Source: a virus. From it: a DNA stretch of 34,235 bases. Location: the IMG/VR virus record IMGVR_UViG_3300042445_003160, positions 1 through 34,235 of that record; one strand, written 5' to 3'. The notes under the pieces are model-generated. The model searched no databases. It was not told the DNA's origin and worked only from the letters and a program-made list of their open reading frames with translations. A program made the position numbers and the translations under genes. Numbering within the stretch: the stretch's first letter is position 1; every line of letters starts with the position of its first letter. Below are positions 1 to 34,235 of this stretch, one piece after another.

Positions 1-304
1 CGGCGAGGACCTCGTCCACATCGACGTGTTCGCCGGCGACGGGGCCTCCGGGCTCGTTGTCCCGCGAAGGGATCGACGGGGTATCGGCGACTGCCGTTTT
101 CTTTGCCGGCTTCTTCTCGATCTTGGTCGGCAAAGCGATCTCGGTTTGAGGCTCGGGATCAGATGGCGGCTCGGGCTCGACCACGGTGAGCGCGGCCTTG
201 GAAACTTTCGCCGGGGTGCCGGAGGCGGCGACGAAAGCGAGAAATGCAGCGGTGTTTTCCTTGAGGGCCGCGGTGTTGGCGGCGAGTTCGGTTTCGAGTG
301 ACAT
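1..304 (-). CDS. Hypothetical phage protein, 3' part missing (N-terminal 101 residues)
   Basis: An open frame on the minus strand starts with ATG at 304 and runs off the left edge without a stop. The protein begins MSLETELAANTAALKENTAA, a short amphipathic helical start of a kind common in small phage proteins. A low-complexity linker rich in Pro, Glu and Lys follows (about residues 38-75), then an acidic stretch at the cut end. No enzyme motif is visible. It is the next gene downstream of the primase-helicase, with a 56-base gap that holds a GCTACAAT motif, so it may have its own promoter. The linker could tether a C-terminal domain lying outside the window. Function unknown. Confidence 0.7.
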   Translation of the reverse strand, partial: MSLETELAANTAALKENTAAFLAFVAASGTPAKVSKAALTVVEPEPPSDPEPQTEIALPTKIEKKPAKKTAVADTPSIPSRDNEPGGPVAGEHVDVDEVLA

Positions 305-317
305 AACGATGGATGTA

Positions 318-344
318 TTATTGTAGCGTTGTGATGATGGCAAG
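318..344 (-). promoter_or_regulatory. GCTACAAT motif upstream of the partial gene
   Basis: Read on the minus strand, the gap contains CACAACGCTACAATAATAC shortly before the ATG at 304. TACAAT is close to a sigma-70 -10 box, but I see no convincing -35 at normal spacing. Nearly the same string occurs upstream of the gene at 16601 (CACAATGCTACGATTCTACG), and related copies lie in other intergenic gaps. It may be a promoter element or a regulator site. Confidence 0.35.
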
Positions 345-360
345 GGGAAAATTCGGGAAA

Positions 361-2940
361 CTACACTTCAAACTCGTCTCCGAAGGACTTGAGCTGGTTT
401 TCGAGGAACTCCTCCGCCGGGACGCCGTTGAGCCACCGGTGCGAATGGACCCAGATCGCCCCCCGGGAGCCGTCGATCCGGAACCGCTGCCCCTCGGCGT
501 AGCGTTCGTAGCCAAGCTGGGTGAGGTAGACGGCGGTGCGGTGGCCGGCGTCGCGGTGGACCCGGCCGACCAGTTCGTTTAGCCGCCCGATGTGGATCAC
601 CTGATCGTTGACGAGCGGGTCGGCCTTGTCGGCGATCAGGTCCTCGATGAAGACCTGCATGGAGTTCTTGCTCTCCTCGACGATGGCAGCGCGATACTTG
701 GTCCGCGGTGCCGGGCCGTTGTAGGGGAAGTCCGGAGAGATCACGCGCTTGCTGAACCAGTATCTCAACGCTCCCGCGCCTTGGTCGGTTAGCAGCCAGG
801 CAAGCCGGTCGAAGATGCCCGTCGCGTTGAGGGCCGCGACTTGCTCCGCGTTCTGGATCGGTGAGCGGACGAAGTTCCAGCGCCGGTCGCTTTCCTTGAG
901 ATGCAGGGCATCGGGGAAATTGGTGAACGCGATCTTGTTGGACCAGTTGTTCTCCTGCCGGGCGGAGATGTTGCGCTGGTTGACGGGGATCTTCTCGTCG
1001 GTGATGAACTCCTTCAAGCAGTTCATGACGGCCTCGCGGCGTTCGCCGGGGAAGTGGATCTCGTCGAGGATGTGGAACATCGCTCCCACCTGCCAGTCGT
1101 TCCACTGCGAGCGGAGGATGTCGGGCGAAACGACCCGCACGTTCCCGGCACCGAGGACCATCGACATGATCTTGCCGATGTAGCCCTTGCCCGTCCCTTC
1201 CGCCGACTGGATGCAGAAAAGCCACTTGATGAGCTTCCCGGGGAACTGGACCTGGGAGGCCAGGAAGTCGAGCAGCAGCTCGCGGAGCCAAGGCTCGGCG
1301 ATGAGGTGGAACACCAGCTCGGAAAACAGCGCCCCGGCGCGTGCCGAATGCTCCGGGTCGGCGACGGGGACCGAGAGGTGGTCGAAGGTGTTGAGGTAGC
1401 TCTGGCCCTCGTGCGTGAAGAACGGATCGCTGCCTTGGTGGAGCGGGCAGTAGATCGTGCGGTCCACGCGGGGGATGTCCATCAGGTTGAGCGCGTAGGA
1501 GGAAGGTGCCATGATCGGCTTCCCGTTCGGCGGGGCGTCCTCCTTGGGCATCAGCTCCTTCTCGAAGTTGCGGTCGAAGGCGGCCGGCTTAAGCTGGACC
1601 TGCGTGGTGAAATTGTGGAACACGTCCTGCGTCGCGATGAAGCAGATCGGCTGGAGCCAGGATGGCAGAGACTCCGTTCTACCATCCTGCTTGGCGTCCG
1701 CGTCGCGGCGGCGGACCTTGTGGATTTCGCGCTTCAACGTCGTCTTGTCGATCGTGTTGCCGGAAAGGGCTTTGATCGCGGTTCGCCAGAGGACGACCAG
1801 GGCTTCTTCGACCACGTCGTTTTTGAACGGCAGCGAGGCAATGCGTTTCGCCCCCTCCGCCATGAGGACATCCGGATCGGTGCAAGACGTCATCCATGCA
1901 GCCACGTCCTCCTTGATCTTGATCGCGACCTTGAGGTTGTCCCAGCCGGCGTCCATCGCCTGCTTGAACAAGGTCCGGATGGTGATCGGGGCGCGGCCCT
2001 TGGCGTAGGGGCGGAACGATTTCCACTTCGACCAGGTGTCACGGGATCCCCGGTATTTTGTCCCCCTTGAACTCCAGTCGTCGAACTTGTCGTAAGCCTC
2101 GCGGGCCTCTTCCTCGTCGGTGAACTGGTGACGCAGGGCCGCGGCGACCTCGGTCCAGATCTTGTAGTTGCAGTCCGGGTCGATCGCCTCAAGCGCCTCG
2201 CTGATGTCCCCGACCTTGAGACCTTGCACCGGCAGGTAGGCGAGACCGAAGAAGTCCTCGTCCCCGCCCCGCTCGAAAGCGTAGGTCCGGCCGTCGATCA
2301 TTTCGGACAGCTCCTCTTCGGGATCCGGCAAGTCGGACTCGTGGGCCAGCAGTCCCTGGGGTTGCGAGGCGATGACCGCGGTGAACTCCTCCCCGGAGAA
2401 CTGGACCGGGCGATACTGAGGCTGGGAAAGGACCAGGGACTCCCGCAGGCCCTTGAACGTGTCGGGCAGCCCGAGCCGGGAGACGAAGAACCGGACGAAC
2501 CGCCGGTGCAGCGACGGGTGGCACGGCGAGACGCCGATGGCAATCTTCAACCGGGGGTTCTCATCGGTGTGGTTTGCGGTCTTCCAAGCGACGAAAGCGA
2601 ACGGATAGAGGTGTTCGGCCAAGGTCTCCGGGGCTTCCGCGAAATCCTTGACGAACTCACCTTCGTCGAGGTCGATGATGATCGCGTTGACGTGGGTCGC
2701 CGTGTCGTCCTCCCGGTGCCCCTCGTCGAACGGGTAAGAGCAAGCCATCACGTAGGGGCCATCCTTCCGCCGGTTGCGCTCTTCCTTGGGAAGCGCGAAG
2801 AACTCGCGCCGGGTCATCGGCAGCTGGACCGGGATGTGGATGTAACGCTCGACGAGTTCCCGAAACGTGGTCGCGTTGAGTTTGCGGATCCGGCCGCCGA
2901 CGACGGTGCTTCCGCCGAAAAACGTGGTGGGGGTGCTCAT
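361..2940 (-). CDS. Primase-polymerase / superfamily 3-type helicase (replication protein)
   Basis: An 859-residue replication protein. The N-terminal part carries an acidic strand, AIIIDLDEGEF (Asp90 and Asp92), that fits the metal-binding motif of archaeo-eukaryotic primases. Residues about 243-335 match a PriCT-2 domain (ALEAIDPD, WTEVAAAL, WSKWKSFRP, TLFKQAMDAGW). Residues about 560-700 form an SF3/DUF5906-like helicase: Walker A QSAEGTGKG (578-586), Walker B FHILDEIHF (about 622-630) and a sensor-like IAFTNFPDA (Asn674). This order resembles the NrS-1-type phage polymerase family, in which one protein primes, polymerises and unwinds. I chose the ATG at 2940 because it overlaps the stop of the upstream helix-turn-helix gene (ATGA); the frame is open to 3252. 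The protein ends in an acidic GDEFEV tail shared with other proteins in the window. Confidence 0.88.
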   Translation of the reverse strand: MSTPTTFFGGSTVVGGRIRKLNATTFRELVERYIHIPVQLPMTRREFFALPKEERNRRKDGPYVMACSYPFDEGHREDDTATHVNAIIIDLDEGEFVKDFAEAPETLAEHLYPFAFVAWKTANHTDENPRLKIAIGVSPCHPSLHRRFVRFFVSRLGLPDTFKGLRESLVLSQPQYRPVQFSGEEFTAVIASQPQGLLAHESDLPDPEEELSEMIDGRTYAFERGGDEDFFGLAYLPVQGLKVGDISEALEAIDPDCNYKIWTEVAAALRHQFTDEEEAREAYDKFDDWSSRGTKYRGSRDTWSKWKSFRPYAKGRAPITIRTLFKQAMDAGWDNLKVAIKIKEDVAAWMTSCTDPDVLMAEGAKRIASLPFKNDVVEEALVVLWRTAIKALSGNTIDKTTLKREIHKVRRRDADAKQDGRTESLPSWLQPICFIATQDVFHNFTTQVQLKPAAFDRNFEKELMPKEDAPPNGKPIMAPSSYALNLMDIPRVDRTIYCPLHQGSDPFFTHEGQSYLNTFDHLSVPVADPEHSARAGALFSELVFHLIAEPWLRELLLDFLASQVQFPGKLIKWLFCIQSAEGTGKGYIGKIMSMVLGAGNVRVVSPDILRSQWNDWQVGAMFHILDEIHFPGERREAVMNCLKEFITDEKIPVNQRNISARQENNWSNKIAFTNFPDALHLKESDRRWNFVRSPIQNAEQVAALNATGIFDRLAWLLTDQGAGALRYWFSKRVISPDFPYNGPAPRTKYRAAIVEESKNSMQVFIEDLIADKADPLVNDQVIHIGRLNELVGRVHRDAGHRTAVYLTQLGYERYAEGQRFRIDGSRGAIWVHSHRWLNGVPAEEFLENQLKSFGDEFEV

Positions 2941-3149
2941 GGACGGTTGTGCTCCGCGAGCTTGGCGATCGGTTGATTGGTGAGAAACATGCAAAGCCTC
3001 TCGGCCTGCTCCAACCGGAGTCCCGGGCCTCGACCCGACATGAAGTCCCTCATCCTGAAATAGGGAAGCCCGGCCTCCTTGCAAAAGGGTTTTAGCTTTT
3101 TGGGTTGCTGCTCGACGAGCTTTCGCAAGAGGGTGGGAGTGTCTTCCAT
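2937..3149 (-). CDS. Small helix-turn-helix DNA-binding protein
   Basis: A 70-residue protein with the helical pattern of an XRE/Cro-like fold: LLRKLVEQQPKKLKPFCKEAG, then LPYFRMRDFMSGRG as the probable recognition segment, then LRLEQAERLCMFL. It lies directly upstream of the primase-helicase, and its TGA overlaps that gene's ATG by four bases, so the two are probably translated together. The start lies next to a divergent intergenic region containing a TACTA-N6-TAGTA inverted repeat. A role as an autoregulator or repressor of early or replication genes is reasonable but inferred. The fold assignment rests on helix spacing and size only. Confidence 0.68.
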   Translation of the reverse strand: MEDTPTLLRKLVEQQPKKLKPFCKEAGLPYFRMRDFMSGRGPGLRLEQAERLCMFLTNQPIAKLAEHNRP

Positions 3150-3317
3150 GGGCGGCGGGAGCGATGCCTACCCGATGCACCCTGCAACGGGCAAGCGCAA
3201 AGTTGCACTCTTGCAATCTTTCGGGTTCCCCGCACCATGCCACGCTGGACAAATTTTAAAAATTTTGCTAACAGTCGGATAGATCGTTTGCTACTAGGTC
3301 CGTAGTAACACCACGCC
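3150..3317. promoter_or_regulatory. Divergent intergenic region with TACTA-N6-TAGTA inverted repeat
   Basis: This 168-base gap separates the minus-strand HTH/primase pair from the plus-strand HNH-like gene, so it must hold promoters for both directions. It contains an A/T-rich stretch (AAATTTTAAAAATTTTGC near 3248-3265) and, close to the plus-strand ATG, the inverted repeat TACTAGGTCCGTAGTA (about 3291-3306), a plausible operator. The plus start is preceded by ACACCACGCC with no purine-rich ribosome site. Exact -35 and -10 boxes are not clear. Confidence 0.5.
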
Positions 3318-3869
3318 ATGATCCAGTCACTGTTGCCTCTCAGGGGTCGCGTCAAACTTGAAGTCGAGGGATTGTTCTCCCTCAAGGCCGAAGCCGGTTC
3401 CGGGCGCTGCGTGGTCCGCGGATGCCGCAAATGGCACATCCCCGAGACACGCGGCGGGAAGCTTCACCTGTGCGCCGGCCACTACCAGGCAAGGTGGCGA
3501 AAGCTCAATCCGAAACAGGCGGCGTTCGCCTCGTTGCGAGACCACGCCCGGGGCCGGAAGATCCTGTTCGCCCTGACCTTCGCCCACTTCGTCGAGGTCA
3601 CTGACGCGGCGGGGTTCTGGGACCAGGATGCCGGGCCGTTCGCCGACAGGCTCTCCATCGACAGGATCCTCGCCGCGGGGGGTTACGAGGATGGGAACAT
3701 CCAGGTTCTCACGGTGAGCGAGAACTCCGCGAAGAGCCACCGCGAGTCCTTTTTGAGCCGGGAGGTGCGCGAGATCCTGGCCACCCGCCGTGGCGAGCCT
3801 GCGGTGGCGTGGCACCTGGACGAGGGGAAGCACTGGCTCGGCGACCCCGAGGACGGGGAGCCGTTTTGA
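3318..3869 (+). CDS. Zinc-finger protein with HNH-like domain
   Basis: 183 residues. An N-terminal zinc finger of the form Cys31-x4-Cys36 ... Cys52-x2-His55 (CVVRGC, then LCAGHYQARW) resembles fingers that precede HNH modules in many phage and bacterial proteins. Residues 112-139 show the HNH-like signature LSIDRI...GGYEDGNIQVLT...EN..K, with Asp115, Asn127 and Asn136. The usual first His is not evident, so nuclease activity is uncertain; it could be a DNA-binding relative or a degenerate homing-type endonuclease. It is the only plus-strand gene among the minus-strand early genes and ends 8 bases from the stop of the converging neighbour. The C-terminus, DPEDGEPF, is acidic and aromatic, a little like single-stranded DNA-binding protein tails. 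Confidence 0.65.
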   Translation: MIQSLLPLRGRVKLEVEGLFSLKAEAGSGRCVVRGCRKWHIPETRGGKLHLCAGHYQARWRKLNPKQAAFASLRDHARGRKILFALTFAHFVEVTDAAGFWDQDAGPFADRLSIDRILAAGGYEDGNIQVLTVSENSAKSHRESFLSREVREILATRRGEPAVAWHLDEGKHWLGDPEDGEPF

Positions 3870-3877
3870 CCGCTCGT

Positions 3878-4510
3878 TCAGTATGCCCATTTGGCATCGC
3901 CAAGGATTTCGTCGGAGTCGGACCACCACTCGTCCCACTGCGCGTTGCTCGCTGCGTCCCAATCCGGGATCGCGGAAACCGCATCCTTGCCGGTGAGAGA
4001 CACCGGAAGCCATTTGATCCGGTTGTTCGGGTAAATGGCGACCTGTCCGTTCTCAAGGCGCAGCACGTTGCCCTCCTTGTGTTCCTCCAGCAGTTCCGCG
4101 TCCCCTACATCGAGCAGACCCGACGCTTGCCCTTCGGGCAAATAGTCGATGGTGAACCAGTAGTGCCCGCCCATGGGCTTCATCCCTTTCCCGAGGTTGA
4201 CCAGGACCGGAACATCGGCGAGTTGGTCCTTGCGCCAAATTTCAATCGACCCGGACAGGCATTCCCACATCTGGATTTTGTGGAGCGGCAGCGCCCCGGT
4301 GCCTTCTTCCGGCTCGAACCAAAAGATCAGATGCGGCGGCACCTTGTCGAAGCACGCGGCGTATTTTTCGACCCACACTTGGAAGCACAGGGGGCGGTTT
4401 CGCATCGCCCTCACGGAGACGAGCCATGCGGTTTCAAACTCATCGGCGGACCCCCCGAACGCATCGCAGCGGACGAAGACCTTGGTTTTCGGGCAATTCA
4501 CGTTTCTCAT
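3878..4510 (-). CDS. Hypothetical protein
   Basis: A 210-residue soluble protein rich in Trp and aromatics, with no family I can name. Visible segments are FQVWVEKYAACFDKVPPHLIFWFEP, an acidic and aromatic middle, and a C-terminus ending WDEWWSDSDEILGDAKWAY. I chose ATG at 4510, two bases after the stop of the upstream gene; a TTG two codons earlier (4516) would overlap that stop and is also possible. It is last in the minus-strand run and meets the HNH-like gene tail to tail with only 8 bases between. No transmembrane segment or signal peptide is visible. Confidence 0.68.
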   Translation of the reverse strand: MRNVNCPKTKVFVRCDAFGGSADEFETAWLVSVRAMRNRPLCFQVWVEKYAACFDKVPPHLIFWFEPEEGTGALPLHKIQMWECLSGSIEIWRKDQLADVPVLVNLGKGMKPMGGHYWFTIDYLPEGQASGLLDVGDAELLEEHKEGNVLRLENGQVAIYPNNRIKWLPVSLTGKDAVSAIPDWDAASNAQWDEWWSDSDEILGDAKWAY

Positions 4511-4512
4511 AG

Positions 4513-5526
4513 TCAAATCTCAAACCCGTCCAGCGGGTCGGCAACCGGCTCGGCCGGCGGCTCAAATGGGAGCGCCCCCTTGACGCAGTCCCAGCCAACG
4601 AGCAGGACGTGTTCCCGTTGGACATCGTCGTTCCCCGCAAACATTCCGAACCGCAGGATCTCATTCCAAATGGCAACCTTGAAACGCCAGGAGATGCCTT
4701 TTGTTTTGATCCCGGTGATGTTCGCGCAATCCGCCGAGACATGCTTGACGGAGTATCCGTTACCGACCGGAAACTGCCCGCACCATTTGCACTTCTTGAG
4801 CCCGGGGTCGAACAGCTTCTCCTGCGGGTTTGCCTTGCGGACGATCTCCGTGGCTTCCTCCCGGCTTTTCAAACCGGTGGCGAGGACCTTGCCGTTGACG
4901 ACTGCCTTGTAACGATACCGGGTGATCTTGACCGCATACCTCCGGACGGAATCCTTGATCGGATGCTTGCGCTTCGCCTTGTTCCAGATCATCCGCAGGC
5001 GCTCAACGATCGCCTTGGTGTCGCCCTTCAACGGGCGCTCGGAGGTGAAGTCGTCCGGTAGCCAGGTCGCTCCGTGCATCAGTGCGCGGACATACCACTG
5101 CCGGGCCTCCACAACCGCTTGCTCTTCGGTCTCGGCTTCGAGGACGACCACCCGCTGGTCCTTGGATTTGTCGGACTTGAAAAAGTATGGGATATACCAC
5201 GCTTTGCGGACCGGGTTGTATCGCGGGACTCCGGATGCCGGGGCCTTGCGGAGGCGGACTGCCTTGATCCGTTCTTTCGGGATGCCTGCGAGAGCCGCCT
5301 CGCGAACGAAGCGGGTCTTCATCTGCCCGATCTCTTTTTTGGCTTTCCTGCGCTTGCGGGCGCAAGGGGAACACCTGGGCAGGTCTCTCCCCCCGTTGAC
5401 CGCTAACCTGTTCCATCCGACGGTCGTTATCGCGTAATCTTTTCCACAGTCCGTGCAAGCCACCCAGGCAACATAGGTAACGGTCTTTTTGCCACGGAGC
5501 CTTGGGGGTGGTAGGTCGGGGTGCAT
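4513..5526 (-). CDS. Cysteine-pair (zinc-finger-like) protein with AP2-like segments
   Basis: 337 residues. An N-terminal pair CTDCG ... CSPCARKRRK and a C-terminal CKWCG suggest one or two bound zinc ions. Basic stretches suggest nucleic-acid binding. Two middle segments (around RYNPVRKAWYIPYFF... and RYAVKITRYRYKAVVNGKVL... followed by EEAxxxxR) have the strand-strand-helix look of AP2-like DNA-binding modules and resemble the neighbour at 6498-6920. The protein ends ADPLDGFEI, related to the DEFEV-type tails of three other proteins here. A 6-bp inverted repeat (AACCGC/GCGGTT, 5535-5550) sits just upstream of the start. Function unknown; DNA binding is inferred. Confidence 0.68.
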   Translation of the reverse strand: MHPDLPPPRLRGKKTVTYVAWVACTDCGKDYAITTVGWNRLAVNGGRDLPRCSPCARKRRKAKKEIGQMKTRFVREAALAGIPKERIKAVRLRKAPASGVPRYNPVRKAWYIPYFFKSDKSKDQRVVVLEAETEEQAVVEARQWYVRALMHGATWLPDDFTSERPLKGDTKAIVERLRMIWNKAKRKHPIKDSVRRYAVKITRYRYKAVVNGKVLATGLKSREEATEIVRKANPQEKLFDPGLKKCKWCGQFPVGNGYSVKHVSADCANITGIKTKGISWRFKVAIWNEILRFGMFAGNDDVQREHVLLVGWDCVKGALPFEPPAEPVADPLDGFEI

Positions 5527-5553
5527 GTGAGATAAACCGCGGGCGCGGTTGAA

Positions 5554-5817
5554 TCAGTGGTTCGTCGGAAAAACGTTGATTGGATATTGCCGCAGGTTCC
5601 CGTAATCATCACAGGGTAGCTCCGCGTCGATCCGGTATTCGGTCGGGAAGTTCACCTCGTTGCATTCTGGGCAAGTGTCGCTAGAGGGTGACATCGCATC
5701 ACGTGTCGCGGCCTCATAGTGATGTCTGCACTCATCGCACAGGAACGTCCTCCAACCCCGACGAACAAGGCGTGGGAGGGCAACGCCGATAACGTCTTTC
5801 TTGGATTCAGTGCTCAT
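5554..5817 (-). CDS. Small cysteine-pair protein (zinc-ribbon-like)
   Basis: 87 residues with two CxxC knuckles, CDEC (about residues 27-30) and CPEC (about 49-52), spaced as in a zinc ribbon, then an acidic C-terminal third. The ATG at 5817 overlaps the upstream gene's TGA by four bases. A GGAGG lies inside the end of that upstream gene, one of few clear ribosome sites in this block. It is followed by a 27-base gap before the next gene. Many phage mini-proteins of this type bind nucleic acid or host proteins, but no specific function can be given. Confidence 0.66.
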   Translation of the reverse strand: MSTESKKDVIGVALPRLVRRGWRTFLCDECRHHYEAATRDAMSPSSDTCPECNEVNFPTEYRIDAELPCDDYGNLRQYPINVFPTNH

Positions 5818-6122
5818 TTGCGGCGTGCCTCCACTTGATCGTTCGGCCAACCGATAGCATCGAAATCGTGGGAGCACGGTTCATCGCCCCCACACACGAT
5901 GCACTTTTCAGGTTCGTCCCATTCTCGCGGGTCGCCATATTCCGCGATGGCAGAGGTTCGGGATCGCTGCTCGGATTGGCACAATTCACAGAGGCGTTTT
6001 TCCGCGATACCATTTTCGGCGCGAACCTCGTTGTTGATCCGTCGAGTGTCGTCCGAAACAATAGCCGAACAATTAGTGAGAGGCAACGCCTCGGGGTTGG
6101 TTGGTGTATTCATGGTCGTCAT
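5814..6122 (-). CDS. Small cysteine-rich hypothetical protein
   Basis: 102 residues. The middle has CELCQ and the C-terminal third has CIVCGGDEPCSHDF, giving four or five Cys plus a His that could hold zinc. The ends EARRK (here) and EARQ (upstream gene) derive from near-identical DNA that also supplies a GGAGG for the next start. I chose ATG 6122 because it makes an ATGA overlap with the upstream stop; an in-frame ATG lies three codons later. Function unknown. Confidence 0.64.
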   Translation of the reverse strand: MTTMNTPTNPEALPLTNCSAIVSDDTRRINNEVRAENGIAEKRLCELCQSEQRSRTSAIAEYGDPREWDEPEKCIVCGGDEPCSHDFDAIGWPNDQVEARRK

Positions 6123-6346
6123 TGGCGTGCCTCCACAGGGGCGTTCGCTTGAAAATAAGCTTCATCTCTCGGGTGGTTTTCCCACGACCCGTTCAACCCG
6201 CACAGGGGGCAGTAGTGCCTGCCCCCTTCGCGGGTCCATCCGTCTTTCCGGAGTTCCGGCCATTCGCGGGATAGCGCCCCGGTTTCGAGGCGCATCCACT
6301 CGCCGCACCCGTCGCAGTGCAGCTCCTTGGCAGTCTGGGGGCTCAC
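6119..6346 (-). CDS. Small zinc-ribbon-like protein, GTG start
   Basis: 75 residues with CDGCGEW near the start and CPLCG about 35 residues later, typical of a treble-clef or ribbon site. The start is GTG at 6346, overlapping the TGA of the membrane peptide upstream (GTGA). The frame is open further upstream, but that part only shadows neighbouring genes in another frame. The end contains GTGGAGGCACGCC, which doubles as the ribosome site of the next gene. Function unknown. Confidence 0.62.
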   Translation of the reverse strand: MSPQTAKELHCDGCGEWMRLETGALSREWPELRKDGWTREGGRHYCPLCGLNGSWENHPRDEAYFQANAPVEARQ

Positions 6347-6501
6347 GGGTCGAGGTCCTCCCGGTCGGGGTTCGCCGCCTCCCGGCGGGCGCGGATCTCG
6401 TCGCCCATCCACAAAAGGGCACCGCAACCCAGCCACAGGGCGAGGAGGATGAAGGCATCCTGGAGACCCAGCCACAAAGAGTAGTAGAGTTCGTGGATCA
6501 T
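6343..6501 (-). CDS. Single-helix membrane peptide
   Basis: 52 residues: a short N-terminus, one hydrophobic segment (about residues 14-33, AFILLALWLGCGALLWMG) and a charged tail with RARREAANPDRED, suggesting an inner-membrane peptide with its tail in the cytoplasm. Both ends overlap neighbours by four bases (ATGA in, GTGA out), which supports translation. No family is recognised. Superinfection exclusion or a membrane anchor are possibilities only. Confidence 0.62.
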   Translation of the reverse strand: MIHELYYSLWLGLQDAFILLALWLGCGALLWMGDEIRARREAANPDREDLDP

Positions 6502-6920
6502 CGCAGTGCTTGTTTGATTGCAAGGAGGCGGCTCTTCACGGCGGCGGCGCGGATGATGTAGCTGTCGCGGGCCTCCACTGCCTCCTCCATCGATGTGAAC
6601 GACCCGACATACTTGCCCTTCACCTCGACGACGACGCGGATGTAAGCGTTCGTGCCCTTGGTCTGAAGGACCCGTTCGATGGTCTTGATTGCGGATCGGG
6701 GCGTCTTGTTCTTGCGCCGGCCGCCGGCGGCGACCAAACCGTCGAACAGCTTGTCGCGGACGACCCGGGCCTCCTCGACCGTCTGCGCTTTGAGAGTGGC
6801 CGTGACCATCTTCCCGTCGCTCCAGTAGCGGGCGAAGAACCGGGGCTTCCCCCGGTGGGTGGTCGAGGTCAGACCGGTATTCGGTTTGACGATTCTGGGG
6901 ACTGTGATGCGGGGGCTCAT
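6498..6920 (-). CDS. AP2-like DNA-binding protein (two repeats)
   Basis: 140 residues made of two AP2-like units: residues about 22-70 (RGKPRFFARYWSDGKMVTAT, then TVEEARVVRDKL) and about 95-132 (NAYIRVVVEVKGKYVGSF, then SMEEAVEARDSYI). Strands ending in Gly-Lys, then a helix starting EEAxxxR, are the AP2 hallmark, found in phages mostly beside HNH nucleases. No nuclease motif is present here. A basic linker (GGRRKNKTPRSA) separates the units. The start follows CACGCC and overlaps the upstream stop (ATGA). Probably binds DNA; target unknown. Confidence 0.66.
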   Translation of the reverse strand: MSPRITVPRIVKPNTGLTSTTHRGKPRFFARYWSDGKMVTATLKAQTVEEARVVRDKLFDGLVAAGGRRKNKTPRSAIKTIERVLQTKGTNAYIRVVVEVKGKYVGSFTSMEEAVEARDSYIIRAAAVKSRLLAIKQALR

Positions 6921-7204
6921 GGCGTGGACGTAACGTTGTAGTGTTCCCCCTCAGGGTTGGCAAGCTGCAAGACCGGGGCAATGTCGTCCAGGGTCACCGT
7001 GCGGAACGCAACGTGGAAGACCGTGCCGTTCTCCAGGGAGATCGAGTCGGTGATCCAGTCGCCCGGCAGCGGCTCGGCGACGCTGCGACGGTAGTGGGGG
7101 AACTCGGTGACGTAGGCGTCTCGCTCTTTCGGGGACCTGAACCGGAAGAGGACCGGCGGGCGGGGCGGGCTGTAGTGCATGGCGTAAGCGGATGGTGGTT
7201 TCAT
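6917..7204 (-). CDS. Hypothetical protein
   Basis: 95 residues, soluble, no recognised family. It contains RFRSPKERDAYVTEFPHYRR followed by alternating strand-like segments (WITDSISLENGTVFHVAFRTV). ATG 7204 overlaps the TGA of the upstream membrane peptide, and its own TGA overlaps the AP2-like gene's ATG, so it sits in a coupled run of small genes. A later ATG (MHYSPP, about 7180) is a less favoured start because it loses the overlap. Confidence 0.62.
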   Translation of the reverse strand: MKPPSAYAMHYSPPRPPVLFRFRSPKERDAYVTEFPHYRRSVAEPLPGDWITDSISLENGTVFHVAFRTVTLDDIAPVLQLANPEGEHYNVTSTP

Positions 7205-7302
7205 GGTCGGCGGGAGTTTCGGGTTCCAAGGATGCGGAATATGAGCAGGACGAGGACCGGGGCTAGGACCCAGCAGAATGCGAGGACGAGGACGAGTTTC
7301 AT
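7201..7302 (-). CDS. 33-residue single-helix membrane peptide
   Basis: MKLVLVLAFCWVLAPVLVLL followed by IFRILGTRNSRRP: a single hydrophobic helix with a basic tail that would stay in the cytoplasm. It has four-base overlaps with the genes on both sides, the main support for its being real. It could act as a signal-anchor peptide. No family recognised. Confidence 0.58.
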   Translation of the reverse strand: MKLVLVLAFCWVLAPVLVLLIFRILGTRNSRRP

Positions 7303-7523
7303 CGGCTGAACTGTTGTACCGCGGCCTTGTAGACGGTGGTGAGTTGGTTGGTCGGAAGGGTTGCGAAGTAGACGAGGGCACGGTTGCGGGCCTTGCACTC
7401 GTCCTTGGAGAGCCGGGCTCTCCCGGCGCGGATCAGGCGGAGGGATTGCAGCTCCCTGCGGGCTTTGAGATTGGCTTCCCGCCGTTCGGCGAGACCGGCC
7501 AAGGTAGTATGGTGCGAGGGCAT
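7299..7523 (-). CDS. Small basic helical protein
   Basis: 74 residues, strongly basic and helical (LAERREANLKARRELQSLRLIRAGRARLS...), with one Cys. It resembles a small nucleic-acid-binding or helical adaptor protein but matches no family I know. The start ATG 7523 follows CACCGACACC, a C/A-rich leader without a Shine-Dalgarno sequence. The stop overlaps the next ATG (ATGA). Confidence 0.6.
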   Translation of the reverse strand: MPSHHTTLAGLAERREANLKARRELQSLRLIRAGRARLSKDECKARNRALVYFATLPTNQLTTVYKAAVQQFSR

Positions 7524-7541
7524 GGTGTCGGTGACGGGGGC

Positions 7542-7637
7542 TCAGACGTCGTCGTCATCCGGCAGGAACGCGGAGACGAGGAGGAGGATGCCGACCGCGA
7601 GCAGCAGTGCGGCGAAGATGGTGTCGAGGGTGGTCAT
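7542..7637 (-). CDS. 31-residue single-helix membrane peptide
   Basis: MTTLDTIFAALLLAVGILLL then VSAFLPDDDDV: one hydrophobic helix and an acidic tail. The ATG at 7637 overlaps the TGA of the upstream gene and follows GTCACGCC, the start context seen at several other genes here. It differs from the other membrane peptides in its acidic end. Function unknown. Confidence 0.55.
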   Translation of the reverse strand: MTTLDTIFAALLLAVGILLLVSAFLPDDDDV

Positions 7638-7876
7638 GGCGTGACGATAGCGCGGAGTTCTTTGGTCGGCACGGGTTTGCCGTTGCGGTAGGCAAGCACC
7701 TTGTACTTGTGCCCGCCGGATTGCAGACTGCGACCGAATGAGGTCACGTAAAACGTGATGTCCCCGTGGTCGAACTGGGAGCGTCCGCCGGAGTGGACGT
7801 AGGTGTGCCCGTATTGGCGGGTCTTGGCGACCTGGGCTACGTAGTAGGCAAGGTCGAAGGTGATGGTCGATTTCAT
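7634..7876 (-). CDS. Hypothetical protein
   Basis: 80 residues, probably a small beta-rich domain (DHGDITFYVTSFGRSLQSGGHKYKVLAYRNGKPVPTKEL). No family recognised. The start is preceded by the first copy of the T-loop-like hairpin and a 20-base leader; its stop overlaps the following membrane-peptide gene. It marks the boundary between the ATGA-coupled genes downstream and the hairpin-separated genes upstream. Confidence 0.62.
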   Translation of the reverse strand: MKSTITFDLAYYVAQVAKTRQYGHTYVHSGGRSQFDHGDITFYVTSFGRSLQSGGHKYKVLAYRNGKPVPTKELRAIVTP

Positions 7877-7896
7877 TGGCTTGTGGGTAAGGTGGT

Positions 7897-7919
7897 GCCG
7901 GAGGGGTCGAACCTCCGGC
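7897..7919 (-). repeat. T-loop-like intercistronic hairpin, copy 1
   Basis: A perfect 8-bp stem (GCCGGAGG / CCTCCGGC) with a 7-base loop, TTCGACC on the minus (transcribed) strand, which fits the tRNA T-loop consensus at every position. It lies between the stop of the gene ending at 7932 and the start at 7876. ACCACCTTACCCACAAGCCA connects it to the ATG. The stem differs from the other copies by a compensated A-T pair. It has no following T-run, so it is not an ordinary terminator. Confidence 0.72.
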
Positions 7920-7931
7920 GGGGTTGGTTGT

Positions 7932-8300
7932 TTAGGCTTCGTCTTCGTCCTCTTCATCCTGATCGCTGACCTGGTCCTCCAGGTACTGCCAAGCATCGGC
8001 AAGGTCCTCGTCGCTGAACGGGAACAGCAACGGGTCCGCTTCAAACTCGGCATCGGATCCCTCCACGATGGTGCCGTGCAGGACCCCCGCGATGTTGCCT
8101 GCCGCCCATGCCGGGGTGTTCTGCTCCGGCGTGAGGTCGGTGGACGGGATGGTGTCCTCGTCTTTCGTGAGGAACGAGGTCCACACGCCACACTGGGTGC
8201 GGTCATACGCCTCGCTGGCATACTGCTTGGGGGTGACGGTGTCGTGTTCCGCGAAGAGTTGAGTCGCGGTCTCGTAGTTGATGTCTGGATTGAATTTCAT
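7932..8300 (-). CDS. Acidic hypothetical protein
   Basis: 122 residues, very acidic, ending SDQDEEDEDEA, with one Cys and no membrane segment. The high negative charge recalls DNA-mimic proteins used by phages against host nucleases or regulators, but no specific motif supports that and the idea is speculative. The start ATG 8300 follows ATCACGCC. It is followed downstream by hairpin copy 1. Confidence 0.66.
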   Translation of the reverse strand: MKFNPDINYETATQLFAEHDTVTPKQYASEAYDRTQCGVWTSFLTKDEDTIPSTDLTPEQNTPAWAAGNIAGVLHGTIVEGSDAEFEADPLLFPFSDEDLADAWQYLEDQVSDQDEEDEDEA

Positions 8301-8313
8301 GGCGTGATGTTGG

Positions 8314-8436
8314 TTAGATCGTGAGCAGGTAGAGCAGGACGTAGACGAGGGTGGCGAGACCGGCCAAAAGCAGGCAGGTGCCAAGGGCGGCGGTATTGCG
8401 CCGGGCGAGCCCGGCATCGAGTTTGTGACGGTTCAT
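8314..8436 (-). CDS. 40-residue membrane peptide
   Basis: A basic N-terminus (MNRHKLDAGLARRN) and one long hydrophobic helix (AALGTCLLLAGLATLVYVLL) reaching the C-terminus. The positive-inside rule puts the N-terminus in the cytoplasm. Its ATG overlaps the stop of the upstream gene (ATGA). No family recognised. Confidence 0.58.
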   Translation of the reverse strand: MNRHKLDAGLARRNTAALGTCLLLAGLATLVYVLLYLLTI

Positions 8437-8642
8437 GGCAGTGGGTTGGGGGCGCGGGTTGCGGCGGCACGGTAGGCGTCGTTGTACGCCTCCCGTGCCT
8501 CCTTGCGAGCGTCTGCGGGTTCCATGGCAATTGCACGGTTCGTCCATTCGTTCCAGTGGCGGAGATTCGCCATGTCTTTGTGACGGGCGGCGAGCCCGGC
8601 ACGGTGCCCGGCATCGGCGTAGATGGTGATCGGGTTGTTCAT
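8433..8642 (-). CDS. Small helical hypothetical protein
   Basis: 69 residues, Ala/Arg/Asp-rich and helical (HKDMANLRHWNEWTNRAIAM, then DARKEAREAYNDAYRAAATR). No recognised family. The stop overlaps the next ATG, so it is coupled to the 40-residue membrane peptide. It begins four bases from the stop of the upstream gene. Confidence 0.58.
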   Translation of the reverse strand: MNNPITIYADAGHRAGLAARHKDMANLRHWNEWTNRAIAMEPADARKEAREAYNDAYRAAATRAPNPLP

Positions 8643-8646
8643 GGCA

Positions 8647-8910
8647 TCAGATGGTCCCGAATTCCTTGGCGACGGTATCAAGGCGGAAGGTGCCGCCGGT
8701 GAGCAGTTGCTCGTCAGTGATTGCCGGTGCCCACTCGCTGACGTCGATGTCGATCTCCCGGCCAAGGATGCGCTCGATCTCTGCGAGCGTGTTCCACTCC
8801 CGGCACCGGTGCTGTGCCGCCTCAAAGAGCAGGCGAGCAACCTCGGACTGCTCGTCCGGTGAGAGTTCTGAGAATTTGCGGGAGGCATCGTCTTCGTATG
8901 TGTTGGTCAT
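8647..8910 (-). CDS. Acidic helical hypothetical protein
   Basis: 87 residues, acidic, mainly helical (FSELSPDEQSEVARLLFEAA, then EIERILGREIDIDVSEWAP). No known family. The start ATG 8910 follows AGAACACC and lies 36 bases after hairpin copy 2, so the hairpin and leader form its whole 5' intercistronic region. Function unknown. Confidence 0.62.
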   Translation of the reverse strand: MTNTYEDDASRKFSELSPDEQSEVARLLFEAAQHRCREWNTLAEIERILGREIDIDVSEWAPAITDEQLLTGGTFRLDTVAKEFGTI

Positions 8911-8946
8911 GGTGTTCTGGTTCTATCGGATTGGCTGTTGAAAGGT

Positions 8947-8969
8947 GCCGGGGGGATGGAACCCCCGGC
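8947..8969 (-). repeat. T-loop-like intercistronic hairpin, copy 2
   Basis: An 8-bp stem GCCGGGGG / CCCCCGGC with minus-strand loop TTCCATC. On its 5' side is TGA-TCCTCCAATCC from the end of the upstream gene. On its 3' side is ACCTTTCAACAGCCAATCC leading to the ATG at 8910. Stem position 4 is G-C here and C-G in copies 4-6, a compensated change. Confidence 0.75.
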
Positions 8970-8980
8970 GGATTGGAGGA

Positions 8981-9178
8981 TCAGAGGGGGGCGTTTCGCA
9001 GGGCTTGCCGGGCTTGCCGCAGCATCCTAGCGGCAGTGCCCCGCACGGTGATCCTGGGCTCGCCTCCGGGGTATCGGGTGACCGGCAAGGCCTTGGGGCA
9101 ATGCGGGCGGCGATAGGTGAACCCGGAGAATCCGGAGTGACTGGGGAAGAAGCGCACGGTTGGTCTGGTGGGGTCCAT
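8981..9178 (-). CDS. Small basic hypothetical protein
   Basis: 65 residues, basic, with an RMLRQARQALRNAPL helix at the end and a Pro/Gly-rich beginning. The ATG at 9178 follows CCGATCAATCAT with no ribosome site. The frame is open farther upstream, but that part overlaps the next gene, so the short form is preferred. No family recognised. Confidence 0.52.
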   Translation of the reverse strand: MDPTRPTVRFFPSHSGFSGFTYRRPHCPKALPVTRYPGGEPRITVRGTAARMLRQARQALRNAPL

Positions 9179-9200
9179 ATGATTGATCGGGGTTGAGGTG

Positions 9201-9566
9201 TTAGGCGAAGACCGGTGCGGGGTCCTCTGCTCCGGGCAGGAACAGGTCCCACTTCTCTTGCGTCCAGTTCTCCGGCCACTCCTGTGGCAGGGGGTTGCCG
9301 GGCTGCTCGGTATGGGCGCGGAACGTGTACGCCTTCCGGGCGCGGCCCATGTCGTCCGGGTGTACTGCCTCGTCGCCGGTCGCGTATCCCGTGACATACT
9401 TGCCCCGGATCCGGACGGCAGCGGGGACGCTGAAGAACGTATCCGCGCTGTGCGCGATGTAGGCGACGCTGCGGACGGTGCCGTCGCTACAGAGCAGACG
9501 GGTGCCCTTGCGGGCGATGGGGTCCCATGGGGGGCAGGTGGCGAGGCGGGTTTGACCGTGTTTCAT
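9201..9566 (-). CDS. Hypothetical protein translated behind an (ACC)n leader
   Basis: 121 residues, soluble, with one Cys pair (CPP..., LLCSDG) and a Trp/Pro-rich end (QEWPENWTQEKWDLFLPGAEDPAP). No known family. Its whole 44-base leader from the upstream stop to the ATG is a (ACC)14 microsatellite, so its translation may depend on repeat number. It is downstream of, and probably co-transcribed with, the DnaJ-like zinc-finger gene. Confidence 0.64.
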   Translation of the reverse strand: MKHGQTRLATCPPWDPIARKGTRLLCSDGTVRSVAYIAHSADTFFSVPAAVRIRGKYVTGYATGDEAVHPDDMGRARKAYTFRAHTEQPGNPLPQEWPENWTQEKWDLFLPGAEDPAPVFA

Positions 9567-9610
9567 GGTGGTGGTGGTGGTGGTGGTGGTGGTGGTGGTG
9601 GTGGTGGTGG
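9567..9610 (-). repeat. (ACC)14 microsatellite forming the leader of the next gene
   Basis: 44 bases of uninterrupted GGT repeat on the plus strand; the transcript reads CC(ACC)14 and abuts an ATG directly. It fills the gap between the TGA at 9611-9613 and the ATG at 9566. The length is non-coding, so slippage would change leader length and not reading frame. Long poly-His, poly-Val and poly-Trp frames across it are artefacts of the repeat. Confidence 0.95.
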
Positions 9611-10276
9611 TCAGACTCCGCCAAGGCGGGTCGCGAAGTCGCAGGCAGCGTCGAAGGACGAGAAGTCCCCGATGCACTCAAGCCCTGCGCCCGGGGTGTG
9701 CCCGTAGAGCGAGAACACGAGGCGAGCCCCCTCGGGGATCTCGGTGTTAGACGGCAGCGACTCGCAGAAGGTGCCGCCCTCCGGGTCTGTCTCCTCGATG
9801 ACGGTGTGAACCTCCAAGGCGTCGAATGCGCGGGGCGCGGCGGGGTCGTATTGGGGCAGCTTGAAGATCGCAGACCGGGCGCGGGCGGGTGCTTCCGGTG
9901 CTTCGACCGGGGGCCGCCCATACCCGTCGCAAGGCTCGCAGGCAGCGGGAGACCCGTCCGGCCATTCGTGTGCCTTGTCGTGACCGGTGCCGTTGCACGC
10001 TGGGCAGACGGGTGCCGGTGCCGGTGCCTCGACCGGTTGCCGGTTGTGGCGGACGATCTCAAAGTCGGAGACCTTGAACGTCGTCCCGCTCTCACCATTG
10101 GTCCGCAGAACTAGGTCCCGGATTGCGTCCTCCATGCTCTCTTGCGAGCGTCCCAAGGGGCACCCCTTAACGCCCTCGGGTTGCGGGTGGGTGAAGGATG
10201 CGGAGTAGTAAGCCCCGGCATTTACCCACCCGTTGCTTTCAACGTGACGGGTCTCTGTTTCGATCTTGATCTTCAT
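9611..10276 (-). CDS. Protein with DnaJ-type CxxCxGxG zinc-finger motifs
   Basis: 221 residues. Two CxxCxGxG-type motifs, CPACNGTG (about residues 92-99) and CEPCDGYG (about 113-120), match the cysteine-rich domain of DnaJ, as also seen in many small phage proteins. No J-domain (HPD) is present. Flanking linkers are rich in Pro, Ala and Glu (PVEAPAPAP, PPVEAPEAP). The N-terminal part (MKIKIETETRHVESNG...) looks beta-rich. It starts 32 bases after hairpin copy 3, behind three AATCC units. Zinc binding is likely; the biological role is unknown. Confidence 0.68.
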   Translation of the reverse strand: MKIKIETETRHVESNGWVNAGAYYSASFTHPQPEGVKGCPLGRSQESMEDAIRDLVLRTNGESGTTFKVSDFEIVRHNRQPVEAPAPAPVCPACNGTGHDKAHEWPDGSPAACEPCDGYGRPPVEAPEAPARARSAIFKLPQYDPAAPRAFDALEVHTVIEETDPEGGTFCESLPSNTEIPEGARLVFSLYGHTPGAGLECIGDFSSFDAACDFATRLGGV

Positions 10277-10308
10277 TGGATTGGATTCTGTTGGATTGGA
10301 GAAAGGAA

Positions 10309-10331
10309 GCCGGGGGGATGGAACCCCCGGC
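10309..10331 (-). repeat. T-loop-like intercistronic hairpin, copy 3
   Basis: Stem GCCGGGGG / CCCCCGGC, minus-strand loop TTCCATC, identical to copy 2. It is preceded by TGA-TCCTCCAATCCCT and followed by TTCCTTTCTCCAATCC, an ACAG interruption and AATCCAATCC just before the ATG at 10276. Confidence 0.75.
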
Positions 10332-10344
10332 AGGGATTGGAGGA

Positions 10345-10977
10345 TCAGAGGGCGGGGGCGCGGAGGATCTCAAGGACGGCAATGGCCTGCGATGCGGTCA
10401 TGCATCGGATGTCCAGCGATACCCTGGCACCGTCCACGCGTTCAGAGAACACGTAGGTGCCCGCCGGGAGGTCCGGCGCGGTCGGCTCCTTGTCCGGGCG
10501 GTATGGTGCCCGCCAGCCTGCCGCGACGAGGGCGGCGACCGTCTCCCCGCGTTGCCGGGCGCGGAGGTCTGCGGCGGCGGCGGCGGCGGCGGCGACGTCG
10601 TACGCCGCTTGGGTCTCGCGGAGGTGCTGGCAGATTTTGCGGGCGAGCGCCGCCGGGGAGGTGGTCGGGGCGACGCTGGCAGGCCCGCGCTGTAATCCCG
10701 GGTCTCCGTGATGCTTGCCGGCCGCGTCTTTCGGCCATTCGGCGGAAATGGACAAACGACCGGCGCGGCTTGCCGGGTAGGTCTCCCGGCGGACGTGGAG
10801 CGTGCGATTGGTCGCAAGGTCCCTGACGAGGCATGGAAGCGGCAGCTCCCTCCCCTCGTAGAAGTAGGCGGCGGGGAGCGACTCGACGGCGAGACGCTGA
10901 GGCGAGGCGGCGGCGGCAGCTTCGACGAGGTCACGGGCGGACTGAAGGCGGGTATTGGTGTCGGTGTCGGTGGTCAT
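10345..10977 (-). CDS. Hypothetical protein with polyalanine tract
   Basis: 210 residues, Ala/Arg-rich. A run of eight alanines (about residues 129-136) is encoded by a GCC/GGC trinucleotide repeat near 10571-10594, which may vary in length. An N-terminal helix is rich in Ala (LVEAAAAASPQRLAVESL). The C-terminal part has a strand-rich segment (GTYVFSERVDGARVSLDIRC). No recognised family. The start ATG 10977 follows CAACACC, 30 bases after hairpin copy 4. Confidence 0.64.
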   Translation of the reverse strand: MTTDTDTNTRLQSARDLVEAAAAASPQRLAVESLPAAYFYEGRELPLPCLVRDLATNRTLHVRRETYPASRAGRLSISAEWPKDAAGKHHGDPGLQRGPASVAPTTSPAALARKICQHLRETQAAYDVAAAAAAAADLRARQRGETVAALVAAGWRAPYRPDKEPTAPDLPAGTYVFSERVDGARVSLDIRCMTASQAIAVLEILRAPAL

Positions 10978-11007
10978 GGTGTTGGATTGGATTGGAGGCT
11001 GAAAGGT

Positions 11008-11030
11008 GCCCGGGGGATTGGACCCCGGGC
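11008..11030 (-). repeat. T-loop-like intercistronic hairpin, copy 4
   Basis: Stem GCCCGGGG / CCCCGGGC with minus-strand loop TCCAATC. The loop still keeps T1, C3, A5 and C7, the positions that match U54, C56, A58 and Y60 of a tRNA T-loop. The leader ACCTTTCAGCCTCC, then two AATCC units and AACACC, reaches the ATG at 10977. Confidence 0.74.
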
Positions 11031-11043
11031 GGAGGTCATGGTT

Positions 11044-11286
11044 TCAAGGGATTTCGGGGAGGCTCCGGTGGAGGGCGGCGGCATCGAGGGCTGCGGCTTC
11101 GCTCCGGCGGCGGAGGTTCTCTGCGGCGGCTCCGTCTAGGTTTTCGAGCATGTCGGCGCGGTCTTGTAGGGCGCGGGATAGGGTCGCAAGGGCGGCGGCG
11201 GCGGCTTGGGTAGCGTCTCGGATCGGGTTTGCCTGTGGGACGGCAAAAACCCCAAAGCGGGCGGCGTGGCGGTGCATGGTGGTCAT
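11044..11286 (-). CDS. Small helical hypothetical protein
   Basis: 80 residues, Ala-rich and helical (DATQAAAAALATLSRALQDR, DMLENLDGAAAENLRRR...), suggesting a short coiled coil. No Cys and no membrane segment. It is separated from its neighbours on both sides by T-loop-like hairpins (copies 4 and 5). A second in-frame ATG lies three codons in. Function unknown. Confidence 0.58.
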   Translation of the reverse strand: MTTMHRHAARFGVFAVPQANPIRDATQAAAAALATLSRALQDRADMLENLDGAAAENLRRRSEAAALDAAALHRSLPEIP

Positions 11287-11320
11287 GGTGTTGGATTGGA
11301 TTGGATTGGATTGGAAAGGT

Positions 11321-11343
11321 GCCCGGGGGATGGAACCCCGGGC
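11321..11343 (-). repeat. T-loop-like intercistronic hairpin, copy 5
   Basis: Stem GCCCGGGG / CCCCGGGC, minus-strand loop TTCCATC. This copy has the longest pentamer leader: ACCTTTCC, then four AATCC units, then AACACC and the ATG at 11286. The upstream gene ends TAA-CCTCCAACCTCC. Confidence 0.76.
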
Positions 11344-11355
11344 GGAGGTTGGAGG

Positions 11356-11655
11356 TTAGTGCTTGGCGTAGTGGATGACGGCGGGGGCGGGGGCGAGGAT
11401 GCCAAGCTCCCGGAGATGGTCGCCGTATGCCGGGGCGAGGTCGGCAAGCTTTGCCGGTGCTTTCTTCCCCGCGTCCTTGAGGACGTCACGGGCGAGGATG
11501 GAAGCCCGGGTGCCCCGGGAATGTCTCATGCCGACCAGCTCAAGCTTGAGCATGGCGCGGATTGCAAGGAGGCGATACGCGGCGATAGCCTCCGGGGTCT
11601 CTGCGGCAACGATGGTGTTTGCGGTCATGGTGTTTGCGGTGTTTGCGGTTGTCAT
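11356..11655 (-). CDS. Hypothetical protein with repeated start
   Basis: 99 residues, mainly helical (ETPEAIAAYRLLAIRAMLKL...). The 5' end holds three near-copies of ACCGCAAAC, so a second in-frame ATG (about 11628) sits behind its own CAAACACC context. Either may be used; I give the longer form, which directly follows hairpin copy 6. The C-terminal half is Ala/Lys-rich. No family recognised. Confidence 0.58.
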   Translation of the reverse strand: MTTANTANTMTANTIVAAETPEAIAAYRLLAIRAMLKLELVGMRHSRGTRASILARDVLKDAGKKAPAKLADLAPAYGDHLRELGILAPAPAVIHYAKH

Positions 11656-11669
11656 AGGGAAAGGGGAAA

Positions 11670-11692
11670 GCCCGGGGGATGGAACCCCGGGC
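11670..11692 (-). repeat. T-loop-like intercistronic hairpin, copy 6
   Basis: Stem GCCCGGGG / CCCCGGGC, minus-strand loop TTCCATC. Here the leader to the ATG at 11655 is short (TTTCCCCTTTCCCT) and lacks AATCC units, so the hairpin and the pentamers are separable parts. Confidence 0.74.
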
Positions 11693-11700
11693 GGGGGTTG

Positions 11701-12444
11701 TTAGTGCTGGGGATAGAGAACGGTTTCGACATCCGCCCGGCTGCAAAGCTTGCACTCCCCGCATTTGATTTTCCGGGGGGATTTGAGGATTGTGGACGCG
11801 ATCGCGGGGCACACGCGGGCGGAGCCCTTGGATGCCTTGGCTATGGCAATGGCCGCCTCTAGCCGTTCGCGCTTCGTGGTGCCGGGTGCACCATAAACGA
11901 CGCGGGAGGCGGGACCCGCCGGGGCGGAGTCGTTTTGGAGCGACTCCCGCACCGTATACGGGAGATTGAACGCGTGAGCGATAGCCCGGAACCTCGCCGC
12001 CTTTTCGGCAGTCTCTACTGGAAAATGGATTGGGGTTCCCGCCGGAATGGCGCGGACCATGCCAACGAAAGCCGCCACTTCGTCCGCCAAAAGCGGACGA
12101 TTCGGGACGGATCCGAAGGAAGAAATGCGGACCCATGGGAGGGGTTCTCCGCCCGACTTGGCGGAGAGCTTGGCAAGCTTGGCAGCATACGCCCGGCAAA
12201 GGGCTGCAAAGCCCATTTGCCTTTTGCGCTCGCCGGAGGTTTGGACGGACGGTTTGAGACGCTCAACCCCGACCGCGTAGCAAACTCCCAGTTGGAGCGC
12301 CATGCATGAGGGGTCGCAATGGTCACCTCCGGATTCTGAAAAATTGAGCGTCACGGATCCCGTGACACCCTTTGAGAACTCCCCCAGAGAGGGAGACCAT
12401 TTAGGGGCGGTGGTTGCGAGGGCGGAGCGGGTTGCATTCATCAT
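11701..12444 (-). CDS. DUF7227 / gp88-like phage protein
   Basis: 247 residues matching the layout of a widespread phage family related to mycobacteriophage gp88 (DUF7227). An N-terminal TGSVTLNF strand is followed by Cys43-x3-Cys47-x7-Cys55-Tyr-Ala. The middle has WVRISSFGSVPN, and the C-terminus has RVCPA ... CGECKLCSRADVETVLYPQH with three clustered Cys (228, 231, 234). The cysteines suggest a metal or iron-sulfur site. The biological role of the family is not known to me. Two tandem ATGs (12444 and 12441) are possible starts. Its leader has CTTTCC and two AATCC units but no hairpin. Confidence 0.7.
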   Translation of the reverse strand: MMNATRSALATTAPKWSPSLGEFSKGVTGSVTLNFSESGGDHCDPSCMALQLGVCYAVGVERLKPSVQTSGERKRQMGFAALCRAYAAKLAKLSAKSGGEPLPWVRISSFGSVPNRPLLADEVAAFVGMVRAIPAGTPIHFPVETAEKAARFRAIAHAFNLPYTVRESLQNDSAPAGPASRVVYGAPGTTKRERLEAAIAIAKASKGSARVCPAIASTILKSPRKIKCGECKLCSRADVETVLYPQH

Positions 12445-12477
12445 GTTTGTATTTGTGGATTGGATTGGACGGGAAAG

Positions 12478-12612
12478 TTAGACGCCAAGGGCGAGAGCTA
12501 GGAGGAGCATCCCCGCCGGAACGGCGAAGAAAGCGAGGGGAGGGCATTGAATGGCGAGAACCATGAGCCCGGCGAGGGCGGCGAGAGTGGCGAGGTAGAG
12601 GAGCGGTTTCAT
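12478..12612 (-). CDS. 44-residue membrane protein
   Basis: Two hydrophobic segments (LLYLATLAALAGLMVLAIQ and PLAFFAVPAGMLLLALALGV) joined by a short PP turn suggest a small helical hairpin in the membrane. It is the first gene of the minus-strand block, next to the long control region. Its leader is A-rich (TTAAAAAGAAAAAAACAA before ATG). Function unknown. Confidence 0.55.
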   Translation of the reverse strand: MKPLLYLATLAALAGLMVLAIQCPPLAFFAVPAGMLLLALALGV

Positions 12613-12739
12613 TTGTTTTTTTCTTTTTAAGCTACTCCGGCAGGCGGGAGGCTGTAAACAAAAAAAGGCGACGGGAAAAAATGAAGTCATAATCCCTTGA
12701 GCTGTAGCATGTAGCAAAAGGGGGAAAATGGGGCGGGGT

Positions 12740-13161
12740 GGGTAATGGGCACGGGCGTTTCACTCCGTTCCTTAGGGGGAAAATAAAATGGGGTTCGATT
12801 TATTTTATTTTTTCCCTCATAGGGGACTTTGTAGCTATTACCCATTTGATATACAAAAAGGGGTGTTTAAAAAGCTAAGTGGTTGAAATTGAACGATTTA
12901 AAGATATGGGCAATTATCTGGCAATAATAACTTTTTTTCTATGGGCAACCCCACTTTTCAATATGGGCTATGGTGTAGTGTTTACCCACCATTACCCACC
13001 TAAAGCGGGAAACGCTCCAACGCTACAAAGGACAACCTCCGGCGGAGCGTTGGAGCATTCCGGGCATTACCCGGGCAATGGGCTATCGCCCGGGCTATTG
13101 GCCAACCCATTACCCAAGCGTTTCCGGGCTATTACCCACCCCATTGGCCAACCCATTACCC
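12740..13161. repeat. Iteron-like ATTACCC repeats
   Basis: ATTACCC, often as CCATTACCC(A/G), occurs at 12837, 12991, 13066, 13109, 13131 and 13155 on the plus strand and inverted at 12740-12749; another copy is at 13806. The last three in the cluster are 22 and 24 bases apart, about two helical turns. Many are flanked by GGGC or GGCC palindromes. Confidence 0.6.
13014..13056. repeat. 11-bp inverted repeat
   Basis: GCTCCAACGCT (13014-13024) and AGCGTTGGAGC (13046-13056) are perfect complements with a 21-base spacer. The left arm overlaps AACGCTACAAAG, a copy of the dispersed GCTACAA motif. It could be a cruciform, an operator or an RNA stem. Confidence 0.6.
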
Positions 13162-13172
13162 GGGCGTTTCCG
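13097..13172 (+). repeat. Two 30-bp direct repeats
   Basis: 13097-13126 and 13143-13172 are identical at 28 of 30 bases (ATTGGCCAACCCATTACCC, two variable bases, GCGTTTCCG), offset by 46 bp. Each carries one ATTACCC unit and a TTGGCCAA palindrome. Confidence 0.8.
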
Positions 13173-13393
13173 CGTTTCCTGATTTGTGCCAGGGTGATCC
13201 AATCCGGAGGACTGGTGCGATGAAATACATGCAATTCGTTTCATGTGTTCGCCGGATAGCCGGGGGCGGAAATGGGGGCGGAAATGGAAACCTTATTAAG
13301 TTGAGTGATTTACTAAGGATTGGAGGTGGGAAGGTGATTTCACGCGTCGCCAAGCACACGCCCGCCGCCTCCGCCCGGGATGGTTTCCCATCG

Positions 13394-13412
13394 CACTTTG
13401 CGCCGCAAAGTG
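13394..13412. repeat. Short strong hairpin
   Basis: CACTTTGC-GCC-GCAAAGTG gives an 8-bp stem with a 3-base loop. Flanking GTTTCC and GGAAAC can extend pairing with a bulge. No T-run follows. Confidence 0.5.
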
Positions 13413-13540
13413 GAAACCCACGCCGGCCGAAATAGGTGACACGGATTTCATGTATTCCGAAAAGCAAGCGCAAGTGGTTGAGGATAAAATGGTTACGGGT
13501 TGAAATGCCTGGGGGCGTCGCTTTTCCCGTAGGTAAAGCG

Positions 13541-13700
13541 GCAGCGAGGCAGCGAGGCAGCGAGGCAGCGAGGCAGCGAGGCAGCGAGGCAGCGAGGCAG
13601 CGAGGCAGCGAGGCAGCGAGGCAGCGAGGCAGCGAGGCAGCGAGGCAGCGAGGCAGCGAGGCAGCGAGGCGCAGGCGGAGCGAGGCGCAGGCGGAGCGAG
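13541..13700 (+). repeat. Satellite: 16 x GCAGCGAG plus 2 x 16-bp variant
   Basis: Sixteen perfect tandem copies of GCAGCGAG fill 13541-13668, followed by two copies of GCGCAGGCGGAGCGAG (13669-13700). The 8-bp period is not a multiple of three, so frames through it cycle and give spurious CLAASLPR-type peptides. All G-rich units point the same way on the plus strand. Confidence 0.95.
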
Positions 13701-13772
13701 GGGGCACCGGTGGGAGTGGGGTGACCCATCGCCCGAGGGCAATCCGGCTGCGTCACTGGCTCCACAAATCCT

Positions 13773-13852
13773 CCACCCCACCATCATGTAGCATTGACAC
13801 ATGCTATTACCCCCACCCCACCAGCATGTAGCATTGACACACGCTACGGCCC
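13773..13852 (+). repeat. Tandem 40-bp repeat with internal palindromes
   Basis: Two adjacent 40-bp units (13773-13812, 13813-13852) share CCACCCCACC, then CATGTAGCATTGACACA. Unit 1 contains the perfect palindrome TAGCAT-TGACAC-ATGCTA (13789-13806). Unit 2 contains GTAGC-N10-GCTAC (13828-13847). Both include TTGACA. The layout fits paired operators over a promoter. Confidence 0.72.
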
Positions 13853-13864
13853 CACTGCTACAAC
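13834..13864 (+). promoter_or_regulatory. Candidate promoter for the plus-strand block
   Basis: TTGACA (13834-13839), a 19-base spacer and an extended -10, TGC-TACAAC (TACAAC at 13859-13864), lie 21 bases before the ATG at 13886. The spacer is longer than ideal. The -35 lies inside the palindromic 40-bp repeat, so a repressor there would block it. Confidence 0.35.
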
Positions 13865-13885
13865 CACCTTGACCGGGCACCCCCG

Positions 13886-14344
13886 ATGCAGTATGCCCCG
13901 CCCATGCCTGCCAAGAGAAAGAAACTCCCGCTGCCGGACGACGTCCAGGCAATGCTCGATGACCTGATGCCCGTGCCCGCGCTGACCGACGAGGACGTGG
14001 ACCCGCTCCAACTCCTCATCGATGCCCCGGCCGAGGAGTTTCAGAAGGCGATGAGCCCGGCGCTCCGCAAGATCCTCATCGATGGTCTGCGCAACGTGCC
14101 GGCCCCGAAGAACCTCAAGGAGCTGGCGAGTGTCTACGCGATGTATGAGAAGATCGAGGGGCTCAACAAACCCTCGGACAAGGCAACCATGCCGATGGGC
14201 ATGGTGATCCCGCTGCGGGCGGTGCAGCGCCGGATCGGCAGCTTTCCAGAGCCGCCGGTCGAGTTGCCGACGACGTTGGAGCTGGAGGCGGACCTGGCGG
14301 ACGCGACCTCAACCCAACCCGACCCTGATGATTTCGAGGTGTAG
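13886..14344 (+). CDS. Hypothetical protein, possible terminase small subunit-like
   Basis: 152 residues. The middle (MSPALRKILIDGLRNVPAPKN, LKELASVYAMYEKIEGLNKP) is helical, and its last part resembles oligomerisation helices of some phage small terminase subunits. No clear DNA-binding domain is seen, and the large subunit lies 2.9 kb away, so this call is tentative. The protein ends PDPDDFEV, almost the same tail as the primase-helicase and the 101-residue protein at 16601. ATG 13904 (MPAKRKKLPLP) is an alternative start that removes six residues. It is the first gene after the control region. Confidence 0.62.
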   Translation: MQYAPPMPAKRKKLPLPDDVQAMLDDLMPVPALTDEDVDPLQLLIDAPAEEFQKAMSPALRKILIDGLRNVPAPKNLKELASVYAMYEKIEGLNKPSDKATMPMGMVIPLRAVQRRIGSFPEPPVELPTTLELEADLADATSTQPDPDDFEV

Positions 14345-14545
14345 AACCGCCAAATGTAGTGTTGTGACATTACTACTTGACCGGCTCCGCCAGACCGTGT
14401 AGGGTGGCCGCGGGTGCGAGAACGGAAGCCTAACCAGCGGAAGGGGCAGCGCCCGGGGTGAACTTGATGGATTCTGGCGGGTTGGTTCCCGTTGTGGCCA
14501 GATAAAGTAGCCCGAACCCTTTTCCTAACAGAACACCACGCCACC
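14345..14545. other. 201-base intergenic region
   Basis: Holds GTAGT-N11-ACTAC (about 14356-14376), related to the GTAGC palindromes near 13.8 kb, and a weak promoter-like pair, TTGACC (14377) and TAGGGT (14400). Near the next gene is TTTTCCTAACAGAACACC, a leader that recurs before the ATG at 15704 (TTTTTCTAACAACACC). No tRNA or other RNA gene is recognisable. Confidence 0.4.
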
Positions 14546-14848
14546 ATGACCAATACCGACTGGATTGATGAGACCGCCGACACCTACCCGGACCCGATGC
14601 TCCGGATGGACGGGTATGACGACTGCGTGGTCGGCGTGGTGGAGAGTTTCGGCTGTCAGCCCGTGTTCCTCTACGACCGCGAGAAGGTGATCCTGCGTTT
14701 GATGGAGGACGGGATGGATCGCGAGGAGGCGGAGGAGTTCCACGAGTTCAACCAGGCCGGCGCTTATTTGGGCGAAGGGACTCCGGCGTTCCTGCTGGAG
14801 TGGGCACCGCGGCAGCCCGCCGCCGCACCAGATACCACTATTCAGTAG
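14546..14848 (+). CDS. Small conserved-type phage protein (YDD...C..G...Y family)
   Basis: 100 residues with the pattern MDGYDDCVVGVVESFG, VFLYDREKVILRLMEDGM, EEAEEFHEFN and GEGTPAFL. This pattern is common among small uncharacterised proteins of phages and bacteria (a Tyr-Asp-rich start, a strand with Tyr, then EEAxEF-x-FN and a TPxFL end). No enzymatic residue can be assigned. The start is behind ACACCACGCCACC with no ribosome site. The protein at 16903-17259 may be a diverged relative. Function unknown. Confidence 0.7.
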   Translation: MTNTDWIDETADTYPDPMLRMDGYDDCVVGVVESFGCQPVFLYDREKVILRLMEDGMDREEAEEFHEFNQAGAYLGEGTPAFLLEWAPRQPAAAPDTTIQ

Positions 14849-14901
14849 CATTGTAGCATTATTATCTTGCAGCATTCCCAGAACTGAGTCAGTCTCGCCC
14901 C

Positions 14902-15585
14902 GTGAAATCACCAATCTACGCCTACCTCCGAGTCTCGTCCGCCGGCCAATGTGACGGCGACGGGTTCGGCCGGCAGGAGGCCGCCGTCCGGAAGTGGGTG
15001 GCGTCGAACCACCCCGGGCAGCTCGTCACCATCTACTACGAGGAGGGCGTGTCCGGCACCTTGGACACGGCGTTCCGCCCGGCGCTGTCGGCCATCTTCA
15101 GCAAGATCGCCGAGCTATCCCCGGGGGAGCCGCGCCCGATCGTGATCGTCGAGAAGGCCGACCGGATTGCCCGCGACCTGATCGTGGGCGAGCTGATCCT
15201 GCGCCAGTTCCGCGAGGCCGGGGTCCGGGTGATCGAGGCCGAGGGCGGCAACGACCTCACCACCGGCACCGACAACCCGACGGCGACGCTCATCCGCCAG
15301 ATCCTCTCCGCGGTGGCCGAGTTCGAGAAGAGCAGCCTGGTCAACAAGCTCCGCGCCGCCCGCGAGCGGGTCAAGAAGGAGACTGGACGCTGCGGCGGCC
15401 GGCAGCCTTACGGGCACACCGAGGCGGAGCGGGCGACCGTCCACCGGATGCGACTGCTCCAGGCCGAGGGCAAGAGCACCCGTCAGGTCGCGCTGCGGCT
15501 CAACGAGCTGGGCTACCTGACCCGGGCCAACGCACCGTGGACCCACGGTGCCGTCGCCAAGATTCTCAACAACTCGAAAGTATGA
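14902..15585 (+). CDS. Serine recombinase (resolvase/invertase family)
   Basis: 227 residues. The N-terminal catalytic domain has YLRVSSAGQ (nucleophile Ser12), a conserved EKADRIARD segment, and IRQILSAVAEFEKSSL leading into the long helix. A short C-terminal helix-turn-helix/recombinase part follows (STRQVALRLNELGY, APWTHGAVAKIL). At this length it resembles resolvases and invertases more than the 450-600-residue serine integrases, so it could resolve multimers, invert a segment or act as a minimal integrase. It starts with GTG at 14902, after a gap with GTAGCATTGTAGCATT repeats. Its stop overlaps a possible 41-residue frame. Confidence 0.88.
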   Translation: MKSPIYAYLRVSSAGQCDGDGFGRQEAAVRKWVASNHPGQLVTIYYEEGVSGTLDTAFRPALSAIFSKIAELSPGEPRPIVIVEKADRIARDLIVGELILRQFREAGVRVIEAEGGNDLTTGTDNPTATLIRQILSAVAEFEKSSLVNKLRAARERVKKETGRCGGRQPYGHTEAERATVHRMRLLQAEGKSTRQVALRLNELGYLTRANAPWTHGAVAKILNNSKV

Positions 15586-15707
15586 ATACACTCAAAGACC
15601 TCAAGAATCGTGCCAATGACTTTCCAGGACACCCGGCCGGAGACCTTGACGAGAGCAGCACTCCGGGCCGGGTTATTTTTCTAACAACACCAACACACCG
15701 ACCATGA
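15582..15707 (+). CDS. Possible 41-residue protein
   Basis: MNTLKDLKNRANDFPGHPAG... is a short frame whose ATG overlaps the recombinase stop (ATGA) and whose TGA overlaps the next gene's ATG. This double overlap is the only support. The 3' half also contains the TTTTTCTAACAACACC leader of the next gene, so the frame may be fortuitous. No motif recognised. Confidence 0.35.
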   Translation: MNTLKDLKNRANDFPGHPAGDLDESSTPGRVIFLTTPTHRP

Positions 15708-16492
15708 CAAACCCGACCATCACCACCGAGCAACTCCTTGACATTACCAAGTCCGCGGTCCTGCTGCGCCAGACTGCGGAACAGGCTCTCCGCTGCGAAT
15801 CGCTCGCACGGGAGCTGCACAGCACCCGGACCGACCGCGACTACCTCGCCGGGGTCCTTGAACGGACGCACCATGCCTTCGACGGCGACCCGGACGACGG
15901 GCCGGAAGACTTCAGCGCGTTGCCGAAGGCGGTCGAGGATCTGATGCACAAGTGCGAAGCAATCAAAGGCGAGGTGGTCACCGCGGGCAATCACGCCGCC
16001 TGCCGTTTGAACGTGTTGAGGGACATTTTCCTCATCCTCGGAACGGACGGGTCTCCGAACGAAGCCATGAACACGGTCACCGGCGTCCTGCCGCAGTTTG
16101 CCCGGTTGCCCAAGCGGATCAAGCAGCTCTTGGCGGACGTGACGACCTGGCGCGAGCGTTACGACAAGGAGGTCTGCAAGAACGGCGAGTTGGTCCGCGA
16201 AAACGAGACGCTGGCCCGCAACGCGCCGCCGAAGCCGCCGCTCATGGAGGAGGTCACGAACGTCGATGAGGTCGTCATTACCTACAACCGCAAGGACTTT
16301 CCAGCTCCCAAGCTCATTGGCCAGGCGTGGTGCCGCAGCGGCCGAACCGCTCCCGACTACGGGGTCGTCTTGCACTACCCCGACGGGTGGGTCGTCCTTT
16401 GCAACGTCCTCCAGGCCCAAAATGGTTCCTTGACCTATGCACCGATTCCGTTTGACGAGCTGCCGCATGTGAGCAGTATTGCGGCTCCGTGA
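15704..16492 (+). CDS. Hypothetical protein with coiled-coil middle
   Basis: 262 residues. The N-terminal half is helical with charged heptad-like segments (about residues 10-50 and 140-170, RYDKEVCKNGELVRENETLAR). The C-terminal 80 residues form a small strand-rich domain (VVITYNRKDFPAPKLIGQAW, YGVVLHYPDGWVVLCNVL). No family recognised. It is the last gene before a strong terminator, so it closes a transcription unit beginning near 13.9 kb. The start follows CACACCGACC. Confidence 0.68.
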   Translation: MTNPTITTEQLLDITKSAVLLRQTAEQALRCESLARELHSTRTDRDYLAGVLERTHHAFDGDPDDGPEDFSALPKAVEDLMHKCEAIKGEVVTAGNHAACRLNVLRDIFLILGTDGSPNEAMNTVTGVLPQFARLPKRIKQLLADVTTWRERYDKEVCKNGELVRENETLARNAPPKPPLMEEVTNVDEVVITYNRKDFPAPKLIGQAWCRSGRTAPDYGVVLHYPDGWVVLCNVLQAQNGSLTYAPIPFDELPHVSSIAAP

Positions 16493-16520
16493 CCCGCTAC
16501 AGGCGTGGTGGTCCACACCT

Positions 16521-16561
16521 AGCCCCGTCCCTCGCCTCCCCGGGGACGGGGCTTTTGTTTT
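16521..16561 (+). terminator. Rho-independent terminator
   Basis: AGCCCCGTCC (16521-16530) pairs with GGACGGGGCT (16544-16553), a 10-bp GC-rich stem with a 13-base loop, followed by TTTTGTTTT. It separates the recombinase-region genes from the packaging operon. Confidence 0.88.
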
Positions 16562-16565
16562 CCGA

Positions 16566-16594
16566 TTGACATCACGCCACAATGCTACGATTCT
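16566..16594 (+). promoter_or_regulatory. Candidate promoter of the packaging operon
   Basis: TTGACA (16566-16571), a 17-base spacer and GATTCT (16589-16594) directly follow the terminator. The spacer contains CACAATGCTAC, a copy of the dispersed GCTAC motif. Transcription would start at or very near the GTG at 16601, implying a leaderless or nearly leaderless message. The -10 matches only three of six consensus bases. Confidence 0.38.
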
Positions 16595-16600
16595 ACGTCT

Positions 16601-16906
16601 GTGGACATTGATGCAGCAATCAAGGAAGTGATGAAGGGCATGGGGCCGCCGGGACACCGGGCGTCCTACGGCCAGCACGTCCCTTTGGCGTGGATTATCC
16701 GGGGGCTCGTGGAGCGCGGACACCTGGTCTCCGAGAGCGTGAGGACCGTCGTCGCCAAAGCCGGCCTCGACCACGACCCGAAGGCGGTCGGCAGCGTCCG
16801 CGCCGCCTACTACCGCATCCGCGACCGGGAGTGGCCCGCCGAGATGGCGGCCGCGGCCGCGGCGGACGGGGTGCCCCGGGGAGAACCAGAAGATTTTGAA
16901 GTATGA
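16601..16906 (+). CDS. Small helical protein with DFEV tail
   Basis: 101 residues, GTG start at 16601; no in-frame ATG is better placed. Helical segments (WIIRGLVERGHLVSESVRTV, VRAAYYRIRDREWP) look like a small winged or helix-turn-helix-type DNA-binding fold, so a packaging accessory or terminase small-subunit role is possible because it leads the operon with the large subunit. An alanine-rich linker precedes the C-terminal GEPEDFEV, which matches the tails of the primase-helicase and the 152-residue protein. Its stop overlaps the next ATG (ATGA). Confidence 0.66.
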   Translation: MDIDAAIKEVMKGMGPPGHRASYGQHVPLAWIIRGLVERGHLVSESVRTVVAKAGLDHDPKAVGSVRAAYYRIRDREWPAEMAAAAAADGVPRGEPEDFEV

Positions 16907-17259
16907 ATTTTCCCGACGAAGCCCCTGACCACGAACCGGAAGCCATCAAGCTCGACGACGCCTACGACTGCTGCCTGCTCGGCGCGACCATCGGCCTTGA
17001 GGCCGACCGGTTCGTCTACTCGGTCAGCAAGCTCCTGCGCTTCGAGCGTGCCCGGATCCACGAAGGCAGCACCTCCGAGTCCCGCGAGGCGCTTGCGGAG
17101 ATCATCATGGACATCCAGCGCGAGCACGGCCCGATGTCGCCGGTGTTCCTCAATGACGAGCTGCTGAACCCGGTCGAGGACGGCGACGAAATCATCAAGC
17201 CCAAGATCATCACACCGGGCGATGCCTCGTTCCGGCGTCCACCCAAAGGACTTTGCTGA
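16903..17259 (+). CDS. Small acidic hypothetical protein
   Basis: 118 residues. KLDDAYDCCLLGATIGLEAD, FVYSVSKLLRFERAR and SPVFLNDEL loosely follow the pattern of the 100-residue protein at 14546 (YDxC..G, a strand with Tyr, K.L, PVFL), so the two may be diverged paralogues. It is translationally coupled to the gene before and ends two bases before the terminase ATG. Function unknown. Confidence 0.62.
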   Translation: MNFPDEAPDHEPEAIKLDDAYDCCLLGATIGLEADRFVYSVSKLLRFERARIHEGSTSESREALAEIIMDIQREHGPMSPVFLNDELLNPVEDGDEIIKPKIITPGDASFRRPPKGLC

Positions 17260-17261
17260 CC

Positions 17262-20200
17262 ATGGCAGTCGCCCTCACACCCGGAGCACCGCAGCCCCTC
17301 AACTGGTATGGGCTGAAGAGCCTTGGCTACGACGAGACGGTGATCCCGAGCACGGGCGACAGGACGCGTGACCAGCTCGCCATCGAAACGATCGCGTTCC
17401 GCATCGGGCACGCGACGTTTGAGGGCGGCCTCGGGCGTTTCGGGCACTTCAAGAATTACGTGGACGGCCTCTGGAACAATCCGGAGTCGGGATCCATGAA
17501 AAGGTGCATTTGGAACCCGTGGGCCAACCGCATGTTCCACAAGATGTGCGAGGAGAGGGAGCTTGGCATCGCCGGCCCGACATCTGCGGGGAAATGTTGT
17601 GCGCCGGAAACTCTCGTCCTGATGTTCGACGGATCCTCAAAACGGTTCGACGAAATTCGACCGGGTGATCAGGTCATGGGCGATGACAGCACCCCACGAA
17701 CCGTTCAGGAAATCCACACCGGACAAGGCCCCATGTTCGAGGTGATCCCTGAAAAAGGTGAACCGTGGCGATGCACGGAGGACCACGTTCTTGTGCTCAA
17801 GAGATCGATTGCTTCTGGGAAATCGTGGCGACGCCTTGGCGAGATCGTCGAGGTGCCAGCCAAGGAATTTTCGGAAGCGAGCGGGTCGAAACAGAGGTAT
17901 TTCAAGCAGTTCTGTGTCGGGGTGGATTTCCCCGAGCAGCGCGTTGAGGTAGACCCGAGGATGTTCGGGATTTGGATTGGTGACGGAGCGAGGCATCGGT
18001 GTAGGATTTCGATCCCCCGTTCCGAACCCGAGGTGTTTCGCTACGTAGCCGCGTGGTGCGAGCACGAGGGTTACGAAATGCGGGAATATGACCACGAGCA
18101 TCTGACCTGCCCCACCTATGCGGTGTTCCCGGAAGGAGATACGTCGGCAGGGACCACCACCAACCCGCTGTGGCGGTTTCTCAAGGCATCCATGGATGAC
18201 ATGGAGAAGCGGATCCCACGGCAGTATCTGATCAATTCCCGGTCGAAACGTCTCGGCCTTCTTGCCGGACTGCTGGATACCGACGGGCACGCGGCCGGCA
18301 CGTATTTCGAGATCGCCACCAAATTCACCGGATTGAAGGAAGACATCGTTTTCCTAGCCCGGTCCCTTGGGTTCAAGGTTTCGGCGGTTTACCGGCTTGC
18401 GACGTGCGGAGATAAAAAGTTCCCGTCGTGGAGAATTACGATTTTTGGCAACGTCACCGAAATCCCGACTTTAAGAAAGAAGTGTAAGGAGAAAGTGCTT
18501 CGCAAGAACTCGGATTGCACGGGAATCACGTTGGCGTCGGTCGGCGAAGGCGATTGGGTAGGGTTCTCCGTCGATGGCAACCACCGCTTCCTGCTTGCCG
18601 ACTTCACGGTCGCCCACAATAGCGACCCGGCCGCGCTCTACGGCGTCGTGAGCTACGCCACCGACCCGAGCCACACCCTGGTCCTCGTGATGTCCACGAC
18701 GATCGCGGGGGCCAAGAAGCGCATCTGGAAGACCCTGCGGGAATACTGGGAGGCGATTCCCCACCTGCCCGGCAAGGCATTGTGGTCCACCAACGAGATC
18801 CGCGGCCTCAACTACCGCGGCGACGGCTACGGAGAGTCCTCCGGCATCTACCTCCTCGCCTCGGAGCAATCCAACGAGAAGGCGGCGATGGACAAGCTCA
18901 TCGGGGTGAAGGCACCCCGCACCGGCGAGTCCGGAGCCACGTTCGGGGAGCTGATGCTCCAGCCGGAATATGCGGACCTTCGGAACCATTTCGACGAGGA
19001 GACGCTGCGCGATCTGATCCCCCGCCTGCACAATCTCAGCCAGGACCGGATCGGCAAGCTGCTGCTGATCATCGACGAGATGACTGGCATGGTCGAGTCG
19101 CTGCTCAACGCGGTGAACACCAACCTCAAGCCCGGGAACGTCGGGCACTTCCAGATCATCGGCCTCGGGAACCCGAACCTCCCCTACGACAGCTTCGCCC
19201 AGCTGTGCAAACCGAGGGGCGGCTGGGACAAGGTTGACCTGATCAACGACGAGGAGTGGGAGACTGAAACCGGGGGGCTTTGCATCCGGTTCAACGGCGA
19301 GAAGAACCCGCGCATCGTCGAGGGCAACGAGCGGTATTCGTGGATGCTCCGCAAGGAGGATATCGACGCCATGGCCGAGAAGTATGGCAAGGACTCGCTG
19401 TTTTACCACCGGATGGTCCTGGGGACCTGGTGCTTGAACGGCGGCGCTTCGGGCATCTACGCTCCCGCCGACATCGAACTGTCGGGAGCCCGCGACAGCC
19501 ACGTCATCTGGGAAGACAAGCCCGTGCCCGTGAGCTTCCTCGATCCATCCTTCACGGCCGGCGGCGACCGGGCATTCCCGACCTTCGGGCTGCTCGGCCA
19601 CGACGTTGACGGCAATCACATCCTCTTGAGAACCGGCACCGAGGTCATCCGGGTGGACGTCAACAATACCGCGGTGCCGATTAATTTCCAGATCGTGAGG
19701 CAGTGGAAGAAGATGTGCGAGTCCCGGGGGATCATGCCCGAGAACGCCGCCTACGACCGCACCGGCGGCGGGGTGCCGTTCGGTGATATCGTGTCCAACC
19801 AGTGGTCGTCAAAAGTCATGGGGATCACTTCCGCCGGCCCGGCGACCAAGTCGAAGGTCCACGGGGAGACCCACCCGGGCACCAAGAAGCCGGTTCTCGC
19901 CTGCGAGAGGTTCGCCAACCGGGCAACGGAGATCTGGTATAGCGCCCATCCGTTTTTCCGCAGCAAGCAGCTCAAGGGCGTCAACATGGAGCTGGCCAAG
20001 GAGCTTTGCAGCCGGCAGCATTCCAAGAACCGGTCGGCCGACGGCCGCACGATCCAGGTCGAGACCAAACGGATTTTCAAGGACCGCGAAGGGCGGTCGC
20101 CCGACGAGAGCGACAGCTACCTCGGACTCGTGGACTTCTGCAAGATCCGCCACCATTTTCAGCCCGGCGAGTTCAAGGCGACGGCGCAAGCCTCACACAA

Positions 20201-20282
20201 CGCCCCCGGAGGATCCACTTGGAAACGGTTTCGCGAAAAGGCGCTGAAATACACCCGCACCAAGCAACTGAAACGGAAATGA
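17262..20282 (+). CDS. Terminase large subunit, interrupted by an intein in the P-loop
   Basis: 1006 residues before splicing, about 664 after removal of a 342-residue intein (Cys112-Asn453). The spliced protein restores a perfect Walker A, GPTSAGK-S, with the intein exactly between Lys111 and Ser454. Walker B is LLLIIDEMTG (Asp605, Glu606). The nuclease domain shows acidic candidates at Asp761 (SFLDPSF), Asp832 (AAYDRTGGG) and Asp948/Asp951 (SPDESDSYL). It drives DNA into the prohead through the portal encoded two genes downstream and cuts the concatemer. ATG 17262 follows GCTGACC; a TTG three codons earlier is less likely. Its stop overlaps the next ATG. If splicing failed, the ATPase would be non-functional. 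Confidence 0.92.
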   Translation: MAVALTPGAPQPLNWYGLKSLGYDETVIPSTGDRTRDQLAIETIAFRIGHATFEGGLGRFGHFKNYVDGLWNNPESGSMKRCIWNPWANRMFHKMCEERELGIAGPTSAGKCCAPETLVLMFDGSSKRFDEIRPGDQVMGDDSTPRTVQEIHTGQGPMFEVIPEKGEPWRCTEDHVLVLKRSIASGKSWRRLGEIVEVPAKEFSEASGSKQRYFKQFCVGVDFPEQRVEVDPRMFGIWIGDGARHRCRISIPRSEPEVFRYVAAWCEHEGYEMREYDHEHLTCPTYAVFPEGDTSAGTTTNPLWRFLKASMDDMEKRIPRQYLINSRSKRLGLLAGLLDTDGHAAGTYFEIATKFTGLKEDIVFLARSLGFKVSAVYRLATCGDKKFPSWRITIFGNVTEIPTLRKKCKEKVLRKNSDCTGITLASVGEGDWVGFSVDGNHRFLLADFTVAHNSDPAALYGVVSYATDPSHTLVLVMSTTIAGAKKRIWKTLREYWEAIPHLPGKALWSTNEIRGLNYRGDGYGESSGIYLLASEQSNEKAAMDKLIGVKAPRTGESGATFGELMLQPEYADLRNHFDEETLRDLIPRLHNLSQDRIGKLLLIIDEMTGMVESLLNAVNTNLKPGNVGHFQIIGLGNPNLPYDSFAQLCKPRGGWDKVDLINDEEWETETGGLCIRFNGEKNPRIVEGNERYSWMLRKEDIDAMAEKYGKDSLFYHRMVLGTWCLNGGASGIYAPADIELSGARDSHVIWEDKPVPVSFLDPSFTAGGDRAFPTFGLLGHDVDGNHILLRTGTEVIRVDVNNTAVPINFQIVRQWKKMCESRGIMPENAAYDRTGGGVPFGDIVSNQWSSKVMGITSAGPATKSKVHGETHPGTKKPVLACERFANRATEIWYSAHPFFRSKQLKGVNMELAKELCSRQHSKNRSADGRTIQVETKRIFKDREGRSPDESDSYLGLVDFCKIRHHFQPGEFKATAQASHNAPGGSTWKRFREKALKYTRTKQLKRK
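17595..18620 (+). other. Intein with LAGLIDADG homing endonuclease inside the terminase
   Basis: The intein begins Cys1 (CCAPETLVLMFDG, block A with T6 and V8), has a block B TEDH (Thr61, His64) and ends HRFLLADFTVAHN with penultimate His and terminal Asn, followed by Ser+1. All residues of a class 1 intein are present, so splicing should work. Two LAGLIDADG-type motifs, MFGIWIGDGA (about intein residues 123-132) and LAGLLDTDG (about 223-231), keep their acidic residues, so the homing nuclease may be active. The segment appears less GC-rich than the exteins, consistent with separate acquisition. Confidence 0.93.
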
Positions 20283-20893
20283 TCCTCACGATCCCCTACC
20301 ACCCGCGCATCGCCGATTACGAGAAGCTTCGCATTACGATTCGCAAGCTCGGCACCAATCCGAACCACACCCTTTGCGTCGTCTCGACCCGCGAGCACGA
20401 GGAGGCGGCGTTCGAGTTCCTGATGGATCTCGGCGGTAGTTTCTTGCGCCAGTTTGCGGTCGTGGTGCCGGACGCCGCGGAGACGCCGGTCCACTTGTCG
20501 AACAGGCTGTTCCTGGCGTCGATGAAAGCGTTGCGCGAGTATACCCCCAGCGTGCAGGAAAACCCGCGGCCGGCGATGCTTTATTTCGACCCGACCTGGA
20601 TGCCGGTCACGTCGCGGTGGCTCGACGAGCTTCAGACCGGATATTACCTGTCGGGAGCGCCGCAGGTCTTCGGATACTTCAAGCTCCGGGACGACGGCAG
20701 CCCGCTGCCGACAGGTCCGATCGCTTTTGCCAAAACCTACCCGGAGCAATCAAAGCTGCTCGACTTCATCCTCGACTCAGGCAAACACTGGCGGGATTAT
20801 TTGTCTTGGGAGACCTTTAACATTGCGGTAAAAACGGACGCCATAGGCCCGACAAAAGCGGCCTGCATTCGCCCACAACCTGTGAAAAAGTGA
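20279..20893 (+). CDS. Glycosyltransferase-like (GT-A fold) protein
   Basis: 204 residues. MILTIPYHP and HTLCVVSTREHEEAAFEFL look like the first beta-alpha units of a nucleotide-sugar-binding fold. AMLYFDPTWMPVTSRWLDEL matches the pattern hydrophobic-(E/D)P-x-x-x-P-...-WLDEL seen in phage-borne GT-A glycosyltransferase-like proteins. The usual DxD motif is not intact (FDPTW), so catalysis is uncertain. It is coupled to the terminase (ATGA) and to the portal gene (stop and start share one base). Its place in a packaging operon is common for such proteins; the substrate is unknown. Confidence 0.5.
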   Translation: MILTIPYHPRIADYEKLRITIRKLGTNPNHTLCVVSTREHEEAAFEFLMDLGGSFLRQFAVVVPDAAETPVHLSNRLFLASMKALREYTPSVQENPRPAMLYFDPTWMPVTSRWLDELQTGYYLSGAPQVFGYFKLRDDGSPLPTGPIAFAKTYPEQSKLLDFILDSGKHWRDYLSWETFNIAVKTDAIGPTKAACIRPQPVKK

Positions 20894-23205
20894 TGTCCGA
20901 CGATCTTTACAAGGAATTTGACGAGCTTGGTCTCCAGAAGCCCGGAACCAGCGGTTCACCACCACGGGAGCGGTTGACCAGCCCCACCAAGCTGCGCGAC
21001 TGCCACACGCGGCTTCGCGAGGACGACAGGATCAACGCGTTCAACCGCGGCCTTGCACAGGCGCTGCTCGATGGCGAGCCTCCCTACGACCAGAGCGATC
21101 TCAACGACGGCAACCAGCCGGACACGACCAACCTCAACTTCCAGGGCGCGGAGCAGAAGCTCGAACGGGCCAAGGCCCCCTACGACCGCCTCATCTACAC
21201 CGGAGAGGTCCTGGTCAGCGTCAATACCGACCACGGCCCGCAGGACGAGCGCGGGGAGTGGGAGACGGCGATGAACGAGGAGATCTCCGCCACCATCCGC
21301 GAAGAGGAGTCGTTTCCCTACGAGATGGACCGGCTCATCACCAAGCACGTCTGGGAAGGGCTAGGCATCGCCCACTGGGAAGACGACATCGACTGGAGGT
21401 TCCGTGCATCCGGTCTCGGACAATTTTTCTTTCCCCGCAGGGTGGCGATCCTTGAGTCCCGGCAAGAGTATGTCACTGCCGACCAGGAGTTCACCATCAG
21501 CGACCTCTACGCCAAGATCTCCGATCCGGAGTCCGCGGAGAAAAACGGTTGGAACCCCGCCGCGGTTCGCCGCGCCATTGAAAAAGCCACCGCGTCCGAA
21601 CCCCCCTACAACGACTGGGAGCGCCTCGTGGAAGAGGTCAAGAACAACGACCTGTTCGTCGGCACCCGGCTTCCCACCATCCGGGCGGTCCACGGCTTCG
21701 TGAAGGAGTTCGACGGCACGGTGTCGCATTACCTCACCACCGAGGACGGCTGCGGCCACATCGAGGAGGAGAAGTTCATGTTCAAGAGCCGCCAGGTCTA
21801 CCGGTCGATGACCCAGGCGCTCGTCATGTTCCCCTACGGCCGCGGCACCAACGGCACGGTCCACGGGAACCGCGGCCTCGGCTACAAGGTCCACCCTTTC
21901 GAGCAGCAGCGAAACCGTTCGATCGGCCGCCTGATCGACAAGGGGCTCCAGGCGTCCAGCCTCATGCTCCAAGCGACGGATGAGACGGACATGGCCAATG
22001 TCGGCCTCACCTATTACGGGGACTGCGCGATCCTGCCACCCGGGGTGTCGGCACCCAACATCGCGATGCCGGACCTCACGAGGAGCGTCATCCCCGCGCT
22101 CGACCTGATGGACCGCCTCGTCAACGAGCGCACCGCGAGCTACTCGCCCGAGAACGTCTTCGACGGCGACCAGCGGAAGACCAAGTTCGAGATCGCCGCG
22201 AACCTGGAGCAATCCACCGAACTGTCGGACAGCTCGATCAATTTCTTCTACGGCCCCGGCGACCGCCTGTTCCAACAGATCGTCCGCCGCATGACCCGCC
22301 GGGAGTATGTCCCGATCGAACCCGGGGGCGAGGCGATCGCAGACCTCCGCAAGCGCCTCGTGAAACGCGGCATCCCGCTCGAAGCGTTTTTCAAAATCGA
22401 TTGGAAGCGGGTGAAAATGGTGCGGGTCATCGGTGCCGGCAGCGCGGCGGCGAAGACCATCGGGCTTCAGCGGATGGGCGAATTGCGCCCCCGGATGGAC
22501 GACGTCGGGCAGGCAGCACTCGACCGTGAAGTGGCCATCGACTCGGTCGGCATCGCCGGCGCGGACAAGTTCTTCCCGAAGAACAGCGACTTCCGCACGA
22601 CGGCCGACACCCAGATCGCCATCCTCCAGAACTACGCGATCATCAACGGCCAACAGGTTCCGGTGCTTTCCAGCGACAAGCATATGGCCCACGCCCGCGA
22701 GCACCTCAAGCCCTTGCTGGACGCATACCAGGCCACCGCTGCCGGGGAGATGGAGGAGATGGAGTTCGCCCTCACCTTCGGCGACCTGTTCGCCCACGCC
22801 GTGGAGCACGTCTCGGCGGTCGAGGGGGACCCCTCGGCGATCGAAGAGGCTGCCGCGATGCGGCAGATGCTCCAACAGGTCGAGGAGTTCATCAACAACG
22901 GCTACAAGGCCGCCGAGGCCGCCGAGCAGGAGGCCGCGGAGAACCCGCAAGCCGCCCCCGGCGGTGCCCCGCAGGAGGGTCCCTCGGTCGAGCAGGCCGA
23001 GCGGTTTGCCAAAGCGCAGGCCGAGATCGAGATCATGAAGGCGAAAGCCGACGCAGGCATTTCGATCGAGGTCGAGAAGAACCAGGCCAGGATCGCGATG
23101 GATGATGCACGCACGGCCGCCGAGATCCGCCGGAAGAACATGGCGTTCACCGCGACGCCACCGAAGCCCGCGGCGAAGAAAGCTAAGCCCGCGAAGGGAA
23201 GCTGA
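20893..23205 (+). CDS. Portal protein
   Basis: 770 residues, similar in length to large portals such as those of P22-like or N4-like phages. Called from its position between terminase and scaffold/capsid and its composition: acidic N-terminus, a mixed core with many Tyr and Arg (VPIEPGGEAIADLRKRLVKR), and a long helical C-terminal region (about residues 675-745, EQAERFAKAQAEIEIMKAKA) with a basic PKPAAKKAKPAKGS end, as in C-terminal barrel regions of large portals. A dodecameric ring through which DNA passes is the family's known structure. The start ATG 20893 shares a base with the upstream TGA; a GTG one codon earlier is also open. Confidence 0.78.
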   Translation: MSDDLYKEFDELGLQKPGTSGSPPRERLTSPTKLRDCHTRLREDDRINAFNRGLAQALLDGEPPYDQSDLNDGNQPDTTNLNFQGAEQKLERAKAPYDRLIYTGEVLVSVNTDHGPQDERGEWETAMNEEISATIREEESFPYEMDRLITKHVWEGLGIAHWEDDIDWRFRASGLGQFFFPRRVAILESRQEYVTADQEFTISDLYAKISDPESAEKNGWNPAAVRRAIEKATASEPPYNDWERLVEEVKNNDLFVGTRLPTIRAVHGFVKEFDGTVSHYLTTEDGCGHIEEEKFMFKSRQVYRSMTQALVMFPYGRGTNGTVHGNRGLGYKVHPFEQQRNRSIGRLIDKGLQASSLMLQATDETDMANVGLTYYGDCAILPPGVSAPNIAMPDLTRSVIPALDLMDRLVNERTASYSPENVFDGDQRKTKFEIAANLEQSTELSDSSINFFYGPGDRLFQQIVRRMTRREYVPIEPGGEAIADLRKRLVKRGIPLEAFFKIDWKRVKMVRVIGAGSAAAKTIGLQRMGELRPRMDDVGQAALDREVAIDSVGIAGADKFFPKNSDFRTTADTQIAILQNYAIINGQQVPVLSSDKHMAHAREHLKPLLDAYQATAAGEMEEMEFALTFGDLFAHAVEHVSAVEGDPSAIEEAAAMRQMLQQVEEFINNGYKAAEAAEQEAAENPQAAPGGAPQEGPSVEQAERFAKAQAEIEIMKAKADAGISIEVEKNQARIAMDDARTAAEIRRKNMAFTATPPKPAAKKAKPAKGS

Positions 23206-23225
23206 TTTAGCTGAATTTTTAGCCA

Positions 23226-23525
23226 ATGAACACCGAAGACACCCCCGCCACCAAGTTCGCCAAGGACGTCTCCCGCCGCAACCACCTTGCGGCAATCCTG
23301 CTGGATCCCGTGCTCCGGGAAGCACTCGACATCGCGGAAGACCAGATGGGGCCGCAGACCGGCACCCAGGCCGATGCGGTCCCGGCGATCGCCGCCGCCA
23401 AGTTTCACCAAATGGCGGGCGCAAACGAGCTGGTCAAAAAGCTTCACGCCTTGACCCGCGAACCGGCGAAGCAGGCCGTGCCCAAGATCAGAGCACTCGC
23501 CCGCACTCTCGACGACCTCCCGTAA
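23226..23525 (+). CDS. Small hypothetical protein between portal and scaffold
   Basis: 99 residues, helical and Ala-rich (NHLAAILLDPVLREALDIAE, AKFHQMAGANELVKKLHALT). No recognised family. Its place between portal and scaffold suggests a head-assembly accessory. The leader is AGCTGAATTTTTAGCCA, without a ribosome site. Confidence 0.6.
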   Translation: MNTEDTPATKFAKDVSRRNHLAAILLDPVLREALDIAEDQMGPQTGTQADAVPAIAAAKFHQMAGANELVKKLHALTREPAKQAVPKIRALARTLDDLP

Positions 23526-23537
23526 GACGATCACATT

Positions 23538-24710
23538 ATGGACACAGACACAGCACCCGCCGCAGCCGCGGCCGATACGCTCGACCCGATCGAAGCCGCG
23601 ATGAGCGGACTCGACACGCAGGAATCCGCATCGGAGTCGCCAACGAGCGACCTCCTGATGGACTTCGCCAACGAACTGACGGCCGGCGACACCCCGGATC
23701 CTGCTGAAAGCGGGAAACCGGCAGACGACAACGCCCCCGCGGAGGAGGTCATTCCGGATAAGCCCAAGAACAAGGACGACTGGAACACGCTCCGGGGTTC
23801 GCGGGACAAATACAAGACGGCCGCCGAGGAGAAGGAGAAAGTGCTTGCCGAGCGCGAGACCCGTCTCAAGGCGCTCGAAGCGGAGTTGAACGAAACCAAG
23901 ACCAAGGCCGCCCGTCTCGGTGAGCTGGAGGAAAAGGCCAAGCTCGCCGACGAGTATGAGAAGGAGCTTGCGGTCACCCGGGTCGAAGCCACCCAGGAAT
24001 ACAAGCGGACCATCTCGGAGCCGCTCAAGGCGATCGGAAACCTGGTCGAACGGCTCGCCGAAGAAAACGGTGCCGACATGGAAGAGGTGTTCCGCATGAT
24101 CAACGAGCCGGACCCGGCGAAGCAGCGGGCACAGTTCAAGGATGTCGCGGCCGGCTGGGATGACGACGACCGTGCGGAGCTGCGGGACAAGACCCGCGAA
24201 GCCCGCACGCTTCTCGACCGGCAGGCGGAGATCCGTGAGAACGCCTACGCCGCCCAGAAGGAAACCGAGAGGTTGTCCGCCGAAAGAGCGGGCCAGCAGA
24301 AGGAAACTTCCCGAAAGGAGTTCACCGCCGCCTCGGACATCGCCATCAAGTCGCTTCGTGAGAAGGTGCCTTTCATCCCTCTTGCCGACGGCGAGACCGA
24401 AAACGACAGGTTCAACGCGCTCAAGGAAAAGCTCGCCACGGTGGACTTCGACTCTCAAACGCCTCGCGGAAAAGCTTTCGCCGCCGCCACCGCGCTGATG
24501 TATCCGAAGATGCTCCAGATGATGCAGAAGCAGGCGGAGAAGATCGCGTCCTACGAGGCCAACATCACGAAGCGGCAGTCCGGCACGCCGAGCGTCGCAC
24601 CGAACACCGGGGCTTCGGGGGCGGATGACGGAGATTTCCTCAAGAACTTCGGGATCTCGGAACCTGCCGAGTTTTTCAGGTCGTCCGGATCGATCGACGT
24701 CCGGGGATAG
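23538..24710 (+). CDS. Putative scaffolding protein
   Basis: 390 residues, strongly acidic N-terminal 80, then a long charged coiled coil (about residues 95-165, KYKTAAEEKEKVLAERETRL, ELEEKAKLADEYEKELAVTR), a second helical region rich in Glu and Lys, and a disordered Gly/Ser-rich end. An acidic, helical protein immediately before the capsid gene is the standard profile of a phage scaffold that templates the prohead and is then removed. No protease motif is visible, so maturation may be by exit of scaffold and not cleavage. Confidence comes from position and composition. Confidence 0.72.
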   Translation: MDTDTAPAAAAADTLDPIEAAMSGLDTQESASESPTSDLLMDFANELTAGDTPDPAESGKPADDNAPAEEVIPDKPKNKDDWNTLRGSRDKYKTAAEEKEKVLAERETRLKALEAELNETKTKAARLGELEEKAKLADEYEKELAVTRVEATQEYKRTISEPLKAIGNLVERLAEENGADMEEVFRMINEPDPAKQRAQFKDVAAGWDDDDRAELRDKTREARTLLDRQAEIRENAYAAQKETERLSAERAGQQKETSRKEFTAASDIAIKSLREKVPFIPLADGETENDRFNALKEKLATVDFDSQTPRGKAFAAATALMYPKMLQMMQKQAEKIASYEANITKRQSGTPSVAPNTGASGADDGDFLKNFGISEPAEFFRSSGSIDVRG

Positions 24711-25000
24711 ATTTCGGCAATCCGGGGGGTGCGCCGCAACGACGGGGCCGGGAGCGCAAGCTTCCGGCCCTGTTAGTTCCTGCTTGACAGGTGCTAAGGA
24801 TTTCATCAATCTTCGCCGCGAAGCTCCGGCCTTCCCAATGCCGGAAACCATTTTTGAGCTGAAACCCGGCGACCTTCGCCGGCCTCACCTGGGCTCGGGA
24901 GAGGAACTGTAGATCCGCCAGGACATGTGTCCCGGCTGGAACCATTCCACATCAACTCCCTTAGACACCCTGGCCCCGGATTAGTGGGCCGACACACACC
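24711..25000. other. 290-base leader region before the capsid gene
   Basis: Contains a strong GNRA-tetraloop hairpin (24745-24770), a TTGACA at 24784 without a convincing -10, a second GC-rich palindromic patch (GGCGACCTTCGCCGG near 24870) and a 24-codon frame (24838-24912) of doubtful value. The capsid leader ends GACACACACC-ATG. It is long for a late phage gap and may hold a promoter or an mRNA-stabilising leader for the most abundant protein. Confidence 0.4.
24745..24770 (+). other. GCAA-tetraloop hairpin after the scaffold gene
   Basis: GGGCCGGGAGC (24745-24755) pairs with GCTTCCGGCCC (24760-24770), 11 bp with one G-U, closed by GCAA. It lies 35 bases after the scaffold stop. No T-run follows, so it is a weak terminator at best; it could protect an RNA end or be a processing site. 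Confidence 0.6.
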
Positions 25001-26239
25001 ATGGCACTCGCCCTAAACGACAAGCTGGCCCGCAACGAGAACAATCTTGCGGGGAAGATCCATTCCACCACCATCAACCGCTCCGTTTGGAACAAGCTCG
25101 TTCCGAAGGAAGAGTGGACGGACGGAATTTCCGACGAACAAGACGTGCTGACCGTGGAGCGCAATCTCCCGGCCAACATCGACAGCTGGACGTCCATCAA
25201 GGACCCCAACAATGGCACCACCAACAACTGTGCCCAGGAAGCCGACATCGTGCCGCGTGGTCACACCACCCGCCGGTATTCGCTCGTCCAGAAGGCCGTT
25301 GAGTCCGATCGCATCTGCGTGAACGACACCCGCAACGCCTACAAGGTCAACGAGCAGATCTCCGCCGCGTTCAAAAACCTGCGCAATACCGTCGCCTACA
25401 CCTGGAAGCGCCGTGCGCAGCTCGAATACACCCGCGTCTCCGAGAACAAGGTGGTCGCTGCCAGCGGCCTCCCCTACGACTCGACGGACTTCCCGGGCAT
25501 CGCGGCCACCTCGACACTGACCCAGAAGATCCTCGACATCTACTACGACTACCTGATCACGAACTCCGCCGAAGAAGACGGCGGCTCCCTCGGGATGTTC
25601 GACGGGTCGCCGCAGTTCATCGTCGTCACCGACCGCAAGACGGCCGATGACATCCGCAACGAGGACAACGCCCGCAACGCGCAGTTGTGGAACTCGGACC
25701 GCGTTCCGGACCTGCTCAAGGCGATGGGTGTCGGCAAGCCGTTCCGCGGCTTCTTCTACACCATCGACAACCTGCCACGGCGCTACACCTTCGCCAGCGG
25801 CGTCTACACCGAAGTGCTGCCGTATTCCACGGTCGCGGCTTCGACCGGCACCAAGTCGAAACTCAGCCCGGAATACATGGCCGCTCCTTTCCAGGACTCG
25901 ACCATCTTCCTGCCGAGCGTGATGTGCTTCAAGCACCCGCGTCCGATCAGCTCGGTCGGCTCCGGCACGAGCTTCGTCCCGCAGACCTACGTCGGCGACT
26001 TCAAGTGGAAGAACGTTGAGAACGTGGACTCCACCTCGCCCTACTACAACCCCGACGGCGAGTGGGGCTTCTACCGCGCCAAGATGATGAGCGCGACGCG
26101 CCCCGGCGCTCCGCAGTTTGGCATCGTGATCCGCCACCTCCGTTGCCCAGGCGACATCGGTGCGCAGGCTTGCCCGGCCGAGTTCAACGACGGCGTCGGT
26201 CCTAGCGACCTCGGCGCAGGAGACTCGTTCTTCGTCTAA
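25001..26239 (+). CDS. Major capsid protein (probable)
   Basis: 412 residues, rich in Asn, Asp, Thr and Tyr, with no membrane segment. It begins MALALNDKLARNENN and has an arginine-rich middle. Position after scaffold, size near 400 residues, its own long leader and a strong terminator directly behind it are all typical of a phage coat gene. No specific HK97-fold signature can be confirmed by eye. It assembles around the portal and scaffold encoded just upstream. Confidence 0.75.
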   Translation: MALALNDKLARNENNLAGKIHSTTINRSVWNKLVPKEEWTDGISDEQDVLTVERNLPANIDSWTSIKDPNNGTTNNCAQEADIVPRGHTTRRYSLVQKAVESDRICVNDTRNAYKVNEQISAAFKNLRNTVAYTWKRRAQLEYTRVSENKVVAASGLPYDSTDFPGIAATSTLTQKILDIYYDYLITNSAEEDGGSLGMFDGSPQFIVVTDRKTADDIRNEDNARNAQLWNSDRVPDLLKAMGVGKPFRGFFYTIDNLPRRYTFASGVYTEVLPYSTVAASTGTKSKLSPEYMAAPFQDSTIFLPSVMCFKHPRPISSVGSGTSFVPQTYVGDFKWKNVENVDSTSPYYNPDGEWGFYRAKMMSATRPGAPQFGIVIRHLRCPGDIGAQACPAEFNDGVGPSDLGAGDSFFV

Positions 26240-26249
26240 GCCACACCCT

Positions 26250-26295
26250 GGCCGGGCGACCCCTTACCGGGTCGCCCGGCCTACCTTTTCTTTTC
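26250..26295 (+). terminator. Rho-independent terminator after the capsid gene
   Basis: GGCCGGGCGACCC (26250-26262) pairs perfectly with GGGTCGCCCGGCC (26269-26281), a 13-bp stem with a 6-base loop, followed by TACCTTTTCTTTTC. It would partly end the capsid message and lower expression of the genes after it. The last T-run base abuts the ATG at 26296. Confidence 0.9.
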
Positions 26296-26553
26296 ATGAA
26301 AATCACCCTTCCCCAAGGATTCAAGATGCCCGAAGGCTCCCGTCCGGGAGAACCTTTCGAGGTCGTCGCCACCATCGCCCCGTCCGAGGACGGGAGCTTC
26401 TCCCTTGCAGCCCTCGACGGCATGTCCCTCCCCGAAGAAGGGGAGATGGAAGAGCCCGGAGAAATGGAGGAGATGGGAGAGGAAGAAGAATACGGGGAAG
26501 GTGCGCCGGTTAACGAGCGAAACGACGCATCGAAAATTGTTCTCCCATTCTGA
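26296..26553 (+). CDS. Small acidic protein following the capsid gene
   Basis: 85 residues. The N-terminal half is strand-like (MKITLPQGFKMPEGSRPGEPFEVV), with a stretch of Glu-rich repeats (EEGEMEEPGEMEEMGEEEEYGEG) and a C-terminal KIVLPF. Small acidic proteins of this look often follow the coat gene in phages, but the role here is unknown. There is no ribosome site between terminator and ATG. Confidence 0.64.
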   Translation: MKITLPQGFKMPEGSRPGEPFEVVATIAPSEDGSFSLAALDGMSLPEEGEMEEPGEMEEMGEEEEYGEGAPVNERNDASKIVLPF

Positions 26554-26555
26554 CC

Positions 26556-27137
26556 ATGGTCCTCAACTTCCTCAGGTTTCGCCAACGCCCGCCGGGGAAA
26601 ACTCCTCCCCCGAACAACCGCGTGGACGTCTTCCACGACGCCGAAACAGGCAAGCTTGTCGCCCGGGATTCCCAGGGCAACCCGGTGCTGTTCGACTCGG
26701 CCGCCGGCGGAGCGACATGGGGCGTGATCACCGGCACGCTGGCGTCGCAGGCCGACTTGCAGGGGGCGCTGAATGCGAAAGCGGCGAGTTCGCATACGCA
26801 TGTTAGCGCCGACATCACGGACGCGCTTTCCGACGCATCCGAAGCAGGGTCCAATGGGAAAATTTTGAAAGTGTCCCAATTCGCCTTATCGGCATCAACT
26901 GTGACGGTTGGTGCTTATGTCGCGAAATCAACAGGAGTAACGACTACCTGGGCACACAACAGAATTGAATCCACTGGAGCAGGGGCGATCTACGCGGAGT
27001 TGCCTTTTGGTGCCGCAGCGGGGATGCTTCCTGTTCTTCGTATGTACGCCGACTCCACCGCCGCCAACGCCGCCGTTTCCGTCGGCGACGCGTGGTGGGA
27101 CACCACTCTGAACAAGGCACGAGTTCGCCTCACCTAA
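26556..27137 (+). CDS. Tail-fibre-like protein, short
   Basis: 193 residues. Residues about 1-50 (NFLRFRQRPPGKTPPPNNRV, then VFHDAETGKLVARDSQGNPV) share a pattern with the start of the next protein, suggesting a common anchoring module. A segment ATWGVITGTLASQADLQGAL, then NAKAASSHTHVSADITDAL, matches the linker typical of phage fibres and receptor-binding proteins. The C-terminal part ends WWDTTLNKARVRLT, a strand pair seen at the ends of fibre domains. Probably a virion appendage protein. Confidence 0.7.
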   Translation: MVLNFLRFRQRPPGKTPPPNNRVDVFHDAETGKLVARDSQGNPVLFDSAAGGATWGVITGTLASQADLQGALNAKAASSHTHVSADITDALSDASEAGSNGKILKVSQFALSASTVTVGAYVAKSTGVTTTWAHNRIESTGAGAIYAELPFGAAAGMLPVLRMYADSTAANAAVSVGDAWWDTTLNKARVRLT

Positions 27138-27144
27138 CACATCC

Positions 27145-28941
27145 ATGAATCCACCATCCGACTACTTTCGGTTCCGCACCAGGCCCCGCGCTGACGTTCC
27201 ACCCCAAGGAGCGGTGGATCTTGCCTACGACACGGTCACCGGGTCTTTCGTGAAGAGAGACGCTGCCGGGAATACCGAAACGATTGGGGGAAGTGGCGTC
27301 TCCGGCGACGGCACGGGCATCACGGACGCGGGAGCGTTTCGGGCCGAGCTTGAAGCGCAGTCCACATCCATTGGTTTCCTGAACCGCTTCGGACGGCTAG
27401 CCAACACCACCGCGATCACGAATGACTCGACCCCGGAAGTCGGTGAGAACGTCTATATCGTCAACGAGTCAACGCGGACAGGAGGTACCACAACCGGGGG
27501 GTCAGCCAATATCTCTTTCACATCAAACGGGACTGCTCCGATTGTCGGGTCCGTCGTAAGCGGAACGGGGATTCCAGGCGGCACCACCGTATTATTGTCC
27601 ACAACCACAACGGCGGTTTTAAGTGCCAACGTCACACCACCGTCTAGCGCCGGGTTGACGTTTACTTTCCGGCACCCGAACCCGACCGTGCAAAGCGAAG
27701 CATTGGAAGCAGCCGCTGGAACGCTGATCTACTACGGCGCGAACGTCGCCACCCCGAACCAGCGTATTTCTCTCACGGTGTGGGCCGAGCTTCGCCTGAA
27801 CGCCAGTTGGAACGGCAGTGGCACGACAGCCCCCGACATCACCTTCGGGATCAACGCGACCGCATGGAACTCCACGCTCGGTCTCGCAGGATTCCTCAAC
27901 AGCCCTCAGTGCTTTCACGGACAGGTCCGCTCAACCGGAGCGGTCAATGCCAGCCCCTTCAACGAAGCGCCAAGCATCGACGGCGACGATGGGACGGATG
28001 CTTTTGCCGCGCAGCTCATCGGCAAAAAGTTCCCGATCCGCATCGAGATTGACGGAGCTGCCGACCTCTGCCGCATGACGGTTGCTGGACGGACCCGCAC
28101 CTACCGCGACTCCCGCTACTCCCGCATGGTCGGCACCGAGACTTCCGGCTTCTTCGTCGAGTGGGGAGCCCCAGACGCTGCAACCCAGTATTACTGGTGC
28201 GTCCACACCATCGCGGTCAATGCTCCGTCACTTGAGGAAAGCCCGACGTTTGAAGGTGGGCCTTACGGGGTGCTGTTGCACGAGCTTCAGGCCCGTGGAG
28301 CTTATCCCAACATTCCAGGACGCCCGCGAATCATGAACGGCGTGACCGCTTTCAACGCGAGTCAAGCCCCGCAATCAACGGACCCACTCGGCATCGTCGG
28401 CAACCCGCATATCGGCTACGCGCCATATTTCTGTCCCGCGCCTTTTGCGGTGGCTTTTGTGATGGGCATCTCGGACAGAGCAACGGGCAAGCTGGAATCC
28501 GCTGCTCCTTCCGCCAATTTGGCACTTCACACCATTCCAAGTCTGCCGACGCTGGCAAGCTACACCGGACAACAACTCGGAAACGGATCGTGGGCGGTGA
28601 CGACTTATTTTATCAGGTTCGGAGCCAACACCAACACGAAACGCCTTCGGATCATCCGTGACGCTGTCGGAGCGACCCGTTTCGACTCAGGAGATTTTTT
28701 GAGCGCGGCAGGCAACAATGTCCAAGCGGTTCTCAAGTTCTACCAGTTCAAACATTCTGCCAGTTGGAAGTATGTCACCGTTCTTGAGTGGTCTATTCCA
28801 GGTTCAAATACGCCCTACCGAATCCAGACTTACTCCGAAGATGCCACTGCTGCGGTACCCGACCGACTTTATGTCACTGGCACCGCATTAGGGGACGTAA
28901 CGATTGACCACCATTGGACGGAAGTAAGTCCAAAGCCATGA
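27145..28941 (+). CDS. Putative tail fibre / receptor-binding protein
   Basis: 598 residues. The N-terminal 50 residues (YFRFRTRPRADVPPQGAVDL, VTGSFVKRDAAGN) repeat the module of the preceding protein. The rest is Thr/Gly/Asn-rich and strand-rich with no Cys cluster, typical of a trimeric fibre. The region around 120-250 has many short beta segments. No enzyme motif is evident. The following 22-codon gene overlaps its stop by four bases. Confidence 0.65.
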   Translation: MNPPSDYFRFRTRPRADVPPQGAVDLAYDTVTGSFVKRDAAGNTETIGGSGVSGDGTGITDAGAFRAELEAQSTSIGFLNRFGRLANTTAITNDSTPEVGENVYIVNESTRTGGTTTGGSANISFTSNGTAPIVGSVVSGTGIPGGTTVLLSTTTTAVLSANVTPPSSAGLTFTFRHPNPTVQSEALEAAAGTLIYYGANVATPNQRISLTVWAELRLNASWNGSGTTAPDITFGINATAWNSTLGLAGFLNSPQCFHGQVRSTGAVNASPFNEAPSIDGDDGTDAFAAQLIGKKFPIRIEIDGAADLCRMTVAGRTRTYRDSRYSRMVGTETSGFFVEWGAPDAATQYYWCVHTIAVNAPSLEESPTFEGGPYGVLLHELQARGAYPNIPGRPRIMNGVTAFNASQAPQSTDPLGIVGNPHIGYAPYFCPAPFAVAFVMGISDRATGKLESAAPSANLALHTIPSLPTLASYTGQQLGNGSWAVTTYFIRFGANTNTKRLRIIRDAVGATRFDSGDFLSAAGNNVQAVLKFYQFKHSASWKYVTVLEWSIPGSNTPYRIQTYSEDATAAVPDRLYVTGTALGDVTIDHHWTEVSPKP

Positions 28942-29006
28942 TCATGAAACCCCTTCTCACCTACGCCTTCCTCGCCGTCTACGTCCTTTGGACGATAGTT
29001 TTCTGA
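28938..29006 (+). CDS. 22-residue membrane peptide
   Basis: MIMKPLLTYAFLAVYVLWTIVF: one hydrophobic helix, ATG overlapping the fibre gene stop. A second ATG two codons later is also possible. It is too short for confident identification, but its place just before holin-like genes suggests a lysis-cassette membrane peptide. Confidence 0.42.
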   Translation: MIMKPLLTYAFLAVYVLWTIVF

Positions 29007-29017
29007 CCCACCCTGCC

Positions 29018-29236
29018 ATGAAAGACAACGCCGTCATCCTCGCCATCCTGCTGGTCATCAGCGCGTCCATCGGACCCGCGTGGAACCTGACCGTCGCCGA
29101 ACTTGCCGACGCCACCGATGCCAGTGCCACCACGATGCTCCAGCCCGACCTGCTCGTCGCGGCATGGGGCGGTGCCATTGCCGACATCGCCATCGGCATC
29201 CTTCTCTACTTCACCCGCAATCAACCGAAACAGTGA
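29018..29236 (+). CDS. Holin-like small membrane protein
   Basis: 72 residues with two hydrophobic segments, NAVILAILLVISASIGPAW and LLVAAWGGAIADIAIGILLYF, joined by an acidic loop with a short charged tail (TRNQPKQ). Two-helix size and its place next to a one-helix coiled-coil protein and a lipoprotein resemble class II holin cassettes. No sequence-family match can be made by eye. Its stop overlaps the next GTG start. Confidence 0.52.
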   Translation: MKDNAVILAILLVISASIGPAWNLTVAELADATDASATTMLQPDLLVAAWGGAIADIAIGILLYFTRNQPKQ

Positions 29237-29538
29237 GCAAAGACGACCTCTACGACGCCGCCCAGCGTGACAGCCCCAACTATGTGGATCTCCCGAAATC
29301 ATGGCCTGGCATCCTCGCATGGATCACGATCAAGCTCGGCCCCTGGGCCGTCATTGCCGTGGTCTGCGGATGGGCCACCTCGGTCGTCTACACCCACCAG
29401 CGTGAAGACCAGCAGCTCCTCCTGACCGCTTACCAGGCCAACATCAAGGCTATGGACTCTTTCACCTCCCAGCTCAGGAGTATGCAGGACACCATCGACG
29501 AGGCCCATCGAAGAGCTTTCATTGACCCGCAGAAGTAA
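29233..29538 (+). CDS. Single-helix, coiled-coil membrane protein (spanin- or holin-like)
   Basis: 101 residues, GTG start overlapping the upstream stop (GTGA). An N-terminal cytoplasmic part of about 30 residues, a transmembrane helix (about 33-54, ITIKLGPWAVIAVVCGWATS) and then a coiled-coil-like C-terminal half (REDQQLLLTAYQANIKAMDS, LRSMQDTIDEAHRRA). One helix plus an outer coiled coil is the form of an inner-membrane spanin, and the next gene is a lipoprotein, as expected for its partner. The assignment is inferred from layout. Confidence 0.5.
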   Translation: MSKDDLYDAAQRDSPNYVDLPKSWPGILAWITIKLGPWAVIAVVCGWATSVVYTHQREDQQLLLTAYQANIKAMDSFTSQLRSMQDTIDEAHRRAFIDPQK

Positions 29539-29560
29539 TCTCCAAACGCACACCAATCCC

Positions 29561-29713
29561 ATGAAAAACAGTTCCATTTGGATTCTCCTCGCCGCCGCAC
29601 TCGTGTTCGCGCTCACAAGCTGCTCGATGTCCATCTCCCCGGACGGAGCGAAGTCGTTCAACATCGATGCGGCGCAGGCCACCAAGGCGATCGAGCTGCT
29701 CAATCAGAAGTAG
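29561..29713 (+). CDS. Small lipoprotein (possible outer spanin)
   Basis: 50 residues with a lipoprotein signal, MKNSSIWILLAAALVFALTSC, whose lipobox is LTSC with Cys21. The mature part (SMSISPDGAKSFNIDAAQAT, then KAIELLNQK) is only about 30 residues. Together with the preceding coiled-coil membrane protein it could form a two-component spanin. The presence of a lipobox implies an outer membrane in the host. The start ATG 29561 follows CACACCAATCCC. Confidence 0.62.
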   Translation: MKNSSIWILLAAALVFALTSCSMSISPDGAKSFNIDAAQATKAIELLNQK

Positions 29714-29764
29714 CCAGCGCCGGCGTTTTCGGATACGATCGCTCCCGAACCAAGTGGTACCGAC

Positions 29765-30094
29765 ATGAATCCAGCCACGACCCCACTCCCAATCTACAAG
29801 GGCGCGAAATTCGAGCACACGCTGACTTTCTACCAAGGCGACACGGACGAACTGGTTGACTTGGACGGTCTTGGCCCGTTTGCCGCCACCATCAGGCATT
29901 CGGTTAAGGACGAGGTGCTGCTCTCGCTGACAGTCACGGTTTCCGCCCTGGAGACCGGGACGGTTGTCCTCACCGCCACCCCGGCTCAAACAGACTCCTT
30001 GAAACTGGGAACCGTCCGGCTTGGGTTGCAGGACGGTCAGGGCAATCCTTACTTGGCTTCCGTCTGCCCGGTCTTGTTCTTCTCTCACTCCTGA
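29765..30094 (+). CDS. Baseplate/fibre-associated beta-domain protein
   Basis: 109 residues, all-beta in appearance: PLPIYKGAKFEHTLTFYQGD, LVDLDGLGPFAATIRHSVKD, LLSLTVTVSALETGTVVLTA and LGLQDGQGNPYLASVCPVLF. This recalls BppU-like N-terminal domains (strand, acidic loop, isoleucine-arginine strand) used in receptor-binding assemblies. It lies two bases before a large fibre gene. Tentative call. Confidence 0.5.
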   Translation: MNPATTPLPIYKGAKFEHTLTFYQGDTDELVDLDGLGPFAATIRHSVKDEVLLSLTVTVSALETGTVVLTATPAQTDSLKLGTVRLGLQDGQGNPYLASVCPVLFFSHS

Positions 30095-30096
30095 TC

Positions 30097-32154
30097 ATGT
30101 CGAACACCATTATCCGCATCGACGCTGCTCCCATTCGGATGAATGTGTCGGCGGCGCAAGGCCCGGGAGGTATTCCGGGGCCAAACTCGGTCACTTCGGT
30201 AACAACCAGCAACGGCACGGCCAACCTCTTGCTTTCCAACGTCTCGACGGCAACCGTGACCATTACTGGCATGAGCGTCGCGCCAACTGCGGTCACGACG
30301 ACCTCGACGACGCAGCTCGCAACCACTGCATTCGTTCAGCAGGAGCTTACGTCGGGGGGCGCTGTTGCCAAGAACTTGGAGTTCCTTGGCCACAACGGCA
30401 CCGGCGTAACCATCACGAAAGGTTCCATCGTTTACATCAACGGCGCGGTCAGCGGCAATCCTCGCATCACGCTCGCGCAGGCAAACAATGAGACCAACTC
30501 GGCGCGAACGATTGGCTTCGCGAAGGCAGACATTGCCAACGGCGCGAACGGGTTCGTCATCATGGAAGGTGAGTTGGAAAACGTCAAAACAAGAGATGCC
30601 GATAGCTCAGGAATAATTGGTGCGGGCATCCAGATTTACCTTTCCCCAACCGTTCCGGGGGGATTTACGCAGACGGAGCCTTCTGCCCCGAATCATCTGG
30701 TTTACGTTGGCGTCGTCACTCGTGCCAGCACCGGTGTAAATTTAAACGGCAGGATTCTGGTTGGCATCCAGAACGGATACGAGTTGGAGGAGCTGCACAA
30801 TGTCGCGATCTCCTCGCCAGCCGCGAAGCAGGTGGTCAAACGCAATGCGGGAAACACGCTTTGGGTCAATGAGGCCATCGTCAGTGCCGACGTGTCCGAC
30901 GCCACCAGCGCGGCAAACCCGAACACGCTGGTTCTGCGGGATGGAAGTGGCGGGGCAAATTTTGCGGGCACAGCCATCTTCAACGAGACGCAGATTAGCA
31001 CTCTCTTTTTCGAGGATTACCAGGCCTCGGTTGGCGCGACCTTTACCTACGGCGGCACCGGCGCAGCAGACCACCTCATTGCCCTCGGCGCAGGCACGAC
31101 CGGCACGGCGCTGTTTGGGGCGGCGACGGCGGCAGCGGCGAGGACGACGTTGGGGCTTTCCCTGCCGATTGAGGTGGCGAACGGCGGGACAGGCACCACG
31201 AACGGCAGCATCACCGGAACCGGGGCGCTGACATTTGCGGCGGGTGGATCGAATCAAAGCATCAACCTAACGCCGAGCGGTAGCGGTCTAATAAATATCA
31301 CAGGGAATTCCGGCAACGCGACTATTCCTGTTTTTCGGGCGACAAACAACTACAACGGAGGCGCGGCTCCCGGCTTTGTTAACACATTTGAATGCCTCGC
31401 TCCGAATTTGAGCGTTGGAAATACAGCTTATATTCCACTGGGAGTTTCCGCTACCACCAATAACCGTGCTGCCATCGCTTTTTATTATGCAGGTTCTGGA
31501 AGTGCGAATAATTATATTTCTTTTGGAAATTTCTTCGGAGCCACCGGGTTAGTTGCTATTTTCCCGAACGGCGGAGTGGCCATTGCTGCAAGCGGCACAC
31601 CGACGAGTCCAAGCGCGGGTTGCCTTTCTGTTTCTGGAACCACCGCCAGCACCAGCACCACGACCGGCGCTCTCATCGTATCTGGTGGGGTCGGCATCGC
31701 GGGCAACATAAACGCGGGCGGCACCCTCGCCGTCACCGGAGCCAGCACGTTGACGGGGGGCGCGACATTCGGCGGTACCGCGGAAAAGGCAGCAACCCGC
31801 ATCGCGCTCGGCGCAGGCACGACCGGCGCGGAGCTGTTTGGGGCGGCGGATGCGGCTGCGGCAAATACGATCCTCGCGAACAACATCGTCGCCAAGAGTG
31901 CAAACTTCACGCTCGCGCAGACCGATGCCGGAACCTACATGCGACTGACCAAAACCGGCAGCACGCAGACGATCACGCTGCCGACATCGGGCATCACAGC
32001 GGGCGCGGAGTTCCAGTTCTACCGCATCACGACGGAAGCCCTTGCGTTCGCTGGCAGCGCGACCGTCAACGGCACGGCCAACCTTGCCAGCGTCCCGACG
32101 AACGGCGCGTTCGCCCTGAAGCACATCTCAAGCGGCACCTACGATTTCATCTGA
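30097..32154 (+). CDS. Putative tail fibre protein
   Basis: 685 residues, Gly/Thr/Ala/Asn-rich. A short collagen-like GPGGIPGPNS follows a beta-rich N-terminus. LGAGTTGTALFGAATAAAAR (about residues 335) and LGAGTTGAELFGAADAAAAN (about 575) are two copies of a module, and an IEVANGGTGTTNGSITGTGA linker of the kind found between fibre repeats is present. The C-terminus (TYMRLTKTGSTQTITLPTSG, HISSGTYDFI) looks like a fibre-tip domain. Its stop and the next start share one base (TGATG). No enzymatic motif. Confidence 0.7.
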   Translation: MSNTIIRIDAAPIRMNVSAAQGPGGIPGPNSVTSVTTSNGTANLLLSNVSTATVTITGMSVAPTAVTTTSTTQLATTAFVQQELTSGGAVAKNLEFLGHNGTGVTITKGSIVYINGAVSGNPRITLAQANNETNSARTIGFAKADIANGANGFVIMEGELENVKTRDADSSGIIGAGIQIYLSPTVPGGFTQTEPSAPNHLVYVGVVTRASTGVNLNGRILVGIQNGYELEELHNVAISSPAAKQVVKRNAGNTLWVNEAIVSADVSDATSAANPNTLVLRDGSGGANFAGTAIFNETQISTLFFEDYQASVGATFTYGGTGAADHLIALGAGTTGTALFGAATAAAARTTLGLSLPIEVANGGTGTTNGSITGTGALTFAAGGSNQSINLTPSGSGLINITGNSGNATIPVFRATNNYNGGAAPGFVNTFECLAPNLSVGNTAYIPLGVSATTNNRAAIAFYYAGSGSANNYISFGNFFGATGLVAIFPNGGVAIAASGTPTSPSAGCLSVSGTTASTSTTTGALIVSGGVGIAGNINAGGTLAVTGASTLTGGATFGGTAEKAATRIALGAGTTGAELFGAADAAAANTILANNIVAKSANFTLAQTDAGTYMRLTKTGSTQTITLPTSGITAGAEFQFYRITTEALAFAGSATVNGTANLASVPTNGAFALKHISSGTYDFI

Positions 32155-33530
32155 TGTCTTCCTTGCTTTCAATCATGTCGGCGGGCCGCAAACGAAACCT
32201 ACTCGGTGGGTTGGTCGATTGGTGGGATTCAGGTTTGTCGGTAGGCCAACACTCGGGGATCACATTTGCAGGTGCAGCTTACAGTTTGACCACTGACCCT
32301 TTCGGGGGGAGCCTTGCTTACTATGCAGGAAGCGGTGACACTTTCCGCCCTGCATTACCCACGGCTATTTCGGCACTGAATCCGTGGACAGTCGCATGTG
32401 TTTTATATAAAGGAGCAGGGTTGCAGGTATTCCCGATGGTAGGCAGCGCTGGCGGGACCACTAATCCGACCATTAGAGTTGAGAGCACTGAGGCAATCAA
32501 CTTGGTGAACTGGTTCGATCAAGTGACTGGACTAGGACCAATCGCTGGCGCTGGAACAGTATCTACTGGATGGCATTCTTTCGTGACAAGCTATGCCAGT
32601 GGGGTGATGAGTTTTTACTTGGACGGAGCGCTCCTTGCCACGAGGGCGGTCTCCCACACCACTGCAACTTTTCTGCCAGCATTTGCCAACTTTTTCAGAT
32701 TGGGGACCGAGGCACGCTGCGCTGTCGGCGCTATCGCAACCCGAGCTTGGTCGTTGGGAGATGCCATTTCGTTCCACAATTCCGGCAGCTTCAAAAGGTA
32801 TCGGGATTTTTCCGGCTTTGAACCGGAGACCAACGCCTACCTTGCCAGAATTGTCGCGGCGGGCAGTTCAATCAGTTCGAGCAATTTGGGTGCGGTCAAC
32901 ACATTCATCGCCGGATGCAAAACCGACGGCATCTGGAACGCGATCAAGGCGAGCTGTTTGCTTGCCGGTGCCGACACTCTGGCGGGGGCGCTGATTCCGC
33001 TAGTTGGTCCGGCTCCGACGAATGGCGGCGGACTGTTTGTCTCTGGCGACTATTCAAGGACGACAGGATTACTGGGTGGAGGGGGACGACGGATTATCAC
33101 CAATAGAGTGAACAGCGCGGACCTGCAAGACGACTGCCACGCAGCGATTTGGGTCACGGAAACAGGAGGCGGATCAAGCGTTGGCCTTATTGGATCGAAC
33201 AGCAATACTGGCGTCACACAGCGTCGAATTTATCGGACCTCTACCGCGTGCAATGACCTTTCCAATAGTGGATACTCCGCTCCTGCCTCAGGGCTAATCG
33301 GAATAAGCCGATCGTTGCCAGGTAGCTATATTCGCCGCTCTAACAATTCAAATGCGCCGATAGGAGTCGCTTCTACAGGAAACTCCAGTTTCGGTATTGC
33401 AATTTTTGCTCGCGATACAATCGGCAACACTGGTTGGGGTGGGCGTGCGTCTTTTTACTCCCTCGGCGGAAACCTCAACCTCGCCCTCCTCGACGCCCGC
33501 CTCGCAACCTACATGTCATCCCTAACCTAA
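32154..33530 (+). CDS. LamG/lectin-like receptor-binding protein
   Basis: 458 residues. The region about residues 75-175 (PWTVACVLYKGAG, TGWHSFVTSYASGVMSFYLD, GALLATRAVSH) has the strand pattern of a laminin-G/concanavalin-like domain, here probably a glycan-binding module of the virion. A second domain (about 240-458) begins with a helical segment (YLARIVAAGSSISSSNLGAV, FIAGCKTDGIWNAIKASCLL) and is strand-rich after that. It starts where the preceding fibre gene ends (TGATG). A longer frame open from 31620 is rejected because it overlaps that fibre. Confidence 0.68.
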   Translation: MSSLLSIMSAGRKRNLLGGLVDWWDSGLSVGQHSGITFAGAAYSLTTDPFGGSLAYYAGSGDTFRPALPTAISALNPWTVACVLYKGAGLQVFPMVGSAGGTTNPTIRVESTEAINLVNWFDQVTGLGPIAGAGTVSTGWHSFVTSYASGVMSFYLDGALLATRAVSHTTATFLPAFANFFRLGTEARCAVGAIATRAWSLGDAISFHNSGSFKRYRDFSGFEPETNAYLARIVAAGSSISSSNLGAVNTFIAGCKTDGIWNAIKASCLLAGADTLAGALIPLVGPAPTNGGGLFVSGDYSRTTGLLGGGGRRIITNRVNSADLQDDCHAAIWVTETGGGSSVGLIGSNSNTGVTQRRIYRTSTACNDLSNSGYSAPASGLIGISRSLPGSYIRRSNNSNAPIGVASTGNSSFGIAIFARDTIGNTGWGGRASFYSLGGNLNLALLDARLATYMSSLT

Positions 33531-33534
33531 TCCC

Positions 33535-33990
33535 ATGTCCCTACTCACACCTACCGAATCCGTCACCGCCCGCATCGCCGCCGATGCTGGCGCTCTCGCC
33601 GCCCACCTCCGCAACGCCATCGTCCTCGCCAACCGCATCACCGGCCACGCGCTCGACCTGCCGACGCCGGAACTCAACGAGTGGCTCAACGCCCGCCCGC
33701 TGGAGCAGCGTTTCGAGGAGTTCACCGCCCACGGAGAAACCGGCGATGCGCTCAACGAAGCAGCCGCCAGCAGCGAGTTCGCAACCGGCGTGCCTGATGG
33801 AAGCCTTGGACGCGTGGATACCCGCAGCGTCCTCGACAAGCTCCTTGATCAAGGCCGCACCTTGGAAGTCATCGACGGCGCGTTCGTCGTGACTGACATT
33901 CCAGTGCCTGAGCCTGAACCAGAGCCTGAACCCGAGCCCGAGCCTGAGCCTGAACCAGAGCCAGAGCCTGAACCTGAGCCTGAGCCATGA
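33535..33990 (+). CDS. Hypothetical protein with (Glu-Pro) repeat tail
   Basis: 151 residues. The N-terminal 120 are helical, with ARIAADAGALAAHLRNAIVL and ELNEWLNARPLEQRFEEFTA, resembling a small assembly or chaperone-like protein after a fibre gene. The tail is 13 Glu-Pro repeats, a stiff, negatively charged extension coded by mixed GAG/GAA and CCT/CCA/CCC codons. The stop overlaps the next gene's ATG (ATGA). Function unknown. Confidence 0.66.
   Translation: MSLLTPTESVTARIAADAGALAAHLRNAIVLANRITGHALDLPTPELNEWLNARPLEQRFEEFTAHGETGDALNEAAASSEFATGVPDGSLGRVDTRSVLDKLLDQGRTLEVIDGAFVVTDIPVPEPEPEPEPEPEPEPEPEPEPEPEPEP
33908..33987 (+). repeat. (GAR-CCN) repeat coding 13 Glu-Pro units
   Basis: A near-repeat of GAGCCTGAACC-type units at the end of the preceding gene. 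Codons vary, so it is selected or degenerate at the protein level and is not a fresh perfect microsatellite. It is prone to length change. Confidence 0.85.
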
Positions 33991-34235
33991 AAACTCCTCA
34001 GGCATCCCGTGAAACCGTGTTGGAATTGGCCCGTGAAGAATGGGCGCGTTCAGGCCCGGACCTGCCATTCCCGTTGTATGTCATTGTTGCCTTCCGGGGA
34101 TATTGGCCGCAATCGATGGGTCCAACTCCCGGCAACGACCCCGGCGTGTGGGATGACGCGTGGTATTTCATCGCTCCCGGCAAATTGAGGAAGACTGATG
34201 CCAATACCGACCCGAGCCGGTATGGTTGGAACTCC
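33987..34235 (+). CDS. Conserved-type phage protein, C-terminus cut by the window edge
   Basis: Begins at ATG 33987 (coupled to the previous stop) and runs off the right edge; 83 residues are visible. The pattern VAFRGYWPQSMG, GNDPGVWDDAWYFIAPGKL and NTDPSRYGWN matches a family of phage proteins with the signature R-G-Y...MG-x-P-G-x-N-D-x-G-x-x-D-D-A...P...NTDPSR, usually found near lysis genes and of unproved function. It could contain or precede a lysis enzyme, but nothing visible proves that. Confidence 0.6.
   Translation, partial: MKTPQASRETVLELAREEWARSGPDLPFPLYVIVAFRGYWPQSMGPTPGNDPGVWDDAWYFIAPGKLRKTDANTDPSRYGWNS

Follow-up and report, generated by a model that had tools for sequence, protein, structure and literature searches.

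A class-1 intein with a LAGLIDADG endonuclease in the Walker A motif of a probable phage large terminase

Introduction

A probable large terminase (TerL) gene in which the Walker A lysine and the serine that should follow it are parted by 342 codons raises the question of what separates them, how the two could be rejoined, and how the insertion came to lie at this position. The gene belongs to IMG/VR virus record IMGVR_UViG_3300042445_003160, of which positions 1 to 34,235 were analysed (34,235 nucleotides, hereafter the window). A first-pass annotation, made from the sequence alone, had described an apparently complete intein with a homing endonuclease at 17595-18620, set between Lys and Ser of GPTSAGKS in the terminase P-loop, and had argued that packaging is conditional on protein splicing. 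Here, we compare this element and its host gene with viral relatives, with structural models and with published inteins.

Results

The coordinates and insertion point given in the first-pass annotation proved exact. The insertion is 342 residues long and in frame, forming residues 115-456 of an ORF that starts at TTG 17253, with no stop or frameshift across the segment. It opens with CCAPETLV and ends with VAHN, after which comes Ser; without it, GPTSAGK runs into SDPAALYG. The parts of the element are as follows.

17595..18620, + strand: intein, 342 aa, with class-1 residues and a LAGLIDADG homing endonuclease (from the frame, Pfam, model, PI-SceI alignment and profile)
17595..17597, + strand: Cys1, the first of two adjacent Cys in the intein (position 1 in the relatives' alignments)
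17775..17786, + strand: block B, Thr61-Glu-Asp-His64 (His64 invariant in 45 aligned inteins)
17961..17987, + strand: LAGLIDADG motif 1, MFGIWIGDG, with acid Asp130 (aligned to PI-SceI residue 218)
18258..18287, + strand: LAGLIDADG motif 2, LLAGLLDTDG, with acid Asp230 (aligned to PI-SceI residue 326)
18561..18620, + strand: C-terminal splicing blocks, GFSVDGNHRFLLADFTVAHN (from the sequence and alignments with relatives)

The splicing residues that define class 1 (Cys1, Thr61/His64, His341-Asn342 and Ser+1), which had been called intact, are all present, together with a Hint fold recognised both by Pfam and in an AlphaFold2 model. The whole ORF matched Pfam Hom_end_hint (E 1.1e-12) and Hom_end (E 1.3e-5), both passing the curated cut-offs, and these sequence matches are independent evidence against chance. 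The intein model, built from 45 viral inteins, reached a pLDDT of 94.0 and a pTM of 0.91, and its eleven top PDB matches in Foldseek were all PI-SceI/VMA1 entries (1ef0, E 2.1e-26; 1vde, E 4.3e-26), so the predicted fold can confidently be called Hint plus LAGLIDADG. We take residues 218, 326, 301 and 403 of PI-SceI to be catalytic. The acids at 218 and 326 align with Asp130 and Asp230, bearing out the two LAGLIDADG motifs of the first reading, and residue 301 aligns with Lys205 of the intein; residue 403 falls on Val301, with Lys300 adjacent. Asp228 and Asp230 are invariant across the 45 aligned inteins. GC content is 0.57 in the intein versus 0.62-0.63 in the exteins. A search of six-frame segments of at least 40 aa with a profile of the 45 inteins found no second copy in the window, leaving a single copy at 17595-18620, whose own E-value is not independent because the profile includes the window's intein. 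Anatomy, fold and site thus come from sequence comparison, which supports a class-1 intein that looks complete, holds a LAGLIDADG endonuclease and interrupts the Walker A of TerL.

The host gene comprises the following parts.

17262..17594, + strand: TerL N-extein, 111 aa from ATG 17262 (the ORF is open also from TTG 17253), ending GPTSAGK (relatives' matches stop at the K)
17574..17594, + strand: Walker A GPTSAGK, parted by the intein from the next Ser (the empty site of relative L030 reads GPTSAGK↓S, the arrow marking the junction)
18621..20279, + strand: TerL C-extein, 553 aa, opening with the Walker A Ser (Ser+1) and followed by a stop codon at 20280-20282 (from relatives)
18921..19058, + strand: 46-residue extein insertion immediately before Walker B (alignment with relatives)
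19059..19079, + strand: Walker B, picked out by eye as LLLIIDE (Asp152 and Glu153 unchanged across 9 aligned sequences)

The intein-less product has a computed length of 667 aa from TTG 17253 or 664 aa from ATG 17262, the latter agreeing with the ~664 residues first predicted. The 46-residue stretch was considered as a remnant element, which is not supported: L029 and the intein-free L030 hold it in similar form, and it is missing from eight other aligned relatives.

Terminase matches of the unsplit protein to PHROGs were rejected as evidence for TerL, since nearly all lie within the intein and none was obtained with the C-extein alone. PHROG families 19299, 15 and 36964 match the window protein (17253-20279) almost solely across the intein, and intein-bearing families can therefore mislabel intein hosts as terminases. 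As the window C-extein alone had no Pfam or PHROG match at E up to 0.1, the fold was used to test what the host is. The naturally intein-free relative L030, 63% identical in the C-extein, was modelled as a stand-in for the host; as a whole protein it had no Pfam match and a single weak match to a PHROG of unknown function (E 0.0095). The L030 model is of middling confidence (pLDDT 74.6, pTM 0.52). Its PDB matches at E<=0.001 number 22, every one a terminase entry; the best is Sf6 gp2 (E 1.5e-14), and query TM-scores are only 0.25-0.35. Two T7 threading models are among the 22, as is an entry whose title names the monomeric terminase complex. With a sequence profile of the family, the best PDB chains were Sf6 gp2 and E217 TerL, both weak (E 0.015-0.09). 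In our reading the host is a large terminase whose lineage Pfam and PHROGs do not cover, a label that rests on fold comparison; the terminase host of the first-pass annotation is upheld in this way, the family libraries having given no TerL match.

Adjoining the terminase is a 771-residue protein (window 20890-23205), which is kept in L030 (59%) and in more distant relatives. It has no Pfam or PHROG match and is, by position, a putative portal.

We then compared the insertion site among relatives. In a first scan the site was empty in 13 of 13, the N- and C-extein matches abutting exactly at K↓S. An alignment-based scan gave 45 related TerL loci, the first 13 included: 35 are empty (Lys directly followed by Ser or Thr), three carry a window-type intein, one carries a different intein and six (L052, L053, L054, L057, L058 and L060) are unscorable, the match having stopped short of the site. 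A comparison with inteinless terminases had been proposed in the first-pass annotation, and it finds 35 of the 39 scorable relatives empty at K↓S, many of the 35 being close kin. The three window-type inteins (L029, L050 and L051, the latter two near-copies) lie at the identical junction. Their identity to the window intein is 57-58% for L029/L061, two handles for a single contig, and 47% for L050/L051. Relatives with a different junction had been named as the observation that would speak against the reading; the three loci (of 45) whose intein is related to the window's share its junction, and the different intein of L045 is no contradiction.

In L045 (3621-6512) the different intein sits three residues upstream (..AS↓C...HHN↓SGKS), so the Walker A has been entered at two places within one terminase family.

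An empty site is also seen in L030, which is co-linear with the window across eight ORFs and reads GPTSAGK↓S without an intein; the DNA flanks of its site are identical to those of the window at 17/24 and 15/24 positions. In a TerL tree of 29 proteins, the empty L030 and the intein-bearing L061 form a group at 92/83, a support below the starred level, and the window falls outside this group; deeper placements are unsure because long branches meet. Intein presence and absence require six changes on this tree, three of them forced by well-supported branches. A DNA search of window positions 16000-23000 against phages returned only one match, 82 bases at the 3' end of the intein.

Identity was higher in the intein than in the extein in nine of ten TerL comparisons with the window (for example 0.50 versus 0.28 for L062), and the 95% bootstrap interval of the difference lay above zero in eight of the ten, although these comparisons are not independent and extein saturation could add to the difference. 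The exception is the nearest pair, window and L061 (intein 0.58 versus extein 0.70). The pattern agrees with earlier lateral movement between distantly related terminases, the nearest pair having received the element by ordinary descent. A recent arrival in this virus is not indicated, since the window and L061 are more alike in extein than in intein and synonymous sites are near saturation. In the endonuclease region, nonsynonymous differences are far below synonymous ones in six of six pairs; dN/dS has no numeric value for most pairs because synonymous sites are saturated. In the SF2 helicase group, the pair L100/L126 has a synonymous difference (pS) of 0.27 in the intein versus 0.69 in the extein, which suggests a recent intein transfer.

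These comparisons bear on whether the element might still splice while its endonuclease is dead and is now passed on by vertical inheritance. Such a state would agree with the greater intein than extein difference between the window and L061, with recent exchange being unseen, and with the alignment of PI-SceI residue 403 to Val301 (Lys300 adjacent). However, both acids and Lys205 are retained, nonsynonymous differences are low in the endonuclease region, the window/L061 pair included, and the intein-free L030 falls inside the small window/L061 group. We therefore consider a dead endonuclease rather improbable, while granting it some weight.

How the intein is distributed outside terminases was addressed through its relatives. 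A search of viral contigs with the single intein sequence found nothing, whereas an alignment search with the intein only found at least 530 confirmed relatives, of which the best 80 were kept. A search of genome contigs with the intein alignment, made through two short, narrow peptide patterns, gave 57 pattern matches and 0 confirmed relatives. Joined at 90% identity, the best 80 and the window form 59 inteins in 16 host groups unlinked by BLAST. Among these nearest relatives (from the best 80 of at least 530), 54 of 59 inteins lie at K↓S/T and five at G↓SGK; the count of 54 takes L106 as Ser-initiated, by reading of the alignment, and includes four with degenerate motifs such as SMSK or KRYK (L071, L078, L113 and L131). 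One representative each of 15 of the 16 host groups was scanned, L114 being the sixteenth, and in 11 groups it matches a family of terminases, helicases, DnaB or AAA proteins at E <=1.1e-6. Of the others scanned, the window's group is assigned by fold, L083 has a weak match (E 0.016), the family matched by L103 is of unknown function and L089 has no match. Some of the 16 groups are distantly related to each other (phrog_38 is matched by two, two resemble DnaB and several are terminases), so that the number is not a count of unrelated families.

An intein tree of 70 rows was built from the 59 inteins and 11 from phage records, leaving out L019 and L025 (like L016); host labels of the 11 were taken from the record annotation or by eye. 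The window intein lies within a set of eight terminase inteins (100/99), itself inside a set of 22 that includes UvrD, SF2, SNF2 and DnaB hosts (99/98). Host labels require 25 changes on this tree (minimum 15), against an average of 45.9 in shuffles, none of 200 being as low. The starred inner branches, 27 of 67, by themselves force five changes for the SF2 label and three for UvrD. The inteins thus appear mostly to keep to one host type, with more than one crossing between types.

A second sample, again of 80 loci, was gathered using four Walker A inteins and a crAss-like portal intein as seeds; it is redundant and overlaps the first. Here 54 lie at K↓S/T, 18 at G↓S/TGK and eight elsewhere, and at least one of the 54 does not lie in a Walker A (L191, NPLSK↓T). 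These sites, L191 among them, indicate that the Walker A bias is strong but not absolute, and looser with distance. The phage collection gave 235 matching records. Sixteen intein matches were fetched: nine lie at GK↓T, four at G↓SGK (three terminases and helicase YX3973), and the other three are cr118_1, DAC15 and Gizmo, the last a remote partial match elsewhere in a portal.

Four of these loci deserve separate description. L141 (cr118_1) has a related intein at 2501-3562, placed at GGK↓S of an annotated portal protein, which is no ATPase. The comparable EGGK of L144 has Pro as its next residue, and there a related intein lies a few residues upstream in that stretch. In L142 (Bacteroides phage DAC15), an intein-like segment at ~2501-3496 follows RGAGK, is by eye Ala-initiated and ends HN↓S; it is possibly an Ala1 intein in a Walker A. 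In the L079 terminase one intein sits at GK↓S, and further downstream (C-extein 1797-4181) there is a second intein-like segment, which matches Pfam Intein_splicing (2.1e-17) and HNH_3 (8.8e-5, below its cut-off).

A shared site could be set by DNA or by peptide. Codons at the junction were compared with each gene's own usage in 53 of the 59 inteins, the five at G↓SGK and L106 being excluded. No codon bias was found at Gly-2 or Lys-1 (|z| <=1.5), a comparison that would miss an endonuclease tolerating degenerate bases. Deviations reached up to 2.7 at other junction positions, with many codons compared and uncorrected, and the largest (AGG at -5 and TCA at +5) each came mainly from one host group. 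Tentatively, and at somewhat less than even odds, we suggest that the window intein belongs to a virus-borne lineage specialised on the Walker A, which may have moved between unrelated ATPase genes (several kinds of terminase, SF1/SF2 helicases, DnaB and AAA+) to the same peptide, G-K↓S/T. The choice of site would in that case depend on the local peptide and on protein-level selection, not on one DNA target. The GGK↓S insertion of cr118_1, in an annotated crAss-like portal that is not an ATPase, fits such a peptide-level choice of site.

Discussion

We put at roughly 95% the probability that the element is a class-1, PI-SceI-like intein (Hint plus LAGLIDADG) that lies between the Walker A Lys and Ser of a phage TerL and excises itself. 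Splicing, DNA cutting and an effect on packaging we infer from the intact residues and the known behaviour of such inteins. The TerL gene would be translated as a single precursor of ~1006 residues, out of which the intein would excise itself by an acyl shift at Cys1, transesterification to Ser+1 and cyclisation of Asn342 with His341. GPTSAGK would thereby be joined to S, giving an ordinary 664-residue motor. The endonuclease would most likely cut the intein-free terminase genes of co-infecting relatives, into which the element would be copied. As the Walker A Lys and Ser are separated in the precursor, it is a reasonable inference that packaging depends on splicing.

This dependence could go further if the intein were retained as a switch, with slow or condition-dependent splicing allowing packaging only once the motor is spliced. 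A precursor in which the Walker A Lys is parted from its Ser should indeed be ATPase-dead, and the window intein starts with two adjacent Cys. A P-loop intein is reported to disrupt the ATPase function of RadA, and an oxidation-induced disulfide to inhibit splicing of a mycobacterial DnaB P-loop intein (PMC6195587). However, intein-free relatives are common (35 of 45 loci, including the co-linear L030), so this type of virus can do without a switch, and an intact endonuclease region under purifying selection fits a selfish element. We regard retention as a switch as quite unlikely. That the element is an artefact of assembly or annotation, or an intein in decay, is barely credible: the window is one virus record, but its frame is uninterrupted, the tested catalytic positions are intact and a second contig (L029/L061) has the same arrangement with 57-58% intein identity.

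With the self-excising intein as the preferred reading, the window contributes a P-loop intein with clear boundaries, hosted by a TerL lineage missed by family libraries, with natural intein-free relatives for comparison. The wider set of inteins makes it testable why inteins gather at P-loops. A lineage defined by sequence, whose hosts belong to several unrelated ATPase families but whose site is a single one at the peptide level, would help to tell explanations by target DNA from those by protein. That one lineage occupies the Walker A of many unrelated viral ATPases was not stated in the titles and abstract openings of the papers listed in a literature search, and we make no claim of its absence from print.

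Comparison with known inteins

The yeast VMA1 intein PI-SceI (1vde, 1lws) has the same Hint plus LAGLIDADG architecture, with both acids aligned, and matches over the whole length of the fold at query TM-scores of 0.76-0.84. It has 454 residues compared with 342 in the window intein, mostly because the stretch between the two parts is smaller in the latter (residues 54-121 versus 54-209). The host of PI-SceI is the V-ATPase, where the insertion site is outside the Walker A, whereas the window intein is hosted by TerL.

The inteins of Bacteroides phage BS162P1, Vibrio phage 393E50-1 and Klebsiella phage RCIP0054 are full-length relatives that are 32-35% identical and sit at GK↓T; the hosts of the first two are annotated helicases and that of RCIP0054 a hypothetical protein, whereas the window host is a terminase. 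The TerL inteins of KpV2811, pIS4-A and Segz_1 are also related and lie in a terminase Walker A, but their junction, G↓SGKT, is three residues earlier than the window's.

No mycobacteriophage TerL intein is among the matches listed from the 235 phage records. A published parallel in position is the mycobacteriophage TerL1-a intein, described as a 'classic' P-loop insertion that separates the invariant Walker A Lys from the hydroxyl residue after it (PMC5050341), in keeping with the earlier statement that inteins in phage terminases are known. The P-loop preference of inteins is likewise known, its reason being posed as open (PMC5874633). With the Lys↓Thr site of TerL1-a and this preference already described in those sources, the window intein is a good further example and not new in type. 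It likewise follows the Walker A Lys, but has Ser at +1 where TerL1-a has Thr, and TerL1-a resides in a terminase_1 TerL whereas the window host belongs to another TerL lineage, with no Pfam terminase family among its matches.
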